Positions 1 through 64,000 of a stretch of 64,000 bases of DNA are shown one piece after another. Each line of letters begins with the position of its first letter. The stretch's first letter is position 1. The notes below the pieces were generated by a model that worked only from the letters and a program-made list of their open reading frames with translations, did not search any database and had not been told where the DNA came from. The position numbers and the translations under genes are program-made. Origin of the DNA: Cupriavidus oxalaticus (GTDB lineage Bacteria; Pseudomonadota; Gammaproteobacteria; Burkholderiales; Burkholderiaceae); NCBI RefSeq assembly GCF_004768545.1, contig NZ_CP038634.1, positions 124,001 through 188,000 on the forward strand. The letters are read 5' to 3'.

Positions 1-79
1 TTTGTCATAGCCCGGCGGGTGTCGGCGGCGCTACGGATGTCGTTGCTGGCCGTGTCGAGCGTCGCGACTGTGGCCGGTC

Positions 80-595
80 CTACGCGGACCGTGCCGGTTC
101 CTCCGGCGCGCGCGCGCCGGGGTCCGCCTCCATATGTACGCTGGCCAGGCCGGCGTTGAGCTGGTTCAGGAAATGGACCAGCGAAACCTTGTCGTCGAAG
201 CCGAAACTCGCCAGTGCCTGGCGGTAGAACTCATAGATCCTGGGTTGCAGGCCGTTCCAGAACTCCCGCCCCTTTGGCGTCAGCACAACCTTCTTGGCGC
301 GGCGGTCCACCGTGTCGGCCACACGCTGGACATGCTTTTCCCGCTCCAGCCGCTTGAGCACGCCATCGAGGCTTTGCCGGCTCACCACAAGGTATTCCGT
401 CAGCTCGGAGAACGACATGCCTTCCGATACCTGCGGCCGCGACAGCGCCCCCAGCACGGACCACTGCACGGTAGTGATGCCGAGCGACTTGCTGGTCTGC
501 CGGTCCAGCGTATTGCCGGCCTGGAACAGCCGGAAGAACAGCCGGTTATGGACGGATGCGTCGGACGGGTCGTACGTGGAATCTGGTTTGGTCAT
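80..595 (-). CDS. MarR-family transcriptional regulator
   Basis: A 171-residue MarR-type winged-helix protein, slightly longer than the usual 140-160. The helix-turn-helix region spans roughly residues 38-90, and the wing carries the family pattern D-R-R-x6-L-T at residues 97-106. The N-terminal and C-terminal helices would form the dimer interface. MarR proteins normally repress nearby transport or catabolic genes and are released by small phenolic ligands. Here the closest candidates are the small gene at 914 and the aromatic-acid transporter at 1397-2776. That regulatory link is inferred from position only. Family assignment is firm; the ligand is unknown. Confidence 0.9.
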   Translation of the reverse strand: MTKPDSTYDPSDASVHNRLFFRLFQAGNTLDRQTSKSLGITTVQWSVLGALSRPQVSEGMSFSELTEYLVVSRQSLDGVLKRLEREKHVQRVADTVDRRAKKVVLTPKGREFWNGLQPRIYEFYRQALASFGFDDKVSLVHFLNQLNAGLASVHMEADPGARAPEEPARSA

Positions 596-778
596 GGTGT
601 GGGTTGGACACTGGCGCGCCGTGCGCTTGCCATGGGTGTGCCTATTCTAAGGCGGCGGGGAGCACACACGTGCGCGGGGCGAAGGGTGGGGCGGCGCGGG
701 CCTGGTCCTACCTCAATCGGTCCGGATGTGTGTTGTCGTCCTCTTCTTCTGCATTTGCGCAAGGATCTTGATTATTAT

Positions 779-872
779 TTCTGCCGTTTGACAGGCAGAA
801 CCTGGCCTGGTATCGGATATTTCAGTAAATATGAGTAATGATATTGACGTATAGCCGGCGCATACCTAGTAT
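779..872 (+). promoter_or_regulatory. Promoter and hairpin/operator upstream of the 914 gene
   Basis: The 596-913 gap contains a perfect 7-bp inverted repeat (TTCTGCC at 779-785, GGCAGAA at 794-800) whose loop includes TTGACA. It is followed by a sigma70-like promoter: TTGACG at 844-849, a 17-bp spacer and TAGTAT at 867-872. Bases 834-856, covering this -35, recur in inverted orientation at 2877-2899 upstream of the transporter, with two mismatches. Nothing else was recognised in the gap. Confidence 0.5.
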
Positions 873-913
873 TCTTCGGACTCTTGCTACAAAGGCTCGC
901 TGGAACACAAGAC

Positions 914-1306
914 ATGGAAGTGGCACAAGCCGCGCGAACCCACCGGTCCACCCAACCGGAAATGGGCATCGCCGACATGCTCCATCGCATCCGCGCCGCG
1001 GCCCGGACCATCCCGGCCGAGGCAAGGCGCCAATGGCCCGGCGACGCCAATGCGGTGACACGCCGCCTCAGCCGACTGCTGTCGCTGGCCATGCGCCAGC
1101 AATCCGCGCTGGACATTGCGGTGATCCTGGGCAGTGCCGCCGAGCTTCGCTATTTCCCGGACGATGCGGCGCTGGAGCGGTGTACGCGCATGGTCGAGTC
1201 CCACGGTGGCAAGGCCATGCGTGCGGTCGTCTGGGCGGTCCGGCATCGCCGCGTGCGGGCCGGCGTAACTATTACCCGCCGTTTTATCGTCGACGCGGTC
1301 GACTGA
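914..1306 (+). CDS. Small protein of unknown function
   Basis: A 130-residue basic, mostly helical protein that I do not recognise. It has no signal peptide or obvious membrane segment. The stretch around residues 40-95 is rich in Leu, Ala and Arg and ends in a very basic tail. The ATG at 914 is chosen over an in-frame TTG at 884 because the predicted transcription start (about 879) would leave almost no leader for the TTG. It converges on the transporter gene with a hairpin terminator between them. A look-alike promoter precedes the transporter, so the two may be co-expressed. Codon use looks like its neighbours. Confidence 0.55.
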   Translation: MEVAQAARTHRSTQPEMGIADMLHRIRAAARTIPAEARRQWPGDANAVTRRLSRLLSLAMRQQSALDIAVILGSAAELRYFPDDAALERCTRMVESHGGKAMRAVVWAVRHRRVRAGVTITRRFIVDAVD

Positions 1307-1319
1307 CCTCAAAGAAGAA

Positions 1320-1347
1320 GCGGGCCCTGGCATTGTGCCGGGCCCGC
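1320..1347 (-). terminator. Intrinsic terminator between convergent genes
   Basis: An 8-bp perfect stem (GCGGGCCC at 1320-1327, GGGCCCGC at 1340-1347) with an inner GGCA/TGCC pairing. Read on the minus strand it is followed by a T-rich run, so it fits best as the terminator of the transporter at 1397-2776. It could also stop transcription from the 914 gene. Confidence 0.7.
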
Positions 1348-1396
1348 CCTCTATTTCCAGCGGCGCACCGTCGCGCCGCTCGCCAGCAAGACTTTC

Positions 1397-2776
1397 TCAG
1401 GTTCGCGCTTCAGCCACGCCCGGCACCACCGATGCCGGGGCCACGCTTGCCGCCGCATCGGCATGCTGCGCCGATGCCGACAGCCGATGGTTGATGCACG
1501 CCAGGGCCAGCGCACCCACGATCCCCGCGGCGCCGATGACCAGGAAGTTCTGCGCCAGCGGCAGCTGCAGCGAAACGATCAGCCCGATCAGCACCGGCGC
1601 CGCGATGGCGCCGAGCCGTCCGATGCCCGAGGCCATGCCTACGCCGGTCGAACGGATCGACACCGGATAGAACTGGCCGCTATATGCATAGGCGACGATT
1701 TGCGCGCCGGTAGTGCAGGCACCCACCGCGCCGATCAGCAGGTAGAGCATCTCGGTCGAGGTCTTGAACGTCATCAGGTACAGGAACCCGCCGCCCAGCA
1801 GGTACATCACCACCAGCACCCACTTGATATGGAACCGGTCGGCCAGCCAGCCGCCGCCGATCGCACCGACCACCGCGCCCACGTTCAGCGCGATCACGAA
1901 GCTGAGCGCCGAGCCCAGGCTGTAGCCCGACATCGCCATCAGCTTGGTCAGCCAGGTGCTGAGCGCATAGACCATGAACAGGCCGGTGAAGAAGGCGATC
2001 CAGAACATGACCGTGCTGAAGCCGCGCCCGTCCTGGAACAGGCGGGCCACCGGCACACCGGTGGCGCGGTCCTGCTGCGGTACGCGGAAGGTAGCGCCGG
2101 CATCCAGACGCAGTTGCGGGTCGATGCGCTGCGCGAGGGTGCGCAGGTCCTTTTCGTTCTGGCGCGACACCAGGAACGACAGCGACTCCGGCATCGTCTT
2201 CAGGATGAACGGGATCAGGAGCACCGGCACGCCGGCCGCGAAGAACACGATCTGCCAGCCAAATCCGGCAATGAACTGCTTGCCGATCACCGCGGCCAGG
2301 ATGCCGCCGATGGCGTAGCCGGAGAACATCACCGTGGTCATGAAGCTGCGGATCCTGCGCGGCGAGTATTCCGTCATCTGCGCGACGATATTCGGCATGA
2401 CGCCGCCGATGCCAAGGCCGGCGATAAACCGCATCACGCTGAACGTGACCGGATCGCTGGTCAGGCCTGCGGCCGCGGTGAACACGCTGAACAGGAACAC
2501 GCACAGCGAGATCGTCCAGCGCCGGCCGATCCGGTCTGACAGGGCGCCCAGGAAGATGGCGCCGAACATCATGCCGAACAGCGCCGAGCTCGCCATGAAG
2601 CCGGCCGTCGACGCGGTGACGCCCATCTCCTTCATGATCGAAGGCAACGCGGCACCCGCAACGGCGATGTCATAGCCGTCGATGATGATCACCAGCAGGC
2701 ACCAGGCCAGGACGCGCGCATGGAATCGGTTAAAGCGGGCGTTGTCGGCCAGCTTTTGTACATCAATGTGCTGCAT
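1397..2776 (-). CDS. MFS transporter, aromatic acid:H+ symporter family
   Basis: A 459-residue, 12-helix major facilitator. The first helix carries the D-G-Y-D motif (near residue 33) typical of aromatic acid:H+ symporters such as PcaK and BenK. The loop after helix 2 has the MFS signature L-S-D-R-I-G-R-R. Members import benzoate, hydroxybenzoates, protocatechuate or related acids across the inner membrane. The start is set by the first ATG after a sigma70-like promoter at 2861-2889. No catabolic genes for an aromatic compound lie beside it, so the substrate is open. The MarR gene at 80-595 is a plausible regulator. Confidence 0.88.
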   Translation of the reverse strand: MQHIDVQKLADNARFNRFHARVLAWCLLVIIIDGYDIAVAGAALPSIMKEMGVTASTAGFMASSALFGMMFGAIFLGALSDRIGRRWTISLCVFLFSVFTAAAGLTSDPVTFSVMRFIAGLGIGGVMPNIVAQMTEYSPRRIRSFMTTVMFSGYAIGGILAAVIGKQFIAGFGWQIVFFAAGVPVLLIPFILKTMPESLSFLVSRQNEKDLRTLAQRIDPQLRLDAGATFRVPQQDRATGVPVARLFQDGRGFSTVMFWIAFFTGLFMVYALSTWLTKLMAMSGYSLGSALSFVIALNVGAVVGAIGGGWLADRFHIKWVLVVMYLLGGGFLYLMTFKTSTEMLYLLIGAVGACTTGAQIVAYAYSGQFYPVSIRSTGVGMASGIGRLGAIAAPVLIGLIVSLQLPLAQNFLVIGAAGIVGALALACINHRLSASAQHADAAASVAPASVVPGVAEART

Positions 2777-2860
2777 TGTATGTCTCCTTCACCAATCTTC
2801 TTTTGAATGCTCAACAAGCGGCGAGGGCCTTGAAGCCGGCTCCCGGCCTGGGCTGGACGG

Positions 2861-2899
2861 AATATGGTTGAAGCGAGGTTATACGTCAAGATCATTACT
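2861..2899 (-). promoter_or_regulatory. Promoter of the aromatic-acid transporter
   Basis: On the minus strand: TTGACG (complement of 2884-2889), a 17-bp spacer and CATATT (complement of 2861-2866), giving a start near 2855. The 23 bp at 2877-2899 are an inverted near-copy of 834-856, differing at two positions. The rest of the 2777-3125 gap is AT-rich near 2900-2990 and holds no gene I can support. Confidence 0.5.
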
Positions 2900-3125
2900 T
2901 ATATATAGACGAAAACCTAGGGTAATTCCGGTAAAAAAGTGCGGAATTGTCGGTTATTCGGTCAATAAGTTGATTTATCAAGGTATGCGGGTGGACGCCA
3001 ATAGGTCCGGTCGCCGATTGATGCAATGCGCGCACCTGCAAGGGCCCGGCGCGCAGCGCTGAAAGCCGGGACGCGCGGCTGGCCTGGATCGCCTGATGGC
3101 CTGCGTCCCGCACCCGTCACGGCAT

Positions 3126-3650
3126 TCAGGCCAGCGTACTGAGCCGTGCCTGCAGCCGCCCGCGCGTGATCGCGCCGATCTGCGCCAGCGCCTCGTCCAG
3201 CTCCAGCTGCGTGCTGCGGTCGATACGGCGTTCCAGCGCGGCGAAGATGCCGTCGCGCGTGTAGTGCCGCACGCAGATGATGAACGGAAAGCCGTGCCGC
3301 GCGTGGTAAGCGGCATTCATGCGGTCGAGCGTGGCTTCCTGCTGCGCCGACATCGCGTCCAGCCCCGCGCTCTTCTGCTCGGCATTGGAATCCGCCGTCA
3401 TGGTGCCGGAGCGGATATTGCCGGCGGACAGCATCGGGTGCAGGTTCAGGAAATCGCACTGGGCTTTCGCATCCAGCTTGCGGATGACATCCATCATCGC
3501 ATCGTGCAGCGCGCTGGCCGAGGCAAAGGGCCGCTGCGCCCAGGCGCGTTCGGCGGCCAGCGGAAAATGTTCGAACACACTGCCGAACGCTTGCGTAAAG
3601 CCGGACTGGTCCAGCGCATTGACCGGCGCCAGATCGAGTGACTGTGACAT
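3126..3650 (-). CDS. uraD: 2-oxo-4-hydroxy-4-carboxy-5-ureidoimidazoline (OHCU) decarboxylase
   Basis: A 174-residue protein matching the OHCU decarboxylase family, which turns the product of hydroxyisourate hydrolase into S-allantoin in urate breakdown. Family landmarks visible: L-N-L-H-P near residue 75 (H-P region), the E-Q-K-S-A-G-L motif around residue 95 and the R-H-G-F-P-F-I substrate loop around residue 120. The start at 3650 is the ATG preceding the conserved N-terminal helix; an upstream in-frame extension looks non-coding. The two uraH genes lie 2.8-3.7 kb away across a LysR gene and an MFS gene, so the locus looks like one urate-utilisation cluster. Confidence 0.9.
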   Translation of the reverse strand: MSQSLDLAPVNALDQSGFTQAFGSVFEHFPLAAERAWAQRPFASASALHDAMMDVIRKLDAKAQCDFLNLHPMLSAGNIRSGTMTADSNAEQKSAGLDAMSAQQEATLDRMNAAYHARHGFPFIICVRHYTRDGIFAALERRIDRSTQLELDEALAQIGAITRGRLQARLSTLA

Positions 3651-3780
3651 GGACTGCTCTCCCGTAAGGCCCGCCGCAGTGGGCCGGGCATGGAAACCGA
3701 ATACGGGCCGAGTATAGAAAGCAGGCATGGCCGCGGCGAGGGGCCCGGCCGTATAGGACGCATAACAGAATCCGATACCG

Positions 3781-4737
3781 CTAGGCGCGTCCGGCAGCGC
3801 CCAGGTCACGCAGGTCACGCAGCGCCTGCGACGCCGCCGTCAGCATGCCGCGCAGCCACGCATGCGCGGCCGAGCGGTGGCGCGCGGGATGCCACAGCTG
3901 GTAGAAGCGCATGAACGGGAACTCGATCGGCGGCCTGAGCACCGCCACCGGCACGTGCTGCGCGTGATAGTTGGCAAAGTGGCGGCCCGTGGTCAGGATC
4001 AGGTCAGTATCCGGGATCAGGCTCGGCGCGAGGTTGAAGTAGGGGCAGCTCACGCGGTTGTCGCGGTGCACGCGCATTGTGCTCAGGCCCGTGTCGACCA
4101 GCCCGCGCTGGTCGCGCGAGTAGGGCGTGGGCACGATATGCGCAGCGCCCAGGTAGGCCTGCGCGGTGAACTTGCCCGGCTGGTTATGCACGCTGTCCCG
4201 CGCCACCATGCAGACCACTTCGTCTTCCAGCAATACCGACAGGTGCAGGTGTTCCGGCGGATTAGGCCAGTTGCCGATCACGATATCGATGGCGCCCTCG
4301 GACAGCGCCTGCTCATAGTCGAAAGTGGCGGTCAGCGGAATCGCCGCGAGCCGCGCGTGCGGCGCCACGCGGCGGAACTCCCGCACCACGTGGGCAAAGA
4401 ACGGCGGCGCGAGGTAGTCCGGCATGGCTACGGTAAAGCTCTGCTCGGTGGTGGCGGGGTCGAAGCGGTCGTCCGACACCAGCAGGTTGTCCAGCGCGCT
4501 CAGCGCCGCCTGCGCGTTGCGGGCGATCTGCAGGGCGCGCTCGGTCGGCACCATCACGTTCTTCTCACGCGTGAGCAGCGGGTCGTTGAAGATTGCGCGC
4601 AGCCGCTTGAGCGCCGAGCTGATGGCCGGCTGCGACTGGTTCAGGCGGATGGCGGTGCGCGAGACGCTCTGCTCGGCAATCAGGATGCACAGCACGCGCA
4701 GCAGGTAGGTATCAAAGGGGTCGTCGGCGCGGATCAT
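3781..4737 (-). CDS. LysR-family regulator of the urate/MFS locus
   Basis: A 318-residue LysR-type regulator. The N-terminal winged helix spans residues 8-65, including the typical A-x-x-L-x2-S-Q-P-A-x-S pattern here read as R-L-N-Q-S-Q-P-A-I-S. The rest is the periplasmic-binding-like effector domain. The start is the ATG at 4737. The frame stays open far upstream antisense to the MFS gene, but that extension is low-complexity shadow sequence. It is divergent from the MFS/uraH genes, the classic LysR arrangement, and a palindrome at 5011-5023 could be its site. The effector is presumably a purine-derived compound (inference). Confidence 0.9.
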   Translation of the reverse strand: MIRADDPFDTYLLRVLCILIAEQSVSRTAIRLNQSQPAISSALKRLRAIFNDPLLTREKNVMVPTERALQIARNAQAALSALDNLLVSDDRFDPATTEQSFTVAMPDYLAPPFFAHVVREFRRVAPHARLAAIPLTATFDYEQALSEGAIDIVIGNWPNPPEHLHLSVLLEDEVVCMVARDSVHNQPGKFTAQAYLGAAHIVPTPYSRDQRGLVDTGLSTMRVHRDNRVSCPYFNLAPSLIPDTDLILTTGRHFANYHAQHVPVAVLRPPIEFPFMRFYQLWHPARHRSAAHAWLRGMLTAASQALRDLRDLGAAGRA

Positions 4738-5010
4738 GCGGAGTCTCGGGCGTTCTGGTCGGTAAGTAGGCGTGGGCAGCCGGCGGCGCAACCGTCGCAT
4801 GTTACGTGCTGCCCATGGCGGCTTTGTAGCCTTTTGCGCACCGCACGGCAACGCGGTCGAACCCGCACGCGGGCGGGAGTGCTGCCCACCGGTGCCCCGC
4901 GCAGGGTGGCAAAGCCGGCGCCCTAGGGTAATCCATAGGTCTGCCAAGGGACCCGACAAATGACCGGAAACCCGCGCCAGGCAAGGCTTTCCGGGCCATA
5001 TCCAAGCTGA

Positions 5011-5063
5011 TATAGGGCCTATACCAGCCCCCCCGTTCCGCATTCCGGGCCCGTTCCTATACT
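5011..5063 (+). promoter_or_regulatory. Putative LysR operator and promoter of the MFS-uraH operon
   Basis: The 411-bp divergent gap (4738-5148) contains TATAGG/CCTATA around a single central G (5011-5023), a T-Nx-A dyad of the LysR type. About 35 bp downstream is a -10-like TATACT at 5058-5063 with no good -35. The dyad would sit near -52, where LysR proteins activate. Nothing else was identified in the gap. Confidence 0.45.
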
Positions 5064-5148
5064 TGCACCCAATCCAGACGGAAGGCCGACGCCGCAGCAT
5101 CCCCGCGGCAGCGGCCGCACCACACAAACCGACAAGACAGGAGACTCC

Positions 5149-6489
5149 ATGTCCATTACAAAACAGGGCGTTCCGCTGTTCGCCGGCACGGCGGACGATG
5201 CGGAAGCCAGCGTCTTCCGCAAGGTGTCGTGGCGCCTGCTGCCATTTCTTGGCGTGCTGTGGGTGCTGGCGTGGCTGGACCGCGTCAACATCGGCTTCGC
5301 CAAGCTGCAGATGCTGGATTCGCTGCGATTCAGCGAAGCGGTGTATGGCCTGGGCGCCGGCATCTTCTTCCTCGGGTATTTCTTCTTCGAAGTGCCGTCG
5401 AACATGCTGCTGCAGAAGATCGGCGCCAAGAAGACCATCATGCGCATCACCATCTGCTGGGGCGTGATCTGCATGCTGCAGACCTATGTCACCACGCCAA
5501 CGCAGTTCTATATCCTGCGCTTCCTGCTGGGGGCGTTCGAGGCGGGCTTCTATCCCGGCGTGATCCTCTACCTGACCTACTGGTATCCGTCCGAGCGGCG
5601 CGCCCGCGCCTTCGGCACCTTCATGTCGGCATCGGCCATCGCTGGTGTGCTCGGCGGCCCGCTGGCCGGCTGGATCATGACCTCGATGGGCGGCGTGCAC
5701 GGCATGCATGGCTGGCAATGGCTGTTTATCCTCGAAGGCATCCCGTCCGTGCTGGCCGGCATCTTTGCGTGGTTCTACATGACCGACAAGCCGGAGCAGG
5801 CCAGCTGGCTGAGCGACCACGAGAAGCGCGTGGTGCTCGATGCCCTGAAGCGCGACAACGCCGCCATGGGCGAGCGTGGGCACGACTGGCGCACGCTGTT
5901 CACCAACCGCAAGGTGTGGCTGCTGATCGCCATCTTCTTCTGCCTGCTGTGCGCCAATTCCACGCTGACCTTCTGGATCCCGACCATCATCAAGGAAGTG
6001 GGCTTCACCACGCCCATGGCGGTGGGCTGGATCGCGGCGGTGGCCTACCTCTGCGGCGCGATCGGCATGATCGCCAACGGCGCCCACTCCGACCGCCGCA
6101 ACGAGGTGCGCTGGCACTTCAGCGGCGCCGCGCTGACCGGCGGGGCAGCGATGGCCGTGCTGGCCGTGATGCTGGGCGCGCAGGCGCTGTCGCCGGTGAT
6201 CACCTTGCTGGCCATGACCGCCGCGCTGGTCGGCACCATGAGCGCCATCCCCGTGTTCTGGCAACTGCCCAACCGCTACCTGGCGGGCAGCGCCGCCGCG
6301 GTGGGCGTGGCCCTGATCAACTCCGTCTCTAACCTCGCCGGCTTTGGCGCGCCCTATGTGATGGGCCTGATCAAGACCGCGACCGGCACGGTCAGCAGCG
6401 GCCTGTACCTGGTGGCCGCCATCGAAATCCTGGCTGCGGTGCTGGTTGTGTTCGGCATCCGCCGTCTCCATCACAAGCGCGAGGCCTGA
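5149..6489 (+). CDS. MFS transporter, anion:cation symporter family
   Basis: A 446-residue, 12-helix transporter. The D-R-V-N-I-G-F-A motif in helix 1 (around residues 44-51) and the F-F-E-V-P-S-N segment in helix 2 are typical of the ACS family (tartrate, phthalate, 4-hydroxyphenylacetate and allantoate permeases). A ribosome binding site (GACAGGAGAC) precedes the ATG. It runs straight into a Tat-exported hydroxyisourate hydrolase one base later, then a second uraH, so it probably imports urate, hydroxyisourate breakdown products or allantoin-like anions. That substrate is inferred from neighbours. Confidence 0.85.
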   Translation: MSITKQGVPLFAGTADDAEASVFRKVSWRLLPFLGVLWVLAWLDRVNIGFAKLQMLDSLRFSEAVYGLGAGIFFLGYFFFEVPSNMLLQKIGAKKTIMRITICWGVICMLQTYVTTPTQFYILRFLLGAFEAGFYPGVILYLTYWYPSERRARAFGTFMSASAIAGVLGGPLAGWIMTSMGGVHGMHGWQWLFILEGIPSVLAGIFAWFYMTDKPEQASWLSDHEKRVVLDALKRDNAAMGERGHDWRTLFTNRKVWLLIAIFFCLLCANSTLTFWIPTIIKEVGFTTPMAVGWIAAVAYLCGAIGMIANGAHSDRRNEVRWHFSGAALTGGAAMAVLAVMLGAQALSPVITLLAMTAALVGTMSAIPVFWQLPNRYLAGSAAAVGVALINSVSNLAGFGAPYVMGLIKTATGTVSSGLYLVAAIEILAAVLVVFGIRRLHHKREA

Positions 6490-6490
6490 C

Positions 6491-7012
6491 ATGCACGACG
6501 ATCACGATCCCGGCTTCAATGCCGCCCGCCGCCGCTTTGGCCTGCAATCGATCACGCTGGGAGGCAGTGCGCTGCTGGCCGGCAACGCACTGGCCACCGG
6601 CCCGGCAACGGCGCCCGCACCCAACCAGACCGCGGGCCCGGTGCAGCAGGGCGGCCTCGGCCCCCGGCTGACCATGCACGCGCTCGACACCTGGCACGGC
6701 ACGCCCGCCTCCGGCATGCGCGTGGACATGTACCGCGTCGAGAACGGACAGCCACGCCTGCTGCAGACGGTGACGCTCGCCGCCAACGGCCGCAGCGAAC
6801 CGCCGTTGCTGCTCGGCGATGCCTACCGCACCGGCACCTACGAACTGGTGCTGCACGTGGACGAGTATTTCGCGGCCCGCAAGGCCAGCCTGCCGCAGCC
6901 GCTGTTCCTGTCGAAGATCCCGCTGCGCCTGCGCGTGACCGACGCCAGCCAGCGCATCCACCTGCCCGTGCTGTTCGGGCCGTGGAGTTACAACTACTAC
7001 CGCGGCAGCTGA
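6491..7012 (+). CDS. uraH: Exported (Tat) 5-hydroxyisourate hydrolase
   Basis: A 173-residue protein: a twin-arginine-type leader (A-R-R-R-F-G-L-Q-S near residue 12, hydrophobic to A-L-A about residue 37) followed by a transthyretin-like domain. Conserved hydroxyisourate hydrolase elements are present: H-A-L-D-T at the start of the domain, a central R and the C-terminal Y-R-G-S tetrapeptide. It hydrolyses 5-hydroxyisourate to OHCU, here probably in the periplasm. The start at 6491 places the Tat motif at the N-terminus; a longer in-frame start at 6446 would bury it and overlap the MFS gene. It is followed 27 bases later by a leaderless paralogue. Confidence 0.88.
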   Translation: MHDDHDPGFNAARRRFGLQSITLGGSALLAGNALATGPATAPAPNQTAGPVQQGGLGPRLTMHALDTWHGTPASGMRVDMYRVENGQPRLLQTVTLAANGRSEPPLLLGDAYRTGTYELVLHVDEYFAARKASLPQPLFLSKIPLRLRVTDASQRIHLPVLFGPWSYNYYRGS

Positions 7013-7039
7013 TGCCGTCGCACTGAAAGGAGACAGACC

Positions 7040-7375
7040 ATGGCAGGCATCAGCACCCACGTGCTCGACGTATCGCTCGGCAAGCCGATTGCCGGCATGC
7101 ACATCGAACTGTTCGACGTCGGCACGCAGCCCCCGAAACTGATCGCAAAGGCGCGCACCAACAACGACGGCCGCACTGACTCGCCCATGCTGCCCGCCGC
7201 CCAGGCCCGCACCGGCGACTTCGAGCTGCGTTTCTGGGTGGCGGACTATTTCAAGACGCCGGACACGTTCGCCGACATCGTGCCCGTGCGCTTCACCATC
7301 GCGGACGCCGCGCAGCACTACCACGTGCCGCTGCTGTGCTCGCCGTGGAGCTTCGGCACCTACCGGGGCAGCTGA
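7040..7375 (+). CDS. uraH: Cytoplasmic 5-hydroxyisourate hydrolase
   Basis: A 111-residue leaderless transthyretin-like hydrolase with the family hallmarks: T-H-V-L-D near the N-terminus, G-R-T-D-S (residues 48-52) and C-terminal Y-R-G-S. It has the standard length. A strong site (GAAAGGAG) precedes the ATG. It catalyses the same reaction as the exported paralogue directly upstream, but in the cytosol, feeding UraD. No urate oxidase (pucL, hpxO or hpyO) is visible in the window, so the first step must be encoded elsewhere or supplied from outside. Confidence 0.93.
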   Translation: MAGISTHVLDVSLGKPIAGMHIELFDVGTQPPKLIAKARTNNDGRTDSPMLPAAQARTGDFELRFWVADYFKTPDTFADIVPVRFTIADAAQHYHVPLLCSPWSFGTYRGS

Positions 7376-7383
7376 AGCGCAAG

Positions 7384-8772
7384 CTACTGCGTGCCCGTCA
7401 GCACCGCATGGGAGGTGGTCGGCGGCGCGTTGCCCTCGACCACCAGCAGCGTGGCGGCGTCGGGCTGCTTCCCGGACAAGGCGGGCACCACCTCGCGCAA
7501 CGGCCCGATGGCCGTGCCATTGGCGGCGCCTGCGGCATTGGTCCTGAAGCTTGCAACGGGCGTCCGGTGGCCGGACACGTAGACGTCGTAGACAGTCTGC
7601 GGCTTGAGCTGGAACAGGAACACTTCCAGCGCATCGACCAGGCCGAGGTTGCGTGCCACGACGAAGCCGCGCCCCGAGCCGGCGGTAGCCTTGAGCGGAA
7701 TGTTGATGGGATCGCTGTTTGCCCGCGGCGTGAGGTTTGCCTTGCCATCGCCGGCCGGCACGGCGTTGGAGACATAGACCAGGGCCTGCGGTGCCTGTCC
7801 CACCGGGGTGCGGGCGATGACGCGCTGGGTGGCGGTGTCGATCACGTCGACGCCGTCGCCGTTTTCCAGGCCGACATACATGCGGCTGCCGTCATCGGAC
7901 GGCCAGATGCCATGCGGCAGCGCGCCGACGGGGATGGTCGCGACGAGGCGCGGCTCGGCGTCGGTGGTGTAGACCTTGACCGCATTCTCGCCGCCGACCG
8001 TCACGTAGGCGAGCGTGCCGCGCGCGGTCCTGGCGAAGCCGAGATGGTTGGTGATAAAGCCGGTATCGAACACGCCCCTGACGCTGAGGTTTTTCGTGTC
8101 GATGCGGGTGACCTTGCCCACGTCCTTGTGCGTCATCCACACTTCGCTGAAGTCCGGGGTGAACTGCAGGAAGGGCGAAAACGGGCTGGCGACCGGAATG
8201 CGCTTGACCACCTGGTGCGTGGCGACGTCGATCACATCGACCTCGGGCGTAAAGCTGGACACGGCAAAGGCGAGCTTGCCGTCGGGATGGAACAGCACCA
8301 TGCCGGGCCCCGGTGCGGTCGGGATGCGGCGGATCTCCTTGTAGCTGGCCGGGTCGATCACCGAGATATAGTCCTCGCCGCGCACGACCACCCACGCTTC
8401 CTTGCCGTCGGCGGTAAAGAAGCCCTCGTGCGGCGAGCGGCCGATATAGGCAACGCCCTTGACCCGGTTCGTGGCGGTATCGATGAACGTTGCCGAGTTC
8501 GAGCCGTTGGAGACGACAAGCAGCGTCTTGTGATCCGGCGAGAAGCCCAGGCCATGCACGTTGATCTCGCCCTTGTAGAGCGGCGAAAGGATATCGGGCC
8601 GCGCGTTGCCAAGGCGGATCTGGCCGAGCAGCGTATTGGTGGCAGGGTTGATGACCGACACGGTGTTGCTGTTCTGGTCCGCCGTGTAGACGCGGTCGCT
8701 GGCGGCCGGTGCCGCGGCGGCAAGCGACGACGCCGTGGCCAGGACCAGCGCAAGCTGCGAGGTCTGCTTCAT
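7384..8772 (-). CDS. Secreted YVTN/YncE-type beta-propeller protein
   Basis: A 462-residue protein with a Sec signal peptide (cleavage near A-P-A, about residue 24). It then has repeated ~40-residue blades of the type V-S-V-I-D-x-A-T-N-x-V-x-x-x-I, as in YncE and surface-layer YVTN propellers. At least seven blades can be counted to about residue 330. The last ~120 residues form a separate beta-rich domain. An AAGGAAG site precedes the ATG and it lies 11 bases after the DUF305 gene, so they form an operon. Such propellers bind partners in the periplasm; no specific substrate can be given. It converges tightly on uraH. Confidence 0.82.
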   Translation of the reverse strand: MKQTSQLALVLATASSLAAAAPAASDRVYTADQNSNTVSVINPATNTLLGQIRLGNARPDILSPLYKGEINVHGLGFSPDHKTLLVVSNGSNSATFIDTATNRVKGVAYIGRSPHEGFFTADGKEAWVVVRGEDYISVIDPASYKEIRRIPTAPGPGMVLFHPDGKLAFAVSSFTPEVDVIDVATHQVVKRIPVASPFSPFLQFTPDFSEVWMTHKDVGKVTRIDTKNLSVRGVFDTGFITNHLGFARTARGTLAYVTVGGENAVKVYTTDAEPRLVATIPVGALPHGIWPSDDGSRMYVGLENGDGVDVIDTATQRVIARTPVGQAPQALVYVSNAVPAGDGKANLTPRANSDPINIPLKATAGSGRGFVVARNLGLVDALEVFLFQLKPQTVYDVYVSGHRTPVASFRTNAAGAANGTAIGPLREVVPALSGKQPDAATLLVVEGNAPPTTSHAVLTGTQ

Positions 8773-8783
8773 GTGGGCTTCCT

Positions 8784-9227
8784 TTAGTGAGAATGGGCAG
8801 GTGCCGGGTTGAGGCTCGGCGCGGCCTTCGGATGGCGGGCAAGCCAGGCTTGCATCAGGCGGATCTCGTTCTGCTGGTCGGTGATGATGCCCTGCGCCAG
8901 GTTGCGCAGTTCAGGATCCCTGGTGTCGAGCAGCAACGCCTTGGCCATGTCGATGGCGCCCTGGTGATGCGGGATCATCATCGCGACGAAGTCGTGGTCG
9001 GGGTCGCCGTTCATGGCGGCGGCGCGCATGCCGGCATCCATGACGGCCATTGCGTCGTCCATCCGTTGTGCGAACGGCTTTGCGGTGCTGGCGACAAAGG
9101 GTTCCGGCTGCCGCACCACTGGTGTCTGGCCATGACTATGCGACACCTCGACACCGCCTGCCAGGCAGTTCGATCCGGCCGTCGCCGCAAGGGCGGCGAG
9201 CATGAAAGCGGGCAGGGGGAGCTTCAT
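8784..9227 (-). CDS. Secreted DUF305 (ferritin-like four-helix) protein
   Basis: A 147-residue protein with a signal peptide (through about residue 23) and a DUF305 domain. The diagnostic segment D-F-V-A-M-M-I-P-H-H-Q-G-A-I-D-M-A lies at residues 78-94. The paired His plus Met residues suggest metal binding, and family members are often found with copper or silver resistance genes. A short His-rich stretch follows the signal peptide and another closes the protein. It is the first gene of an operon with the beta-propeller protein. A role in periplasmic metal handling is inference. Confidence 0.85.
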   Translation of the reverse strand: MKLPLPAFMLAALAATAGSNCLAGGVEVSHSHGQTPVVRQPEPFVASTAKPFAQRMDDAMAVMDAGMRAAAMNGDPDHDFVAMMIPHHQGAIDMAKALLLDTRDPELRNLAQGIITDQQNEIRLMQAWLARHPKAAPSLNPAPAHSH

Positions 9228-9346
9228 GTGGCGTTCTCCAGGTTGTCGTTGGGCGGGCTACGTTGAAGTAAACACACCTGGAGCCGGCTTTATTCCACGT
9301 TGCCGGATTTTTTTTCGCCGTCGTCGAGACACCACCTCAGCCGAGG

Positions 9347-10873
9347 TCAGTCCGCCTTCACCGTGGCTTCGAAGTAGTCGGCGAATTCGTCGCGCACCAC
9401 CTCTTCGATCCGCGCGATTTCTTCATCGGACAATTCCGTGAATCTGGCGCGCTTGCGGTTCGACAGCTCGCCGTGGTTCTGGACCACCAGGTCGATCAGG
9501 TTGGTGAGGCGCGGCTGGCGCAGGTCCAGCCATCCTTCGATCCGCGCCACGCTGGCGTCGAACGCCTTCAGGTACCGGATCTCCAGCGCGAGGTCTTCCT
9601 CGACGCACTGCTGGATGCATTCAAAGACAAACTCGCAAAGGGCAGTCGCATCGAACGACGCATACAGCCAGTTGGGCTGCGGCGACTTGATCAGGATGGT
9701 GTCGCTGTCCGAGTCCAGGACATAGTTCAGCAGCCCCGTGCGGGGCGCCGAGTAGTCCTTGAGCAAGCCGGCATAGACCTGCAGGTTCTTCAGCATGCTC
9801 GCCGAAACCGGCAATACGACACCCTCCGGCGTCACGCCGGCCTGGCGCAACAGATGGTGGATCAGGAAGCGGTGGATCCGCCCGTTGCCGTCATAGAACG
9901 GGTGGATATAGACAAAGCCGAACGAAACGCATGCCGCGATGATCAGCGGGTGCGCCGCCTTCGTCCTGATCAGGTCCGCAACCTGTGCCAGGCCTTCCAT
10001 CATCGGCTCGACCTGCTGCGGGGGCGGGGGGATGTAGTCGGCAATGTTGCGCAGCCGTCCGCCGCGCGAGAGCCAGTTCTGGCGGTCGCGATAGGCGTAC
10101 TCCGCCCGGATCGATGCAATGATCTCGTTCTGCCATTCGCAGAACTGCGCCTCGTCGAGCCGCACCGGGGCGCCGGCAAATTCCAGCAGGCGCCTGAACC
10201 TGGCGACACGCTGGTTGTCGGGCAGCTCCTTCTCGATCGAATACGTCGATCGGGTTTCAGCGAGATAGAGATAGTCCACCGCGCGGGCGAGCACTTCCGG
10301 TTCGAGCCGGTTGATCGCGGCGGCGATTTTTCCCGGCAGGTCGGCGCCGATCAATGCCTCAAGGCGCTCGGTGCGGCGTACCAGGGGGCAGAATGCCGCC
10401 GGGCCGAGGTGGTTGTTCAGGATCCCGAACTGTGCGTCGAGCTGGCTTGTGCCGGTTACATAGTCCGCTTCGTCAAGCGCTGGAACCCGCGCGGTTCCGG
10501 CTGGCAGCTTGTAGTCGAATTCAGCGCCGGCAAGCCACTTCGCGTAGAAGCCACCCAGCCGTGCATAGCGCGACCCGGGCGAGGACGCCAGCCACTGGGC
10601 GACCTCGTCAATCGCCGGCTGGTGCTCGAACAGGGCGGCGAGCACGGTCAGGTTCAACGGCTCCTTGCGCAACGCAAAGGTGAGGTGGTCAACTGTCGTG
10701 TCGCCGCCGCGGTAGCGGTTCCTGGGATAGACCGTCTTCACGCTGCCGTCCGCACCGGTATGCGTGCTCAGGACCCCCGTCTTGTCTGAAAGCTCGGAGG
10801 TGGAATGCAGGGGCGGTACGCGAAGCCTGAACTTCGCGATCAGGGCGCTGTAGCCGAGTGGAGCGTGAGCCAT
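9347..10873 (-). CDS. Fic-domain protein AMPylase
   Basis: A 508-residue protein with a complete Fic active site, H-P-F-Y-D-G-N-G-R, at about residues 323-331. Fic proteins transfer AMP (or other nucleotide moieties) to hydroxyl groups of target proteins. Around residue 209-214 is T-Y-S-I-E-K, resembling the class II inhibitory helix [S/T]-x-x-x-E-[G/N] with the glutamate kept but Lys at the G/N position, so self-inhibition may be altered. The C-terminal region looks like a winged helix. It sits alone on the minus strand next to a RES/Xre toxin-antitoxin pair. Target unknown. Confidence 0.9.
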   Translation of the reverse strand: MAHAPLGYSALIAKFRLRVPPLHSTSELSDKTGVLSTHTGADGSVKTVYPRNRYRGGDTTVDHLTFALRKEPLNLTVLAALFEHQPAIDEVAQWLASSPGSRYARLGGFYAKWLAGAEFDYKLPAGTARVPALDEADYVTGTSQLDAQFGILNNHLGPAAFCPLVRRTERLEALIGADLPGKIAAAINRLEPEVLARAVDYLYLAETRSTYSIEKELPDNQRVARFRRLLEFAGAPVRLDEAQFCEWQNEIIASIRAEYAYRDRQNWLSRGGRLRNIADYIPPPPQQVEPMMEGLAQVADLIRTKAAHPLIIAACVSFGFVYIHPFYDGNGRIHRFLIHHLLRQAGVTPEGVVLPVSASMLKNLQVYAGLLKDYSAPRTGLLNYVLDSDSDTILIKSPQPNWLYASFDATALCEFVFECIQQCVEEDLALEIRYLKAFDASVARIEGWLDLRQPRLTNLIDLVVQNHGELSNRKRARFTELSDEEIARIEEVVRDEFADYFEATVKAD

Positions 10874-10909
10874 AGACGGACTGCGGTGTGAATTAATGGA
10901 TGCATGGGC

Positions 10910-11069
10910 GGTTACCAGAGTTTATATGCCGCTTACCGATTCGTCTATTTTGGCTGGGTCATCTTACTAAATTGCCTATGCTGGCCGGGCACCCCGGTTT
11001 GCGAATTTGCCTATACGACTTACCGATGCAACTATCCTTCGCGATGATGGTTACCAGTTTGCATATAAT
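10910..11069 (+). repeat. Cluster of short TTRCC motifs in the Fic upstream region
   Basis: The 10874-11325 gap holds short same-strand motifs in pairs: GGTTACCAG at 10910 and 11049, CTTACCGAT at 10932 and 11019, TTGCCTAT at 10972 and 11007, plus related TTACTAA at 10964 and TTGCATATAAT at 11059-11069. The pairs are nested (A-B-C-C-B-A). They look like binding sites for one factor, possibly controlling the Fic gene. No protein-coding gene is convincing between 11070 and 11325. Confidence 0.4.
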
Positions 11070-11325
11070 CAACGGCCGTTTTGCGATTGACGGTGCACGT
11101 CAGTACCCGGGAAAAGATCGAGCAGGACGATCTCCACGGTCGCCGAAACCGCATCGTTTGGTTTCGGCGAAACTACAAGCGCTCGCTCGTCGGGCTGGCC
11201 GAGCAGGCAATCGGGGGGCAGCGGCGAATGCCGCCGCGTCCCGGTAAAATGATGATGTTTTGACAGGCAGTGATGGACAGTGCACAGCTGAAGGCTGTGG
11301 GCTGCGTTGTTCGTAGGGGAGTAAA

Positions 11326-12132
11326 GTGGTTTTCCTGGATTTGTTCCGCACCAAGAAAAAGGCAATCGCGCCGCGGCCCGCAGCGCTGCGCATGCCGTCT
11401 GCGCCGACAGCGCTTGTTCCTGTGCGCGCTTACGACCGGGTTTTCGCGCAAGTCATGGAAACGGTCGAGGGCATTTCCGCTGAAGAGAAATCCCAACTGC
11501 GGGACCTGGTGACGGAGACGGGTAGCGATGGGCTCAATCTCGGAGGCTACTTCGAGAAAGGTTATGAAGTCTTCTTCAAGGGCCGCCAGTGGAAGTGGGG
11601 CGAATATGAAGAATGGCGCGACACATTCGAGCGGCTGGGGTCCTTCCCGTCCAACTGGATCGATGTCGATCAAATCGCCAGACTCGGCACGCGAAGCACT
11701 TCTGACAAGCTGCTGGAGCTAAGGATATTCGAGCTCAGGGAATTCCTGGCCGCCGAGGGAATTTCTTTCGACCCTGACGCCCCCAAGGCTCAACTCGCGT
11801 CCCTGGCGGAGCACGCACCAGGCTTGACCGCGTCGTCCCTGTGGGCGCGCCTGCATCGGAACGAAGAAGAGGCGCGGCAGAGGGCAGAAGCGCGTCGGCC
11901 AAAGGCGCTCTACGACTTGTTGATGCGGACCATCGCCTATCGGGCCAAGAGTGTTCGCGACCTCGAGCGAGCGCACTCCAACGGAATCCACCGGCACGAA
12001 GTCATGCTCGTCCTGGAAGCGGACCGCAAGTTCATCGATCTCGCGCGCAAGAAAAATCCCCAGGCCGTGCCGCCGTACTATCCCAACGACTTCACGCAGC
12101 TCAGGCCTATCGTCGACTTCACCAAGCAGTAA
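11326..12132 (+). CDS. Unknown protein with SAP-like segment
   Basis: A 268-residue soluble, charged protein that I do not recognise as a named family. The GTG start at 11326 has a good GGGGAG site six bases upstream. Residues ~133-162 (L-R-I-F-E-L-R-E-F-L followed by K-A-Q-L-A-S-L) resemble the two-helix SAP nucleic-acid-binding motif. The N-terminus is a basic tail, and the C-terminal third is helical and Arg/Lys-rich. It lies between a Fic gene and a RES/Xre toxin-antitoxin operon, and the gap to the antitoxin is only ~100 bases. A role in defence or stress is guesswork from context. Confidence 0.55.
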   Translation: MVFLDLFRTKKKAIAPRPAALRMPSAPTALVPVRAYDRVFAQVMETVEGISAEEKSQLRDLVTETGSDGLNLGGYFEKGYEVFFKGRQWKWGEYEEWRDTFERLGSFPSNWIDVDQIARLGTRSTSDKLLELRIFELREFLAAEGISFDPDAPKAQLASLAEHAPGLTASSLWARLHRNEEEARQRAEARRPKALYDLLMRTIAYRAKSVRDLERAHSNGIHRHEVMLVLEADRKFIDLARKKNPQAVPPYYPNDFTQLRPIVDFTKQ

Positions 12133-12190
12133 CCTGCGGGGCGCCTGTCTATGTGCCTCAAGGACGATATTGCGTGTCGCGGCACGACTT

Positions 12191-12225
12191 TGGCAAAATG
12201 CCTATAATCGAATGGCAAATTGCCA
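12191..12225 (+). promoter_or_regulatory. Operator pair and -10 box of the Xre/RES operon
   Basis: Two inverted repeats lie just upstream of the antitoxin: GGCA-AAA-TGCC (12192-12202) and the perfect TGGCAA-A-TTGCCA (12213-12225). Their centres are 22 bp apart, two helical turns. A consensus TATAAT at 12203-12208 falls between them; no clear -35 is visible. This is the layout expected for antitoxin autorepression. Confidence 0.65.
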
Positions 12226-12235
12226 AGGTACAGAT

Positions 12236-12691
12236 ATGCAGACGATAGAGTTCAAGCCCTCGGGTAGCGTGGCGCCGCGGAACCGCTATCTTGACAGCCT
12301 GAGTGACGTTCTCAACGCAGACATTCGCTCAGGCGCCGATCTTGTCGCGCTCGCCGTGGAGCGGCTGCCCGCCGACACCATGGAGCGTTTACTGCATGCA
12401 GGCCTGGTGTGGGACGAGATCAGCTTCATTATCCCGCGCCGCACGCTCAGCCACAGGCGCGAGCGCGGCGAGTCGCTCACGGTGGACGAATCGGACAAGG
12501 CCATTCGGCTGGCGCGGATTCTCGCGCAAGCCATCTCCACCTTCGGCGAAGCCGATCGGGCACTGGCCTGGCTGAGAGCCGGCCAGCAACGCTTTGCCGG
12601 CAAGTCGCCGCTTGAACTGGCGGGCACGGAACAGGGCGCACGCCTGGTCGAGGAAGAACTGCTTCAGATCGATGAAGGGTATTTCGCCTGA
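12236..12691 (+). CDS. Xre/MbcA/ParS-type antitoxin
   Basis: A 151-residue antitoxin of the Xre family paired with RES toxins. Visible parts are an N-terminal dimerising region, a central helical segment, a basic H-R-R-E-R turn around residue 80 and the typical C-terminal toxin-binding portion (residues ~95-151, with L-A-W-L, G-K-S-P-L-E-L-A and G-A-R-L-V-E). It should bind and neutralise the RES toxin and repress its own promoter through the palindromes at 12191-12225. Its stop overlaps the toxin start (TGATG), so translation is coupled. Confidence 0.88.
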   Translation: MQTIEFKPSGSVAPRNRYLDSLSDVLNADIRSGADLVALAVERLPADTMERLLHAGLVWDEISFIIPRRTLSHRRERGESLTVDESDKAIRLARILAQAISTFGEADRALAWLRAGQQRFAGKSPLELAGTEQGARLVEEELLQIDEGYFA

Positions 12692-13164
12692 TGTACCTGT
12701 GGCGGATCAGCAATTACGCCGACCTGAAAGGGTTGGGCGGACTTCGGGCGGGCGGCCGGTGGCATTTTCCAGGCCAGCCAGTCGTCTACCTCGCCGAGCA
12801 TCCGGCGCTGGCATTCCTGGAGATCCTCGTCCATCACGAGGTGGCGAGGATCGAGGACCTGCCGAAGCAATACCAGCTGCTCCAGGTAGAAGTCCCCGAG
12901 TCGGTGGCCGTGGCCGAAATTGCGGCATTGCCCGAAGACTGGAAAACCGACAGCCAGTGGTCCAGAAGCGCCGGCACGGAATGGCTTGCCGCTCGCACCA
13001 GCTTGCTGCTGAAGGTGCCGAGCGTGCTGGTGCCATACGCCTCCAACTACGTCCTCAATCCCGAACATCCGGATGCGACCGCCGTCAGGATTGTCCTGGC
13101 CACGCGCGTCGATCACGATCCCAGGATTCTGTCGCTGCTGACGGAGCCGAAAGCGCAGGGCTAG
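12691..13164 (+). CDS. RES-domain toxin (NAD-degrading)
   Basis: A 157-residue RES-domain protein. The conserved Arg (R-W-H-F, about residue 26), the Glu in L-A-F-L-E-I-L (about residue 50) and a later Ser/Asn region match the R-E-S pattern. Characterised RES toxins (MbcT, ParT, Res) remove NAD+ by hydrolysis or phosphorolysis or ADP-ribosylate a target. Start overlaps the antitoxin stop by one base. Full length and apparently intact. Exact chemistry cannot be told from sequence. Confidence 0.9.
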   Translation: MYLWRISNYADLKGLGGLRAGGRWHFPGQPVVYLAEHPALAFLEILVHHEVARIEDLPKQYQLLQVEVPESVAVAEIAALPEDWKTDSQWSRSAGTEWLAARTSLLLKVPSVLVPYASNYVLNPEHPDATAVRIVLATRVDHDPRILSLLTEPKAQG

Positions 13165-13217
13165 AAGCCAGGGCACAAGCAACGCGCCCGGCGGTTCCCG
13201 GCACTACAGGCAGGGAG

Positions 13218-14294
13218 TCAGAACCGGTGGCGGATGCCCATCACCGCACCCAGCTGGTTCTGGCCGGGCTGGACGTTAATGACCGCTGTCGACCCGCTGC
13301 CGCTGTTGTAGCCGTTGACGCCCAGGTACGACTGGTCCTTGTTCAGGGCGTAGGCCACGGACGCGTACAGATCGGTGCGCTTGCTGAACGTATAGTCGCC
13401 CGTCACAACGAACTGCCACGGGTCCGACCCGGTGTGGCGGAAGTCCTGGTAATAGGTTGCACCCATCAGCGAGAAAGCGGGGGTCAGCTTGTAAGTCAGG
13501 CCAAGCCAGTAGAGGTTCGCACCGGCATTGGGAGCTTGCGCACCTGGCAGCATGGCGCCGTCGAAAGCCTTGGCCAGGCGATACCCGGCAAAGATCTTGG
13601 CCGCGCCCGCCGTGTACGTGCCGGCGATCGCATAGCGCCGCAGCGAGGGCGCCTGGTTGGCCGGCGTGCCGACGTGCACATCGTCATAGCCCACGCCCAC
13701 CGCAACGGGACCGCTGGCGTAGCTCAGGTAGGCGCCGTAATCGCGGCCGAAGACGTTGCTGCCCGCCACCTCATTGCCATTGTTCTGGAACGAATAAAAG
13801 GCTGCGCCGGATAACGCGCCAAAGGTGCCTGCATATTTCACGGCGTTGTCCGCGCGCGCGCCAAACTCCGGCGCGATCCCCAGGATGCCGTAGCGGTCGG
13901 CAGTCGCGGCGGGATCATAAAAGGCATTGAAGTCGCGCAGGGCGGTCTGTTGCCGACCGAACAGAAGTGCGCCATATCGGCTTTCCACTCCGACGTATGC
14001 ATTGCGCCCGAACAGGCGCCCGCCCTGGGCCGAGTTGCCGGTGTCCAGGTCGAAACCGCTTTCCAGCAGGAAGACTGCCTTCAGGCCCGTGCCCAGGTCC
14101 TCGGTGCCGCGCAGGCCCCAGCGTGAGCCGGACTGGTTGCCGGAGCTCAGCCTGAACAGGTTGTCGCCCTCGGGACCAACGTGGTTGTTGTATTCGACGC
14201 CAATATCGGCAATGCCAAACAGGGCCACGCTGGATTGGGCGTGGGCAGTGCCGGCAGCCAAGGATGCGGCAAGCAGGGCGATTGTCTGTTTCAT
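13218..14294 (-). CDS. General porin (OmpC/Gram-negative type)
   Basis: A 358-residue outer-membrane porin of the beta-proteobacterial type. A Sec signal peptide ends at A-H-A (about residue 19) and is followed by Q-S-S-V-A-L-F-G-I-A-D-I-G. Alternating beta-strands, the R-W-G-L-R-G-x-E-D-L-G segment (residues 58-68) and a C-terminal ...G-I-R-H-R-F ending in Phe (the Bam recognition residue) mark a 16-strand trimeric porin. Substrate class unknown. A monocistronic unit, convergent with the RES toxin gene. Confidence 0.92.
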   Translation of the reverse strand: MKQTIALLAASLAAGTAHAQSSVALFGIADIGVEYNNHVGPEGDNLFRLSSGNQSGSRWGLRGTEDLGTGLKAVFLLESGFDLDTGNSAQGGRLFGRNAYVGVESRYGALLFGRQQTALRDFNAFYDPAATADRYGILGIAPEFGARADNAVKYAGTFGALSGAAFYSFQNNGNEVAGSNVFGRDYGAYLSYASGPVAVGVGYDDVHVGTPANQAPSLRRYAIAGTYTAGAAKIFAGYRLAKAFDGAMLPGAQAPNAGANLYWLGLTYKLTPAFSLMGATYYQDFRHTGSDPWQFVVTGDYTFSKRTDLYASVAYALNKDQSYLGVNGYNSGSGSTAVINVQPGQNQLGAVMGIRHRF

Positions 14295-14383
14295 GGCTCC
14301 TCCGGTTTTCTGTTTTTACTCACGGGTCCCTCCGCCCCGACGGCAGGCGGAACGAAGCAGGCCTGCTAAGGCAAGCATAGGCC

Positions 14384-14584
14384 ATGCCCTCGCACCTGGG
14401 CACGGTGCGAGACCTGACGGTCGAAGAGGGAAGGTGCGCCGCCGAACTGGCCGCCCTCGACTTGCTGGCGCAGAACCCGGCCGGTACGCCCGCCATAAAC
14501 GGCCAGTTCACAAACATGTCACTCGATGGACATATCGTCCGAGTGCCCGGAGCCACAGGTCAATATGGGAAGGAAGGGACATGA
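14384..14584 (+). CDS. Possible small unknown ORF
   Basis: A 66-residue frame lacking recognised motifs, between the porin promoter and the insertion sequence. Its stop overlaps (ATGA) a 24-codon frame at 14581-14655 that has a strong GGAAGGGA site and a basic N-terminus. Either could be a real small gene or the remains of one. Only the site and the overlap support them. Confidence 0.25.
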   Translation: MPSHLGTVRDLTVEEGRCAAELAALDLLAQNPAGTPAINGQFTNMSLDGHIVRVPGATGQYGKEGT

Positions 14585-14709
14585 ACCGAAAAGCAAAATT
14601 GCTCCCGCTCGTGCAGTCGCGTTCAGGGCTCAGGCGCTATGCGGTTTCACCATAATGCGCCCCGCGATTGTGTCCAGCCGGTTTTGAAAGGTCGCAGCGC
14701 CCGCTAAAT

Positions 14710-16236
14710 TCAAATGTCGGTGCGAGCGTGCTTTTTGTGCGGGGTTGAATGCTTTTGTGGGGTGGTAGTGGGGCGGTGGTGCTGGCCTGACGTGACTGAG
14801 TTCAGCTCAGGGTGGAGCGGTGGATTCACCGTGGGCACAGTTAAAAGGTCCGCGTTCTGTGTAAGCGGCGCGGCCGTCATCGCGCGCTCCAGATCGAGCC
14901 GGTTGATCAGCCGCTGCCGCTTGACGTTCAGCGGCGCGCGATGGAGCCGAGCTGGTTCGCCCTGCAGCGTGCGCGACGGCCCCGCCTGCTGGCGACTGTC
15001 GCGCTGCGCCTGCACCTGCGCCGTGATGGCCAGCACGTGCCCCAGCCGCTTGTGCTCGACGATCGCGCCCTGGTCGATCTCGCCGAGCCGGTCATAGGTG
15101 GTGTAGGGCAGGGCAGTGCCATCGGCCCACAGCTCGATCCTGCCGTCCGGGTACTCGGCGACCTCGACATAGCGGTGGATCAGCCGCCGGTGCTCGGGCC
15201 GGTCCTCGAGCAGGTACATCACCTTGTCGTACTGCAAGGTGAGGCTCCGGGACACCTTGCGCCATTCGCGCCAGCTGAAGATCCGTGCCAGGTCCTCGTC
15301 GCCACGCAGCGGCCGGTGCGCGTCGAAGTCGCTGCGCGGCACCTTGGCAAAGCGCGTGTTGAAGTCGGCCATGAACCGCGGCGCAAAGGCGTTGGCGGCG
15401 TCCATGCTGGAGATTCCGCGCAGGCGCAGCTCCTTCACCAGCCGGTCCTGCAGCGTGCCGTTCATCCGCTCGACCCGGCCCTTGGCCGGGCTCGAATTGG
15501 CGCACAGGCTATCGATATTGAGCTCGAACAGCGCGCGCCCGAACTGGGTGTAGCCGCGCCCTTCGGCATTGTCCCTGGCGTTGACGCGGAAGATGCCGGC
15601 CTTGTCCGAATAGAACGCCATCGGCTTGCCGTGGCGCTCAATGTAGGCGCGCGTGGCGGTGAAATACGCTGGCGTCGATTCGGTTGGCACGAACCGCAGT
15701 TGCATCAGCTGGCCGGTGGCGTCATCGACGTAGACCAGCAGCGTGCACGCCGGCGCCCGGTCCTCGAACCAGGCGTGGTCGCTGCCGTCGATCTGCACCA
15801 GCTCGCCCAGGCAGGCGCGGCGGTTGCGCGGCTGGTGCACCTTGGGCGGGCGCAGCTTGCGCGGGATCCAGAAGCCGGCGTCGATCATGATCCGGCGCAC
15901 GCAGGCCTTGGAAATCTCGATGCCGTGGCGCTCGCGCAGCTTCTCGCAGGCCAGGGTCGGGCCGAAGTCGGCGTAGCTGTCGCGGATCAGGCCGCGAATC
16001 CGCGACTCCAGACCGGGCGGCAACTGGCGGTTGCTCGGGCGATCGCGTTTGCGCGAGACCAGGCCGCTTGGCCCGTCCTCCTGAAGCCGCAAGACCAGCC
16101 GCCTAACGTGCCGAGCACTGATGCCAAGCCGCTCCGCGGCGCGCCAACGCGCCAAATGGCCATCGGCCACTGCCTGGATCACCTTCATGCGGTCAACTTC
16201 GCGCATGCTCATGGTCACCAATCCTTGGTCGTGCAT
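14710..16236 (-). CDS. ISNCY/IS1202-family transposase
   Basis: A 508-residue DDE transposase. An N-terminal helix-turn-helix region (M-R-E-V-D-R-M-K-V-I-Q, then G-I-S-A-R-H-V-R-R-L) precedes a rve-type integrase core. The first Asp lies in Q-I-D-G-S-D-H-A-W-F, a second in Y-V-D-D-A-T-G-Q-L, followed by F-Y-S-D-K-A-G-I and the Glu region K-G-R-V-E-R-M-N-G-T-L-Q. The ATG at 16236 follows a strong GGGAGG site, and an alternative ATG at 16212 is possible. The C-terminal ~90 residues are basic. No frameshift or stop is seen, so the enzyme may be active. Confidence 0.93.
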   Translation of the reverse strand: MHDQGLVTMSMREVDRMKVIQAVADGHLARWRAAERLGISARHVRRLVLRLQEDGPSGLVSRKRDRPSNRQLPPGLESRIRGLIRDSYADFGPTLACEKLRERHGIEISKACVRRIMIDAGFWIPRKLRPPKVHQPRNRRACLGELVQIDGSDHAWFEDRAPACTLLVYVDDATGQLMQLRFVPTESTPAYFTATRAYIERHGKPMAFYSDKAGIFRVNARDNAEGRGYTQFGRALFELNIDSLCANSSPAKGRVERMNGTLQDRLVKELRLRGISSMDAANAFAPRFMADFNTRFAKVPRSDFDAHRPLRGDEDLARIFSWREWRKVSRSLTLQYDKVMYLLEDRPEHRRLIHRYVEVAEYPDGRIELWADGTALPYTTYDRLGEIDQGAIVEHKRLGHVLAITAQVQAQRDSRQQAGPSRTLQGEPARLHRAPLNVKRQRLINRLDLERAMTAAPLTQNADLLTVPTVNPPLHPELNSVTSGQHHRPTTTPQKHSTPHKKHARTDI

Positions 16237-16292
16237 GGCTGCCTCCCGTAGCATCCACCGCCGAACGGTGAGAATACGGGGCCGCAGCATGA

Positions 16293-16338
16293 GGTGACAT
16301 CTCTAATCATCCCAAAGGTGACATTACTAATAATCCCC
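16293..16338. repeat. Tandem 24-bp-spaced repeats at the IS right end
   Basis: Two copies of GGTGACAT followed by a CTAATNATCCC-like tail (16293-16313 and 16317-16338), with a 24-bp period. They lie between the transposase start and the element end, so they probably bind transposase and overlap its promoter region. Confidence 0.6.
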
Positions 16339-16347
16339 AACAGATTG

Positions 16348-16375
16348 GTTTCGCATAATAAACCTTATGTTAAAT
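16348..16375 (+). other. dif-like XerC/XerD recombination site
   Basis: A 28-bp site: XerC-type arm GTTTCGCATAA (16348-16358; 9 of 11 match the E. coli arm), 6-bp centre TAAACC (16359-16364) and XerD-type arm TTATGTTAAAT (16365-16375; identical to the E. coli arm). XerCD recombination here resolves replicon dimers at division under FtsK control. The centre differs from the usual chromosomal TGTATA, which could mean a secondary chromosome or megaplasmid. KOPS-like octamers across the window all point to it. Confidence 0.82.
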
Positions 16376-16429
16376 GCAGGTGAGCCTGACATGCCTCAGG
16401 TGCCTTGATTTCCCGGCCATGTCCGCCCT

Positions 16430-17017
16430 TCAGCGGCTCGTCTTCGGCGCCATCGACACGGCAATCGCTTCTGTGTAGACCGCCTGCACCTGGTCGCCGC
16501 GATGGATGGCCTTGAGCTGCTGCGCATCGCTGACATGCACGTCGACCGTTTTCCCCTTTGGGCCCTTGAGCGTCACCATGCCGGTCTTGCGGTCGACGTT
16601 CACGACATCCGCGGTCACGGTCACCTCGCGGCCTATGCTGCCGCCGGGCTTGGCTCCGGGCGGCGCGCGTTCGATCGTCTCGCGCTCGATGGCCGAGCGC
16701 ATGCCGGTCTGACGGGTCATGCTGACGGACAGCGCTCGCTTGTACTCGACGACCACCACGTCGCCAATGCGGACCTGGTCGAAGTTCCGCACGTCGTCGC
16801 CGACCTGCAACTCGGTAACCTTGCCTTGCTTGTCCTTTAACGAGACTGTGCGCGTGGCACTGTCGATGGCCACCACGGTCGCGGTGGTCTTGACTGTCTC
16901 GGTCGCCATCATTGCCCCGACGCCGGACGCGACGTGCACGCTGGATTCTGGCTGGGCTGGCGTTGCACCACTGGCTGCGGCCAGCGCGCAGGCTACGAGT
17001 AGCTTGTTGAAATGCAT
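16430..17017 (-). CDS. Secreted protein of unknown function, two similar halves
   Basis: A 195-residue protein with a signal peptide (to about residue 22). The mature part contains two related beta-rich segments, each following the scheme T-V-x-A-x-V-x-x-(V/I)-D-x-x-T-x-x-V-(S/T)-L-K-x-x-(Q/P)-G-K, then a V-x-V-x-D turn and an R-x-G-D-x-V-x-V/A-x-Y segment ending A-L/I-S/A-V-S-M. That suggests an internal duplication of an OB/SH3-like barrel. The start at 17017 has a GGAGG site; the frame also opens 12 bases earlier. No enzyme motif is seen. Adjacent to dif but unlikely to be related to it. Confidence 0.7.
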   Translation of the reverse strand: MHFNKLLVACALAAASGATPAQPESSVHVASGVGAMMATETVKTTATVVAIDSATRTVSLKDKQGKVTELQVGDDVRNFDQVRIGDVVVVEYKRALSVSMTRQTGMRSAIERETIERAPPGAKPGGSIGREVTVTADVVNVDRKTGMVTLKGPKGKTVDVHVSDAQQLKAIHRGDQVQAVYTEAIAVSMAPKTSR

Positions 17018-17197
17018 GCTCGCCTCCATGGCGCGGAGAAACTTTCGGTTACGTGAGGTTTAGTTCATCCACGCCAAAGTACAAGCCGCGCTGCAAACCT
17101 GGACTTGGGGGCGCGAAGCCACAGGACCCTACCAGGCTGTCTTGTTCACCTAGACTAATGGACAGCGGCAAACATAGCGCGCGGTAAGGGAGGAGAC

Positions 17198-17464
17198 ATG
17201 GAAGCAACCTTCTTTCCCGCCATTCTGGTGGCGGCGGCATTGGCTTGTTTCGTTTGGCAATTGCGAAACCGGTTCCTGCTGTACTGCAAATGGTCCGGTG
17301 CGGTCTCGCGACGCGAAAGCCGGTTCATGACCTGCAGCTTCGCTGGGTGGAGTGAAAACATCGGACGGCGCACAGCATACTCGCAATCATTTTTCCCGCT
17401 ATCGGCCAAAAGGATTAGCTGCATATATACCTTCTCCTCGTTGCCAAGTCCTGGTTTGCGCTGA
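17198..17464 (+). CDS. Possible small membrane protein
   Basis: An 88-residue frame with an excellent ribosome binding site (GGGAGGAGAC) and an N-terminal hydrophobic segment (residues 5-20, F-P-A-I-L-V-A-A-A-L-A-C-F-V-W). The following ~65 residues are Ser/Arg-rich and lack any family signature, so the gene may be shorter, decayed or spurious. It is adjacent to another small membrane ORF at 17497. Confidence 0.35.
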   Translation: MEATFFPAILVAAALACFVWQLRNRFLLYCKWSGAVSRRESRFMTCSFAGWSENIGRRTAYSQSFFPLSAKRISCIYTFSSLPSPGLR

Positions 17465-17496
17465 AGAATTCAGTCATGGACCACGGGAGGCTGACG

Positions 17497-17661
17497 ATGG
17501 AAATGCGTTGGGAGAAACTCTACTCAGGCGGCCTGGCCGAATTCCACAAGTCCGAATCCGGGGCCTGCCGCGCGGCGCGGCGCGCAAGCGCGTTGGACGC
17601 AGTGTGGCTGGGGGCGCTGTTGACGGTATTGATAATCGGTAGCGCCCTCCTCTTCAAATGA
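17497..17661 (+). CDS. Small single-pass membrane protein
   Basis: A 54-residue protein: a charged N-terminal half followed by a clear transmembrane helix (W-L-G-A-L-L-T-V-L-I-I-G-S-A-L-L-F, residues 37-53) reaching nearly to the C-terminus, as in tail-anchored proteins. The ATG has a GGGAGG site seven bases upstream. An in-frame ATG 21 bases earlier is less well placed. Function unknown. Confidence 0.5.
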   Translation: MEMRWEKLYSGGLAEFHKSESGACRAARRASALDAVWLGALLTVLIIGSALLFK

Positions 17662-17806
17662 CACCGACACGGGGACGCCCGGCCTCATGTCGTCTCCAGT
17701 CGGGTGCCAGGCAAGATGGCCACGCCATGCGCTTCGCATCCGCTTGCGTCATGCCCCGCCTCATAGGTATAGTCACCCGCGATGACTCCATCGCGGAGAC
17801 TTGCCG

Positions 17807-18178
17807 ATGAGCGCCTTCATTGCACGCAGCCGGGCCAGCGCAGTGGCGTACATCAACGCCTGCGCGAAAGGTACTGTCGAGCTGGACTATGAGACAGCGT
17901 GGGAGGATGCGATCGAGCTCGGGCGGCTGGGCCAGAAGCTGGGCGTCGATGTCCAGTACCGGACAGTCGAGCATATCTGCGTCGAATCTGCCGACGCCCT
18001 GACACGCGGACTGCGTGAAGAGAAGCGGACCTTCCGGCAGCGATACCTCTATTGCAGGTTCGACATGGTTGCACTGCCTGAGACGATCCTGTGCGAACTC
18101 GAGTCGCTTGCCATCGAGCATGGCGACTACATCTTGCCCGGCCATTTGCTCGGGGAAACCACCCTGGTCTGGCGCTAG
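17807..18178 (+). CDS. Small unknown protein
   Basis: A 123-residue soluble protein of unknown family, with a GGAG site ahead of the ATG at 17807. The first half is helical and acidic (A-W-E-D-A-I-E-L-G-R-L-G), and the second half contains Arg/Phe/Cys residues and a hydrophobic C-terminus. It stands alone between a small membrane gene and an acetyltransferase. Confidence 0.5.
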   Translation: MSAFIARSRASAVAYINACAKGTVELDYETAWEDAIELGRLGQKLGVDVQYRTVEHICVESADALTRGLREEKRTFRQRYLYCRFDMVALPETILCELESLAIEHGDYILPGHLLGETTLVWR

Positions 18179-18323
18179 TAATATCCGCGGGATCACTGCG
18201 CCCTGCAGTGTGGCGTCGTGGCCTGAGGTGGCGATAGGCAAATTCACCTAAGGATCAATCCCTACAGGCATTATGTCCCCTCGAAAGTAGGATAAGAGGA
18301 CGAACTATGCGAGGGTTTCCGCT

Positions 18324-18752
18324 ATGCGTCCTCACTATGCTACCGAGGCGGACTGGCCGGACATTAAGGCGCTCCTGCACGCCTCATCATTATCCGTGGC
18401 GGGGGTTCAGGACCGGATCGGCCAATATATGGTAATCCGGGATAACGCCGGCCTGCTCGGCTGCGCAGGGCTGGAGCGCTATGAGAATACGGGCGTCCTA
18501 AGGGGCCTCGCCGTTGCACAGCGCGCCCGCTCATCCGGCCTCGGCGAACTCCTCATTTCCGCCATTGTCGCGGACGTGCGTCGCGACGGCGTCGAATCTA
18601 TCGTGCTGCAGACCAGCAATGCCTCCGGCTACTTCGCGCGAATGGGCTTTACGCCTATCAGCTACGCGGAACTCGCTCCGGCGGTTCTTGCCTCCCCGGC
18701 CATGCGCCGCGACCAGGTCGAAGCCGGGACACTGATGCAAATCGCGCTGTGA
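18324..18752 (+). CDS. GNAT acetyltransferase, ArsN2-like
   Basis: A 142-residue GNAT-fold protein. The acetyl-CoA loop appears as Q-R-A-R-S-S-G-L-G (residues ~67-75, a variant of R/Q-x-x-G-x-G/A), followed by a helix and the Y-F-A-R-M-G-F motif near residue 108. Its layout (L-R-G-L-A-V before the loop, G-F-x-P-I after it) resembles the ArsN2 group found near arsenic-resistance genes. No ars genes are present here, so the substrate is open. Confidence 0.75.
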   Translation: MRPHYATEADWPDIKALLHASSLSVAGVQDRIGQYMVIRDNAGLLGCAGLERYENTGVLRGLAVAQRARSSGLGELLISAIVADVRRDGVESIVLQTSNASGYFARMGFTPISYAELAPAVLASPAMRRDQVEAGTLMQIAL

Positions 18753-18848
18753 ACATAGCGCTGTGAAAATCGCCACCTGTGCCGTGGCCGCGCCCTCCCT
18801 CGCTAAGGTATGCTTTCGCCTTCAAAACGGTCTTCGGCAGGGGAAGAA

Positions 18849-19616
18849 ATGCGGCGCGTCGTATTCAATCAAAAAGGCGGAGTTGGCAAGTCAACAATCG
18901 TATGCAATCTCGCGGCGATCAGCGCCAGCGAAGGCTTGCGCACTTTGGTCGTTGACCTGGATGGCCAGGGCAATTCGACCCAGTACCTGATGGGCGCGCG
19001 CGCCGGCGACGCAAGCCCGAGCGCGGCAAACTTCTTCGAGGCGTCCCTGACCTACAGCTTCAAGCCGGTGGACCTGGCGTCATTTATCCACCCGACGCCT
19101 TTTGAGAATCTCGATGTGATGCCCGCGCATGCCGACCTCGACGCGCTGCATGGCAAGCTTGAATCCCGCTACAAGATCTACAAGCTGCGCGATGCCCTGG
19201 TCGAGCTGGAGGCAACCTACGACGCGATTTACATCGATACTCCGCCAGCCCTGAATTTCTATACCCGTTCGGCGCTGATTGCCGTGGAGCGCTGCCTGAT
19301 CCCGTTCGACTGCGATGATTTTTCGCGGCGAGCGCTTTACACGCTGCTCGATAACGTGAAGGAAATCCAGCAAGACCATAACGATGCGCTGGAGGTCGAG
19401 GGCATCGTCATCAACCAGTTCCAGCCGCGTGCCAGCTTGCCGGCAAAGCTGGTGGAAGAACTGGTCACCGAGGGACTGCCGGTACTCGAGTCGCGGCTGT
19501 CTTCGTCGGTAAAGATCCGGGAATCGCATCAGCACGCCATGCCGATGATCCACCTTGACCCGCGGCACAAGCTGTCGCAGGAGTACCTGGCGCTGCACCG
19601 GGAACTGGCGGGCTGA
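18849..19616 (+). CDS. ParA-family ATPase (orphan)
   Basis: A 255-residue ParA/MinD-type ATPase. The deviant Walker A K-G-G-V-G-K-S-T lies at residues 9-16, switch I D-L-D-G-Q-G-N-S-T at about 37-45 and Walker B Y-I-D-T-P-P near residue 130. The ATG at 18849 follows a GGGGAAGAA site. Such proteins position plasmids, chromosomes or protein complexes by surfing on DNA. No parB gene or parS site is visible nearby, and no N-terminal DNA-binding extension is present, so it is probably an orphan positioning ATPase. It lies only 2.5 kb from the dif-like site. Confidence 0.85.
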   Translation: MRRVVFNQKGGVGKSTIVCNLAAISASEGLRTLVVDLDGQGNSTQYLMGARAGDASPSAANFFEASLTYSFKPVDLASFIHPTPFENLDVMPAHADLDALHGKLESRYKIYKLRDALVELEATYDAIYIDTPPALNFYTRSALIAVERCLIPFDCDDFSRRALYTLLDNVKEIQQDHNDALEVEGIVINQFQPRASLPAKLVEELVTEGLPVLESRLSSSVKIRESHQHAMPMIHLDPRHKLSQEYLALHRELAG

Positions 19617-19649
19617 AGGCCGTCATTCCAGCACCTGCACCGGAACCCG

Positions 19650-21704
19650 TCACCGGAACCCGATGCGCCGCGCTCCCTCCCGGAACAGCGCCTCCCCGTC
19701 GGCATCGAACGGGAACGTCAGCAGGAAATCCTCGAGCGAGTAGCGCGGCGCGACCTTGTAGATCGCCGCGGCCTGGGCCCGCGCCTGCTCCAGCGAGTCG
19801 GCGAGCGCCAGCGTGCAGGCGGCGATGGCGTGGATATGCGGGAAGACGTTGGGCCGCGTGGCGGCCTTGACGGCCCAGCCGGCGGCTTCCTCGAAGCGCC
19901 CGAGCCGGACCAGCGCCATCGCCCGCGTGGCCAGCATGCCGAACAGCATCGGGTCGAACGGACTCAACTGGCGCGACAGGTCCGATGAATCGATCGCCGC
20001 CTGCGGGTCGCCGGAGATCGAGCGGACGAACGACAGGTTGTAGTGCCCCAGCGCGAAGTTGGGACTCAGGTCGATGGATTGCTCCAGCTCGCCGACGGAC
20101 TCTTCCGGACGCCCCCGCAGCCACAGCGCCCGACCCATCGCCCAGTGCACCGCGGGGTCACGGTCATCCGCCATCATGCCCTGTACCGCGGCTTCGTAGG
20201 CCTTGTCGATTTCCGGGCCGCGCTTCTCCCAGTTCTGGAACGCGTCCTGGAAATGCGTGAAGGACAGGCCGGCGTAGGCGCGCGAGAAGGTGGGGTCCAG
20301 CCGCAGCGCCGCCTGGAAGAAATGCCGGGCCATCTCGTTGTCGGCGCGGCGATACCGGTACATGTGCCACAGGCCGCAGTGGTAGGCTTCCCACGCATCG
20401 AGCGAACCCGGTGGCTTCAGGATGGCGCGGTTGCGCTCCAGAGTCTCGATCTCGCCGGCGATGGAGGCCACGATGCGGTTGCCGACTTCCTCCAGCACAA
20501 GGAAGGCATCGTCCAGCTTGTGGTGGAAGGTATCCGCCCAGACGATCCGGGCGCTGCGTGTCTCGGCCAGTTCGACAGTCACGGTCAGGCGCCCTTCCCG
20601 CGTGCTGACGGTGCCGCCCACGACGTAGTCGACATTCAGCGTCCGGCCTGCGGCTTCCGCGCCGACATGGCGCTCATGCAGCGCGAACACGGTGCCCTGC
20701 GCGATGACAAACAGGCTGCGCAGCTTGGCAAGCCGCGTGATGATGTCGTGCGCCAGTGCATCGGCAGCGCCGCCGCGCGCCGGCACCGCGGTGGACGGGT
20801 CGACGAAAGGCATCACCGCGATGGAGCCGTGCCGGGGACCTGCCGGCGAGGCCTCGGGGGCCTCAGCGGCCTCAGAGGCGCTTGCGACCGCGGTGACTTC
20901 GACCACCGCATTGCGCCCCACTGCCCCGCCCGCCGGCGTGGCCATGGCCGCGCGCCAGGCATTGCGGATCGGCCGGCTGTCCAACCCTTCGGCCTCGAAC
21001 AGCCTGGTGGTTGCGGCGACGTGCTCTTCCCCTTCGCGAAGGCGGCCCTGGCGGGCGAGCGCAGCGAGGATGGTGGCGTGCACCTGCTGGTCGAATGGCG
21101 CCAGCTCGCGCCACTTGTCCAGGTAGCCGAACGTCTCCTCCTCGGCAGCGCCCTGCGCGAGCTGCTCCAGCAGCGCGGCGTGGCAGGCCCGGAAGCGCCG
21201 CCGTTGCGCGGTGAGCCACGTGCTGAACGCCGGGCACCGCGCAAGCTCGAGGCCTTCGAGAAAATCCCCTTCGAACAGCATCGCCAGGGCGCGCTGCCGC
21301 TCCGGCGCGAGGGCGGCGACGCCTGCCTCCATGGCCTGCGAGACCGCCAGCGCATCGACAAACCCGTCTGCCAGGTCCAGCCAGATCGTGTCGCCGCTGG
21401 TGCGCAGCCGCTGCCGTGCTGCGGAATCGACCAGCTTGCGGATCCGGCTCAGGCACCAGCGCAGTTCGCCACGTGGATCGTTGGGCACCTCCCACAGCAG
21501 CTCGCAGAGCTGGCTGCGCAACACAGGCCGCGGCGCAAGCGACAGGTACGCGAGCAGCGCGCGAACTTTCCTCGACGCCGGCAGCGATAGCGCAACGCCC
21601 TGCTGCCGGACGCGGACCGGACCAAGTAGCTGGATCTGCACAGGCGGGACGCCGGCTGCGGGCGGCAGGTTCGATTCCACGGCAATTTCCACGGCGGCTA
21701 CCAC
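19650..21704 (-). CDS. SARP-like regulator with BTAD, TolB-like and TPR regions
   Basis: About 684 residues. An OmpR-type DNA-binding domain with the R-K-V-R-A-L-L-A-Y-L pattern (residues ~20-95) is followed by a BTAD helical domain (~100-250), a TolB/adenylate-cyclase-associated segment beginning I-A-V-M-P-F-V-D and TPR-like repeats to the C-terminus. The start is uncertain: GTG at 21704 has a GGAAG site, while the frame stays open to 21818 inside the divergent MFS gene. Proteins of this build act as pathway activators. The divergent MFS/hydrolase pair is the likely target, through the 9-bp repeats at 21738-21764. Confidence 0.8.
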   Translation of the reverse strand: MVAAVEIAVESNLPPAAGVPPVQIQLLGPVRVRQQGVALSLPASRKVRALLAYLSLAPRPVLRSQLCELLWEVPNDPRGELRWCLSRIRKLVDSAARQRLRTSGDTIWLDLADGFVDALAVSQAMEAGVAALAPERQRALAMLFEGDFLEGLELARCPAFSTWLTAQRRRFRACHAALLEQLAQGAAEEETFGYLDKWRELAPFDQQVHATILAALARQGRLREGEEHVAATTRLFEAEGLDSRPIRNAWRAAMATPAGGAVGRNAVVEVTAVASASEAAEAPEASPAGPRHGSIAVMPFVDPSTAVPARGGAADALAHDIITRLAKLRSLFVIAQGTVFALHERHVGAEAAGRTLNVDYVVGGTVSTREGRLTVTVELAETRSARIVWADTFHHKLDDAFLVLEEVGNRIVASIAGEIETLERNRAILKPPGSLDAWEAYHCGLWHMYRYRRADNEMARHFFQAALRLDPTFSRAYAGLSFTHFQDAFQNWEKRGPEIDKAYEAAVQGMMADDRDPAVHWAMGRALWLRGRPEESVGELEQSIDLSPNFALGHYNLSFVRSISGDPQAAIDSSDLSRQLSPFDPMLFGMLATRAMALVRLGRFEEAAGWAVKAATRPNVFPHIHAIAACTLALADSLEQARAQAAAIYKVAPRYSLEDFLLTFPFDADGEALFREGARRIGFR

Positions 21705-21737
21705 GCCATCTTCCACGCACGCGGCAAAAGATCGGCA

Positions 21738-21764
21738 CCTGAACGACCTGAACGACCTGAACAC
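21738..21764. promoter_or_regulatory. Three tandem 9-bp repeats between SARP gene and MFS gene
   Basis: CCTGAACGA, CCTGAACGA and CCTGAACAC follow each other without spacers just upstream of the MFS ribosome binding site. SARP proteins bind direct repeats, so these are a candidate operator (inference). A 9-bp period is shorter than the 11-bp period known for actinobacterial SARPs. Confidence 0.45.
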
Positions 21765-21782
21765 AGGAAAGGAGACGGGATC

Positions 21783-23024
21783 ATGGACACCACCGTGCAT
21801 GTGCGCAGCCGCGGTCATCTCACCATCGCGCTCGCGGCCGGAGCGGTTTTCGCGCTGGGGCTGGGCCTGCGCCAGTCGCTGCCGCTCTTCATCAGCTTAC
21901 TCAACTCTCATACCGGCGTCGGCTATGCCACCGTCAGCCTGGCCTTCGGCGTGTCGCAGCTGATGTGGGGGGTGGCGCAGCCGGTGGCGGGCGCGATCGC
22001 GGACCGCTGGGGGCCGCGGCCGGTGATGATCGCCGGCGCCACGCTGTTTGCCGCCGCGGTCGCGGCCACGCCGGCCGCGGACAGTGCCATCGCGCTGATG
22101 CTGCTGATCGGGGTCGCCGCGGCCGCCGGGTCCGGCGCGATCGGGCCGGCCATGCTGATGTCGGCGGCGAACCGGCTGATCCCCGAGGCACATCGCGCCC
22201 TGGCGAGCGGCATTGTCAACGCGGGTGGCTCGGTCGGCCAGTTCACGATCCTGCCCCTGACCCAGTTGCTGATCGGCTCCGCGGGCTGGCAGCCGGCCCT
22301 GGTGCTGCTCGGGGCGGCGGGCCTGGCCGCGATCCCGGCAATCCGGGCCATCACGCGCGCGGCGCCGGCCCATGCCGTCGCCCACACCGGAACCGCTGCC
22401 GGCGGCTCGGTTGGCACGGCACTGAAAGGCGCGGTGCGCGATCCCAGCTTCCTGCTGCTCAACGCGGGCTTTTTCGCCTGCGGCTTCCACATTGCGTTCA
22501 TTTCGACGCACCTGCCCGGCGTGGTGGCGCTTTGTGGAATGCCCGCCACAGTCAGCGCGTGGTCGCTGTCGCTGATCGGCCTGTGCAACATCCTGGGGAG
22601 CCTGTTCATCGGCAAGGCCATCCAGACCGTGTCGATGAAATACGCGCTGACCGCCCTTTACTTCGCACGGGGGCTGCTGATCCTGGCGTTCTTCATGGCG
22701 CCCAAGACGCCGGTGACCTTCGCGCTGTTCGCTGCCGGACTCGGCTTCACGTACCTGTCGACGGTCCCGCCGACCGTTGGGCTGGTCGCCAGGTTGCGAG
22801 GTGCCCGCTACCTGGCCACGCTGTTCGGCGTCGTCATGCTGTCGCACCAGCTTGGTGGATTCCTGGGCGCCTGGCTTGGTGGCAAGGCCTTCGAGATGAC
22901 CGGCGGCTACGACTGGATGTGGCTCGCCGACATCGCGCTTTGTCTGCTTGCCGCCATGCTGCATCTGCCGATCCGCGAGGCACGCCCCCTGCCCCTCGCT
23001 GCCGCGCAGATCCAACCCACCTGA
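21783..23024 (+). CDS. MFS transporter
   Basis: A 413-residue, 12-helix major facilitator with an AAAGGAG ribosome binding site. The helix 2-3 loop reads A-D-R-W-G-P-R-P, the MFS motif A position; helix 1 carries G-L-G-L-R-Q-S-L-P-L-F, typical of the monocarboxylate/oxalate-formate-like branch. It is followed ten bases later by an alpha/beta hydrolase, so the pair may export or import the substrate or product of that hydrolase. Divergent SARP-like gene as likely regulator. Confidence 0.85.
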   Translation: MDTTVHVRSRGHLTIALAAGAVFALGLGLRQSLPLFISLLNSHTGVGYATVSLAFGVSQLMWGVAQPVAGAIADRWGPRPVMIAGATLFAAAVAATPAADSAIALMLLIGVAAAAGSGAIGPAMLMSAANRLIPEAHRALASGIVNAGGSVGQFTILPLTQLLIGSAGWQPALVLLGAAGLAAIPAIRAITRAAPAHAVAHTGTAAGGSVGTALKGAVRDPSFLLLNAGFFACGFHIAFISTHLPGVVALCGMPATVSAWSLSLIGLCNILGSLFIGKAIQTVSMKYALTALYFARGLLILAFFMAPKTPVTFALFAAGLGFTYLSTVPPTVGLVARLRGARYLATLFGVVMLSHQLGGFLGAWLGGKAFEMTGGYDWMWLADIALCLLAAMLHLPIREARPLPLAAAQIQPT

Positions 23025-23034
23025 GGAGACTGTC

Positions 23035-23865
23035 ATGCGTTCATTCCACTCGGCATCCTTGCCTGTGCCCTCCCAGACCTTCTGCCGCGAGGCCGGAGCC
23101 GGACCCGGCGTCGTCTGTATCCATGCCAATGCCGGCACCTCCGGACAATGGCGTGCGTTGATGGAACAGCTCGCTCCGCGCTTCCACGTGCTGGCGCCGG
23201 ATTCCTATGACGCGGGCCAGGGTCCGCGCTGGCCCTCGGACCGGGTCATTTCGCTGCGCGACGAGGTGGCGCTGATCGAGCCGGTGCTTGGCAAGGCTGG
23301 CGCATCGCCGGCGCTGGTGGGGCATTCGTATGGCGCCGCGGTGGCAGTGGTCGCCGCGCTGGCGCAGCCCGGCCGCGTGCGCGCGCTCGTGCTGTACGAG
23401 CCCACGCTGTTCTCGCTGCTCGATGCGCAGCAGCCCGCGCCGAATGACGCCGATGGCATTCGCCATACCGTCGCCGCCGCGGCGGCCGCGCTCGACGCCG
23501 GCAACGAGGACGCCGCCGCCGAACACTTTATCGACTACTGGATGGGAGCGGGAGCGTGGCGGCAGACCCCCGCGCAACGCAAGGCACCGATTGCCGCGTC
23601 GGTGAAGAATGTCCGCCGCTGGGCGCACGCGCTGTTCACCGAGCCCACGCCGCTGCAGGCATTCCGGTCACTCGACGTACCGGTGCTCTGCCTGGTGGGC
23701 AAGCGCTCGACGCGGTCAGCGCATGCCGTGGCGCGGCTGCTGGCGGCGGCATTGCCGCGGGTGGAAGTGGTGGAGTTCGCGCAGCTCGGGCACATGGGCC
23801 CGTTGACGCATCCGGAGACGGTCAACCCGGTGATCGCGGAGTTCCTCGAACGCCACCGGCAATGA
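23035..23865 (+). CDS. Alpha/beta hydrolase
   Basis: A 276-residue alpha/beta-hydrolase-fold protein. The oxyanion region C-I-H-A-N-A-G lies near residue 25, the nucleophile elbow G-H-S-Y-G-A-A near residue 97 (Ser) and the catalytic His in Q-L-G-H-M-G-P near residue 252. The start at 23035 is the first ATG after a GAGGAG site ten bases downstream of the MFS stop. Substrate unknown; family members include esterases and haloperoxidase-like enzymes. Second gene of a two-gene operon. Confidence 0.85.
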   Translation: MRSFHSASLPVPSQTFCREAGAGPGVVCIHANAGTSGQWRALMEQLAPRFHVLAPDSYDAGQGPRWPSDRVISLRDEVALIEPVLGKAGASPALVGHSYGAAVAVVAALAQPGRVRALVLYEPTLFSLLDAQQPAPNDADGIRHTVAAAAAALDAGNEDAAAEHFIDYWMGAGAWRQTPAQRKAPIAASVKNVRRWAHALFTEPTPLQAFRSLDVPVLCLVGKRSTRSAHAVARLLAAALPRVEVVEFAQLGHMGPLTHPETVNPVIAEFLERHRQ

Positions 23866-23889
23866 GCCTCGTCCGTTCATCCATCGCGG

Positions 23890-24831
23890 CTACAAGGCGA
23901 GCGTAAACGGCAGCAACAGTGCATTCACCAGCAGCAAGCCGAAGAAAAGGATCGCGATGGCTGCGGAGATGCTGCGTGACCGTGCGCGCCCTGGTCCCGC
24001 CGTTCGCCGTGTCCACAGGAAACCTGCCCCCATGCCGAGCACCGCCAGCCCGGAAAACACGCTCTCCGCGGTCAGTGCGGCCGGGTAGGACACGGCGGGG
24101 GTGGTGTTGAAGCTTTCGATGAACGGAAGCGATTCCATTTCCCGGGCTGCCGGCGCTGGCGCAGCCGCGGGAGCCGGCTGTGCCATCACCTGCGCGATCA
24201 GGACCGCTTGCGGAGCAGGCAATGCTGCCGCCGGTGATGGATCCGGCACGGGCTGCGCAGTCGTCTCTTCATGAGCGGCGGTCAGTGCCTGGGGCGGCAC
24301 CGGGGTCGGCGGGATAGGCGAGATAGGCGAGATAGGCGAGATGACTGCGGTGGCCGGCGTAGCTGGTGTGGACGAGGCCTTCGGCACCTTGGCCCGGGGC
24401 GGCGTGGGGACAGGCCGCTCCGAAGCAGTTTTCATCGAGTCCCGTTCCCGCCAGAACTTTGCGAACAGGCTTTCCAGGCAGCGCGCCGAGTCGCACGCAT
24501 CACGCCGCGCACGCCACGCCGAGATGTCGCCATCGTCGATCCTGCCCTTGCGCAACATCCGCTGCTGCTCGGCGTAGATTTTCTCGTAGCGGTCGGACAA
24601 CCGGGACGAATCGCAGATCAGCCCGTGGCGCTGGCGCGGCCTGGGCTCGTCAGTGGCAACAATCGTGCATCGCACGCCGGAACCGTCCGGATTGAAGCAG
24701 CGGACCGTGGATTCGCCCGGCGGCGACTTGCATGCGATGTCGGAGGCCCATGCACCGCCGACGCCGAAAAGGCACGCAGCAACACCTGCTGCAACCACCG
24801 AAACCAGGCGCCCAAGGATCCTTTCCATCAT
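23890..24831 (-). CDS. Exported proline-rich protein with C-terminal membrane helices
   Basis: A 313-residue protein. A signal peptide (to about residue 29) leads into a cysteine-containing domain (residues 30-130) with C-x-S-A-R-C-L-E-S-L-F, reminiscent of LprI-type lysozyme-inhibitor domains. Next is a long Pro/Ala/Thr linker (~135-235) containing the tandem I-S-P repeat, then two hydrophobic segments near the C-terminus (~250-268 and ~290-310). It looks like an envelope protein with a flexible periplasmic spacer. No close family recognised. Confidence 0.6.
   Translation of the reverse strand: MMERILGRLVSVVAAGVAACLFGVGGAWASDIACKSPPGESTVRCFNPDGSGVRCTIVATDEPRPRQRHGLICDSSRLSDRYEKIYAEQQRMLRKGRIDDGDISAWRARRDACDSARCLESLFAKFWRERDSMKTASERPVPTPPRAKVPKASSTPATPATAVISPISPISPIPPTPVPPQALTAAHEETTAQPVPDPSPAAALPAPQAVLIAQVMAQPAPAAAPAPAAREMESLPFIESFNTTPAVSYPAALTAESVFSGLAVLGMGAGFLWTRRTAGPGRARSRSISAAIAILFFGLLLVNALLLPFTLAL
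24313..24339. repeat. Three 9-bp repeats encoding an I-S-P run
   Basis: GATAGGCGA occurs three times without spacers inside the proline-rich linker of the exported protein. In frame, so copy changes would only lengthen or shorten the linker. Confidence 0.7.
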
Positions 24832-25044
24832 GTTGCCCCATCGTGAATCGGCCCAAGGCTTTCAAGCTAGTCGCTAGTTGGTGGGTCATACAAGTGTCGG
24901 TTTTCGCAAGGCTGCACAAGCGCACATGGTGCCTGGCTACGTGGGCTTTCATGTGGGTGTACGAACACTTTGCGTGGATGGCACCGGTGATTCAGGCCGG
25001 GCGCGCCATCGCGGCGGTTCCGGCCTGCGGGCACTGCCCGGCCG

Positions 25045-26022
25045 TTATTCGACCGCGATACCCTTGTCGCGGATGACCTTGCCCCACTTGGCATAGTCCG
25101 CGCGGATGCGCTGGCTCATCTGCGCCGGCGCCTGGTAGCTGGCGATGGCGCCCGCCTTCAGCAGTTTGTCCTGCACGTCCTTGTCGGCCAGGATCTTGCC
25201 GACTTCGCCGGAGATGCGGTCGACCACGTCCTTGGGCGTGCCCGGGGGCGCCAGCAGGCCGCCCCAGGACACTGCGTCATAACCCTTGAAGCCCTGCTCC
25301 GCAATGGTCTTGACGTCGGGCAGCATGGCGACGCGCTGCGGCGAGCCGACGGCGATGGCGCGCAGCTTGCCGGCCTGGATGTGCGGCAGCGCCGCGACCA
25401 GGTCGGCATACATGATGGGCACTTGCCCGCCGATGGTGTCGCTGATCGCCGGCACGCCGCCCTTATAGGGCACGTGCTGCATCTCGAAGCCGCCCATCTG
25501 CTTGAGCAGTTCCATGCTCAGGTGGCCGAAGCTGCCGGCGCCCGAACTGGTGTAGTTGAGCTTGCCCGGCTGCGCCTTGGCCTGCGCGATCAGCTTGGAC
25601 AGGTCGGTCACGTTGGGCAGCAGCGTCGGGTTGACCACCACTACGATGGGCAGGTCATAGACCGTGGCCACCGGCGTGAAATCCTTGGTGGTGTCGTATC
25701 CCGCCTTCTTGTACAGGAACGGCGCCAGCAGCGTCGGCGTGGCCAGCATCATCAGCGTGTAGCCGTCCGGCGCGCTCTTGGCGACCTGGGCCGCGGCGAT
25801 GGAGCCCGACGCGCCGGCGCGGTTTTCCACCACCACCGGCTGCTTGAGGGCTTCGCCCAGCTTCTGGCCGACGATGCGCGATGCGGTATCCGTGGGCCCG
25901 CCCGGCGGGAACGGCACGACCAGCTTGATGGGCTTGGCCGGCCACGATTGGGCGAAGGCGCCGCTGGCCAGCAGCGGTGCGGCGGCCAGCGCCAGGAGCG
26001 CGCGGCGGCGGGAGTGAACCAT
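25045..26022 (-). CDS. Bug-family periplasmic solute receptor (TctC type)
   Basis: A 325-residue tripartite-tricarboxylate-type receptor. A leader with S-R-R-R-A-L-L suggesting Tat or Sec export is followed by W-P-A-K-P-I-K-L-V-V-P-F-P-P-G-G, the Bug hallmark, then V-V-E-N-R-A-G-A-S-G-S-I-A and P-D-G-Y-T-L. The start is taken at 26022; an ATG ten codons earlier (26052) is equally possible. Bug proteins bind carboxylates. No tctAB membrane genes lie here, as is usual in this group. It is just downstream of a CoA-transferase gene, so its ligand is probably a carboxylate that is then CoA-activated. Confidence 0.9.
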   Translation of the reverse strand: MVHSRRRALLALAAAPLLASGAFAQSWPAKPIKLVVPFPPGGPTDTASRIVGQKLGEALKQPVVVENRAGASGSIAAAQVAKSAPDGYTLMMLATPTLLAPFLYKKAGYDTTKDFTPVATVYDLPIVVVVNPTLLPNVTDLSKLIAQAKAQPGKLNYTSSGAGSFGHLSMELLKQMGGFEMQHVPYKGGVPAISDTIGGQVPIMYADLVAALPHIQAGKLRAIAVGSPQRVAMLPDVKTIAEQGFKGYDAVSWGGLLAPPGTPKDVVDRISGEVGKILADKDVQDKLLKAGAIASYQAPAQMSQRIRADYAKWGKVIRDKGIAVE

Positions 26023-26147
26023 ACGGGTAATGTCTCGAATACGCACTTTCATGTTCCAGTTGAATCAGCGCAAGGCAATCCAGCCCCCTTGCCGGGCGCG
26101 CTGCGCGTGGGCCATGGCCTGCATGGCACGACGCGCGGCGCGAATGC

Positions 26148-27395
26148 TCAGGCGGACGCGGGCGCGTCCGGCAGCGTCAGCACGCCGCTGGCCTGCAGCG
26201 CCTGCAGCTGCTCATCGCTCATCTGCAGCAGGTTTTGCAGCACGGCACGCGTGCCTTCGCCCAGCGTGGGCGGCGCGCTGCGGATCGGCAGGCGCTGGCC
26301 ATCGAGCCGGTAAGGCGGCGCGAACACATGGGTGGTGCCGGCGACCGGGTGCGGCATCTCGCGCAGCAGGCCGCCCTGGCGCGTGCGCTCGCTGGTGAGG
26401 GCCTCGTGCAGCCCGGCCACCTTGCCGCACGGAATGCCGCAGGCGCTCATGCGTTCGAGCAGCAGGTCGCGCGCAAAGCTGCGGATCAGGCCCGTGATCA
26501 GCGGGGTCAGCGTCTCGCGGTTCCTGGCGCGCTCCACATTGGTGGCATAGCGCGGATCCTCGACGATGTCCGGACGCTCGATCACCTGGCGGCAGAACTT
26601 GTCGAACTGGCTGTTGTTGCCGACCGCAATGATCAGCGGGCCATCGGCGGCCTCGAACATGCCGTAGGGCACGATCGACGGGTGGGCATTGCCGTAGCGG
26701 GCCGGATCGCGGCCCAGCAGCATGGCGTCCAGGCCGTAGTAGCCGGTCACCATCAGGCCGCAGTCGTAGAGCGCCATCTCGATCAGCTGGCCCTTGCCCT
26801 TGCGTTCGCGGCGGAACAGTGCCGCCAGCACGGCCTGCGCGGCGTACATGCCGGTCATCAGGTCCACCACGGCCACGCCAAACTTCAGTGGCGGCGTGTC
26901 CGCTTCGCCGTTGAGCGCCATCAGCCCGGCTTCGCCCTGGATCACCAGGTCGTAGCCGGGGCGCTTGGCCTCGGGGCCGCTGCTGTTGTAGCCGGAGACC
27001 GCGCAATAGATCAGCTCGGGTTTGATGGCCTTGAGCTGCTCGTAGCCCAGGCCCAGCTTCTCGGCGCCGCCGGTCTTGAAGTTGTGGATGACCACGTCGA
27101 ACTGCGGCAACAGGTCATAGACGATCTGCACGCCTTCCTTGCTCTGCAGGTCCAGCGTGATCGACCGCTTGTTGCGGTTCATGCTGTTGAAGTACGTGGT
27201 CTCGGTCTTGCCGATGCGCATGCCCCAGTCGCGCGTATCGTCGCCGCGGCCCGGGTGCTCGACCTTGACGACTTCGGCGCCGAAGTCGGCCAGGACCTGG
27301 CCGCACAGCGGGCCGGCGAACACACGCGACAGATCGAGTACGCGCACGCCCTCAAGCGGGAAGTCGATGCCTTGGGATGATTCGGGCGTCTGCAA
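26148..27395 (-). CDS. CaiB/BaiF family (class III) CoA-transferase
   Basis: A 415-residue class III CoA-transferase. L-E-G-V-R-V-L-D-L-S-R-V at the N-terminus, F-A-G-P-L, the K-V-E-H-P segment and the catalytic Asp in V-V-D-L-M-T-G (around residue 172) are visible. It moves CoA between an acyl-CoA donor and a free carboxylate. The start is a TTG at 27395 with a good AAGGAG site six bases upstream; the open frame upstream of it is low-quality. Likely operonic with the Bug receptor 125 bases downstream. Confidence 0.9.
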   Translation of the reverse strand: MQTPESSQGIDFPLEGVRVLDLSRVFAGPLCGQVLADFGAEVVKVEHPGRGDDTRDWGMRIGKTETTYFNSMNRNKRSITLDLQSKEGVQIVYDLLPQFDVVIHNFKTGGAEKLGLGYEQLKAIKPELIYCAVSGYNSSGPEAKRPGYDLVIQGEAGLMALNGEADTPPLKFGVAVVDLMTGMYAAQAVLAALFRRERKGKGQLIEMALYDCGLMVTGYYGLDAMLLGRDPARYGNAHPSIVPYGMFEAADGPLIIAVGNNSQFDKFCRQVIERPDIVEDPRYATNVERARNRETLTPLITGLIRSFARDLLLERMSACGIPCGKVAGLHEALTSERTRQGGLLREMPHPVAGTTHVFAPPYRLDGQRLPIRSAPPTLGEGTRAVLQNLLQMSDEQLQALQASGVLTLPDAPASA

Positions 27396-27542
27396 GTCTG
27401 TCTCCTTGGGCTGTTTCGGGGTACGAGCCGTCTTTGGGAAATCGTAGCCCATGCCGGGCTGGCGGCACGCATGGCAGGCGTGGCCGTGGTGTGGCGCCAT
27501 GGTGTGGCGCGGTCAGCCCATCATTCTTGCTTGGATAAATAG

Positions 27543-27580
27543 CCTATACAATCCCAATCGACATTGACAAAATGTTCAAT
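27543..27580 (-). promoter_or_regulatory. Promoter/operator of the CoA-transferase gene
   Basis: On the minus strand: TTGTCA (complement of 27565-27570), 16-bp spacer, TATAGG (complement of 27543-27548). Overlapping the -35 is an imperfect dyad ATTGACA-AAA-TGTTCAAT (27563-27580), a likely operator. The remainder of the 27396-27697 gap holds the hairpin at 27616-27663. Confidence 0.4.
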
Positions 27581-27615
27581 GGAATTTGACAACGCGCCGA
27601 GCCAGGGTCCCAAAT

Positions 27616-27663
27616 GCATGGCGCCCGGGCATCCGACGATGGTCGAATGCCCGGGCGCCATGC
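27616..27663 (-). terminator. Long hairpin downstream of actP
   Basis: A perfect 17-bp stem (27616-27632 with 27647-27663) whose 14-base loop has a further CGAC/GTCG pairing. It lies 35 bases past the actP stop. It lacks a strong T-run on either side, so it may be a terminator, an mRNA-stabilising structure or both. Confidence 0.6.
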
Positions 27664-27697
27664 TTGCTTCACATTTGCCGGTAGTTACCTGCCTGCT

Positions 27698-29359
27698 TCA
27701 GTGGCTGGCTCCCTCCACCGCGCCGATGCCGGTCTCGGAGCGCAGCTCCTGCGCCTCGAAGCCGGCCTTGTCCACGCGGGCCCGCGTGGACTTGTCGGTC
27801 ACCGAGAAGAACCAGATCCCCAGGAAACCGGCCGTCATCGAGAACAGCGCCGGCGACGTGTACGGGAACGGCGCGCTGCTGAAGTGGAACACGTCCACCC
27901 ACACCGCCTGCGACAGGATGGTCAGCACCACCGCCGACAACAGCCCGATAAAGCCGCCAACCGTGGCGCCGCGCGTGGTGCAGCCCCTCCACAGCACCGA
28001 CATGAACAGCACCGGGAAGTTGGCCGACGCCGCCACGGCAAACGCCAGCGACACCATGAAGGCGATGTTCTGCTTCTCGAACACGATGCCAAGCACCACC
28101 GCGACCAGGCCGAGGATGATGGTGGTGATGCGCGACACGCGCAGTTCGACCGAACTCGTTGCCTGTCCCTTCTTGAAGACCGTGGCATAGAGATCGTGCG
28201 AGACGGCCGAGGCGCCGGCAAGCGTCAGGCCCGCGACCACCGCGAGGATGGTGGCAAAGGCCACGGCGGAGATGAAGCCGAGGAACACGTTGCCGCCCAC
28301 CGCGCTGGCCAGGTGCACCGCCGCCATGTTGATGCCGCCCAGCAACTTGCCACTGCCGTCCTGGAAGCTCGCGTTGGTGCCCACCAGCACGATCGCGCCG
28401 AAGCCGATGATAAAGGTCAGGATGTAGAAGTATCCGATCCACGTGGTGGCCCAGAACACCGACTTGCGCGCCTCCTTGGCATTGGGCACGGTAAAGAAGC
28501 GCATCAGCACGTGCGGCAGGCCGGCGGTGCCGAACATCAGCGCAATGCCGAACGAGATCGCGGAGATCGGGTCCTTGATAAAGTTGCCCGGGCTCATGAT
28601 CGATTCCTGCTTGGCATGGACCTCCACCGCCTTGGCGAACAGCGCCTCGGGGCTGAAGTGATACTGCGCCAGCACCATGAATGCCATGAACGAGGCCCCG
28701 CCCAGCAGCAGGCACGCCTTGATGATCTGCACCCAGGTGGTCGCGGTCATGCCGCCGAACAGCACGTACACCATCATCAGCGCGCCGACGATGACCACGG
28801 CGACCCAGTATTCCAGCCCGAACAGCAGCTTGATCAGCTGCCCCGCGCCGACCATCTGCGCGATCAGGTAGAACGCCACCACCACCAGCGTGCCCGATGC
28901 CGCGAACGCGCGCACCGGCGCCTGCTTGAAGCGGTATGCGGCGACGTCGGCAAAGGTGAAGCGGCCCAGGTTGCGCAGCCGTTCGGCCATCAGGAACGTA
29001 ATCACCGGCCAGCCCACCAGGAAGCCGATCGAATAGATCAGGCCGTCATAGCCGTTGGCATACACCGCAGCGGAGATGCCCAGGAACGACGCCGCCGACA
29101 TGAAGTCGCCGGCGATCGCCAGGCCGTTCTGGAAGCCGGTGATGCCGCCGCCGCCCGTGTAGAACGCAGCGGCCGACTTGGTCTTGGACGCGGCCCACTT
29201 GGTGATGTACAGCGTGCCGAGCACGAACACCACGAACATGCCGATGGCGGTCCAGTTGGTCGGCTGGCGCACGGCCTGCCCCATGTCGCCGCCGGCGGCG
29301 AACACGCCCGCCGACAGCAGCAGCGCCGCGGCGCCGAGAATTGCGTGGCGGGCGTTCAT
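27698..29359 (-). CDS. actP: Cation/acetate symporter ActP
   Basis: A 553-residue sodium:solute symporter family protein of the ActP branch, with about 13 membrane helices. The first helix is a cleavable-looking N-terminal segment as in E. coli ActP. Conserved stretches include [16 protein letters not shown] and the [15 protein letters not shown] signature. It imports acetate and other short carboxylates with a cation. The ATG at 29359 overlaps the stop of the upstream DUF485 gene (ATGA), the conserved yjcH-actP arrangement. Confidence 0.94.
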
Positions 29360-29661
29360 GCGACCTCCCGCTTGATACGTTCGGTCAGCTCGTCGTAGGT
29401 GCGGTTGGCATGCTGCACATACAGCCCGGTGATGAGCACCGTGAACACGATCACGAACAGCCCGATCGGCATGCCCCACGTCATCACGCCCTCGCCCATC
29501 TTCCTGGCCAGCAGTTCCTTGTCGAAGGCGATCAACAGCACGTAGCCGTAGTAGATCACCAGCATTGCCGCGGTCAGCAGCCAGCCTAGGCGCGAACGCC
29601 TGCGCACCAGCTGCAGATAATTGGGATTGGCCTTCAGTCGCCTGACCAGATCTTCATGCAT
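29356..29661 (-). CDS. yjcH: DUF485 membrane protein (YjcH)
   Basis: A 101-residue inner-membrane protein with two helices (~residues 27-47 and ~62-85) and the DUF485 pattern [12 protein letters not shown] and G-M-P-I-G-L-F-V-I. YjcH accompanies ActP in many proteobacteria and is thought to assist the permease. The stop overlaps the actP start. Confidence 0.92.
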
Positions 29662-30036
29662 TCCTGTCTCCTGCCATCTATGCGTGGTCTTGCCGGACGC
29701 ACCCGCGGCGGGACGCCGCGAGTCCGTGCTGCATAAGGTAATGGCCGCCCCTTACCTGCTTCTTACACGGGACGGAAATCGGCACCGGGTAAACGCTGAG
29801 TGAGGCGCGGGACAGGAGGCTCCGTGGCGATGCAGGTTGTTGGTTGGCATGGGCGAAGCATGCGCCGCAAGTCGGGCCGCGCCCAACACTCTTGTCATGG
29901 ACGAACGGCATTTCCCCGGGTAGCGGGACGTCGGCGGCATTTTCTTCCCGCTGCATCCGGTGGCATGGCTCCTGCGTAAATGCAAGCGGACGCTGCAGCG
30001 TTCTGCCCTCTTGTTACCGTTCATCGGAGTACCGCC
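29662..30036. other. Divergent intergenic region, yjcH/repeat protein
   Basis: No gene is supported here. The only structure noted is an inverted repeat AGGTAA (29736-29741) and TTACCT (29752-29757) with a 10-bp spacer, ~75 bases upstream of yjcH, a possible operator for the acetate permease operon. No consensus promoter was recognised. Confidence 0.4.
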
Positions 30037-30567
30037 ATGATTCGACAGTTCGCTCACACGTTCCTTGCCACCGCCGCGATCGCAGTGGCCTGCACCGCCA
30101 GCATCGCCCATGCCGCCACGCCGCGCGACAGCGGGCACGCCGGCGACAAGTACGGCTATTCCTTCCGGGTCGACATGCGTGATGCATATAGCGACAGCGC
30201 ACGCGCCGGCCGCTTCGACGTGTTCGCCGAAGGCGCCAGCACCGAGGCTCCGTCCGCCAATGCGCAGTCTCTCTATGGCATGGACCGCAGCGGTGTATCT
30301 GCTGATCCGGCGCGCAAGTTCGACGTCCATTCCGACGGTGCACTGGCAGGCATGGACCGCAGCGGTGTATCTGCTGACCCGGCGCGCAAGTTCGACGTCC
30401 ATTCCGACGGTGCACTGGCAGGCATGGACCGCAGCGGTGTATCTGCTGACCCGGCGCGCAAGTTCGACGTCTATTCCGACGGTGCACTGGCAGGCATGGA
30501 CCGCAGTGGTGTATCGGCTGACCCGGCGCGCAAGTTCAACATCTATTCCGATGGGGCATTGGCGTAA
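30037..30567 (+). CDS. Secreted protein with four tandem 24-residue repeats
   Basis: A 176-residue protein: a signal peptide (cleavage near A-H-A, residue 26), a short unique region, then four 24-residue repeats built on G-M-D-R-S-G-V-S-A-D-P-A-R-K-F-(D/N). The last repeat runs to the C-terminus. The unit recalls the short motifs in DUF4148-type Burkholderiaceae periplasmic proteins but I cannot name the family firmly. A GGAG site supports the ATG at 30037. Repeats are almost identical at DNA level, so the copy number may vary between strains. Confidence 0.75.
   Translation: MIRQFAHTFLATAAIAVACTASIAHAATPRDSGHAGDKYGYSFRVDMRDAYSDSARAGRFDVFAEGASTEAPSANAQSLYGMDRSGVSADPARKFDVHSDGALAGMDRSGVSADPARKFDVHSDGALAGMDRSGVSADPARKFDVYSDGALAGMDRSGVSADPARKFNIYSDGALA
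30277..30564 (+). repeat. Four direct 72-bp repeats inside a secreted protein gene
   Basis: Exactly four in-frame 72-bp units fill 288 bp up to the stop codon. Units 1-3 differ at only a few bases; unit 4 has most substitutions, including the His/Tyr and Asp/Asn changes. A coding minisatellite. Confidence 0.92.
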
Positions 30568-30583
30568 GCAATGCCAGTATGGC

Positions 30584-32575
30584 CTAGCCGTACTTTCCGC
30601 CCGGCAGCGCCATCTCGATTGCGCTGATCAGTTCCTGCAGGCGCAGCGGCTTCGCGCACACCGCATCGAAGCCGCTTTCCATTGCCAGGCGCCGGTCCTG
30701 CTGGCGCGTGAAGGCAGTCAGGGCGATGGCCGGCACGCGCGCACGCGAGCCGATCACCTCCTGCGCGCGCACTTCGCGGATCAGTTCATTGCCGTCGCGG
30801 CCAGGCAAGCCGATGTCGCTGATGATCAGGTCCGGCGTGGCGTTCGCCATCTGCGCCAGGGCGTCGTCGCTGTCGCGCGCGCTGCGGACATGGGCGCCAA
30901 AGCCGGCCAGGATGGCAGTGAGGGCGGCGGCCGCATCGCTGTCGTCTTCCACCAGCACGATATCGAGTCCGTCCAGCCGCGTTGCGCTCTCGGGTGCGCC
31001 GTGGTCAGTGCCGCCGGCAGCTTCTGCCTCCACTGGCTCGGTGCCCGGCGCCAGCAGCGGGATGGCAATTTCAAAGGTGGCGCCGCGGCCGACCCCCTCG
31101 CTGCAGGCCTGCACGATGCCGCCATGCATCTCGGCCAGGCGCTTGACGATCGCCAGCCCGAGGCCCAGCCCGCCCTGCACGCGACGATCGGGGCCGTCGC
31201 TCTGGGTAAAGCGGTCGAACAGGAACGGCAGGAATTCCGGATCGATGCCGCGGCCCGCGTCGACCACGGACACGCTCAGCGTTTCCGCATCGGACTTCGC
31301 GATCACGCGGACGGTGGCGCCTTCAGGCGAGAACTTGATCGCGTTGGAGATGAGGTTCCACAGGATCTGCTGGAAGCGCGCCGGATCGAGCCACGCAGCC
31401 TGCGCCAGGTCCGGGGCGATCTGCGCCTCCAGCGACAACAGCTTCTCGCTGGCCATCAGTTGCATGCTGTCGAGTGCGGCGCGGATGAGGGTGGCCGGGT
31501 TCGCCATCTCGCGTTCCAGCTTCATCTTGCCGACATTGAGCAGCGACACGTCGACCAGGTCGGCCACCAGCCGCTGCTGGATGGCGACATTGCGCTCGAT
31601 CGCGGCCAGCCCGCGGCGTCCTTCGTCCGTGCTCACGTGGCGGCCCAGCACATGGGTCCAGACGGAGATCACATTGAGCGGGTTGCGCAGCTCGTGCGAG
31701 AGGATGGCGATGAACTCGTCCTTCATGCGGTTCACGCGTTCGACGCCGGCACGCGCCGCCTGTTCGCGCTCGATCAGCTGCTCCTGCTGGCGTTCAAGGT
31801 GCAGCCGAGCGGTAGCATCAGCCACGACCGCGACCCGGTCGCCCGATGGCGTGGTAGGGGAAATGCTCCAGTCGAGGTGGACCGGCGCGCCCTCCGCGTC
31901 GAGCAGCGGGAACGATCCCTGCCAGCCCTCGTCCGCGGACACAGTGGCTTCGGCGGCGCGCGCGGCGAAGTCGCCGGGCGCGAGCGCGGTGACGGGCCGC
32001 CCGAGCAGGTCAGAGGCGGGCCTGCGCAGGAGCGTCAGCATGGCGGGATTGACGTCGACCAGCTGGCCGCGAGAGTCAAGCACGCAGATGCCGCTGGTGG
32101 CCTGCTGGTAGATCGCGCGCAGGCGTGCCTCGCTCTCGCGCAACGAGCGCTCGGCCGCGGCGGCGCGGGCCAGCGCCGAGACCGTGGCAATCAGCACCTC
32201 CGGCTCGGCGGGATGGATCAGGTAGGCCGTGGCGCCGGCATTCAGCCCGCGCGCCTTGTCGTAATCCTGCACGTAGGTGGCTGACAAATGGATCACCGGC
32301 AGCGTCGCGGTATCCGGGTCGGCACGCAGCTGTTCGCACACCTGGATGCCGTCGATATCGGGCAGGTTGACGTCGAGCACCATCACGGAAATGCCCGGCG
32401 TCCGCGCCAGGCGCAATGCGTCCAGCCCGCAATCGGCCTCGATTGTGTGGAACCCGGCGTTCTTGAGCACGCGTACGGTTGAATAGCGAGTGACCGGATT
32501 GTCGTCGACGACCAGTACGCGCGGAGGCGACGCGGAGGGTGCTGCCTGCTGCGTGGATAGCGGGTCCATGATCAT
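30584..32575 (-). CDS. Hybrid sensor histidine kinase (REC-PAS-HisKA-HATPase-REC)
   Basis: A 663-residue hybrid kinase. Receiver 1 (~19-135; V-V-D-D-N, V-L-D-V-N-L-P-D), PAS (~150-260), HisKA with the phospho-His in I-L-S-H-E-L-R-N-P-L-N, HATPase (N-L-I-S-N-A-I-K-F, G-L-G-L-G-L-A-I) and receiver 2 (~540-655; V-E-D-D, I-S-D-I-G-L-P-G). Its ATG overlaps the stop of the preceding kinase gene (ATGA). It closes the stressosome operon and probably takes stress input from it; no DNA-binding output follows. Phosphorelay partner unknown. Confidence 0.9.
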   Translation of the reverse strand: MIMDPLSTQQAAPSASPPRVLVVDDNPVTRYSTVRVLKNAGFHTIEADCGLDALRLARTPGISVMVLDVNLPDIDGIQVCEQLRADPDTATLPVIHLSATYVQDYDKARGLNAGATAYLIHPAEPEVLIATVSALARAAAAERSLRESEARLRAIYQQATSGICVLDSRGQLVDVNPAMLTLLRRPASDLLGRPVTALAPGDFAARAAEATVSADEGWQGSFPLLDAEGAPVHLDWSISPTTPSGDRVAVVADATARLHLERQQEQLIEREQAARAGVERVNRMKDEFIAILSHELRNPLNVISVWTHVLGRHVSTDEGRRGLAAIERNVAIQQRLVADLVDVSLLNVGKMKLEREMANPATLIRAALDSMQLMASEKLLSLEAQIAPDLAQAAWLDPARFQQILWNLISNAIKFSPEGATVRVIAKSDAETLSVSVVDAGRGIDPEFLPFLFDRFTQSDGPDRRVQGGLGLGLAIVKRLAEMHGGIVQACSEGVGRGATFEIAIPLLAPGTEPVEAEAAGGTDHGAPESATRLDGLDIVLVEDDSDAAAALTAILAGFGAHVRSARDSDDALAQMANATPDLIISDIGLPGRDGNELIREVRAQEVIGSRARVPAIALTAFTRQQDRRLAMESGFDAVCAKPLRLQELISAIEMALPGGKYG

Positions 32576-33480
32576 GCCTTTGCCGCGCCCGCCGCCGGTG
32601 CCGCCGGATAGGTGAGCGGCAGCGTGACATAGAAGCGCGAGCCCACATCGACTTCGCTCTCGAAACCGACCCGCCCCCCGAGCACCTCGGCCAGCCGCTT
32701 GCTGAGCGCAAGGCCAAGCCCGGAGCCGCGCAGGCGGCGCTGCAGCGGCGAATCGATCTGGATGAAATCCTGGAAGACCGCGCCGTGCATCGCCGCCGGG
32801 ATGCCGATGCCGGTGTCCTTGACCGAGAACATGACCTCGCCCTCGCCCACCAGCCTCGCGGAAACGCGGACTTCGCCGCGCGGCGTGAACTTGAGCGCGT
32901 TGGAGATGAAGTTGCGCAGGATCTGCGACAGCTTGCGGTCGTCGCTGTAGAGGGTCGGCACCTCGTGCGGTTCTTCGAAGATCAGCGACACCTCGGGATT
33001 GGTCAGCACCGGCTTGAACATGCCGCGCAGCGTATCGAACAGCGCGACCATGTCGAACCATGCCGGCGACACGTCGACCCTGCCCGCTTCGAGCTTGGCC
33101 AGGTCGAGCAGGTCGTTGACCATGTCGGCAAACTCCGCGGCGGTCTCGCGCACGAACATCACCTGCCGTTCCTGCTCGGTGGTGAGCGGACCGTCCACGC
33201 GATCGATCAGCAGGCGGGTGATGCTCTGGATCGCGACGATGGGGGTGCGGAACTCATGGCTCATGTAGGCCAGGAAGCGGCTTTTCAGTTCGGTTGCCTG
33301 GCGCAGCTGTTCCGCCTGGATGTCCAGTTCCGCATACAGCGCCAGCACGCCGCGGTTGGTTTCCTCCAGTTCCGCGCGCAGGCCCTCGCATTCGCGGGTC
33401 TTGACGTCCAGTGCCTCGCGCAGTTCGTCGGGGCTCAGCGGGGTGTCCGGCGGCAAGCGGGAGTAGTCGTGGCTGGCCAT
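32572..33480 (-). CDS. Soluble sensor histidine kinase
   Basis: A 302-residue kinase lacking membrane segments. An N-terminal coiled coil (~15-65) is followed by HisKA with the phospho-His in Y-M-S-H-E-F-R-T-P-I and HATPase (N-F-I-S-N-A-L-K-F, D-T-G-I-G-I, G-S-G-L-G-L-A-L-S). It lies two bases after rsbX and overlaps the hybrid kinase gene by four bases, so all are one transcript. With no sensor domain of its own, it is probably switched by the stressosome proteins encoded upstream. Confidence 0.9.
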   Translation of the reverse strand: MASHDYSRLPPDTPLSPDELREALDVKTRECEGLRAELEETNRGVLALYAELDIQAEQLRQATELKSRFLAYMSHEFRTPIVAIQSITRLLIDRVDGPLTTEQERQVMFVRETAAEFADMVNDLLDLAKLEAGRVDVSPAWFDMVALFDTLRGMFKPVLTNPEVSLIFEEPHEVPTLYSDDRKLSQILRNFISNALKFTPRGEVRVSARLVGEGEVMFSVKDTGIGIPAAMHGAVFQDFIQIDSPLQRRLRGSGLGLALSKRLAEVLGGRVGFESEVDVGSRFYVTLPLTYPAAPAAGAAKA

Positions 33481-33482
33481 GC

Positions 33483-34535
33483 TTAATCCTCGGCGCGGCG
33501 GATCACGAGCACGGTGGCGTCATCCCGGCCCCGGCCGAACTTCCACACGATAAACGCGGCGATCAGCGTGGGGTCGTGCCGCAACAGGCTGGCATCGTCC
33601 AGTTGCCAGCGCGACTGCACGCCATCCGAGAACAGGATCACCAGTGCATGGGCCGGCCAATCCAGCACCTGCTCCTGGATGGTATGCACCTGGATTCCGG
33701 CGGTGCCATGCTGCGGCAGCAGCGTGCGGTCTGCCGTGCCGGAAATAACGCGGCCCATCACATTGCCGGCCCCGGCGAAATGGATCTGGTTGCCGCGCAG
33801 GTCCAGCCGCGCCGCGCTGACCGCCGCGCCGCGCGTGCTGCGCAGTGCCGTGTGGGCGTGTTCGATGACCTGGGACGGGCTGGCGCAGGGCATTTCGGCA
33901 AACGCCGCCAGCGCGGCCCTGGCTGCGTCGGCGGCCAGCGGGCCATGACCGAGGCCGTCGGCCAGCACCACGTCGGCGCCGCCATCGTGCTGTGCGATGG
34001 CCCAGCCGTCGCCGCTGACCTGCTCGCCGGGTGCGGCCAGGCACACCGCCCCGATCATGCAGCCGCCCACCGGCACCGCGCGCACCGGGCACCCGCCCGG
34101 CTCGCGGTCGCGGTAGAACCGCGCCAGGATGACACTGCCCTGGCCGAAGCGGCTGACGATATCGAAGTCGTCGGCCATGCGCTGGACGGCGCCCAGCCCC
34201 TGCCCGGCGCTGCCCGCGCTGGAATAGCCGTCGCGCATGCAGGCCTGCGGATCGTGCATGCCGGGCCCGTTGTCCAGCGAGATCAGCTCGATCAGCATGC
34301 CGTCGCCAGCGGCGCGGGCGCCAATGAACATCCGGCCGCCGACGGCATGGCGTACCAGGTTGCTGCAAAGCTCGTTCGCCACCACGGCGATCCGGCCCGC
34401 CAGCACGCTGTCGAAGGCCAGCCGCGCGCACAGGTCGGCCGCGAGCCGGCGGGCTTCGCCAACCCGGCTGGCGTCGTCCATGGGCAGCACGGCGGCGGGA
34501 CCCTGTTCGCTACTTCCACCGAGTGACACTGACAC
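33483..34535 (-). CDS. rsbX: RsbX-like PP2C phosphatase with N-terminal ATPase domain
   Basis: About 350 residues. A HATPase_c domain (N-box V-V-A-N-E-L-C-S-N-L-V-R-H-A; D-N-G-P-G-M) occupies roughly residues 20-145, followed by a SpoIIE/PP2C domain (A-D-G-L-G-H-G near residue 215; F-S-D-G-V near 305; R-D-D-A-T near 340). In the stressosome, RsbX dephosphorylates RsbR and RsbS to reset it. The GTG start at 34535 lies inside rsbT with a strong GGGAGG site; an ATG at 34481 is the alternative. The kinase-phosphatase fusion differs from B. subtilis RsbX, which is phosphatase only. Confidence 0.85.
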   Translation of the reverse strand: MSVSLGGSSEQGPAAVLPMDDASRVGEARRLAADLCARLAFDSVLAGRIAVVANELCSNLVRHAVGGRMFIGARAAGDGMLIELISLDNGPGMHDPQACMRDGYSSAGSAGQGLGAVQRMADDFDIVSRFGQGSVILARFYRDREPGGCPVRAVPVGGCMIGAVCLAAPGEQVSGDGWAIAQHDGGADVVLADGLGHGPLAADAARAALAAFAEMPCASPSQVIEHAHTALRSTRGAAVSAARLDLRGNQIHFAGAGNVMGRVISGTADRTLLPQHGTAGIQVHTIQEQVLDWPAHALVILFSDGVQSRWQLDDASLLRHDPTLIAAFIVWKFGRGRDDATVLVIRRAED

Positions 34536-34923
34536 AGGTTCCCTCCCCGACTTGGGTGCGGATGGAGAAATCGTTGACCAGCCGGCGGCTGCCGGACAGG
34601 CCCATGCCCAGGCCATTGCCGGTGGTCCAGCCATCGGTCAGCGCCAGGTCTACGTCACGGATGCCGGGGCCCTTGTCCTCGAAATGCAGCCGCAGGCCGC
34701 GGCGACCGCCTTCGTCGATGAATTCCCAGCGCATTTCGCCGCCATGGCCGTGCACCACGGCATTGCGGGCCAGTTCGCTGGCCGCCGTAATCATCTTAGT
34801 CTGCTCGACCAGCGAGAACTGCAACTGGCCGGTCAGCGTACGCACGACGGAACGGGCCTGCACGACATCGCGCTCGTCGCGCAGCGGGATCGTTCCGGTG
34901 GTGCCGAGCGCGGATTGCGTCAC
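34510..34923 (-). CDS. rsbT: RsbT-type serine/threonine kinase
   Basis: A 137-residue GHKL-fold kinase: N-box A-A-S-E-L-A-R-N-A-V-V-H-G, G1 box D-K-G-P-G-I and G2 box G-L-G-M-G-L-S-G-S-R-R-L, as in RsbT. It should phosphorylate the STAS proteins RsbS and RsbR and, once released, activate a partner. The GTG start overlaps the rsbS stop (GTGA), and the 3' end overlaps rsbX by 26 bases. Confidence 0.92.
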   Translation of the reverse strand: MTQSALGTTGTIPLRDERDVVQARSVVRTLTGQLQFSLVEQTKMITAASELARNAVVHGHGGEMRWEFIDEGGRRGLRLHFEDKGPGIRDVDLALTDGWTTGNGLGMGLSGSRRLVNDFSIRTQVGEGTCVSVTRWK

Positions 34924-35288
34924 CTGAGCTCACCTCGCTGCGCCTTTTCCAGCAACGCCATGCCGCGCTCGACGTTGAGCGCGGTCCTGACGCCGCTCAG
35001 GGGCAGTCCCAGTTCCACCAGCGTGATCGCCACGGCCGGGCGGATGCCAACCACGACCGTGGCCGCGCCCAGGATGCGGGCGATGTCGGAAATGCCGATG
35101 AACATGCGGCCGATAAACGAATCGACCATTTCCAGCGCCGACACGTCGATCAGCACGCCGCGCGCCGTGTTCTGCTCGATGCTGGCCGCCAGGTCTTCCT
35201 GCAGCCGCAGCGCGGTCTGGTCCTGCATGTCGATCTGGATCGTGACCAGCAGGTAGGACCCCATCCGCAGGATCGGAATGCGCTCCAT
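34920..35288 (-). CDS. rsbS: RsbS stressosome STAS protein
   Basis: A 122-residue single STAS-domain protein. The phosphorylatable serine is kept in L-E-M-V-D-S-F-I-G-R (about residue 58), matching Ser59 of B. subtilis RsbS, followed by the G-I-R-P-A-V-A-I-T-L-V-E-L-G segment. RsbS forms the stressosome core with RsbR and sequesters RsbT. Start ATG at 35288 is 14 bases after the rsbR stop. Confidence 0.93.
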   Translation of the reverse strand: MERIPILRMGSYLLVTIQIDMQDQTALRLQEDLAASIEQNTARGVLIDVSALEMVDSFIGRMFIGISDIARILGAATVVVGIRPAVAITLVELGLPLSGVRTALNVERGMALLEKAQRGELR

Positions 35289-35302
35289 GCGTGTGCCTCC
35301 GG

Positions 35303-36163
35303 TCAGGGGACCGGCTGGCGGGACACGGTGTGCCCCGTCAGCCGCATGGCGGTGGCCAGCGCGTCGGCCAGCGTCGCCTTGGTCACGATGTCCTGCAGGT
35401 CGATGCCCAGATGCACGATGGTCTGCGCAATCTGCGGCCGGATCCCGCTGATGATGCTCTCCGCGCCCATCAGCCGGATCGCGGTCACCGTCTTCAGCAG
35501 GTGCTGGGCCACCAGCGTGTCGACCGTCGGCACGCCGGTGATGTCGATGATGGCCAGCGTGGAGCCGGTTTCGACGATGCGCTGCAGCAGGGTTTCCAGC
35601 ACCAGCTGGGCACGGCTGCTGTCCAGCGTGCCGATCAGCGGTATCGCCAGCACCCCTTCCCACAGCTTGATCACCGGCGTCGACAGCTCGAGCAGTTCCT
35701 GCTGCTGGCGCCGGATCATGTCCTCGCGGCTGCGCTGGTAGGTGGACATGGTCCACTGCGCCATCCGATCGACGATGGCGGACGCTGCCCAGATCACTTC
35801 GATCTGCGCTTCCAGGTTGCTGCGGTCGCGCTGCAGCGCCTCGAAGATCGGCCGTTTGAGCGACAGCACGAAGCCGCTGGTCACGTCCGCGGTCTCGCCT
35901 TGCGCGGCACGCGAGGCCGACAGGTCGGCGAGCGCCTTGCGCAGGTCGGCGAACGGCGCCTGCTCGAAGCCGCCCGCATCGCCATTGGCGTGCAAGGCTG
36001 CCTGGAGGCTTCGCAGGATGGAGCGCTGCTCGCTGGCAAGATTGCCGGTGAAGCCGCGGCCGCCGGACAACGACTGGTATTCGGTAGCCCAGCTATCGGC
36101 CAGGTTCTCGGCTTCGGCGTGCAACAGGTCGGCAAGGCGCTGGTTTTCTGGACGCATGGGCAT
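35303..36163 (-). CDS. rsbR: RsbR-type stressosome sensor (RsbRD N-domain + STAS)
   Basis: About 286 residues. An all-helical N-terminal RsbRD-type sensory domain (residues ~1-150) leads via a short linker into a C-terminal STAS domain. Both threonines phosphorylated in B. subtilis RsbRA have counterparts here: V-D-T-L-V-A and I-A-Q-T-I-V-H-L-G. It would form the turrets of the stressosome. Start 36163 (ATG) or 36157; no clear ribosome site for either, and the frame opens further to 36238. First gene of the operon. Confidence 0.9.
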   Translation of the reverse strand: MPMRPENQRLADLLHAEAENLADSWATEYQSLSGGRGFTGNLASEQRSILRSLQAALHANGDAGGFEQAPFADLRKALADLSASRAAQGETADVTSGFVLSLKRPIFEALQRDRSNLEAQIEVIWAASAIVDRMAQWTMSTYQRSREDMIRRQQQELLELSTPVIKLWEGVLAIPLIGTLDSSRAQLVLETLLQRIVETGSTLAIIDITGVPTVDTLVAQHLLKTVTAIRLMGAESIISGIRPQIAQTIVHLGIDLQDIVTKATLADALATAMRLTGHTVSRQPVP

Positions 36164-36268
36164 GGCGAAAGTTGTAAGCGATGCACAGGAGACAAAGGAC
36201 TCGGTGTCAGTGCATTCTAGGAGGGATTGATAGCTCACTCCACGTTACATCGCGCCCTGCAAAACAAA

Positions 36269-36312
36269 GACGGGCGCAGCCGTGTGCACTGCCGTGCACG
36301 GCTGCGCCCGTC
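36269..36312 (-). terminator. Intrinsic terminator of the hydratase/dehydrogenase gene
   Basis: A perfect 16-bp stem (36269-36284 with 36297-36312) and 12-base loop, followed on the minus strand by TTTGTTTTG. It lies 30 bases after the stop at 36343 and insulates the stressosome operon downstream. Confidence 0.88.
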
Positions 36313-36342
36313 CGGGCCTGTCCTATGCCCGATGGCTGATGG

Positions 36343-38424
<2,082 letters not shown>

Positions 38425-38475
38425 GCAAGCTCCTTGAACTTTCGGGGAAAGGGGAATCGGCTGGCCAGGCATGCC

Positions 38476-39828
38476 TCAGTCACGCAGCCCGGCCACGTCG
38501 TCGGTGTGGTCCGGCCGGTTCCGGCGCGAGCGCGGATCGGCAATGCGAAATGCCAGTACGAAGGCGGCCAGCTTGACCGCGATGGCCACGACGAAGACCA
38601 GCGGGAAGTGCACCGACTGGGCTAGCAGCCCGCCGATCACCGGACCGACGGCCATCATGCTGAACGTGGCCGTGTCGGAAACCGCGAGCAGCATCGGCCG
38701 GTCCTTGCGCGCCCCGAACTCCATCACCAGGTTGTCCGCCGAGATAAAGAGGCCGCCGAAGCCCGCGCCCAGCCCGCAGAACGCCAGCAGGAAGCCCGGC
38801 AGCGTGGCGCACTCCAGCAGCCACGCCGTGGCGGCGACCCACGTGGCGATACTGGCCAGGAACACCACCCGGTAGCCATGCCTGTCTGCGACGCGGCCCC
38901 AGGCGAGATTGCTGCCCGTCTGCGCCAGCAGGTAGGCCAGGCTCAGGTACCCGAGCGTGGCGCCATCCAGCCCCAGCAGCCGGCCGGCGTAGATCGCATA
39001 GAACGGCATCGCCATCATGCCCAGTGCCACCAGTGCCCGCGCCAGGAAAAAGCGCACGAAATCCCGGTCGGCTGCCAGCAGCGCCGGCAACTCACGCACG
39101 CGCCGGCCGAAGCCCGCGCGCACGCGCACGTCGTGCAGCGCCGGCTCGCGCATGCCCGCCAGCGCCGAGATCCCCAGGCTGGTCAGCACGAAGGCGGCCA
39201 GGAAGGTGGCGGCATAGCCGTTGCCGAACACATCGTTGCCGACCAGGTAGCGCCCGCCCATCCACGCCACCGCCGCCGCGGTGAGGCCGCCGAAGAAATT
39301 GCGCAGCGCAGTCAGCCGCCCGCGCCGTGCCAGCGGGATGATCTTGGAGGTCAGGTAGTTGAAGCTGACGTTCTGCACGCCGTTGAGCAGCCCGAACAGC
39401 AGCAGGAAAGCCGCCGCGGCCACCAGCGCGCCGCGCCCGCTCAGCAGCAGCGCCGACAGCCCCAGCCCCAGGATCTGGCCGCGCACCAGCCAGCCCACCA
39501 GATAGATCAGCGGCATCACGCGCTGGCGATGCTCGATCAGCGTCGCGCCCCAGATCGACGAGGCTGCCATGCCGGCATACTGGGCCGCGAGCACGAGGCC
39601 GACGGTGAGTTTCGAACCCGACAGCAGGTACAGGTAAGCGGGCACGAAGGTGGGCGCGGTCACCAGCCGGAAACCGGTCATGCCAAGCATCCCATGAATC
39701 AGGAACGCCTTCGCGTTGCGCGGCAGGTGGCGGTCGACATGGTCGCGGAAATGCTGTTCGGCGCGCTGCTGCTCCGCCTCCGCGGCTTCGCCCAGCAGCG
39801 CGCCGCTTATGCCGGCCTGCGTTGTCAC
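38476..39828 (-). CDS. MFS transporter
   Basis: A 450-residue, 12-helix transporter with a ~35-residue charged N-terminal extension (three acidic/His-rich turns before helix 1). The loop motifs are degenerate compared with classic MFS signatures (R-V-A-D-R-H-G-Y-R in the second half). It lies 51 bases upstream of the hydratase/dehydrogenase gene and may form an operon with it, suggesting uptake or efflux of a carboxylic acid metabolised through beta-oxidation. Substrate not deducible. Confidence 0.75.
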   Translation of the reverse strand: MTTQAGISGALLGEAAEAEQQRAEQHFRDHVDRHLPRNAKAFLIHGMLGMTGFRLVTAPTFVPAYLYLLSGSKLTVGLVLAAQYAGMAASSIWGATLIEHRQRVMPLIYLVGWLVRGQILGLGLSALLLSGRGALVAAAAFLLLFGLLNGVQNVSFNYLTSKIIPLARRGRLTALRNFFGGLTAAAVAWMGGRYLVGNDVFGNGYAATFLAAFVLTSLGISALAGMREPALHDVRVRAGFGRRVRELPALLAADRDFVRFFLARALVALGMMAMPFYAIYAGRLLGLDGATLGYLSLAYLLAQTGSNLAWGRVADRHGYRVVFLASIATWVAATAWLLECATLPGFLLAFCGLGAGFGGLFISADNLVMEFGARKDRPMLLAVSDTATFSMMAVGPVIGGLLAQSVHFPLVFVVAIAVKLAAFVLAFRIADPRSRRNRPDHTDDVAGLRD

Positions 39829-39948
39829 GTTGTCTCCCGCTGTGGGTCCGGCCCAATGGTCGATGCCGGATGTTTTTTCGTATTTTTGGTATGGCTGCGA
39901 TAAATGCTAGCACATGCGTTCGTTTTTCGAGCATGGCGACCTTGAGCA

Positions 39949-40272
39949 GTTTCGAAACTAGGGAATCGAGGCGGCGAGCTGGCATCGAAAGCGGGGAGGC
40001 GAGCCCTTCCAAGGCGGTCGCAATGCGGCACGAGTCCCGCGATTTTGGCCATACATGCCATGAAAATTCCGCATGCTCGTGCACGTTTGCTGCACGGCAT
40101 TAGCGCGGCGATGCCTTTGCCGTGGCTGCTTCCAGTCCCATCGTGGCTCTTCCCTCCATTTCCTGATGACAGCGCTCTGCCGTCCATTTTAGGTTTTGGA
40201 GTATTGACGATGCCAGAAGCCGCTTGTATAAAAGTTCCTGCCGCTGCGTAGCTGTCGACCGTTTTTCGAAAA
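39949..40272 (+). promoter_or_regulatory. Divergent control region with sigma70 promoter and TTTCGAAA palindromes
   Basis: The 39829-40363 gap contains a near-ideal promoter for the acyl-CoA dehydrogenase operon: TTGACG at 40204-40209, 17-bp spacer, TATAAA at 40227-40232. Two related palindromes flank it: GTTTCGAAAC at 39949-39958 and TTTTCGAAAA at 40263-40272, the latter just past the predicted start. They could be operator sites, perhaps for the TetR regulator at 48807-50039 (inference). Confidence 0.7.
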
Positions 40273-40363
40273 CCAAGACTGCTGTTGCAGTGCCCCTGAT
40301 TCTGCCGGCCGCCAGGCAACAGCGCAGGACACGGGCCCACAGGCGCACAACTAGGAGACGAGC

Positions 40364-41548
40364 TTGGACGCACTGGAAACGTTCCGGCAGCAGGCACACG
40401 CCTGGCTGGAGGCCAATTGCCCCCCTGAGATGCGCCTGCCGATGCAGGACGAGGACGACATCTGCTGGGGCGGCCGCAAGTTCCGCTACCAGTCCGAGGC
40501 GCAGCGGCTGTGGCTGCAGCGGATGGCTGAACAGGGCTGGACCGTGCCGGAATGGCCGCGCGAGTATGGCGGCGCCGGATTGAGCGCGGCCGAGGCACGG
40601 GTGCTGCGCGCCGAGATGCAGCGGCTGCACTGCCGCGTGCCGCTGCAGAGCTTCGGCATCTCCATGCTCGGGCCCGCGCTGCTGAAATACGGCACCGAGG
40701 CGCAGAAGCGCGAACACCTGCCCAGGATTGCGCGCGGCGAAATCCGCTGGTGCCAGGGCTATTCCGAACCCAACGCCGGCTCCGACCTGGCCGCGCTGCA
40801 GACGCGCGCCGAAGAGCACGGCGACCATTTTGTGGTCAACGGCCAGAAGATCTGGACCTCGTATGCCGACAAGGCCGACTGGATCTTCTGCCTGGTGCGC
40901 ACCGATTTCGCGGCGCAGAAGCACACCGGCATCAGCTTCCTGCTGTTCGACATGGCGTCGCCGGGCGTCTCGACCCGCCCGATCGTGCTGATCTCCGGCA
41001 AGTCGCCCTTCTGCGAGACCTTCTTCGACGACGTCAAGGTGCCGCGCCACCAGCTGGTCGGCGAGCTCAACGGTGGCTGGGCCATCGCCAAGTACCTGCT
41101 GACGCATGAGCGCGAGATGATCAGCGCGATCGGCAGCCGCGGCTTCCGCCAGCCGCTGGGGCGCCATGCCGCCAAGGCAATTGGCGTGGACGAGCGCCAC
41201 CGGCTCGACGACCCGGTGCTGCGCGCGCAGATCGCCCGCTTCGAGGTCGACGAGGCCGCCTTCGCCGCGGCCGGCGAGCGCGCCCGCGACCTGGCGCGGC
41301 AAGGCGAAGGCATGGCCGCGTTCTCGTCCGTGCTGAAGTACTACGGCGCGGAACTGAACAAGCGGCGCTACGAGCTGCTGATGTCGGTCGGCGGCACCGA
41401 TGCACTCGAATGGGAAGGCCCGCGCAGCCAGGAAGGCGCGCTGGCGCGGGCATGGCTGCGCACCAAGGCGAATTCGATCGAGGGCGGCACCAGCGAGGTC
41501 CAGCTCAATATCGTCGCCAAGCGCCTGCTCGGCCTGCCCGGCGCCTGA
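40364..41548 (+). CDS. Acyl-CoA dehydrogenase (first of pair)
   Basis: A 394-residue acyl-CoA dehydrogenase-fold flavoprotein. Family segments: W-P-R-E-Y-G-G-A-G (residues ~65-73), Q-G-Y-S-E-P-N-A-G-S-D-L-A (FAD/substrate region ~130-142), I-W-T-S-Y-A and the C-terminal G-G-T-S-E-V-Q-L-N-I. The TTG start at 40364 has an AGGAGAC site. FAD-dependent oxidation of an acyl-CoA to the enoyl-CoA, passing electrons to ETF. Paired with a second, diverged homologue, as in heterodimeric AcdA/AcdB-like systems for steroid or branched substrates. Confidence 0.92.
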   Translation: MDALETFRQQAHAWLEANCPPEMRLPMQDEDDICWGGRKFRYQSEAQRLWLQRMAEQGWTVPEWPREYGGAGLSAAEARVLRAEMQRLHCRVPLQSFGISMLGPALLKYGTEAQKREHLPRIARGEIRWCQGYSEPNAGSDLAALQTRAEEHGDHFVVNGQKIWTSYADKADWIFCLVRTDFAAQKHTGISFLLFDMASPGVSTRPIVLISGKSPFCETFFDDVKVPRHQLVGELNGGWAIAKYLLTHEREMISAIGSRGFRQPLGRHAAKAIGVDERHRLDDPVLRAQIARFEVDEAAFAAAGERARDLARQGEGMAAFSSVLKYYGAELNKRRYELLMSVGGTDALEWEGPRSQEGALARAWLRTKANSIEGGTSEVQLNIVAKRLLGLPGA

Positions 41549-41593
41549 GCCGCCGCGCCATCCTCCACGACCCAACATCTGCCAGACGCCGCC

Positions 41594-42733
41594 ATGCCCA
41601 TCGTATTGACCGACACGCAGGAGATGCTGCGCGACAGCGCCATGACGTTCCTGCAAGAGAACGCCCCGATCTCCGCGCTGCGCAAGCTGCGCGACACCCG
41701 CGACCCCGTCGGCTTCTCGCGCGAGCTGTGGCAGCGCTGCGCCGCGCTGGGCTTTGCCGGGGTAATGATCGACGAGGCCTACGGCGGCAGCGGTCTCGGC
41801 GCGGTCGAGGCCGGCGTGATCGCGGAAGCGATCGGCACCACGCTCGCGCCGCTGCCCTTCCTGTCCACCGCCGTGCTTGGCGCATCGCTGGTCGGCCTGT
41901 ATGGCAACGACAGCCAGCGCAGCGCGCTGCTGCCGGCGCTCGCCGCGGGGCGGCACCTGATGGCTTTGGCGCTGGATGAAACCGCCCGGCACCGGCCCGA
42001 GCGCATCGCCACGCAGGTGCGGCGCGACGCGGACGGCTATGTGCTTGATGGCAGCAAGGCCTTCGTGGTCGATGGCCATGTGGCCGATACGCTGGTGGTC
42101 GCCGCGCGCACGGGCGCCGCCGGCGCGAGCGACGGCGTCTCGCTGTTCCTGGTCCCGCGCGACCACGCCGGCGTACAGGTGGAACGGTCCGTGCTGGCCG
42201 ATGCCACCAATGCCGCGCGCATCGTCTTCGACGCCGCGCGGGTGCCGGCCGACGCCCTGCTGGGCGACGAGGGTGCCGGGGCGCAAATGCTGGAGCGCGT
42301 GCTGGACATCGCCCGCGCGGTGCTGTCGTCGGAACTGCTCGGCATCGCGGATTCCTCGTTCGCGCGCACGCTGGCGTACCTGAAGGAACGCAGGCAGTTC
42401 GGCAAGGCCATCGGCGAATTCCAGGCGCTGCAGCACCGCGCCGCGCATCTCTTTGCCCAGATCGAACTGGCGCGCGCCGCGGTGCTGCGTTGCCAGCAGC
42501 GGCTCGACGAAGGCAACGCCGACGGTCCCGAGCCGCTGGTCTGCGTGGCCAAGGCCAAGGCCGGCGATACCGCCACGCTGGCGGTGCAGGAAGGCGTGCA
42601 GATGCACGGCGGCATCGGCATGACCGACGAATTCGATATCGGCTTCTTCATGAAGCGCGCCCGCACCGCGCAGGAATGGCTGGGCGACGCGAACTGGCAG
42701 CTCGACCGCTGGGCCACGCTGCGCGGCTACTGA
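41594..42733 (+). CDS. Acyl-CoA dehydrogenase (second of pair)
   Basis: A 379-residue acyl-CoA dehydrogenase homologue, 45 bases after the first. The fold is recognisable (Y-G-G-S-G-L-G near residue 62; R-Q-F-G-K-A-I-G-E-F-Q-A near 265; M-H-G-G-I-G-M-T near 337), but the middle domain lacks the usual W/G-T-N/S segment and carries A-L-D-E instead. That suggests a specialised or partner subunit. It probably acts together with the upstream enzyme. Confidence 0.9.
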   Translation: MPIVLTDTQEMLRDSAMTFLQENAPISALRKLRDTRDPVGFSRELWQRCAALGFAGVMIDEAYGGSGLGAVEAGVIAEAIGTTLAPLPFLSTAVLGASLVGLYGNDSQRSALLPALAAGRHLMALALDETARHRPERIATQVRRDADGYVLDGSKAFVVDGHVADTLVVAARTGAAGASDGVSLFLVPRDHAGVQVERSVLADATNAARIVFDAARVPADALLGDEGAGAQMLERVLDIARAVLSSELLGIADSSFARTLAYLKERRQFGKAIGEFQALQHRAAHLFAQIELARAAVLRCQQRLDEGNADGPEPLVCVAKAKAGDTATLAVQEGVQMHGGIGMTDEFDIGFFMKRARTAQEWLGDANWQLDRWATLRGY

Positions 42734-42979
42734 GCGGCTACTGAGCGGCTGAGAAGCTGAGAGATTCGGCCCCATCCGCAGGGGCCTGCAGGACATCACG
42801 CAACATTGAGGCGGCAACGGACGCCCCGGTTGCGGCGCCACGCGCCCGCACCGGCCCGACCGCCAGCAAGGAGGCAGCATGTCGGCAAGTCCCCGGGCAC
42901 CAGCATTCCCCGCATTCACGCTAGCGACCGCAATGGCTGGCGGCACGCCACCATGCCGGCCCATGCACGGAGGCCGGCC

Positions 42980-43936
42980 ATGAGCGCCTATCTCCTGCGC
43001 CGCCTGCTGGCGCTGCTGCCGACGCTGGTCTTCGCCAGCATCATCGTGTTCGCCATCGTGCGGCTGGTGCCGGGCGACGTGGTCGACCTGATGCTGAGCC
43101 AGAACGACATCAGCGCCGATACGCGCACCCGCGAAGACCTGGTCAATGCGCTCGGCCTCGACCGCCCGATGTGGGAGCAGTACCTGCACTGGGTCGGCAA
43201 TATCGTGCTGCATGGCGACCTGGGGCAGTCGCTGTGGCAAGGCGAGCCGGTGCTGAGGATGGTGATGGCGCGCATTCCCGCGACCTTCTCGCTGGGTGTG
43301 CTGGCACTGGCCGTGGCGCTGACGGTGGCGCTGCCGATCGGCGTGCTGTCGGCGATCCGCCAGGACACCGCGGCGGACTATGTGGCGCGTTCCTTCTCGA
43401 TCCTGATGCTGGCAGTGCCCAGCTTCTGGCTGGGCACGATGGTGATGGTGTTCCCGTCGGTCTGGTGGGGCTGGTCGCCCGAAGTGCGCTACGTCCCCTT
43501 CCTGGAGGACCCGGTGCAGCATGTCAGGCAGATGCTGGTGCCGGCCATCGTGCTCGGCATGGCGCTGTCGGCGATCACCATGCGCATGACGCGCACCATG
43601 ATGCTGGAGGTGCTGCGCCAGGACTATATCCGCACCGCGTGGGCCAAGGGCCTGAACGAGCCGCTGGTGATCCTGCGGCATGCGCTGCGCAATGCGCTGA
43701 TCCCGGTGGTGACGCTGGTCGGCCTGCAGGCGCCGCTGCTGATCGGCGGCGCGGTGGTGATCGAGCAGATCTTCGTGGTGCCGGGCATGGGCTTGCTGCT
43801 GCTCGATGCCGTGCACCAGCGCGACTATCCGCTGATCACCGGCATCTTCCTCGTGGTCGGCGTCGCGGTGATGCTGATCAACCTGCTCGTCGACCTGAGC
43901 TATGGCCTGTTCGACCCCAAAGTGAGGCACCGCTGA
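42980..43936 (+). CDS. Oligopeptide-type ABC transporter permease (DppB-like)
   Basis: A 318-residue inner-membrane permease with six helices and the R-L-V-P-G-D segment after helix 1 typical of DppB/OppB. The coupling (EAA-like) loop R-T-A-W-A-K-G-L precedes the last helices. The start at 42980 has a GGAGG site; the open frame upstream is not conserved-looking. First gene of the importer operon, overlapping the next permease by one base (TGATG). Follows the acyl-CoA dehydrogenases after 246 bases. Confidence 0.92.
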   Translation: MSAYLLRRLLALLPTLVFASIIVFAIVRLVPGDVVDLMLSQNDISADTRTREDLVNALGLDRPMWEQYLHWVGNIVLHGDLGQSLWQGEPVLRMVMARIPATFSLGVLALAVALTVALPIGVLSAIRQDTAADYVARSFSILMLAVPSFWLGTMVMVFPSVWWGWSPEVRYVPFLEDPVQHVRQMLVPAIVLGMALSAITMRMTRTMMLEVLRQDYIRTAWAKGLNEPLVILRHALRNALIPVVTLVGLQAPLLIGGAVVIEQIFVVPGMGLLLLDAVHQRDYPLITGIFLVVGVAVMLINLLVDLSYGLFDPKVRHR

Positions 43937-44862
43937 TGGCACCCCCGACCGTCGATCCGCACGCCGCTTCCGCCACCCTGCCTGGCGCCCTGCCCCGCTC
44001 CGGCCGGCAACGCCAGCCTCGCTTCGCGCTGCTGCGGCGGCTGTTCCGCGACAAGCCCCTGGGCGCCGCCGGCGCGGTGATCTGCGCGGTGTTCCTGTTC
44101 TGCGGCGTGTTCGCCGACCTGCTGGCGCCATATGGCATGAACGAGATCAACATGATGGCGCGGCTGCAGCCGCCCTCGTGGGCGCATCCGTTCGGCACCG
44201 ACAATCTCGGCCGCGACATGTTCTCGCGCTGCCTGTACGGCGCCCGGCTGTCGGTAGTGATAGGGCTCTCGGCGGCAACGCTGGCCACGGCGATCTCGCT
44301 CGCGCTGGGCATCCTGACCGGCTACCTGGGCGGCAAGTTCGACCTGGTGGTGCAGCGCATGGTCGATGCCTGGATGAGCTTTCCCGACCTGGTGATCCTG
44401 ATCGTGGTGGTGTCGGTGCTGGGCCCGGGCAGCTGGCAGATCGTCTGCACGCTGGGCCTGCTGCTCGGCATCGGCGGCTCGCGCATCGTGCGCAGCGCGG
44501 TGGTGTCGGTGCGCGAGAACATGTACGTGCATGCGGCGCAGTCGATGGGGGCGTCGACGGGCCGCATCCTGTGGCGCCACATCCTGCCCAACGTGCTGCC
44601 GCCGGTGATCGTGCTGTTCACCACGCGCGTGGGCACCGCGATCCTGGCGGAGTCGGGCCTGTCCTTCCTCGGCCTCGGCGTGCCGCCGCCGGCCCCGACC
44701 TGGGGCGGCATGCTGTCAGGCGACGGCCGCACCTTTATGTTCCAGGGCCCGTGGCTGGCGCTGGCGCCGGGCGCCTGCCTGACGATCGTCGTCTATGCGA
44801 TCAACGTGTATGGCGATGCGCTGCGCGACCTGCTCGACCCGCGCATGCGGGGCAGCCGCTGA
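43936..44862 (+). CDS. Oligopeptide-type ABC transporter permease (DppC-like)
   Basis: A 308-residue permease of the DppC/OppC type: the family N-terminal domain, H-P-F-G-T-D-N-L-G-R-D-M-F-S-R hallmark (residues ~75-90) and the coupling loop A-A-Q-S-M-G-A-S near residue 200. It forms the heterodimeric channel with the preceding gene product; starts overlap by one base. Confidence 0.93.
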   Translation: MAPPTVDPHAASATLPGALPRSGRQRQPRFALLRRLFRDKPLGAAGAVICAVFLFCGVFADLLAPYGMNEINMMARLQPPSWAHPFGTDNLGRDMFSRCLYGARLSVVIGLSAATLATAISLALGILTGYLGGKFDLVVQRMVDAWMSFPDLVILIVVVSVLGPGSWQIVCTLGLLLGIGGSRIVRSAVVSVRENMYVHAAQSMGASTGRILWRHILPNVLPPVIVLFTTRVGTAILAESGLSFLGLGVPPPAPTWGGMLSGDGRTFMFQGPWLALAPGACLTIVVYAINVYGDALRDLLDPRMRGSR

Positions 44863-44928
44863 GAACAGCAGATTGACGAGCGGCCGGCATGACGAGCCGG
44901 CACATCATGATCCCCAAAGGAGCAGACG

Positions 44929-46653
44929 ATGGTGCGCAGCGTGAAGACGGACGACAGGATGACGAGGGGGGCTTCCCTGGTGGCGATGGCGACGGCAATG
45001 GCCGCGGCCTTCGCCTGCGGCACGGCGGCCGCGCAGGCGGAAGCGCCGAAATATGGCGGCACCATTGAAGTCGGCTCGGTCTACCCCACCATCTCGGCAT
45101 TGTCGTGGGACCTGGGCGACTGGAACTGGAAGCAGAACTACGACACCGGCCAGGTCTACGAGCAGCTCTTCGCCGCCGACCTGTCCAAGGCCCGCCGCAA
45201 CGGCGGCAAGTACGCCTTCCAGGCCGACGCCTGGCTGCCCGAGGATGCCATCCGCGGCGAACTCGCCGAAAGCTGGAAATGGACCGACCCGCTTACGCTC
45301 GAGGTCAAGCTGCGCAAGAACGTACGCTTCCCGGCCAAGCCTGGCGTGATGGAAGAGCGCGAGCTGACGGCAGAAGACGTGGTGTTCAGCTACAGCCGCC
45401 AGAACGCCAGCGCCAAGAAGATTCCCACCTACTTCGACCACCTGAGCAAGGTCGAGGCCGTCGACAAGCATACGGTCGTGTTCCGCTTCAAGGAATTCAA
45501 TGCGGAATGGGACTACCGCTTCGGCTGGGGCTACTACTCCGGCATCATGCCCAAGGAGGTCGCCACCGCGGGCGCCGCGAACTGGAAGAACGTCACCGGC
45601 TCCGGCCCGTTCACGCTGACCCAGTTCGTGCAGGGCAATTCCAGCACGTATGCGAAAAACGCGCAGTACTGGGACACCGAAAAGATCGGTGGCAAGGACT
45701 ACAAGCTGCCCTTTGCCGACAAGGTCGTGCTGCGCACCGTCAAGGACGAGGCCACCCGCAACACCATGCTGCGCACCGGCAAGCTCGACGTGCTGGAAAT
45801 GGTGCGCTGGACCGCCGTCGATGAACTGAAGAAGAGCGCGCCGCAACTCAAGTGGTCCCGCTGGCTGTCCTACACCGGGCAGTACCTGGCCCTGCGCGTC
45901 GACACCAGGCCGTTCAACGATATCCGCGTGCGCCGCGCGCTGAACATGGCGGTGAACAAGCAGGAGATCGTCAAGCAGTACTACGGCGGCAATGCCGAGT
46001 TGTTCGCCTATCCGCAGCACCCGGACTACACCGGCTATTTCGAGCCGCTGAGCGCGATGCCGGAATCGGTCAAGGAGCTGTTCACCTACAACCCGGAGAA
46101 GGCGAAGAAGCTGCTGGCCGAGGCCGGCTACCCGAAGGGCTTCAAGTTCAAGGTGCAGGTCTGCGCCTGCAGCCAGGACCATATGGAAATGCTGCCGCTG
46201 ATCGCAGCGTACCTGGAGCAGGTAGGCGTGCGCATCGAGATCCAGCCGATGGAGTATGGCGCCTTCCTGTCGGCGATGACCACCAAGACCAATGCGCCGG
46301 GCTACATGATGAGCAACGGCCATACCAACCCGACCACGACGATCCGCAAGAGCTTCGTCGCCGGACAGGTGTGGAACGCCTCGCAGTGGAACGACCCCAG
46401 GTTCGATGCCCGCGTCAACCAGGCCTTCCAGATGCGCGACCTGGGCAAGCGCCAGGAAGCGCTGCGTGCCATGACGCGCGACATCCTGGCCGAAGCGCCG
46501 TATATCTGGCTGCCGACGCCCTACCTGTTCACCGCGTGGTGGCCGTGGGTCAAGAACTACGACGGCGAGCTGCGCGCCGGCGCGGTGCGCAATGGGCCCA
46601 TTTATGCGCGCGCCTGGATCGACCAGGAGATGAAGAAGAAGCTCGGCTTCTGA
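44929..46653 (+). CDS. ABC transporter substrate-binding protein (family 5, DppA/OppA-like)
   Basis: A 574-residue periplasmic binding protein, long for the family. A signal peptide ends near A-Q-A (residue ~36), then the extracellular solute-binding family 5 fold: L-A-E-S-W-K-W-T-D-P-L-T-L-E-V-K-L-R at ~105-122, F-R-F-K-E-F-N and R-R-A-L-N-M-A-V-N-K in the second lobe. An AAAGGAG site precedes the ATG. Ligands of this fold include peptides, nickel, opines and glutathione. The neighbouring acyl-CoA genes argue for a carboxylic or amide-containing catabolic substrate. Confidence 0.92.
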   Translation: MVRSVKTDDRMTRGASLVAMATAMAAAFACGTAAAQAEAPKYGGTIEVGSVYPTISALSWDLGDWNWKQNYDTGQVYEQLFAADLSKARRNGGKYAFQADAWLPEDAIRGELAESWKWTDPLTLEVKLRKNVRFPAKPGVMEERELTAEDVVFSYSRQNASAKKIPTYFDHLSKVEAVDKHTVVFRFKEFNAEWDYRFGWGYYSGIMPKEVATAGAANWKNVTGSGPFTLTQFVQGNSSTYAKNAQYWDTEKIGGKDYKLPFADKVVLRTVKDEATRNTMLRTGKLDVLEMVRWTAVDELKKSAPQLKWSRWLSYTGQYLALRVDTRPFNDIRVRRALNMAVNKQEIVKQYYGGNAELFAYPQHPDYTGYFEPLSAMPESVKELFTYNPEKAKKLLAEAGYPKGFKFKVQVCACSQDHMEMLPLIAAYLEQVGVRIEIQPMEYGAFLSAMTTKTNAPGYMMSNGHTNPTTTIRKSFVAGQVWNASQWNDPRFDARVNQAFQMRDLGKRQEALRAMTRDILAEAPYIWLPTPYLFTAWWPWVKNYDGELRAGAVRNGPIYARAWIDQEMKKKLGF

Positions 46654-46681
46654 TCTTCCCACCGACAACCGGGACGCAACC

Positions 46682-47671
46682 ATGGCAGAGCCAATCCTGC
46701 AGGTGAAGAACCTGACCACGCGCTTCCGCACCGACCGCGGCGTGGTCACCGCGGTGGACCGGGTCTCGTTCGACGTGGCCGCCGGCGAGACGCTGGCGAT
46801 CGTCGGCGAGTCGGGTTCGGGCAAGAGCGTGACCGCGCTGTCGATCCTCGGCCTGATCCCGCAGCCGCCCGGCGTCATCGAGTCCGGAGAGATCCGTTTC
46901 GAGGGACAGGATCTGCTCAGGCTCAAGCCGGCGGCCATGCGCGCCATTCGCGGCAACCGCATCGCGATGGTGTTCCAGGAGCCGATGTCGTCGATGAACC
47001 CGGCGCTGACGGTGGGCAAGCAGATCGCCGAGCCGATCCGCGTGCACCAGGGCCGCGCCTGGGGCGATGCCTACGAAGAGGCCGCGGAATTGCTGGCGCA
47101 GGTGCATATCCCGGAGCCGCGCAGCCGCGTCCACGCCTATCCGCACCAGTTCTCGGGCGGCATGCGGCAGCGCGCGATGATCGCGATGGCGCTGGCCTGC
47201 AAGCCGAAGCTGATCATCGCCGACGAGCCGACCACCGCGCTCGACGTCACCGTGCAGGCGCAGATCCTGGATCTGCTCAAGGGGCTGGCGCAGCAGGCCG
47301 GCACGGCGCTGATCCTGATCACGCACGACCTTGGCGTGGTGGCGCGCTATGCCGACCGCGTCGCGGTGATGTACGGCGGGCGGCTGGTGGAGACGGCGAC
47401 CGCGGACGAACTGTACCGCCATCCCGCGCATCCCTACACGCGCGGCCTGATGGCATGCGTGCCGCGCCTGGATGGCGACACCAGCCAGCCGCTGGTGCCG
47501 ATCGACGGCCAGCCGCCCGACCTGACCGCGCTGGGCCCGGGCTGCGCCTTCCTGCCGCGCTGCCGGCTGGCGCAGGAACAGTGCCGCCAGGCGCCGCCCG
47601 AGCTGCGCGTGATTCCTGTGCGGACTTCCGACCAACACCTCAAGGCTTGCTTCCTCCATGACGCCCATTGA
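46682..47671 (+). CDS. ABC transporter ATPase (DppD-like)
   Basis: A 329-residue ATPase. Walker A G-E-S-G-S-G-K-S at residues 43-50, signature F-S-G-G-M-R-Q-R-A near 158, Walker B L-I-I-A-D-E-P near 178, and the C-terminal oligopeptide-transport extension with clustered Cys ([14 protein letters not shown]), which in relatives holds an iron-sulphur cluster. Its 3' end overlaps the next ATPase gene by 14 bases. Confidence 0.94.
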
Positions 47672-48758
47672 CACGCCCCTGGCGCGCAGCGTCGCGCCGC
47701 CTGAGCGCACGGATCGCACGGATCGCACGCATGGCAGCGCAGGCGCCGAGGCGCCGGCCAGTCGTCAGCCGCCCCAGGCCGGCGACCCGATCCTCCAGGT
47801 CGAAGACCTGAAGGTCCATTTCCCCGTGACGCGCGGTGTGCTGCTCAAGCGGCAGGTCGGCTCGGTCAAGGCGGTCGATGGCGTCTCGTTCACGCTGCGC
47901 CGCGGCGAGACGCTGGGGCTGGTGGGTGAAAGCGGCTGCGGCAAGTCCACCACCGGGCTGGCCATCATGAAGATGCTGCCCGCCAGCGCGGGCCGGATCG
48001 CCTTCGATGGCGAAGACCTGGCCGGCTTCAGCGGCGCGCGCGAAAAGCGCTTCCGCCGCAGCGTGCAGATGGTCTACCAGGACCCGTTCGCGTCGCTGAA
48101 CCCGCGCATGAAGGTGCGCGACATCATCGCCGAGCCGCTGCACGTCCACGGCCTGGCCGGCGATCGTGCCGCGCTGCAGGCGCGCGTGGCCGAGCTGCTC
48201 GACATGGTCGGCCTGCTGCCCTACATGGCCGACCGCTATCCGCACGAATTCTCGGGCGGCCAGCGGCAGCGCATCGGCATCGCCCGCGCACTGGCGCTGA
48301 AACCGAGCCTGATCGTCTGCGACGAGCCGGTGTCGGCGCTGGACGTGTCGATCCAGGCGCAGGTGGTCAATGTGTTCATGGCGCTGCAGCGCAGCCTGGG
48401 CCTGTCCTACCTGTTCATCGCCCACGACCTGGCGGTGGTGCGCCATATCAGCGACCGCATCGCGGTGATGTACCTCGGCCGCATCGTCGAGATCGCCAGC
48501 CGGCACCAGCTCTACGCGGAGCCGCGCCACCCGTACACGCGCGCGCTGCTGTCGGCGGTGCCGGTGGCCGACGTGCGCGCTGAACGCCAGCGCCAGCGCA
48601 TCGTGCTGCAGGGCGAAGTCCCCAGCCCGATGCATCCGCCTTCGGGCTGCCGCTTCCATACGCGCTGCCCTTCGGCCATGCCCCAGTGCCGCAGCGCCGA
48701 CCCGGTGCTGCGCGACCAGGGCGACGGCCAGATGGTGGCCTGCCACCTGTACGACTGA
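47658..48758 (+). CDS. ABC transporter ATPase (DppF-like)
   Basis: A 366-residue ATPase with a ~35-residue Pro/Ala-rich N-terminal extension. Walker [10 protein letters not shown] near residue 92, signature [10 protein letters not shown] near 198, Walker B L-I-V-C-D-E-P near 218, then the Cys-containing C-terminal extension (C-R-F-H-T-R-C-P). It completes the five-component importer. It converges on the TetR gene. Confidence 0.94.
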
Positions 48759-48806
48759 CATCTCGCGGCAAACCCCCCGGGCGCTGCCGCGCCGGTTCAG
48801 CTCAGT

Positions 48807-50039
48807 TCAGCGCAGCAGGCCCATCATCATGGGCCGCACGAACAGATCGGCGGCGTTGTCGGCGGTCGCGTCGCGGACCCAGCGGCGCAGCTCGACCGCG
48901 GCGTTGATCATGCCATGCACCTGCAGCGCGGCGATCGACTGGTCCAGCGGCCGGATCGAGCCGTCCTGCATGCCCTGCACCAGGAAGCGGACAAAGCGCG
49001 TGGACAGACGCGCCATGTCCTGCATCTTGGCGATGCGCATCTCTTCCGGCAGCGCGCCGTAGATGGTCAGCCGCAGCAGCGGTCCCTGGCTGGAGAACTG
49101 GTAATGCACCAGCGCGCGCGACACCGCGCACAGCTTGTCCCAGCCGGTGCCGGGCATCTCGTCGACCAGCGTCTGGGTATCGCGGATCACCGCCGACATG
49201 CGGTCGAAGCATGCGGAGATGAGGTCGTCCTTGTTCTCGTTGTGGTGGTAGAACGCGCCCTTGGTCAGGTTCAGCCGCGCCGAGATCCGGTCCGCCGAGG
49301 CGCCACGGTAGCCCTGCTCGTTCAGCAGCTCGGTGGCGGCGCGCAGGAACGCCTGCTGCGTTGTTTCCGGCTGTCCCAGCGTCGGCAGCAGCGCTTCGGC
49401 ATCCAGCTCCGGCTGCCACGCGGTGCCGGGCGCGGCAATGCCATTGAGCACGATGTCCGCCAGCGTCTGCGCGACCTTGGGGTAGTCCGCCGGTTCGTAG
49501 CGTTCGATCCAGCTCATCGCGCCGCTGGTCAGTGACAGTAGCAGGTGGGCCCGCGCGCTCAGCGCGCTGCGCTGTGCCGGGTCGGCGGGCGTGGCATCGC
49601 GCAGCAGCCCGCGGATCTGCCGGAACATGTCGTTGTAGGCGGAGAACGCCACGTCGGCATGGCTGGCCGGCAGCGCGCGGATCTCACGGAAACTCATCAG
49701 CTCCGGCCGCTCCCCCGCCGCGGTGCGCGCCAGCCGCGCGACGAACAGCGCGATAAAGGCGGCGACGCGCTCGCCGGCGCTGCCGTGCTGCGCAGCCGCG
49801 CCGGCCAGGCCGCGCATTTCCTCGATGGTGCGCATCAGGCAGGCCAGCACCAGGTCTTCCTTCTTGCGGAAGTAGTACGTGATGCTGTTGGTGTTCAACC
49901 CCACCAGCTGGCCGACGTCCGACAGCGTCGTGCCGCGCACGCCCTTGCGGTTGAACAGCGCCGCGGCGGCATCGAGGATGCCTTCGCGCTTTTCGACATA
50001 ACGGCGGGTCTGCCTGGCTTCCGACTGGTCCGTGAGCAT
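48807..50039 (-). CDS. Double-headed TetR regulator (two TetR DNA-binding domains)
   Basis: A 410-residue protein with two TetR helix-turn-helix domains in tandem. The first, at residues ~17-65, has I-L-D-A-A-A-A-L-F-N-R-K-G and T-L-S-D-V-G...T-N-S-I-T-Y-Y-F-R-K-K-E; the second, at ~225-275, has F-L-R-A-A-T-E-L-L-N-E-Q-G and A-S-A-D-R-I...T-K-G-A-F-Y-H-H. Each is followed by a ligand-domain-like helical region. TetR proteins usually carry one such domain and dimerise. It is divergent from nothing but converges on the ABC operon, the likely target. A -10 box lies at 50095-50100. Confidence 0.92.
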   Translation of the reverse strand: MLTDQSEARQTRRYVEKREGILDAAAALFNRKGVRGTTLSDVGQLVGLNTNSITYYFRKKEDLVLACLMRTIEEMRGLAGAAAQHGSAGERVAAFIALFVARLARTAAGERPELMSFREIRALPASHADVAFSAYNDMFRQIRGLLRDATPADPAQRSALSARAHLLLSLTSGAMSWIERYEPADYPKVAQTLADIVLNGIAAPGTAWQPELDAEALLPTLGQPETTQQAFLRAATELLNEQGYRGASADRISARLNLTKGAFYHHNENKDDLISACFDRMSAVIRDTQTLVDEMPGTGWDKLCAVSRALVHYQFSSQGPLLRLTIYGALPEEMRIAKMQDMARLSTRFVRFLVQGMQDGSIRPLDQSIAALQVHGMINAAVELRRWVRDATADNAADLFVRPMMMGLLR

Positions 50040-50094
50040 GAGCGGTCCGGTGCGCGGATGGGCGGACCGGTTTTTCGAAGATACGGTACCAGGG

Positions 50095-50100
50095 ATTATA
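50095..50100 (-). promoter_or_regulatory. -10 box upstream of the double TetR gene
   Basis: A consensus TATAAT on the minus strand, ~55 bases ahead of the ATG at 50039, with no convincing -35. The 190-bp gap to the kinase gene holds nothing else I can support. Confidence 0.35.
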
Positions 50101-50230
50101 AGCGGGGGTTTTGCGCGTGAGATATCGGGATGTTCCCGCTTTGCCGCACGTACCTTATTATCCAGACAGTATTCGGCATCTTGGTGGCATCGGCCCCGAA
50201 GACCTGAAGCATATGCACCGCGCAAGCCCG

Positions 50231-53200
50231 TCAGGGGTCGTGCGCCGCAGCCGGTGCCGGAGAGAGGAACACCGGCAGCCGGAACATGAACTCGCTGCCG
50301 CCACTGCGGCGGCGCCTGGCCACCAGCGTACCGCCGTGCGCCTCGACGATCGAGCGGCAGATCGCAAGCCCCATCCCCATGCCGTCGTCCTTGGTGGTGA
50401 AGAAGGCATCGAAGACGCGCGGCAGCACATCTTCGGCAATGCCGGTCCCGTGATCCTGCACGCTGACCACCACCATCTCCTGGGCCTCCTGCTCGCGGTA
50501 CGAAGCCACCAGCAGCTCGCGCTGCTCGACCGGCGTGCCGGCCATGGCGTCGAGCGCGTTGGTGACCAGGTTGAGCACCACCTGCTGGAGCTGTACGCGG
50601 TCCGCTTCCACCTGCGTGGCGCCGGCAGTCAGCCGGGTCACGGCCCTGACGTGGTGCGCGTCCAGATCGGGCCGCACCATCTCCAGCACCTCGCGCAGTA
50701 CCTCGTCCGGAGAAAGCGGCGCGAGCACCGCCGGCGCCTGCCGCGCCAGCGCGCGCAGCGCACGCACGATGTCGGCGGCGCGCAGCGCATGCTGGCGGAT
50801 AAAGGCAAGGCCCTCCAGCGCCTCTCCGAACTCCGGCTGCGGCCGCTTCAGCCAGCGCACGCTGGCATCGGCGGTGGCGACAATGGCTGTCAGCGGCTGG
50901 TTGACTTCATGGCCGATCGATGCCGCCAGCGTTCCCATCACGGTCAGGTGCGAGGTGCGGGCCAGCTCGGCGCGCGCATCGCGCAGGCCGATCTCGGCGG
51001 CCACGCGGCGGTTGTTCTCGCCGATCAGCTGCTCGTACAGCCGCGCCGTTTCCAGCGAGATCGCGACCTGCGGCGCCAGCATCTCCAGTTCGGCGACATG
51101 GTTCGCACCGAACACGCCCGGAGCGTTGTTGTTCTCCAGGTAGACCGCGCCGATCAGGCTTTGTCCACGCACCAGCGGCAGGCACAGCACCGAGCGCACG
51201 CCGCTGTCGATGGCGGCCCTGGTGCGGATCGACGGTGCGTCGACCATGGCGTCGGCTAGCACCAGCGTCTGGCGCGTGCGCAGCACGCTGTTGAGCACCG
51301 CCAGCGGCAGCGCGTGCTCGGTAGGCGGCGCCGAGCCAAGTGCCACCGTCACCCTGTCGTCGAGCACCCGGCCCGAGGCCTCGATCATCGGCTCGTCATC
51401 CCGCATCAGCACCAGCAGCCCGTAGCGGGCGCCCGCGTGCAGGATCACGGTGCTCAGCAGGCTCTCGACCAGCCGATCCATCACGATCTCGCTGGACAAC
51501 GCACGCGCCGCCTGCCGGCCGAGTTCCCAGCTGGCGGCCGGCGGTGCCGGCGTGCCGTCGGCCACGGGTGCGCCGAGCTGCGGATACTGCGCGGCCAGCA
51601 GCGTCGCCTTGTGTTCGGCGCCCCAGCGCTGGTAGCACGCGCGCGCCAGCGCCAGGTGCTGCCGGGCCGCCGTATGCAGGTCGTGCCGGGCGCACAGCAT
51701 GCCGGCCAGTTCATGCGCCAGCGCCTGCTCATGCACGAAGCCCGCTGCAGCTGCCGCCTCGGCCGACTGCTCGTAGCAGGCCAGCGCGCGCAGCGGATCG
51801 CCATCCGCCTGGGCCAGCGCGGCATCGACCAGCAGCAGCTTGTTGCGGAACGTCAGCGGATTGAGCGCTGCCCAGCGCGCGAAGCAGGCGCGGTGTGCCG
51901 CAATGTCGGCGGCCGCCTGCGGTGCCTGCGCGTGCGCCAGCGCAATGCCGAGGAACAGGCGGCAGTCGGCCACATTGATATGCGCGGGCGCGGACCAGAT
52001 CAGTGTCTCGGCCTGGCGCAGGCTGTGCACCGCCTGCGCAAACTGACCGAGGAACACCGCGGCCATGCCGTCGTACAGGTAGATCCAGAAGCGGGTCGGC
52101 AACGAGTTGCTGCGTGCCAGCCGCTGCGCGGCGGTGCCGCAGTGTGCGGCGTCCTCCTGCCAGCTGCTGCTTTCGACACCTTCGCCGCCCTCGCCACGTT
52201 CGTCGCCGCGTTCGTCGCCAACACGCAGCCGCTGCACGAAATGCAGCTGCGAATGCAAAATCAGCTCGATGTCCCGGTACTGGACCTGGCGCGTCAGCGC
52301 CAGGCCGCGCGCGATCTCTTCCGCCACCAGGCACAGGTGCTCCCCCATGACCAGCAGGTCGGACGCGATATGGTTGCAGGCATAGCAGGCCATGCCGATG
52401 TCGCCGGAGGCGCGCCCGAGCGTCACGGCTTGCTGCGCGTGGCTCAGCGCATACGACAGCGGACGCGTCCAGGCGCTGACCTGGTCCACGGCGACCAGCG
52501 TCGCGATGCGTCCCGCTTCATAGCCATGGTGGTCGATCAGCGCCATCGCCGCCTGCCCGTATGCGAGCCCGTCCTCGTACGCCTCGTACAGGCTGGCGAT
52601 AAACACGCCGAACCATGACAGGCCGTACGGAGACTCCGGCGTGGCGCCATGGTCGAGGGTCAGCTCGACCATCTTGGCCACATGCAGGAAGCTGATGCCA
52701 TCGCGCACGAACAGCGAAGAAATCAGCGTGGACAGCAGCCCCATCACGGCATGGATGCGCGGGTCATCGGTGGCGGGCAGCGACGCCAGGGTGGCGATCG
52801 GGCGCGTGCCGAGCGCGGCGCGCACGGCGTCGTAAGCGTCGCGCATGCGCTGCGACGACGGCGCGCGCTCCAGGTGTACATCGAGCAGCGCCAGGCCAGA
52901 CAAGGCCGCATTGATCGCGCCTTCGTAGTCCGAGCGCACGGTCTGCAGGCTGGCGCGCAGGCGGTACACGGCGGCCTGGTCGAGCGCGTCATGCGCGCGA
53001 GCGAGCAGTGCATCGATGCCCTCCGACGCGGCATCGAGCCGGGCCTGCGCCAGCAGGCATTCGCAACGCAGCAGGTTGGCGGCGTAGGCCAGGCCATAGT
53101 GCGCTTCCCACCAGTCCGGCTGCATCAGCGCCTGGGCCGTGTCCATGTAGTGCAGCGCCTGCCCGATCGCGCCCGAGCGCCAGGCGCGCCGCCCCGCCAC

Positions 53201-54565
53201 CAGCAGCACCTCGACGAAGGCCACCCGCTGCGGCATCGGCAACGCCTGGCTGGCCCGGACGGCTACGCGCTCGATCTGGTTGCAGATCTCGAACGCATGG
53301 TCCGCCAGCTGGCCGCGCCAGTGCTCAATCATGATCCGCGCGATGCGCGCGTGCTCGGCGGGGCGCGCATGCGGCTCGATCATCGAATACGCGGATTCCA
53401 GTATGCGGTCGTGCTGGAACGCGTAGCCGCACGGCGCCTGCACCAGCAAGCCGGCCTCGACGAACGGCTGCAGCTGGCTGGCCAGCTGTGCGGCGCTGAC
53501 GCCGGCCACGCGGGCGAGCAGGCCGGCGTCGGCGCGCAGCCCGACGCAGGCCAGCTGCTGCAGCAGTCCGGTACCGGCGCGGGGCAGCCTGGCAAAACGC
53601 CGGATCATCAGGTCGACGACGTTGCCGGTGTAATGCTGGTCGTCGACCTCGGCGGCATGCCAGTCCCAGCCGGTGCCGCAGGCCTGCCTGGTCAGTACGC
53701 CGTCGTCGACCAGCGTGCGCAGCAACTGGTAGGAAAAGAACGGGTTGCCCGCGGTCCGGTCGTGCACGGCGTGCGCCAGCGCCGCGATACGCGCGGGCGG
53801 CTCGTCGAGCGCGGCGCCGACCAGCTCGGCCAGGTCAGCGGGCGCCAGCGGCCTGACGGGGATGCGCGTGACCGCCAGCGCGCCGCCGCGATTGGCATGC
53901 AGCAGCCACGAGAAGCGTTGCTCGACGTCCTGGCCGTGGTCCCGGTACGCGGCGATCAGCAGGATGCCGCCCGGACGCTGCACCGTGAAGGCTTCCAGCA
54001 GCGCGACGGTGAACGCGTCGGCCCACTGCAGGTCGTCGAAGAACAGTACCAGCGGCTGGCCCGGCGCGGCAAAGGCGGAAAAGGTGGCCAGCAGTGCCCC
54101 GAGTGCGCGGGCCTGCGCCTGCTGTGCCGGCACGTTGGCCAGCGGCGCCGTGCGGCCCAGCACCTGTTCGGCCTCCGGCACCAGTTCGGCAACCACCCGG
54201 CCCTGGCCCGCCAGCATGCCCAGCCAGCGCTCGCGCTGCGGCGCCAGCGTGGCCGGCGGCGCATCCAGCAAGCCAAGCGTAAGCCCGAGGATGGCCTGCG
54301 CCACCGGCGCATACGGAATATCGAGCTGGAGCTGGTCGCTCTTGCCGGCGGCAATGCGGGCGCCGGTCTGCGCCGCGGCCTGGCGCGAGAAGGCATTGGC
54401 CAGCGCGGACTTGCCGGTGCCGGCACCGCCGGCGACCAGCACAAGCTCGGACTTGCCGCTCAGGCACACGCGTCCCAGCGCATCGGCCAGCAGCGCCATC
54501 TCGCGGGCGCGCCCTACCAGGCGCGCCGGGACTTGCAGCGCCGGTGGCGCCGGCTTACCCGTCAC
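50231..54565 (-). CDS. Large ATPase-GAF-sensor histidine kinase
   Basis: A 1444-residue protein. An AAA/MalT-like ATPase (Walker A G-G-A-G-T-G-K-S near residue 40, Walker B V-L-F-F-D-D-L-Q-W near 165) leads into a long TPR-like helical region (~370-1000), a GAF domain (~1050-1200), HisKA with phospho-His in S-I-G-H-E-V-N-Q-P-L-T, and HATPase (N-L-V-T-N-A-L-D-A-M; F-F-T-T-K-D-D-G-M-G-M-G-L). It resembles the trifunctional Ser/Thr kinase-ATPase-histidine kinase proteins but lacks their N-terminal protein kinase. GTG start overlaps the response regulator stop (GTGA), so the two are a coupled pair. Confidence 0.9.
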   Translation of the reverse strand: MTGKPAPPALQVPARLVGRAREMALLADALGRVCLSGKSELVLVAGGAGTGKSALANAFSRQAAAQTGARIAAGKSDQLQLDIPYAPVAQAILGLTLGLLDAPPATLAPQRERWLGMLAGQGRVVAELVPEAEQVLGRTAPLANVPAQQAQARALGALLATFSAFAAPGQPLVLFFDDLQWADAFTVALLEAFTVQRPGGILLIAAYRDHGQDVEQRFSWLLHANRGGALAVTRIPVRPLAPADLAELVGAALDEPPARIAALAHAVHDRTAGNPFFSYQLLRTLVDDGVLTRQACGTGWDWHAAEVDDQHYTGNVVDLMIRRFARLPRAGTGLLQQLACVGLRADAGLLARVAGVSAAQLASQLQPFVEAGLLVQAPCGYAFQHDRILESAYSMIEPHARPAEHARIARIMIEHWRGQLADHAFEICNQIERVAVRASQALPMPQRVAFVEVLLVAGRRAWRSGAIGQALHYMDTAQALMQPDWWEAHYGLAYAANLLRCECLLAQARLDAASEGIDALLARAHDALDQAAVYRLRASLQTVRSDYEGAINAALSGLALLDVHLERAPSSQRMRDAYDAVRAALGTRPIATLASLPATDDPRIHAVMGLLSTLISSLFVRDGISFLHVAKMVELTLDHGATPESPYGLSWFGVFIASLYEAYEDGLAYGQAAMALIDHHGYEAGRIATLVAVDQVSAWTRPLSYALSHAQQAVTLGRASGDIGMACYACNHIASDLLVMGEHLCLVAEEIARGLALTRQVQYRDIELILHSQLHFVQRLRVGDERGDERGEGGEGVESSSWQEDAAHCGTAAQRLARSNSLPTRFWIYLYDGMAAVFLGQFAQAVHSLRQAETLIWSAPAHINVADCRLFLGIALAHAQAPQAAADIAAHRACFARWAALNPLTFRNKLLLVDAALAQADGDPLRALACYEQSAEAAAAAGFVHEQALAHELAGMLCARHDLHTAARQHLALARACYQRWGAEHKATLLAAQYPQLGAPVADGTPAPPAASWELGRQAARALSSEIVMDRLVESLLSTVILHAGARYGLLVLMRDDEPMIEASGRVLDDRVTVALGSAPPTEHALPLAVLNSVLRTRQTLVLADAMVDAPSIRTRAAIDSGVRSVLCLPLVRGQSLIGAVYLENNNAPGVFGANHVAELEMLAPQVAISLETARLYEQLIGENNRRVAAEIGLRDARAELARTSHLTVMGTLAASIGHEVNQPLTAIVATADASVRWLKRPQPEFGEALEGLAFIRQHALRAADIVRALRALARQAPAVLAPLSPDEVLREVLEMVRPDLDAHHVRAVTRLTAGATQVEADRVQLQQVVLNLVTNALDAMAGTPVEQRELLVASYREQEAQEMVVVSVQDHGTGIAEDVLPRVFDAFFTTKDDGMGMGLAICRSIVEAHGGTLVARRRRSGGSEFMFRLPVFLSPAPAAAHDP

Positions 54566-55221
54566 TGGCCGGCCTGGCAGAGGCCCAGCTGCTGTGCCAT
54601 CAGCACCAGCTCGGCAAAGGTGCGCGCCTTCATCTTGCGCATGGCCTGCCCGCGATGGATCTTGACCGTCACCTCGCTGATGCCGATTTCGGCCGCGATC
54701 TGCTTGTTCAGCAGGCCGGACACCGCCAGGCCCATGACCTCGGCCTCGCGTGGCGAAAGGGTCTCGTAGCTGGCGCGCAATTCGTCGGCCTTGCGCGCGC
54801 CTTTGCGGCGCAGGCGGTCCCTGGCCAGCGCGGCGCTCACCGCGTCGAGCAGGTCCTGGTCGCGGCACGGCTTGGGAATAAAGTCCACGGCGCCGGCCTT
54901 CATCGCGGCCACGCTCATGGCGATGTCGCCGTAGCCCGTCATGAAAATGATCGGCAGCGGCACGCCCATGCGCGCCAGCCGGCCCTGCAGGTCCAGGCCG
55001 CTGGGGCCGCGCAGCCTGACGTCGAGCACCAGGCAGCATGGGGTATCGGGCAACGGAAAGGCCAGCAGCTCGGCGGCGGACTCGAACAGCACCGCGCTCA
55101 GGCCGACCGAGCGGAACAGGTTGCCGAGCGCATGGCGCACGCCGGCATCGTCGTCGACGACCAGTACGGTCGCGTCATCGCAGGCACTGTCGTCGGCAGG
55201 CTCCAGGCTTGGGGATGTCAC
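54562..55221 (-). CDS. FixJ/NarL-type response regulator
   Basis: A 219-residue regulator. The receiver (~14-130) has the acidic pair V-V-D-D-D, phospho-Asp in L-V-L-D-V-R-L and the conserved Lys in I-P-K-P. The C-terminal LuxR-type helix-turn-helix has L-S-P-R-E-A-E-V-M, N-K-Q-I-A-A-E-I-G-I-S-E-V-T-V-K-I-H-R. It is the cognate partner of the large kinase and probably controls the divergent isochorismatase operon through the palindrome at 55328-55347. Confidence 0.93.
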   Translation of the reverse strand: MTSPSLEPADDSACDDATVLVVDDDAGVRHALGNLFRSVGLSAVLFESAAELLAFPLPDTPCCLVLDVRLRGPSGLDLQGRLARMGVPLPIIFMTGYGDIAMSVAAMKAGAVDFIPKPCRDQDLLDAVSAALARDRLRRKGARKADELRASYETLSPREAEVMGLAVSGLLNKQIAAEIGISEVTVKIHRGQAMRKMKARTFAELVLMAQQLGLCQAGQ

Positions 55222-55327
55222 GGTCTGCTCTCCAGGGCGCGCGTGCGGGGGCGCACGAGCAGCGGATTATAACCAGCAGGCCGCCATCGGCAATGACCGT
55301 CATGCCAGCACGGGAGAAGTGCACGTC

Positions 55328-55347
55328 ACTAATACCATTGTATTAGT
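55328..55347. promoter_or_regulatory. Palindromic operator between response regulator and isochorismatase genes
   Basis: Perfect 8-bp arms ACTAATAC and GTATTAGT around CATT. The element TAATACCAT inside it (55330-55338) recurs in the same orientation at 55409-55417. Both lie in the 55222-55552 divergent gap, where a FixJ-type regulator would be expected to act. No other feature was found in the gap. Confidence 0.6.
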
Positions 55348-55552
55348 CAGGCGCGCGCCGGCGCCGAATTGCTCGCCTCGCTTCCGGTGCAAGCGTCGCC
55401 GGACCGATTAATACCATCATGCAATGGCGATTCCTGCGCCTGCCGTCTAGTCTTCTTATCCGGGCCGCGCTGCCGTGCCTTGCCGTTCCGCATGCCGGCG
55501 GCCGCCGTCGGCCTGCGCCTGCGCTCAAACCCCTGTCCCGAGGATCGACACC

Positions 55553-56239
55553 ATGTCCAACCCAAAGCTCGAAGTCCTGACCCCGCAAAACAGCCAGCTG
55601 ATCATCATCGACCACCAGCCGCAGATGGCCTTCGGGGTGCAGTCGATGGACCGGCAGGCCATGAAGAACAACGTCGTCGGCCTGGCCAAGGCCGCCAAGA
55701 TCTTCAATATCCCGACCACCATCACCACGGTCGAAAGCGAATCGTTCTCCGGTTTCACCTATCCCGAGCTGCTCGACGTATTCCCCGGGCAGAAGACGCT
55801 GGAGCGTACCTCGATGAACTCGTGGGACGACCAGAAGGTCCGCGACGCGCTCAAGGCCAACGGCCGCAACAAGGTGATCGTCGCCGGCCTGTGGACCGAG
55901 GTCTGCAACACCACCTTCGCGCTGTGCGCGATGCTGGAAGGCAACTACGAGATCTACATGGTGGCCGATGCCTCCGGCGGCACCAGCAAGGAAGCGCACG
56001 ACTATGCCATGCAGCGCATGGTCCAGGCCGGCGCGGTGCCGGTGACCTGGCAGCAGGTGCTGCTGGAATGGCAGCGCGACTGGGCCCACCGCGACACGTA
56101 TGACGCCGTGATGAAACTGGTCAAGGAACATTCCGGCGCCTATGGCATGGGCGTCGACTACGCTTACACGATGGTGCACAAGGCGCCGCAGCGCACCGCC
56201 ACGCCGCACGAGTCGGTGGCGCCGGTGCCGGCGCGCTGA
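55553..56239 (+). CDS. Isochorismatase-family cysteine hydrolase (YcaC-like)
   Basis: A 228-residue cysteine hydrolase. The catalytic Asp lies in L-I-I-I-D-H-Q-P (residue 20) and the nucleophile Cys in G-L-W-T-E-V-C-N-T-T (residue 118), with the cis-peptide region V-V/I-A-G-L. YcaC-like members are octameric hydrolases of unknown substrate; relatives act on amides, nicotinamide or hydantoin derivatives. The start at 55553 follows a gap with an operator palindrome. First gene of a seven-gene block running to 61953. Confidence 0.9.
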   Translation: MSNPKLEVLTPQNSQLIIIDHQPQMAFGVQSMDRQAMKNNVVGLAKAAKIFNIPTTITTVESESFSGFTYPELLDVFPGQKTLERTSMNSWDDQKVRDALKANGRNKVIVAGLWTEVCNTTFALCAMLEGNYEIYMVADASGGTSKEAHDYAMQRMVQAGAVPVTWQQVLLEWQRDWAHRDTYDAVMKLVKEHSGAYGMGVDYAYTMVHKAPQRTATPHESVAPVPAR

Positions 56240-56358
56240 TCCCGGCATCCCGCAATGACCGCGGCTTGCGCGCGCCCGCTACGGCGGCGCGCAAGCCAAC
56301 CTGCCAGGCACCGCCAGGGTGCCTTCTTCCACTTCCTGCTTCCAGGAGGGCCTGATCG

Positions 56359-57180
56359 ATGAAAACCATCACCACCCAGGACGGTACCCGCATCTTCTAC
56401 AAGGACTGGGGCGCGGGCCAGCCGGTCGTGTTCTCGCATGGCTGGCCGCTGCATGCCGATGCATGGGACGCGCAGATGCTGTTTCTCGCGCGCCAGGGCT
56501 TCCGCGTGATCGCCCATGACCGCCGCGGCCACGGCCGCTCGGACCAGCCCGCGCAGGGCAACGACATGGACACCTACGCGGACGACCTCGCCGCGCTGAT
56601 CGAGGCGCTGGACCTGCGCGACGCGGTGCTGGTCGGGCACTCAACCGGCGGCGGCGAGGTGGCGCACTACATCGGCCGCCACGGCACCAGACGCGTGGCC
56701 AAGGCGGTGCTGATCGGCGCGGTGCCGCCGCTGATGCTGCAGACCGACGCCAACCCGGGCGGGCTGCCGCTGGACGTGTTCGACGGCATCCGCAAGGGCG
56801 TGGCCGAGAACCGCTCGCAGTTCTACCAGGACCTGGCGGTGCCGTTCTTCGGCTTCAACCGCACCGGCGCCAGGGTCTCGCAGGGCACCATCGATGCCTT
56901 CTGGGCGCAGGGCATGGCCGGTGGCATCGTCGGGCAGTACGCATGCATCCGCGAATTCTCGGAGGTCGACTACACCGAGGACCTGAAGAAGATCGACGTG
57001 CCCACGCTGATCCTGCATGGCGACGACGACCAGATCGTGCCGATCGACGCCTCGGCCCGGCGCGCCGCCGACCTGGTCAAGGGCGCGACGCTCAAGGTCT
57101 ACCCCGGCGCCTCGCACGGCATGTGCGTGACCAACGCCGACCAGGTCAATGCCGACCTGCTCGCCTTCCTGAAGGGCTGA
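56359..57180 (+). CDS. Alpha/beta hydrolase, non-haem chloroperoxidase-like
   Basis: A 273-residue alpha/beta hydrolase. Ser nucleophile in G-H-S-T-G-G-G (residue 95), Asp in H-G-D-D-D-Q-I near 225 and His in G-A-S-H-G-M near 253. The F-S-H-G-W-P and [10 protein letters not shown] segments are typical of the cofactor-free chloroperoxidase/arylesterase group. Natural role is usually ester or lactone hydrolysis. Starts with a GGAGG site and is followed five bases later by the amidohydrolase. Confidence 0.92.
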
Positions 57181-57185
57181 GTTCG

Positions 57186-59126
57186 ATGTCATTCACGCGC
57201 CGGCAATTCATTGGCACCGCGGCCGCGCTCGGCGCGGCCGTTTCCCCGGAGATCTTCGGCATGCAACCCAGCGCCGCACCCAGCCTCATCCTCGTCAACG
57301 GCAAGTTCACCACGCTCGACAAGGCCAACCCGCAGGCGGACGCCGTGGCCATCCGCGACGGGCGCTTCGTCGCCGTCGGCACGCGCCAGGACATCATGAA
57401 GCTGGCCGGCGCGCAGACGCAGGTCGTGGACCTGAACGGCCGGCGCGGCATTCCCGGGCTGATCGACAGCCACATGCACATCATCCGCGGCGGCCTGAAC
57501 TACAACATGGAGCTGCGCTGGGACGGCGTGCGCTCGCTGGCCGATGCCATGCGCATGCTCAGGGACCAGGTCGCGCGCACGCCGGCACCGCAATGGGTGC
57601 GCGTGGTCGGCGGCTTCACCGAGCACCAGTTCGCCGAGAAGCGGCTGCCGACCATCGACGAACTGAACGCGGTGGCACCCGATACCCCGGTATTCATCCT
57701 GCACCTGTACGATCGCGCCATCCTCAACGGCGCGGCGCTGCGCGCGGTCGGCTACACCAAGGACACGCCCAACCCGCCGGGCGGCGAGATCGTGCGCGAC
57801 GCGCGCGGCAATCCCACGGGCCTGCTGCTGGCCAAGCCGAACGCCACCATCCTGTACGCGACGCTGGCCAAGGGCCCCAAGCTGCCGCCCGAATACCAGA
57901 AGAACTCGACGCGCCATTTCATGCGCGAGGTCAACCGGCTGGGCGTGACCGGCGTGATCGATGCGGGCGGCGGGTACCAGAACTACCCCGAGGACTACAG
58001 CATCATCGAGGAACTGCACAAGGAAGGCCAACTGACGGTGCGGCTGGCGTACAACCTGTTCACGCAGAAGCCCAAGGAAGAGCTGAACGACTTCAAGACC
58101 TGGACCGCCAAGGTCAAGCCGGGCCAGGGCGACGACCTCTACCGCCACAACGGCGCGGGCGAGATGCTGGTCTACACCGCGGCCGACTTCGAGGACTTCC
58201 GCGTCGAGCGCCCCGACATGGCGCCGTCGATGGAGGCCGACCTCGAGCCGGTGATCCGCCTGCTCGCGGAAAAGCGCTGGCCGTGGCGGCTGCATGCGAC
58301 CTATGACCAGACTATCTCCCGTGCGCTGGATGTCTACGAGAAGGTCGCGAAAGACATCCCGTTCAACGGCCTGAACTGGTTCTTCGACCACGCCGAGACC
58401 ATTTCCGACCGCAATATCGACCGCATCGCCGCGCTCGGCGGCGGCATCGCCGTGCAGCACCGCATGGCCTACCAGGGCGAGTACTTTGTCGAGCGCTACG
58501 GCGCACGCGCCGCCGAGGCTACGCCGCCCGTGAAGAAGATGCTGGAAAAAGGCGTCAAGGTGGGCGCCGGCACCGATGCCACGCGCGTGGCCTCGTACAA
58601 CCCGTGGGTGTCGCTGTACTGGCTGACCACCGGCAAGACCGTGGGCGGCATGGCGATGTACCCGCAGGCCAACCTGCTCGACCGCGAGACCGCGCTGCGG
58701 CTGTGGACCGAGGCCAACACGTGGTTCTCCTCGGAAGTCGGCAAGAAGGGCCAGATCAAGGCCGGCCAGCTCGCCGACCTCGCGGTGCTGTCGGCCGATT
58801 ACTTCAGCGTGCCCGGCGACGACATCCAGGACATCACCTCGGTGCTGACTATCCTGGGCGGCAAAGTGGTCTATGGCGACGCCGACTTCAGCAAGCTGTC
58901 GCCGGCACTGCCTCCGCCGATGCCGGACTGGTCGCCGGTGCGCCACGTGGGCGGCTACCAGCCGCGGCCCGAAGCGCGCAAGCTGGCGCTGAACACGGCG
59001 TGCGGATGCGCGAGTTCGTGCGGCGTCCATGGCCATGCGCACGCCAGGGCCTGGACCGCCGGCGTGCCGGCCTCGGACGAGAGCACGTTCTGGGGCGCGC
59101 TGGGCTGCTCGTGCTGGGCCTTCTGA
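57186..59126 (+). CDS. Tat-exported amidohydrolase (YtcJ-like) with Cys-rich tail
   Basis: A 646-residue metal-dependent hydrolase. A Tat leader (S-F-T-R-R-Q-F-I-G, residues 2-10) precedes the amidohydrolase fold: L-I-L-V-N-G-K-F-T-T-L-D, metal H-x-H in I-D-S-H-M-H (about residue 97), Lys/His region and D-H-A-E-T, and metal Asp in G-A-G-T-D-A-T. The last ~50 residues form an unusual Cys/His tail (C-G-C-A-S-S-C, G-C-S-C-W-A-F at the end). Exported amidase or imidase of unknown substrate. The tail is a candidate metal- or membrane-anchoring element. Confidence 0.9.
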   Translation: MSFTRRQFIGTAAALGAAVSPEIFGMQPSAAPSLILVNGKFTTLDKANPQADAVAIRDGRFVAVGTRQDIMKLAGAQTQVVDLNGRRGIPGLIDSHMHIIRGGLNYNMELRWDGVRSLADAMRMLRDQVARTPAPQWVRVVGGFTEHQFAEKRLPTIDELNAVAPDTPVFILHLYDRAILNGAALRAVGYTKDTPNPPGGEIVRDARGNPTGLLLAKPNATILYATLAKGPKLPPEYQKNSTRHFMREVNRLGVTGVIDAGGGYQNYPEDYSIIEELHKEGQLTVRLAYNLFTQKPKEELNDFKTWTAKVKPGQGDDLYRHNGAGEMLVYTAADFEDFRVERPDMAPSMEADLEPVIRLLAEKRWPWRLHATYDQTISRALDVYEKVAKDIPFNGLNWFFDHAETISDRNIDRIAALGGGIAVQHRMAYQGEYFVERYGARAAEATPPVKKMLEKGVKVGAGTDATRVASYNPWVSLYWLTTGKTVGGMAMYPQANLLDRETALRLWTEANTWFSSEVGKKGQIKAGQLADLAVLSADYFSVPGDDIQDITSVLTILGGKVVYGDADFSKLSPALPPPMPDWSPVRHVGGYQPRPEARKLALNTACGCASSCGVHGHAHARAWTAGVPASDESTFWGALGCSCWAF

Positions 59127-59148
59127 CCTTAGCCAACCGAGACCGGCC

Positions 59149-59589
59149 ATGCCTGAACCGATGACTTCCCTTCCCCAGGCGTCCACAGGCGCCACCGGGC
59201 TGCCGCGCTGGATGCATTGGCTGGCCCTGCTGCTGCTTTGTGCGGCCTACCTGCAGGGCGGCCTGTTCAAGCTGGCCGACTTTCCCGGCGCGGTGGCAGA
59301 GATGCGGCACTTCGGGCTGAATCCGCCGGTGCCGATGGCGGCCGCCACCATCGTGCTGGAACTGGGCGCCTGCGCCATGATCCTGCTGGGCTGGCGGCGC
59401 TGGCTGGGCGCGCTGGCGCTGGCGGCGTTCACGGTCGGCGCGACCTTCATCGCCAACCGCTTCTGGGAAACCCCGCCGGAAGCCCGCTTCATGATAACCA
59501 ACGCGTTCTTCGAGCACCTCGGCCTGGCCGGCGGCTTCCTGCTGGTGGCCTGGCACGACCTGCACGAGCGCGCAACCCGGCACGGCTGA
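59149..59589 (+). CDS. DoxX-family membrane protein
   Basis: A 146-residue inner-membrane protein with four helices: ~22-40, ~63-80, ~85-100 and ~120-138. G-G-L-F-K-L-A-D-F-P-G at residues 38-48 matches the DoxX family. DoxX proteins accompany oxidoreductase and stress genes; mechanism unclear. Lies between the amidohydrolase and an MFS gene in the same operon. Confidence 0.88.
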   Translation: MPEPMTSLPQASTGATGLPRWMHWLALLLLCAAYLQGGLFKLADFPGAVAEMRHFGLNPPVPMAAATIVLELGACAMILLGWRRWLGALALAAFTVGATFIANRFWETPPEARFMITNAFFEHLGLAGGFLLVAWHDLHERATRHG

Positions 59590-59594
59590 CCAAA

Positions 59595-61226
59595 ATGGCA
59601 GAGCAAGCAACACCCTCCCCGTCCCGCACCGCCGACGGCGGCGCCTTCGCGCCGCTGGCGCAGGCGACGTTTGCCGTGCTGTGGGCGGCCACCATCCTCG
59701 GCAACGTCGGCAGCTTCATGCGCGACGTGGCCAGCGCCTGGCTGGCCACCGACCTGTCGTCGTCGCCGGCCGCGGTCGCAACGATCCAGGCCGCCGCGAC
59801 CTTGCCGGTATTCCTGCTGGCGATCCCGGCCGGCGTGCTGTCCGACATCCTCGACCGGCGCCGCTTCCTGATCGCGATCCAGGTCGGGCTGGCGCTGGTC
59901 AGCGGCACGCTGGCGATGCTGGCCTGGCGCAATGCGCTGACGATCGAGATCCTGATCGGCATGGCTTTCCTGGGCGGTGTCGGTGCGGCTTTGATGGGGC
60001 CGACGTGGCAATCGATCGTGCCCGAGCTGGTGCCGCAGCAAGAGCTCAAGCGCGCGGTTGCGCTCAACTCCCTGGGTGTCAACATCGCCCGTGCGATCGG
60101 CCCGGCGGCCGGCGGCCTGCTGCTGGCGGCGTTCGGCGCGGCCGTCACCTATGGCATGGACCTGCTCAGCTATGTCTTCGTGGTCGCCGCGCTGCTGTGG
60201 TGGAAACGCCCGGTGCGCGCCGCCGACCCGCTGCGCGAGCATTTCCTGGGCGCGTTCCGCGCCGGGCTGCGCTTTACCCGCGCCCACAGCAAGCTGCATG
60301 TGGTGCTGGCGCGGGCCGCGGTGCACTTTGCCTTCGGCAGCAGCATCTGGGCGCTGTTGCCGCTGGTGGCCAGGCAACTGCTGAAAGGCGGCGCCAGCCT
60401 CTATGGCGTGCTGCTGGGCGCGGTCGGGCTGGGCGCGATCCTCGGTGCGCTGGTCCTGCCGCGGCTGCAGCGGCGGCTGGACGCCGACGGGCTGATGCTG
60501 CTGTCTGCCATCACCACCGCGGTGGTGATGGCCGGGCTATGCGTGGCGCCGCCGGTCTGGATCGCCCTGTTGCTGCTGCTGTTCCTGGGCGCGGCCTGGA
60601 TCATCGCGCTGACGACACTCGGCGGCGTGGCGCAGGCGATCCTGCCCAACTGGGTGCGCGGCCGCGCGCTCGCGGTCTACCAGATGGTGTTCAACGGCGC
60701 GATGGCGGCGGGCAGCCTGGTGTGGGGCTTTGTCGCGCAGGCGCTGGGCACGCCCGGCGGGCTGCTGGTGGCGGCGGTCGGCATGCTGGCGGCAGCGCTG
60801 CTGCTGCACCGGCTGCGCCTGCCCCGCGGCGAAGAGGACCTGGGGCCGGCACGGCACTGGCCCGAACCCGAAGGCGCCGCCGATATCGCGCATGACCGCG
60901 GCCCGGTCATGATCCTGATCGAATACTGCGTGCGCGCGCCGGACCGCGATGCCTTCCTGCGCGCGGTCCACCAGCTTTCCGAAGAACGCCTGCGCGACGG
61001 GGCCTTCAACTGGGGAGTGCTGGAAGACCCGGCCAACCCGGAGCTGCTGACAGAGTGGTTCCTGGTCGAATCGTGGGCCGAGCATTTGCGCCAGCACGAG
61101 CGCGTGCCTCATGCCGATGCCGACCTGCAGCGCGAGGTCACCCGCTTCCATGCCGGCGACAAGCCGCCGCGCGTGCGGCACCTGCTCGGCGTCGGATTGC
61201 CGCCTGCCCCGGCAGCGCGTCACTGA
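59595..61226 (+). CDS. MFS exporter with C-terminal extra domain
   Basis: A 543-residue MFS_3/EntS-like transporter. Eleven to twelve helices cover residues ~20-415, with S-F-M-R-D-V-A-S-A-W-L and P-T-W-Q-S-I-V-P-E-L-V typical of this branch. After helix 12 is a ~110-residue soluble domain (from about 430) with I-L-I-E-Y-C-V... and F-L-V-E-S-W-A-E-H-L-R-Q-H, which resembles the antibiotic-biosynthesis monooxygenase-like fold. Fusion is in frame and full length. Starts five bases after doxX. Confidence 0.88.
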   Translation: MAEQATPSPSRTADGGAFAPLAQATFAVLWAATILGNVGSFMRDVASAWLATDLSSSPAAVATIQAAATLPVFLLAIPAGVLSDILDRRRFLIAIQVGLALVSGTLAMLAWRNALTIEILIGMAFLGGVGAALMGPTWQSIVPELVPQQELKRAVALNSLGVNIARAIGPAAGGLLLAAFGAAVTYGMDLLSYVFVVAALLWWKRPVRAADPLREHFLGAFRAGLRFTRAHSKLHVVLARAAVHFAFGSSIWALLPLVARQLLKGGASLYGVLLGAVGLGAILGALVLPRLQRRLDADGLMLLSAITTAVVMAGLCVAPPVWIALLLLLFLGAAWIIALTTLGGVAQAILPNWVRGRALAVYQMVFNGAMAAGSLVWGFVAQALGTPGGLLVAAVGMLAAALLLHRLRLPRGEEDLGPARHWPEPEGAADIAHDRGPVMILIEYCVRAPDRDAFLRAVHQLSEERLRDGAFNWGVLEDPANPELLTEWFLVESWAEHLRQHERVPHADADLQREVTRFHAGDKPPRVRHLLGVGLPPAPAARH

Positions 61227-61257
61227 TCCTCATGTATTTCTTGCTGGAGGCTTTCCG

Positions 61258-61536
61258 ATGAAGCTTTACCTTGTCTCCCTCGGCGCCGGCATTCTTGTCG
61301 GCATCATCTACGCGCTGATGCAGGTCCGTTCGCCGGCGCCGCCCGTGGTGGCGCTGGTCGGCCTGCTCGGCATGCTGATCGGCGAACAGGTGGTGCCGCC
61401 GGTCAAGCGCCTGCTCGCCGGCGAGCCGGTCACCATTGCATGGTTCCATTCGGAATGCGTGCCCAAGATCACCGGCACCCCAGGCCCGACGCTGAACGCC
61501 GCCAGCAAGGCGCCCGTGGACGGCGCAACGCACTGA
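61258..61536 (+). CDS. XapX-domain membrane protein
   Basis: A 92-residue membrane protein with two helices (residues ~3-21 and ~28-50) and the XapX (DUF1427) signature P-A-P-P-V-V-A-L-V-G-L-L-G-M-L-I-G-E-Q. Function unknown. The ATG at 61258 has a GGAGG-type site in the gap after the MFS gene. The hydrophilic C-terminal 40 residues are unique. Confidence 0.9.
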   Translation: MKLYLVSLGAGILVGIIYALMQVRSPAPPVVALVGLLGMLIGEQVVPPVKRLLAGEPVTIAWFHSECVPKITGTPGPTLNAASKAPVDGATH

Positions 61537-61572
61537 CCGGCTCCGGTCACGCGCCCGGCCCGGGGAGACCGT

Positions 61573-61953
61573 GTGAATGCCACGCCGTTCATTGCCATCG
61601 TCGACGACGACGCTGCCGTGCGGCATGCCATCGGCAGGCTGGTGCGCGCCTTCGGCATGGCGGTGGAGTTGTACGCGGATGGGCCGGCATTGCTGCAGTC
61701 GTCGTCGATCGACCGCATCGACTGCGTGATCACCGATGTGCAGATGCCGGGCATGAACGGCTTCGCGCTGTGTGAAGCGCTGCGTGCGCGCGGCTTGCGC
61801 GTGCCGGTCATTTTCATGACGGCGTTCGACCTGCAGGATTTCGCGCTGCGCGCACGGGCCGCCGGTGCGGCCTGCTTCCTCGGCAAGCCGTTTGACGAAA
61901 CCGAGATGCTCCGGTGCATCGAGCGTGCGCTGGCGACGCACCGGAGTTCCTGA
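61573..61953 (+). CDS. Single-domain response regulator
   Basis: A 126-residue receiver-only protein starting at GTG. Acidic residues I-V-D-D-D-A, phospho-Asp in V-I-T-D-V-Q-M-P-G and Lys in L-G-K-P-F are all present. It is closest in type to FixJ-family receivers but has no output domain. It ends the operon begun at 55553 and may compete with or feed back on the kinase at 50231. Confidence 0.9.
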   Translation: MNATPFIAIVDDDAAVRHAIGRLVRAFGMAVELYADGPALLQSSSIDRIDCVITDVQMPGMNGFALCEALRARGLRVPVIFMTAFDLQDFALRARAAGAACFLGKPFDETEMLRCIERALATHRSS

Positions 61954-61967
61954 CGCTCGGGGCCGGC

Positions 61968-63077
61968 TCAGGCCAGCGCCGGATAGTCGACGTAGCCGTG
62001 CGGGCCGTTGCCGCCGTAGAGCGATGCGTCCTCGAACGGCTTGTTCAGCGGCTGGTTTTCGCGGAAGCGGCGCGGCAGGTCCGGGTTGGTGATCATCTTG
62101 CGGCCGAACGACACCATGTCGGCGCGGCCGCTGCGGATGGCTTCCTCGGCCATTTCCTTCGAGTAGCCGTTGTTGACCATCCACACGCCGCTGTACAGGC
62201 GGTGCAGCGCTTCGTAGTCGAACGGCACGTTGTCGCGCGGGCCGCCGGTGTGGCCTTCCACCACATGGATATACACCGGGTGCAGCTTTTCCAGTTCGCG
62301 CACGACGTGCTCGAACAGCGGCTTCGGGTTGCTTTCCAGCGCATCGTTGACCGGCGACACCGGCGCCAGGCGCACGCCGACACGTTCGGCACCGATCTCC
62401 GCGATCACCGCGGCCATGACTTCGAGCAGGAAGCGCGCGCGGTTCCCGACGCTGCCGCCGTAGGCGTCGGTGCGCTTGTTGGTGCCGTCGCGCAGGAAGG
62501 CATCGAGCAGGTAGCCGTGGGCACCGTGCACTTCGACACCGTCGAAGCCGGCGCGGATGGCGTTGGCCGCGGCGGTGCGGAAGTCATCGACGATGCCGGC
62601 AATCTCGCCCGCCTCCAGCGCGCGCGGCAGCGAGCATTCGACGTAGCCCTGGCCGTTGATAAAGGTCTTGGCGTTGGCCGCGATGGCCGACGGCGCCACC
62701 GGCGCCTGGTTGTCCGGCTGGAAATGCGTGTGCGACATGCGCCCGGTGTGCCAGATCTGCAGGAAGATCCTGCCGCCCTTCGCGTGCACCGCGTCGGTCA
62801 CCTGCTTCCAGGCTGCGATCTGCTCCGGCGTATAGATGCCAGGCGTGTTGGTGTAGCCCTGGGCCGTGGTCGAGACCTGCGTGGCCTCGGCAATGATCAG
62901 GCCCACGCTGGCGCGCTGGCTGTAGTACTCGACCACCATGTCGGTCGGCACCAGGTCGTCGTCGGCGCGGCTGCGCGTCAGCGGCGCCATGGCCATGCGG
63001 TTGGCGAGTTCAAGCTTGCCCAGCCTGACCGGCTGGAACAGCGCATCGGCGAGAAAGGCTTCGTTCTGTGCACCCAT
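61968..63077 (-). CDS. nemA: Old Yellow Enzyme (N-ethylmaleimide reductase type)
   Basis: A 369-residue FMN-dependent ene-reductase. L-A-N-R-M-A-M-A-P-L-T-R-S-R (FMN-binding N-terminal loop), the active-site H-x-x-H/N region I-W-H-T-G-R, the F-D-G-V-E-V-H-G-A-H-G-Y-L-L strand and the N-K-R-T-D-x-Y-G-G motif identify the class I OYE/NemA group. It reduces electrophilic alkenes, nitroesters and quinones with NAD(P)H. Seven bases downstream of the TetR gene, forming a nemRA-like operon. Confidence 0.93.
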   Translation of the reverse strand: MGAQNEAFLADALFQPVRLGKLELANRMAMAPLTRSRADDDLVPTDMVVEYYSQRASVGLIIAEATQVSTTAQGYTNTPGIYTPEQIAAWKQVTDAVHAKGGRIFLQIWHTGRMSHTHFQPDNQAPVAPSAIAANAKTFINGQGYVECSLPRALEAGEIAGIVDDFRTAAANAIRAGFDGVEVHGAHGYLLDAFLRDGTNKRTDAYGGSVGNRARFLLEVMAAVIAEIGAERVGVRLAPVSPVNDALESNPKPLFEHVVRELEKLHPVYIHVVEGHTGGPRDNVPFDYEALHRLYSGVWMVNNGYSKEMAEEAIRSGRADMVSFGRKMITNPDLPRRFRENQPLNKPFEDASLYGGNGPHGYVDYPALA

Positions 63078-63084
63078 GAATGGC

Positions 63085-63726
63085 TTACTCCGAGGTTGGT
63101 GATTGGCCGGCCGCAGCAGAAACAGCAGCGGCCGGCTGGAACAGGTGGTTGAACATCAGGTCGACGCTGCGGCGCAACGGCTCGACCGAGCGTTCGAGCT
63201 TCATGCGCAGCAAGGCGCCTTCCCAGGTATCCCAGGCCAGGCCGGACAGTTCGGCGGCCGCGATATCCGTGCGGATGGCGCCATCCGCCTGGGCGTCGGC
63301 GATCATGCCGGCCAGGCGCTCGCGCCAGGCCAGTTGCGCCGCCTGCAGCGCCACGCGGCAGGTGTCGCTGGACGAGGCGATTTCCGCGGCGAAATTGCCG
63401 ACCAGGCAGCCGGCGCGCTCCGTTTTGGCTTCGTGGTGGGCAATCATCCGCTCGAAGACATAGCGGATCGCCGCCATCGGCTGCGGCGGCGCCGCTTCCA
63501 TCATGGCTTCCCACGACCGCTGCAGGTACGCCGCGTACTGCGCGATGATCGCCGCGGCGAACGCTTCCTTGCTGTCGAAATGGTTGTAGAACGACCCCTT
63601 CGGCACGCCGGCATGGTCGGTGATCTGCTGGATGCCGGTGGCGTTGTAGCCGTGGCGCGAAAACAGTTCGCGCCCTGCCTTGGTCAGGCGGTTCGGGATG
63701 TCGGTCTTGTCTGCGGTGCGGGCCAT
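63085..63726 (-). CDS. TetR-family repressor of the OYE gene (NemR-like)
   Basis: A 213-residue TetR repressor. The helix-turn-helix is at residues ~13-55 (L-F-S-R-H-G-Y-N-A-T-G-I-Q-Q-I-T...G-S-F-Y-N-H-F-D-S-K-E). A Cys at about residue 112 (A-G-C-L-V-G-N) could sense electrophiles, as NemR and related regulators do. It lies directly upstream of the OYE gene, and a dyad at 63739-63756 is just ahead of its start. Confidence 0.92.
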   Translation of the reverse strand: MARTADKTDIPNRLTKAGRELFSRHGYNATGIQQITDHAGVPKGSFYNHFDSKEAFAAAIIAQYAAYLQRSWEAMMEAAPPQPMAAIRYVFERMIAHHEAKTERAGCLVGNFAAEIASSSDTCRVALQAAQLAWRERLAGMIADAQADGAIRTDIAAAELSGLAWDTWEGALLRMKLERSVEPLRRSVDLMFNHLFQPAAAVSAAAGQSPTSE

Positions 63727-63738
63727 GGCTGGAATAAT

Positions 63739-63756
63739 ATGACCAGTCGTCTTGAA
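63739..63756. promoter_or_regulatory. Possible TetR operator
   Basis: GACCAGTCGTC with the partial dyad GAC...GTC lies 13 bases upstream of the repressor start, resembling the TGGTC-type sites of NemR/AcrR-like TetR proteins. Symmetry is imperfect. Confidence 0.35.
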
Positions 63757-63909
63757 AAGTCAAACGGCAATTTTGCGCCGATTCCGACACTGTCCGTACA
63801 GATTGGCCTGGGAAGGTGCCGTTCCCTCTACCTTGGTTCGGCACGCCGCACTTCATAGAATGAAGTTGATTCCTGGACAAGCGGCCGGGGTTCCGCCGCA
63901 GCCACCGCC

Positions 63910-64000
63910 ATGCAAGCTGTCGCCTATCCCTACCAGCCGGTGCCGGAACGGGGCACCATGCGCTGCTTCCTGCTGGCCCTGCTGATGCACCTGCTGCTGG
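63910..64000 (+). CDS. Start of a TonB/TolA-like envelope protein (cut by window end)
   Basis: The first 30 codons read: a short N-terminal stretch with P-Y-Q-P-V-P-E-R-G-T, then a hydrophobic run M-R-C-F-L-L-A-L-L-M-H-L-L-L. This cytoplasmic tail plus signal anchor is the layout of TolA or TonB-type proteins. The window ends inside the membrane anchor, so the assignment is tentative. Confidence 0.4.
   Translation, partial: MQAVAYPYQPVPERGTMRCFLLALLMHLLL

Follow-up and report, generated by a model that had tools for sequence, protein, structure and literature searches.

The window, a 64-kb stretch of the Cupriavidus oxalaticus genome, carries an insertion sequence (IS) of the IS1202 family lying directly beside a predicted dif site, the kind of site at which joined bacterial chromosomes are resolved, with the following features:

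14666..14670, + strand: distal GATTG copy of the 5-bp target duplication (direct reading and script)
14671..16342, - strand: IS1202-family element of 1672 bp with TGT...ACA ends, its transposase-5' (left) end at 16342, on the dif side
14710..16290, - strand: transposase ORF encoding a 526-aa DDE enzyme (NCBIfam NF033594, 511.5 bits, cut-off 250)
16343..16347, + strand: proximal GATTG, the 5-bp spacer between the IS and the XerC arm
16348..16358, + strand: predicted dif XerC arm, GTTTCGCATAA
16359..16364, + strand: predicted dif central spacer, TAAACC
16365..16375, + strand: predicted dif XerD arm, TTATGTTAAAT

An earlier note on this DNA had described an IS1202-type element inserted with a 5-bp duplication against an undamaged dif, and direct reading together with a script bears out the arrangement: GATTG stands before 14671 and after 16342, its second copy (16343-16347) abuts the arm that begins at 16348, and both arms and the central spacer of the 28-bp site are whole at 16348-16375. 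One boundary has to be moved, as position 16375, where that note ended the feature, belongs to dif, and the IS itself stops at 16342. A re-check by script gave a target duplication (TSD) of exactly 5 bp, with base six differing between the flanks. The IS1202-type identity also stands, based on the NF033594 score, the D/D/E residues with a Q at E+7, and the TGT/ACA ends. Imperfect terminal inverted repeats of about 22-29 bp are typical of the family; those of the window IS align without gaps at 13 of the first 25 bases, and are thus weaker than the at least 15 matches listed for the family by Harmer et al. 2023 (PMC10132070, cited here and below from its available sections). Like the ISAjo2 group of that work, the window IS combines the Q at E+7, TGT...ACA ends, a TSD of 5 bp (within the 3-5 bp of the group), a left end 5 bp from the XerC arm in a fixed orientation and a location at a chromosomal dif; it differs in its host, Cupriavidus, and in the greater length of both the IS and the transposase. 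On these sequence characters the element is a member of the IS1202 family of the short-TSD (ISAjo2/ISAba32) kind.

The predicted catalytic residues of the window transposase, D168, D229 and E274, along with Q281, are all invariant in 20 aligned relatives, and Q at E+7 is the mark of the IS1202 family (Harmer et al. 2023, PMC10132070). The NCBIfam model that it matches is assigned to ISNCY, Pfam recognizes helix-turn-helix (HTH) parts only, and a sequence search of solved structures (PDB) with the transposase returned nothing significant. The AlphaFold2 model (mean pLDDT 69.8) begins with predicted HTH bundles, continues with an RNase H-type core and a beta barrel, and closes with C-terminal helices, these domain names being assigned by reading its secondary structure. 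Within the 1672-bp IS there is no second long ORF on the transposase strand, and the remaining ORFs overlap the transposase.

We then considered the dif site and its genomic setting. A search for the 28-mer that tolerated up to 3 mismatches gave a single match in the window and 0 in 100 shuffles. The source genome (7.97 Mb in 7 contigs, with the window on contig C1) has four exact matches to the dif pattern, one each on contigs C1, C2, C3 and C6; allowing up to 3 mismatches adds four sites, and the reversed control likewise gives four. A 28-bp XerC-spacer-XerD architecture, present once per contig on four contigs, is what is expected of a chromosomal dif, which we predict this site to be. The cumulative GC skew of the 64-kb window peaks at 14-18 kb and then drops, a small signal that fits the expectation near a terminus.

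The earlier note had proposed that all copies of the IS be checked for their distance from Xer sites. All four dif sites found in the source genome are occupied by such an IS, and the five copies that reach 1.1 kb or more are all located at them, one as the second member of a stack. Relative to the window copy, one of the C6 copies is 100% identical, those on C2 and C3 are 88% identical, and the other C6 copy is 72% identical; the genome also contains three IS fragments of about 61 bp, and six transposase protein matches were counted in it, five of them among the matches listed. The order on C6, proceeding outward, is dif, CCGCT, the 72% IS, CCGCT, the 100% IS, CCGCT.

A search of 60 Cupriavidus genomes with the dif pattern at up to 1 mismatch recovered 137 sites in 51 genomes, against 0 for the reversed control. 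Among the 150 transposase matches listed in these genomes, 89 are on contigs with a found dif (61 within 10 kb of it, 28 further away) and 61 on contigs without one. The 61 near matches listed (up to 10 kb), which involve 43 dif sites, are without exception on the XerC side and have their transposase 5' ends turned to dif. We studied the regions around 56 of the 62 dif sites found in 19 genomes of at most 10 contigs, a set that leaves out G017, G029 and G046 (one dif each, also at most 10 contigs). Transposase homology is present on the XerC side of 34 of the 56 and on the XerD side of one, a comparison of unequal lengths (12.5 kb and 6 kb) in which small fragments were counted. For the IS ends we used 55 sites, L174 having been removed because it repeats L173. 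In 39 of these the distance between the XerC edge and a TGT is 5 bp, in three it is 6 bp and in two 4 bp, amounting to 44 of 55 sites at 4-6 bp, 42 of which have the inner end motif too; at the mirrored XerD offset of 5 a TGT is found in none of the 55. In 11 of the 55 there is no TGT at 4-7 bp, one of them being masked and two resembling decayed ends by eye, and some Cupriavidus dif sites retain only the left IS end as a scar. Placement by chance was rejected, given the empty shuffles and the contrast between 39/55 and 0/55 at the mirrored offset.

The constancy of side and orientation across the 61 listed near matches, together with the offset of 4-6 bp in 44 of 55 sites, supports the chromosomal dif-targeting with exact spacing suggested in the earlier note, and with it a predicted XerC-side homing of the window IS and its relatives at a fixed offset and orientation. 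The flank of dif is likely a neutral spot for insertions, and one could accordingly picture random insertion with selection sparing only the dif-side copies; however, selection would not yield one exact offset, one side and one orientation, and we regard such an origin as extremely improbable.

Stacked elements were observed at 6 of the 55 sites, where the dif-adjacent 5-mer recurs just beyond the distal end of the first IS and leads into the left end of another IS; two of the six have this 5-mer once more after the second IS. Most simply, an insertion may each time re-create its own target, with the newest IS next to dif. Alternatively, stacks could arise by insertion beside an existing IS end or by tandem duplication, with no re-use of dif, and a precedent of sorts exists in the identical pairs sharing a 15-16-bp duplication in a related element that is not at dif (see SKA34 below). 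Nonetheless, the 5-mer repeated in the stacks is the dif-adjacent one, and the 11 stacked pairs that align over 0.8 kb or more (Cupriavidus and the wider family) are 70-91% identical and hence are not duplications of one element, leaving this second origin unlikely. Target immunity was entertained as a conclusion and dropped: both immunity and the loss of identical tandems by recombination predict divergent stacks, and we therefore make no claim of immunity. Transposase matches of equal bit score occur on different contigs in at least 12 genomes, the equality of sequence having been checked in the source genome only.

The empty site GCG-GATTG-GTTTCGC that the earlier note had asked for was not found: the window dif has two readable orthologs, in G010 and G038, and each of them holds another IS of the same type, with the spacers ACTTG and GATT. 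An ortholog of the C6 dif without an IS is present in plasmid pENH92 of C. necator NH9, in which long blocks on both sides are 93-95% identical to the C6 replicon; the latter has other inserted DNA beside its stack, and pENH92 is thus not a scar-precise empty site. These sites also bear on the proposition that no targeting occurs at all, the IS and dif travelling jointly as Xer-mobile modules and the pair being inherited as a unit. Such a process would account for a 9-mer, comprising the outer XerC arm and the spacer, that is shared by 4 of 63 within-genome pairs as against 3 of 1422 between genomes, the pairs not being independent. However, central spacers and flanks differ from replicon to replicon, the IS are bordered by duplications, the same dif region exists without an IS in pENH92, and divergent IS sit at one site in stacks. 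The duplications at independent insertions rule out joint travel as the main cause, and as an overall explanation we consider it very improbable. The within-genome pairs noted to have the 9-mer in common are L164/L165, L172/L175, L176/L180 and L188/L189; replicon pairs of this kind differ in central spacer and XerD side, and the sharing could stem from gene conversion between IS copies or from Xer exchange. As a separate observation, the left IS ends in the dif flanks L157 and L175 appear mosaic by eye, their outer and inner parts being of different types, which suggests recombination between stacked IS.

Beyond Cupriavidus, transposase matches were detected in 161 of 299 genomes of a family sample and 51 of 398 of a phylum sample. 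The pattern TGTYGATAA-N6-TTATGTYAAAT was recovered from 67 of the 298 family genomes searched, the control giving one match. In other genera of the family, 20 of the 21 near copies listed are canonical, the exception (G626:C34) being on the wrong side or in the wrong orientation; here 98 transposase matches were listed, and dif sites were considered in genomes with such listed matches. The Burkholderia dif has been given as AATGTCGATAA-N6-TTATGTCAAAT (Carnoy and Roten, PMC2731167, available sections), and Harmer et al. 2023 (PMC10132070) describe the targets of ISBcen27 as loosely dif-like. As these targets match the listed Burkholderia form, they are most simply taken as probable real dif sites of their hosts. 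Similarly, a AAATAGCATAA-N6-TTATGGAACTT form found beside relatives in another class suggests that the targets of ISRel10 may likewise be real dif sites of the host. Among relatives on plasmids, L335 and L336 (Serratia) have the site at 5 bp, and for L331 to L334 there is no clean site within 260 bp. As an aside, at least 5000 plasmid records contain such transposases, Klebsiella leading with 2212 among the matches listed.

In 42 distinct transposases the spacing is 5 in 32, 6 in eight and 4 in two, beside nine inner forms of the XerC arm; as these were chosen for an exact site, they speak to spacing rather than to how frequently a site is present. This variety matters for the proposal that the transposase reads the dif DNA itself, i.e. 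the XerC arm and perhaps the spacer, with no need for XerC. At position -3 of the XerC arm, A is present in 32 of the 39 occupied sites and in 6 of the 16 remaining ones, and the arm type tracks the transposase tree, two changes being enough to account for it, both of which are in keeping with such direct reading. On the other hand, the nine inner arm forms are met at the same spacing, and the window's own lineage is found at both CGCATAA and CCGATAA arms. Since the hosts and the transposases are themselves related, this variety is not decisive, and we hold recognition of the DNA by itself to be possible but doubtful. Arm-type switching as proof that XerC is read was set aside, the tree requiring a minimum of only two changes. 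The tree entry L256 was disregarded, as the ORF there belongs to a second, reversed IS and not to the dif-adjacent one.

Relatives from Shewanella, which share 50% identity with the window transposase, extend the distance rule. The IS end is 15 bp from the XerC arm in five copies (L243, L244, L348, L354 and L347), and a 15-bp duplication was verified in L243, L348 and L354; L338, a 72.5% identical relative, is 5 bp from the arm with a 5-bp duplication. The ten Shewanella copies with readable upstream sequence thus comprise five at 15 bp, one at 5 bp and four without an Xer-like site, a count that excludes two further G847 copies retaining the N-terminus, while L337 stops at a contig end. Several of the Shewanella XerC arms are poor, and L244 requires a 7-bp spacer; a scan of 53,294 positions gave 7 sites at up to 4 mismatches of 18, a total that counts the real ones. 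In the tree the 15-bp copies and L337 form a clade (support 98) whose sister is L338 (99), and this assemblage is nested within a group of other dif-targeting elements, separate from the 511-aa type. A more distant contrast is provided by an element of Photobacterium sp. SKA34 (L246-L254, L261), 48% identical and present in 12 copies, none of which has a dif-like site by eye, indicating that related transposases can lack targeting. It has duplications of 15-16 bp in 5 of 8 copies tested, and its tandem pairs (L249, L254) are identical with the same 15-16-bp duplication between members.

Harmer et al. 2023 (PMC10132070) did not find targets of the longer-TSD IS1202 members, and the TSD classes of the family have been noted to be about one helical turn apart (PMC10045372, available sections). 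The 5- and 15-bp distances equal the respective TSD lengths, and one joint therefore seems fixed at the XerC-arm edge with the other one TSD out. What our sequence comparison adds to the helical-turn observation is that the predicted XerC-side joint stays while the far joint moves.

In light of the above, we consider it probable that the window IS is a short-TSD IS1202 element that homes to Xer sites through a joint at the XerC edge and docking, most likely on XerC. On the sequence evidence the transposase-5' end faces the XerC arm, with one strand joint at the outer edge of the 11-bp arm and the second one TSD length out, mostly 4-6 bp, or 15 bp in the Shewanella clade. The duplicated bases end up between the IS and dif, which stays whole; since the XerC arm keeps these bases as its neighbours, each insertion would restore the target and let later elements insert at the same place, displacing older ones outward. 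The IS has no helper gene, and we posit that its transposase alone docks at the XerC end of dif, with bound XerC as the most likely contact; this would place one active site at the arm edge, the second acting further out on the same helical face. Contact with bound XerC has been proposed by Harmer et al. 2023 (PMC10132070), a proposal with which our data agree.

With somewhat less confidence, though still leaning in its favour, we propose that the XerC edge serves as a molecular ruler for the whole group, with joints about 5 or 15 bp apart, and that dif is a self-renewing landing pad with the youngest IS next to it. If so, target choice and TSD length would be separate traits, such that long-TSD members can hunt dif as in Shewanella, and the XerC flank of each dif would be a layered record of successive IS. 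Circular replicons in these hosts carry dif and depend on its integrity; an IS that settles next to it without harming it would have a safe, shared and self-renewing home, with passage between chromosome, chromid and plasmid possible. As the XerC-side offset is constant, the idea of targeting by a single protein can be put to a direct test, and the contrast between 5 and 15 bp amounts to a natural experiment on the way a transposase positions its two joints. IS ends of this type also flag dif sites missed by consensus searches.

Tn7 (TnsB with TnsD) and the Tn5053-type res hunters also use a fixed landmark, a DDE transposase and TGT ends. The window IS shares these traits; it is distinguished from Tn7-like systems by its single transposase gene and the lack of a target-selector gene in the IS, and is not a member. 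The ISAba32 subgroup, an IS1202 subclass, is said to have been described by Siguier, Rousseau, Cornet and Chandler in 2023 (Plasmid 127:102696) as targeting XerCD recombination sites, reportedly with duplications of 5-6 bp. Harmer, Pong and Hall 2023 (PMC10132070) reported targeting of dif/pdif at 5 bp from the XerC arm in the same orientation, in agreement with the earlier note's statement that part of the family targets Xer sites. With dif homing by such elements published in 2023, the window element adds one more case to a group already described. The available sections of PMC10132070 make no mention of tandem elements, immunity or Cupriavidus, and do not describe near-full occupancy, stacks or 15-bp relatives. 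Our literature searches brought up no report of stacks, a Cupriavidus survey or a 15-bp class, some of which Siguier et al. 2023 may hold; the Cupriavidus occupancy survey, the tandem stacks, the Burkholderia dif match and the 15-bp distance rule were accordingly not found in print and appear to be new here.

Two further kinds of structure were noticed around Cupriavidus dif sites. Inverted dif-like pairs 1.1-1.3 kb apart occur at G043:C2 (1458843/1459918), G043:C3 (728784/730049), G055:C2 (1483190/1484435) and G010:C171 (25647/26869); the partner sites mostly have the spacer GAACCG, and the pairs perhaps represent an Xer-mobile module. Separately, a giant element is situated inside the left end of a dif-adjacent IS at G018:C1:2496850-2628892 (L300-L306), and also in G043:C3, G043:C5 and G055:C2 (about 132, 129, 134 and 82 kb), with further ends in G010 and G021:C16. 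Its ends read A[AG]TCCTCTAACG, with 5-bp duplications read by eye, and the end pattern is present in 6 of 60 Cupriavidus genomes against 0 in the control. Pfam and NCBIfam gave nothing useful on its proteins, among which a 653-aa protein is weakly TnsB-like (E 0.01) and a 434-aa protein weakly TniQ-like (E 6e-4). Where a dif was found on the contig, the element has six dif-side ends, every one of them on the XerC side, with distances of 42-115 bp for five and 721 bp for the sixth, and it is possibly a second, Tn7-like hunter of the dif region.
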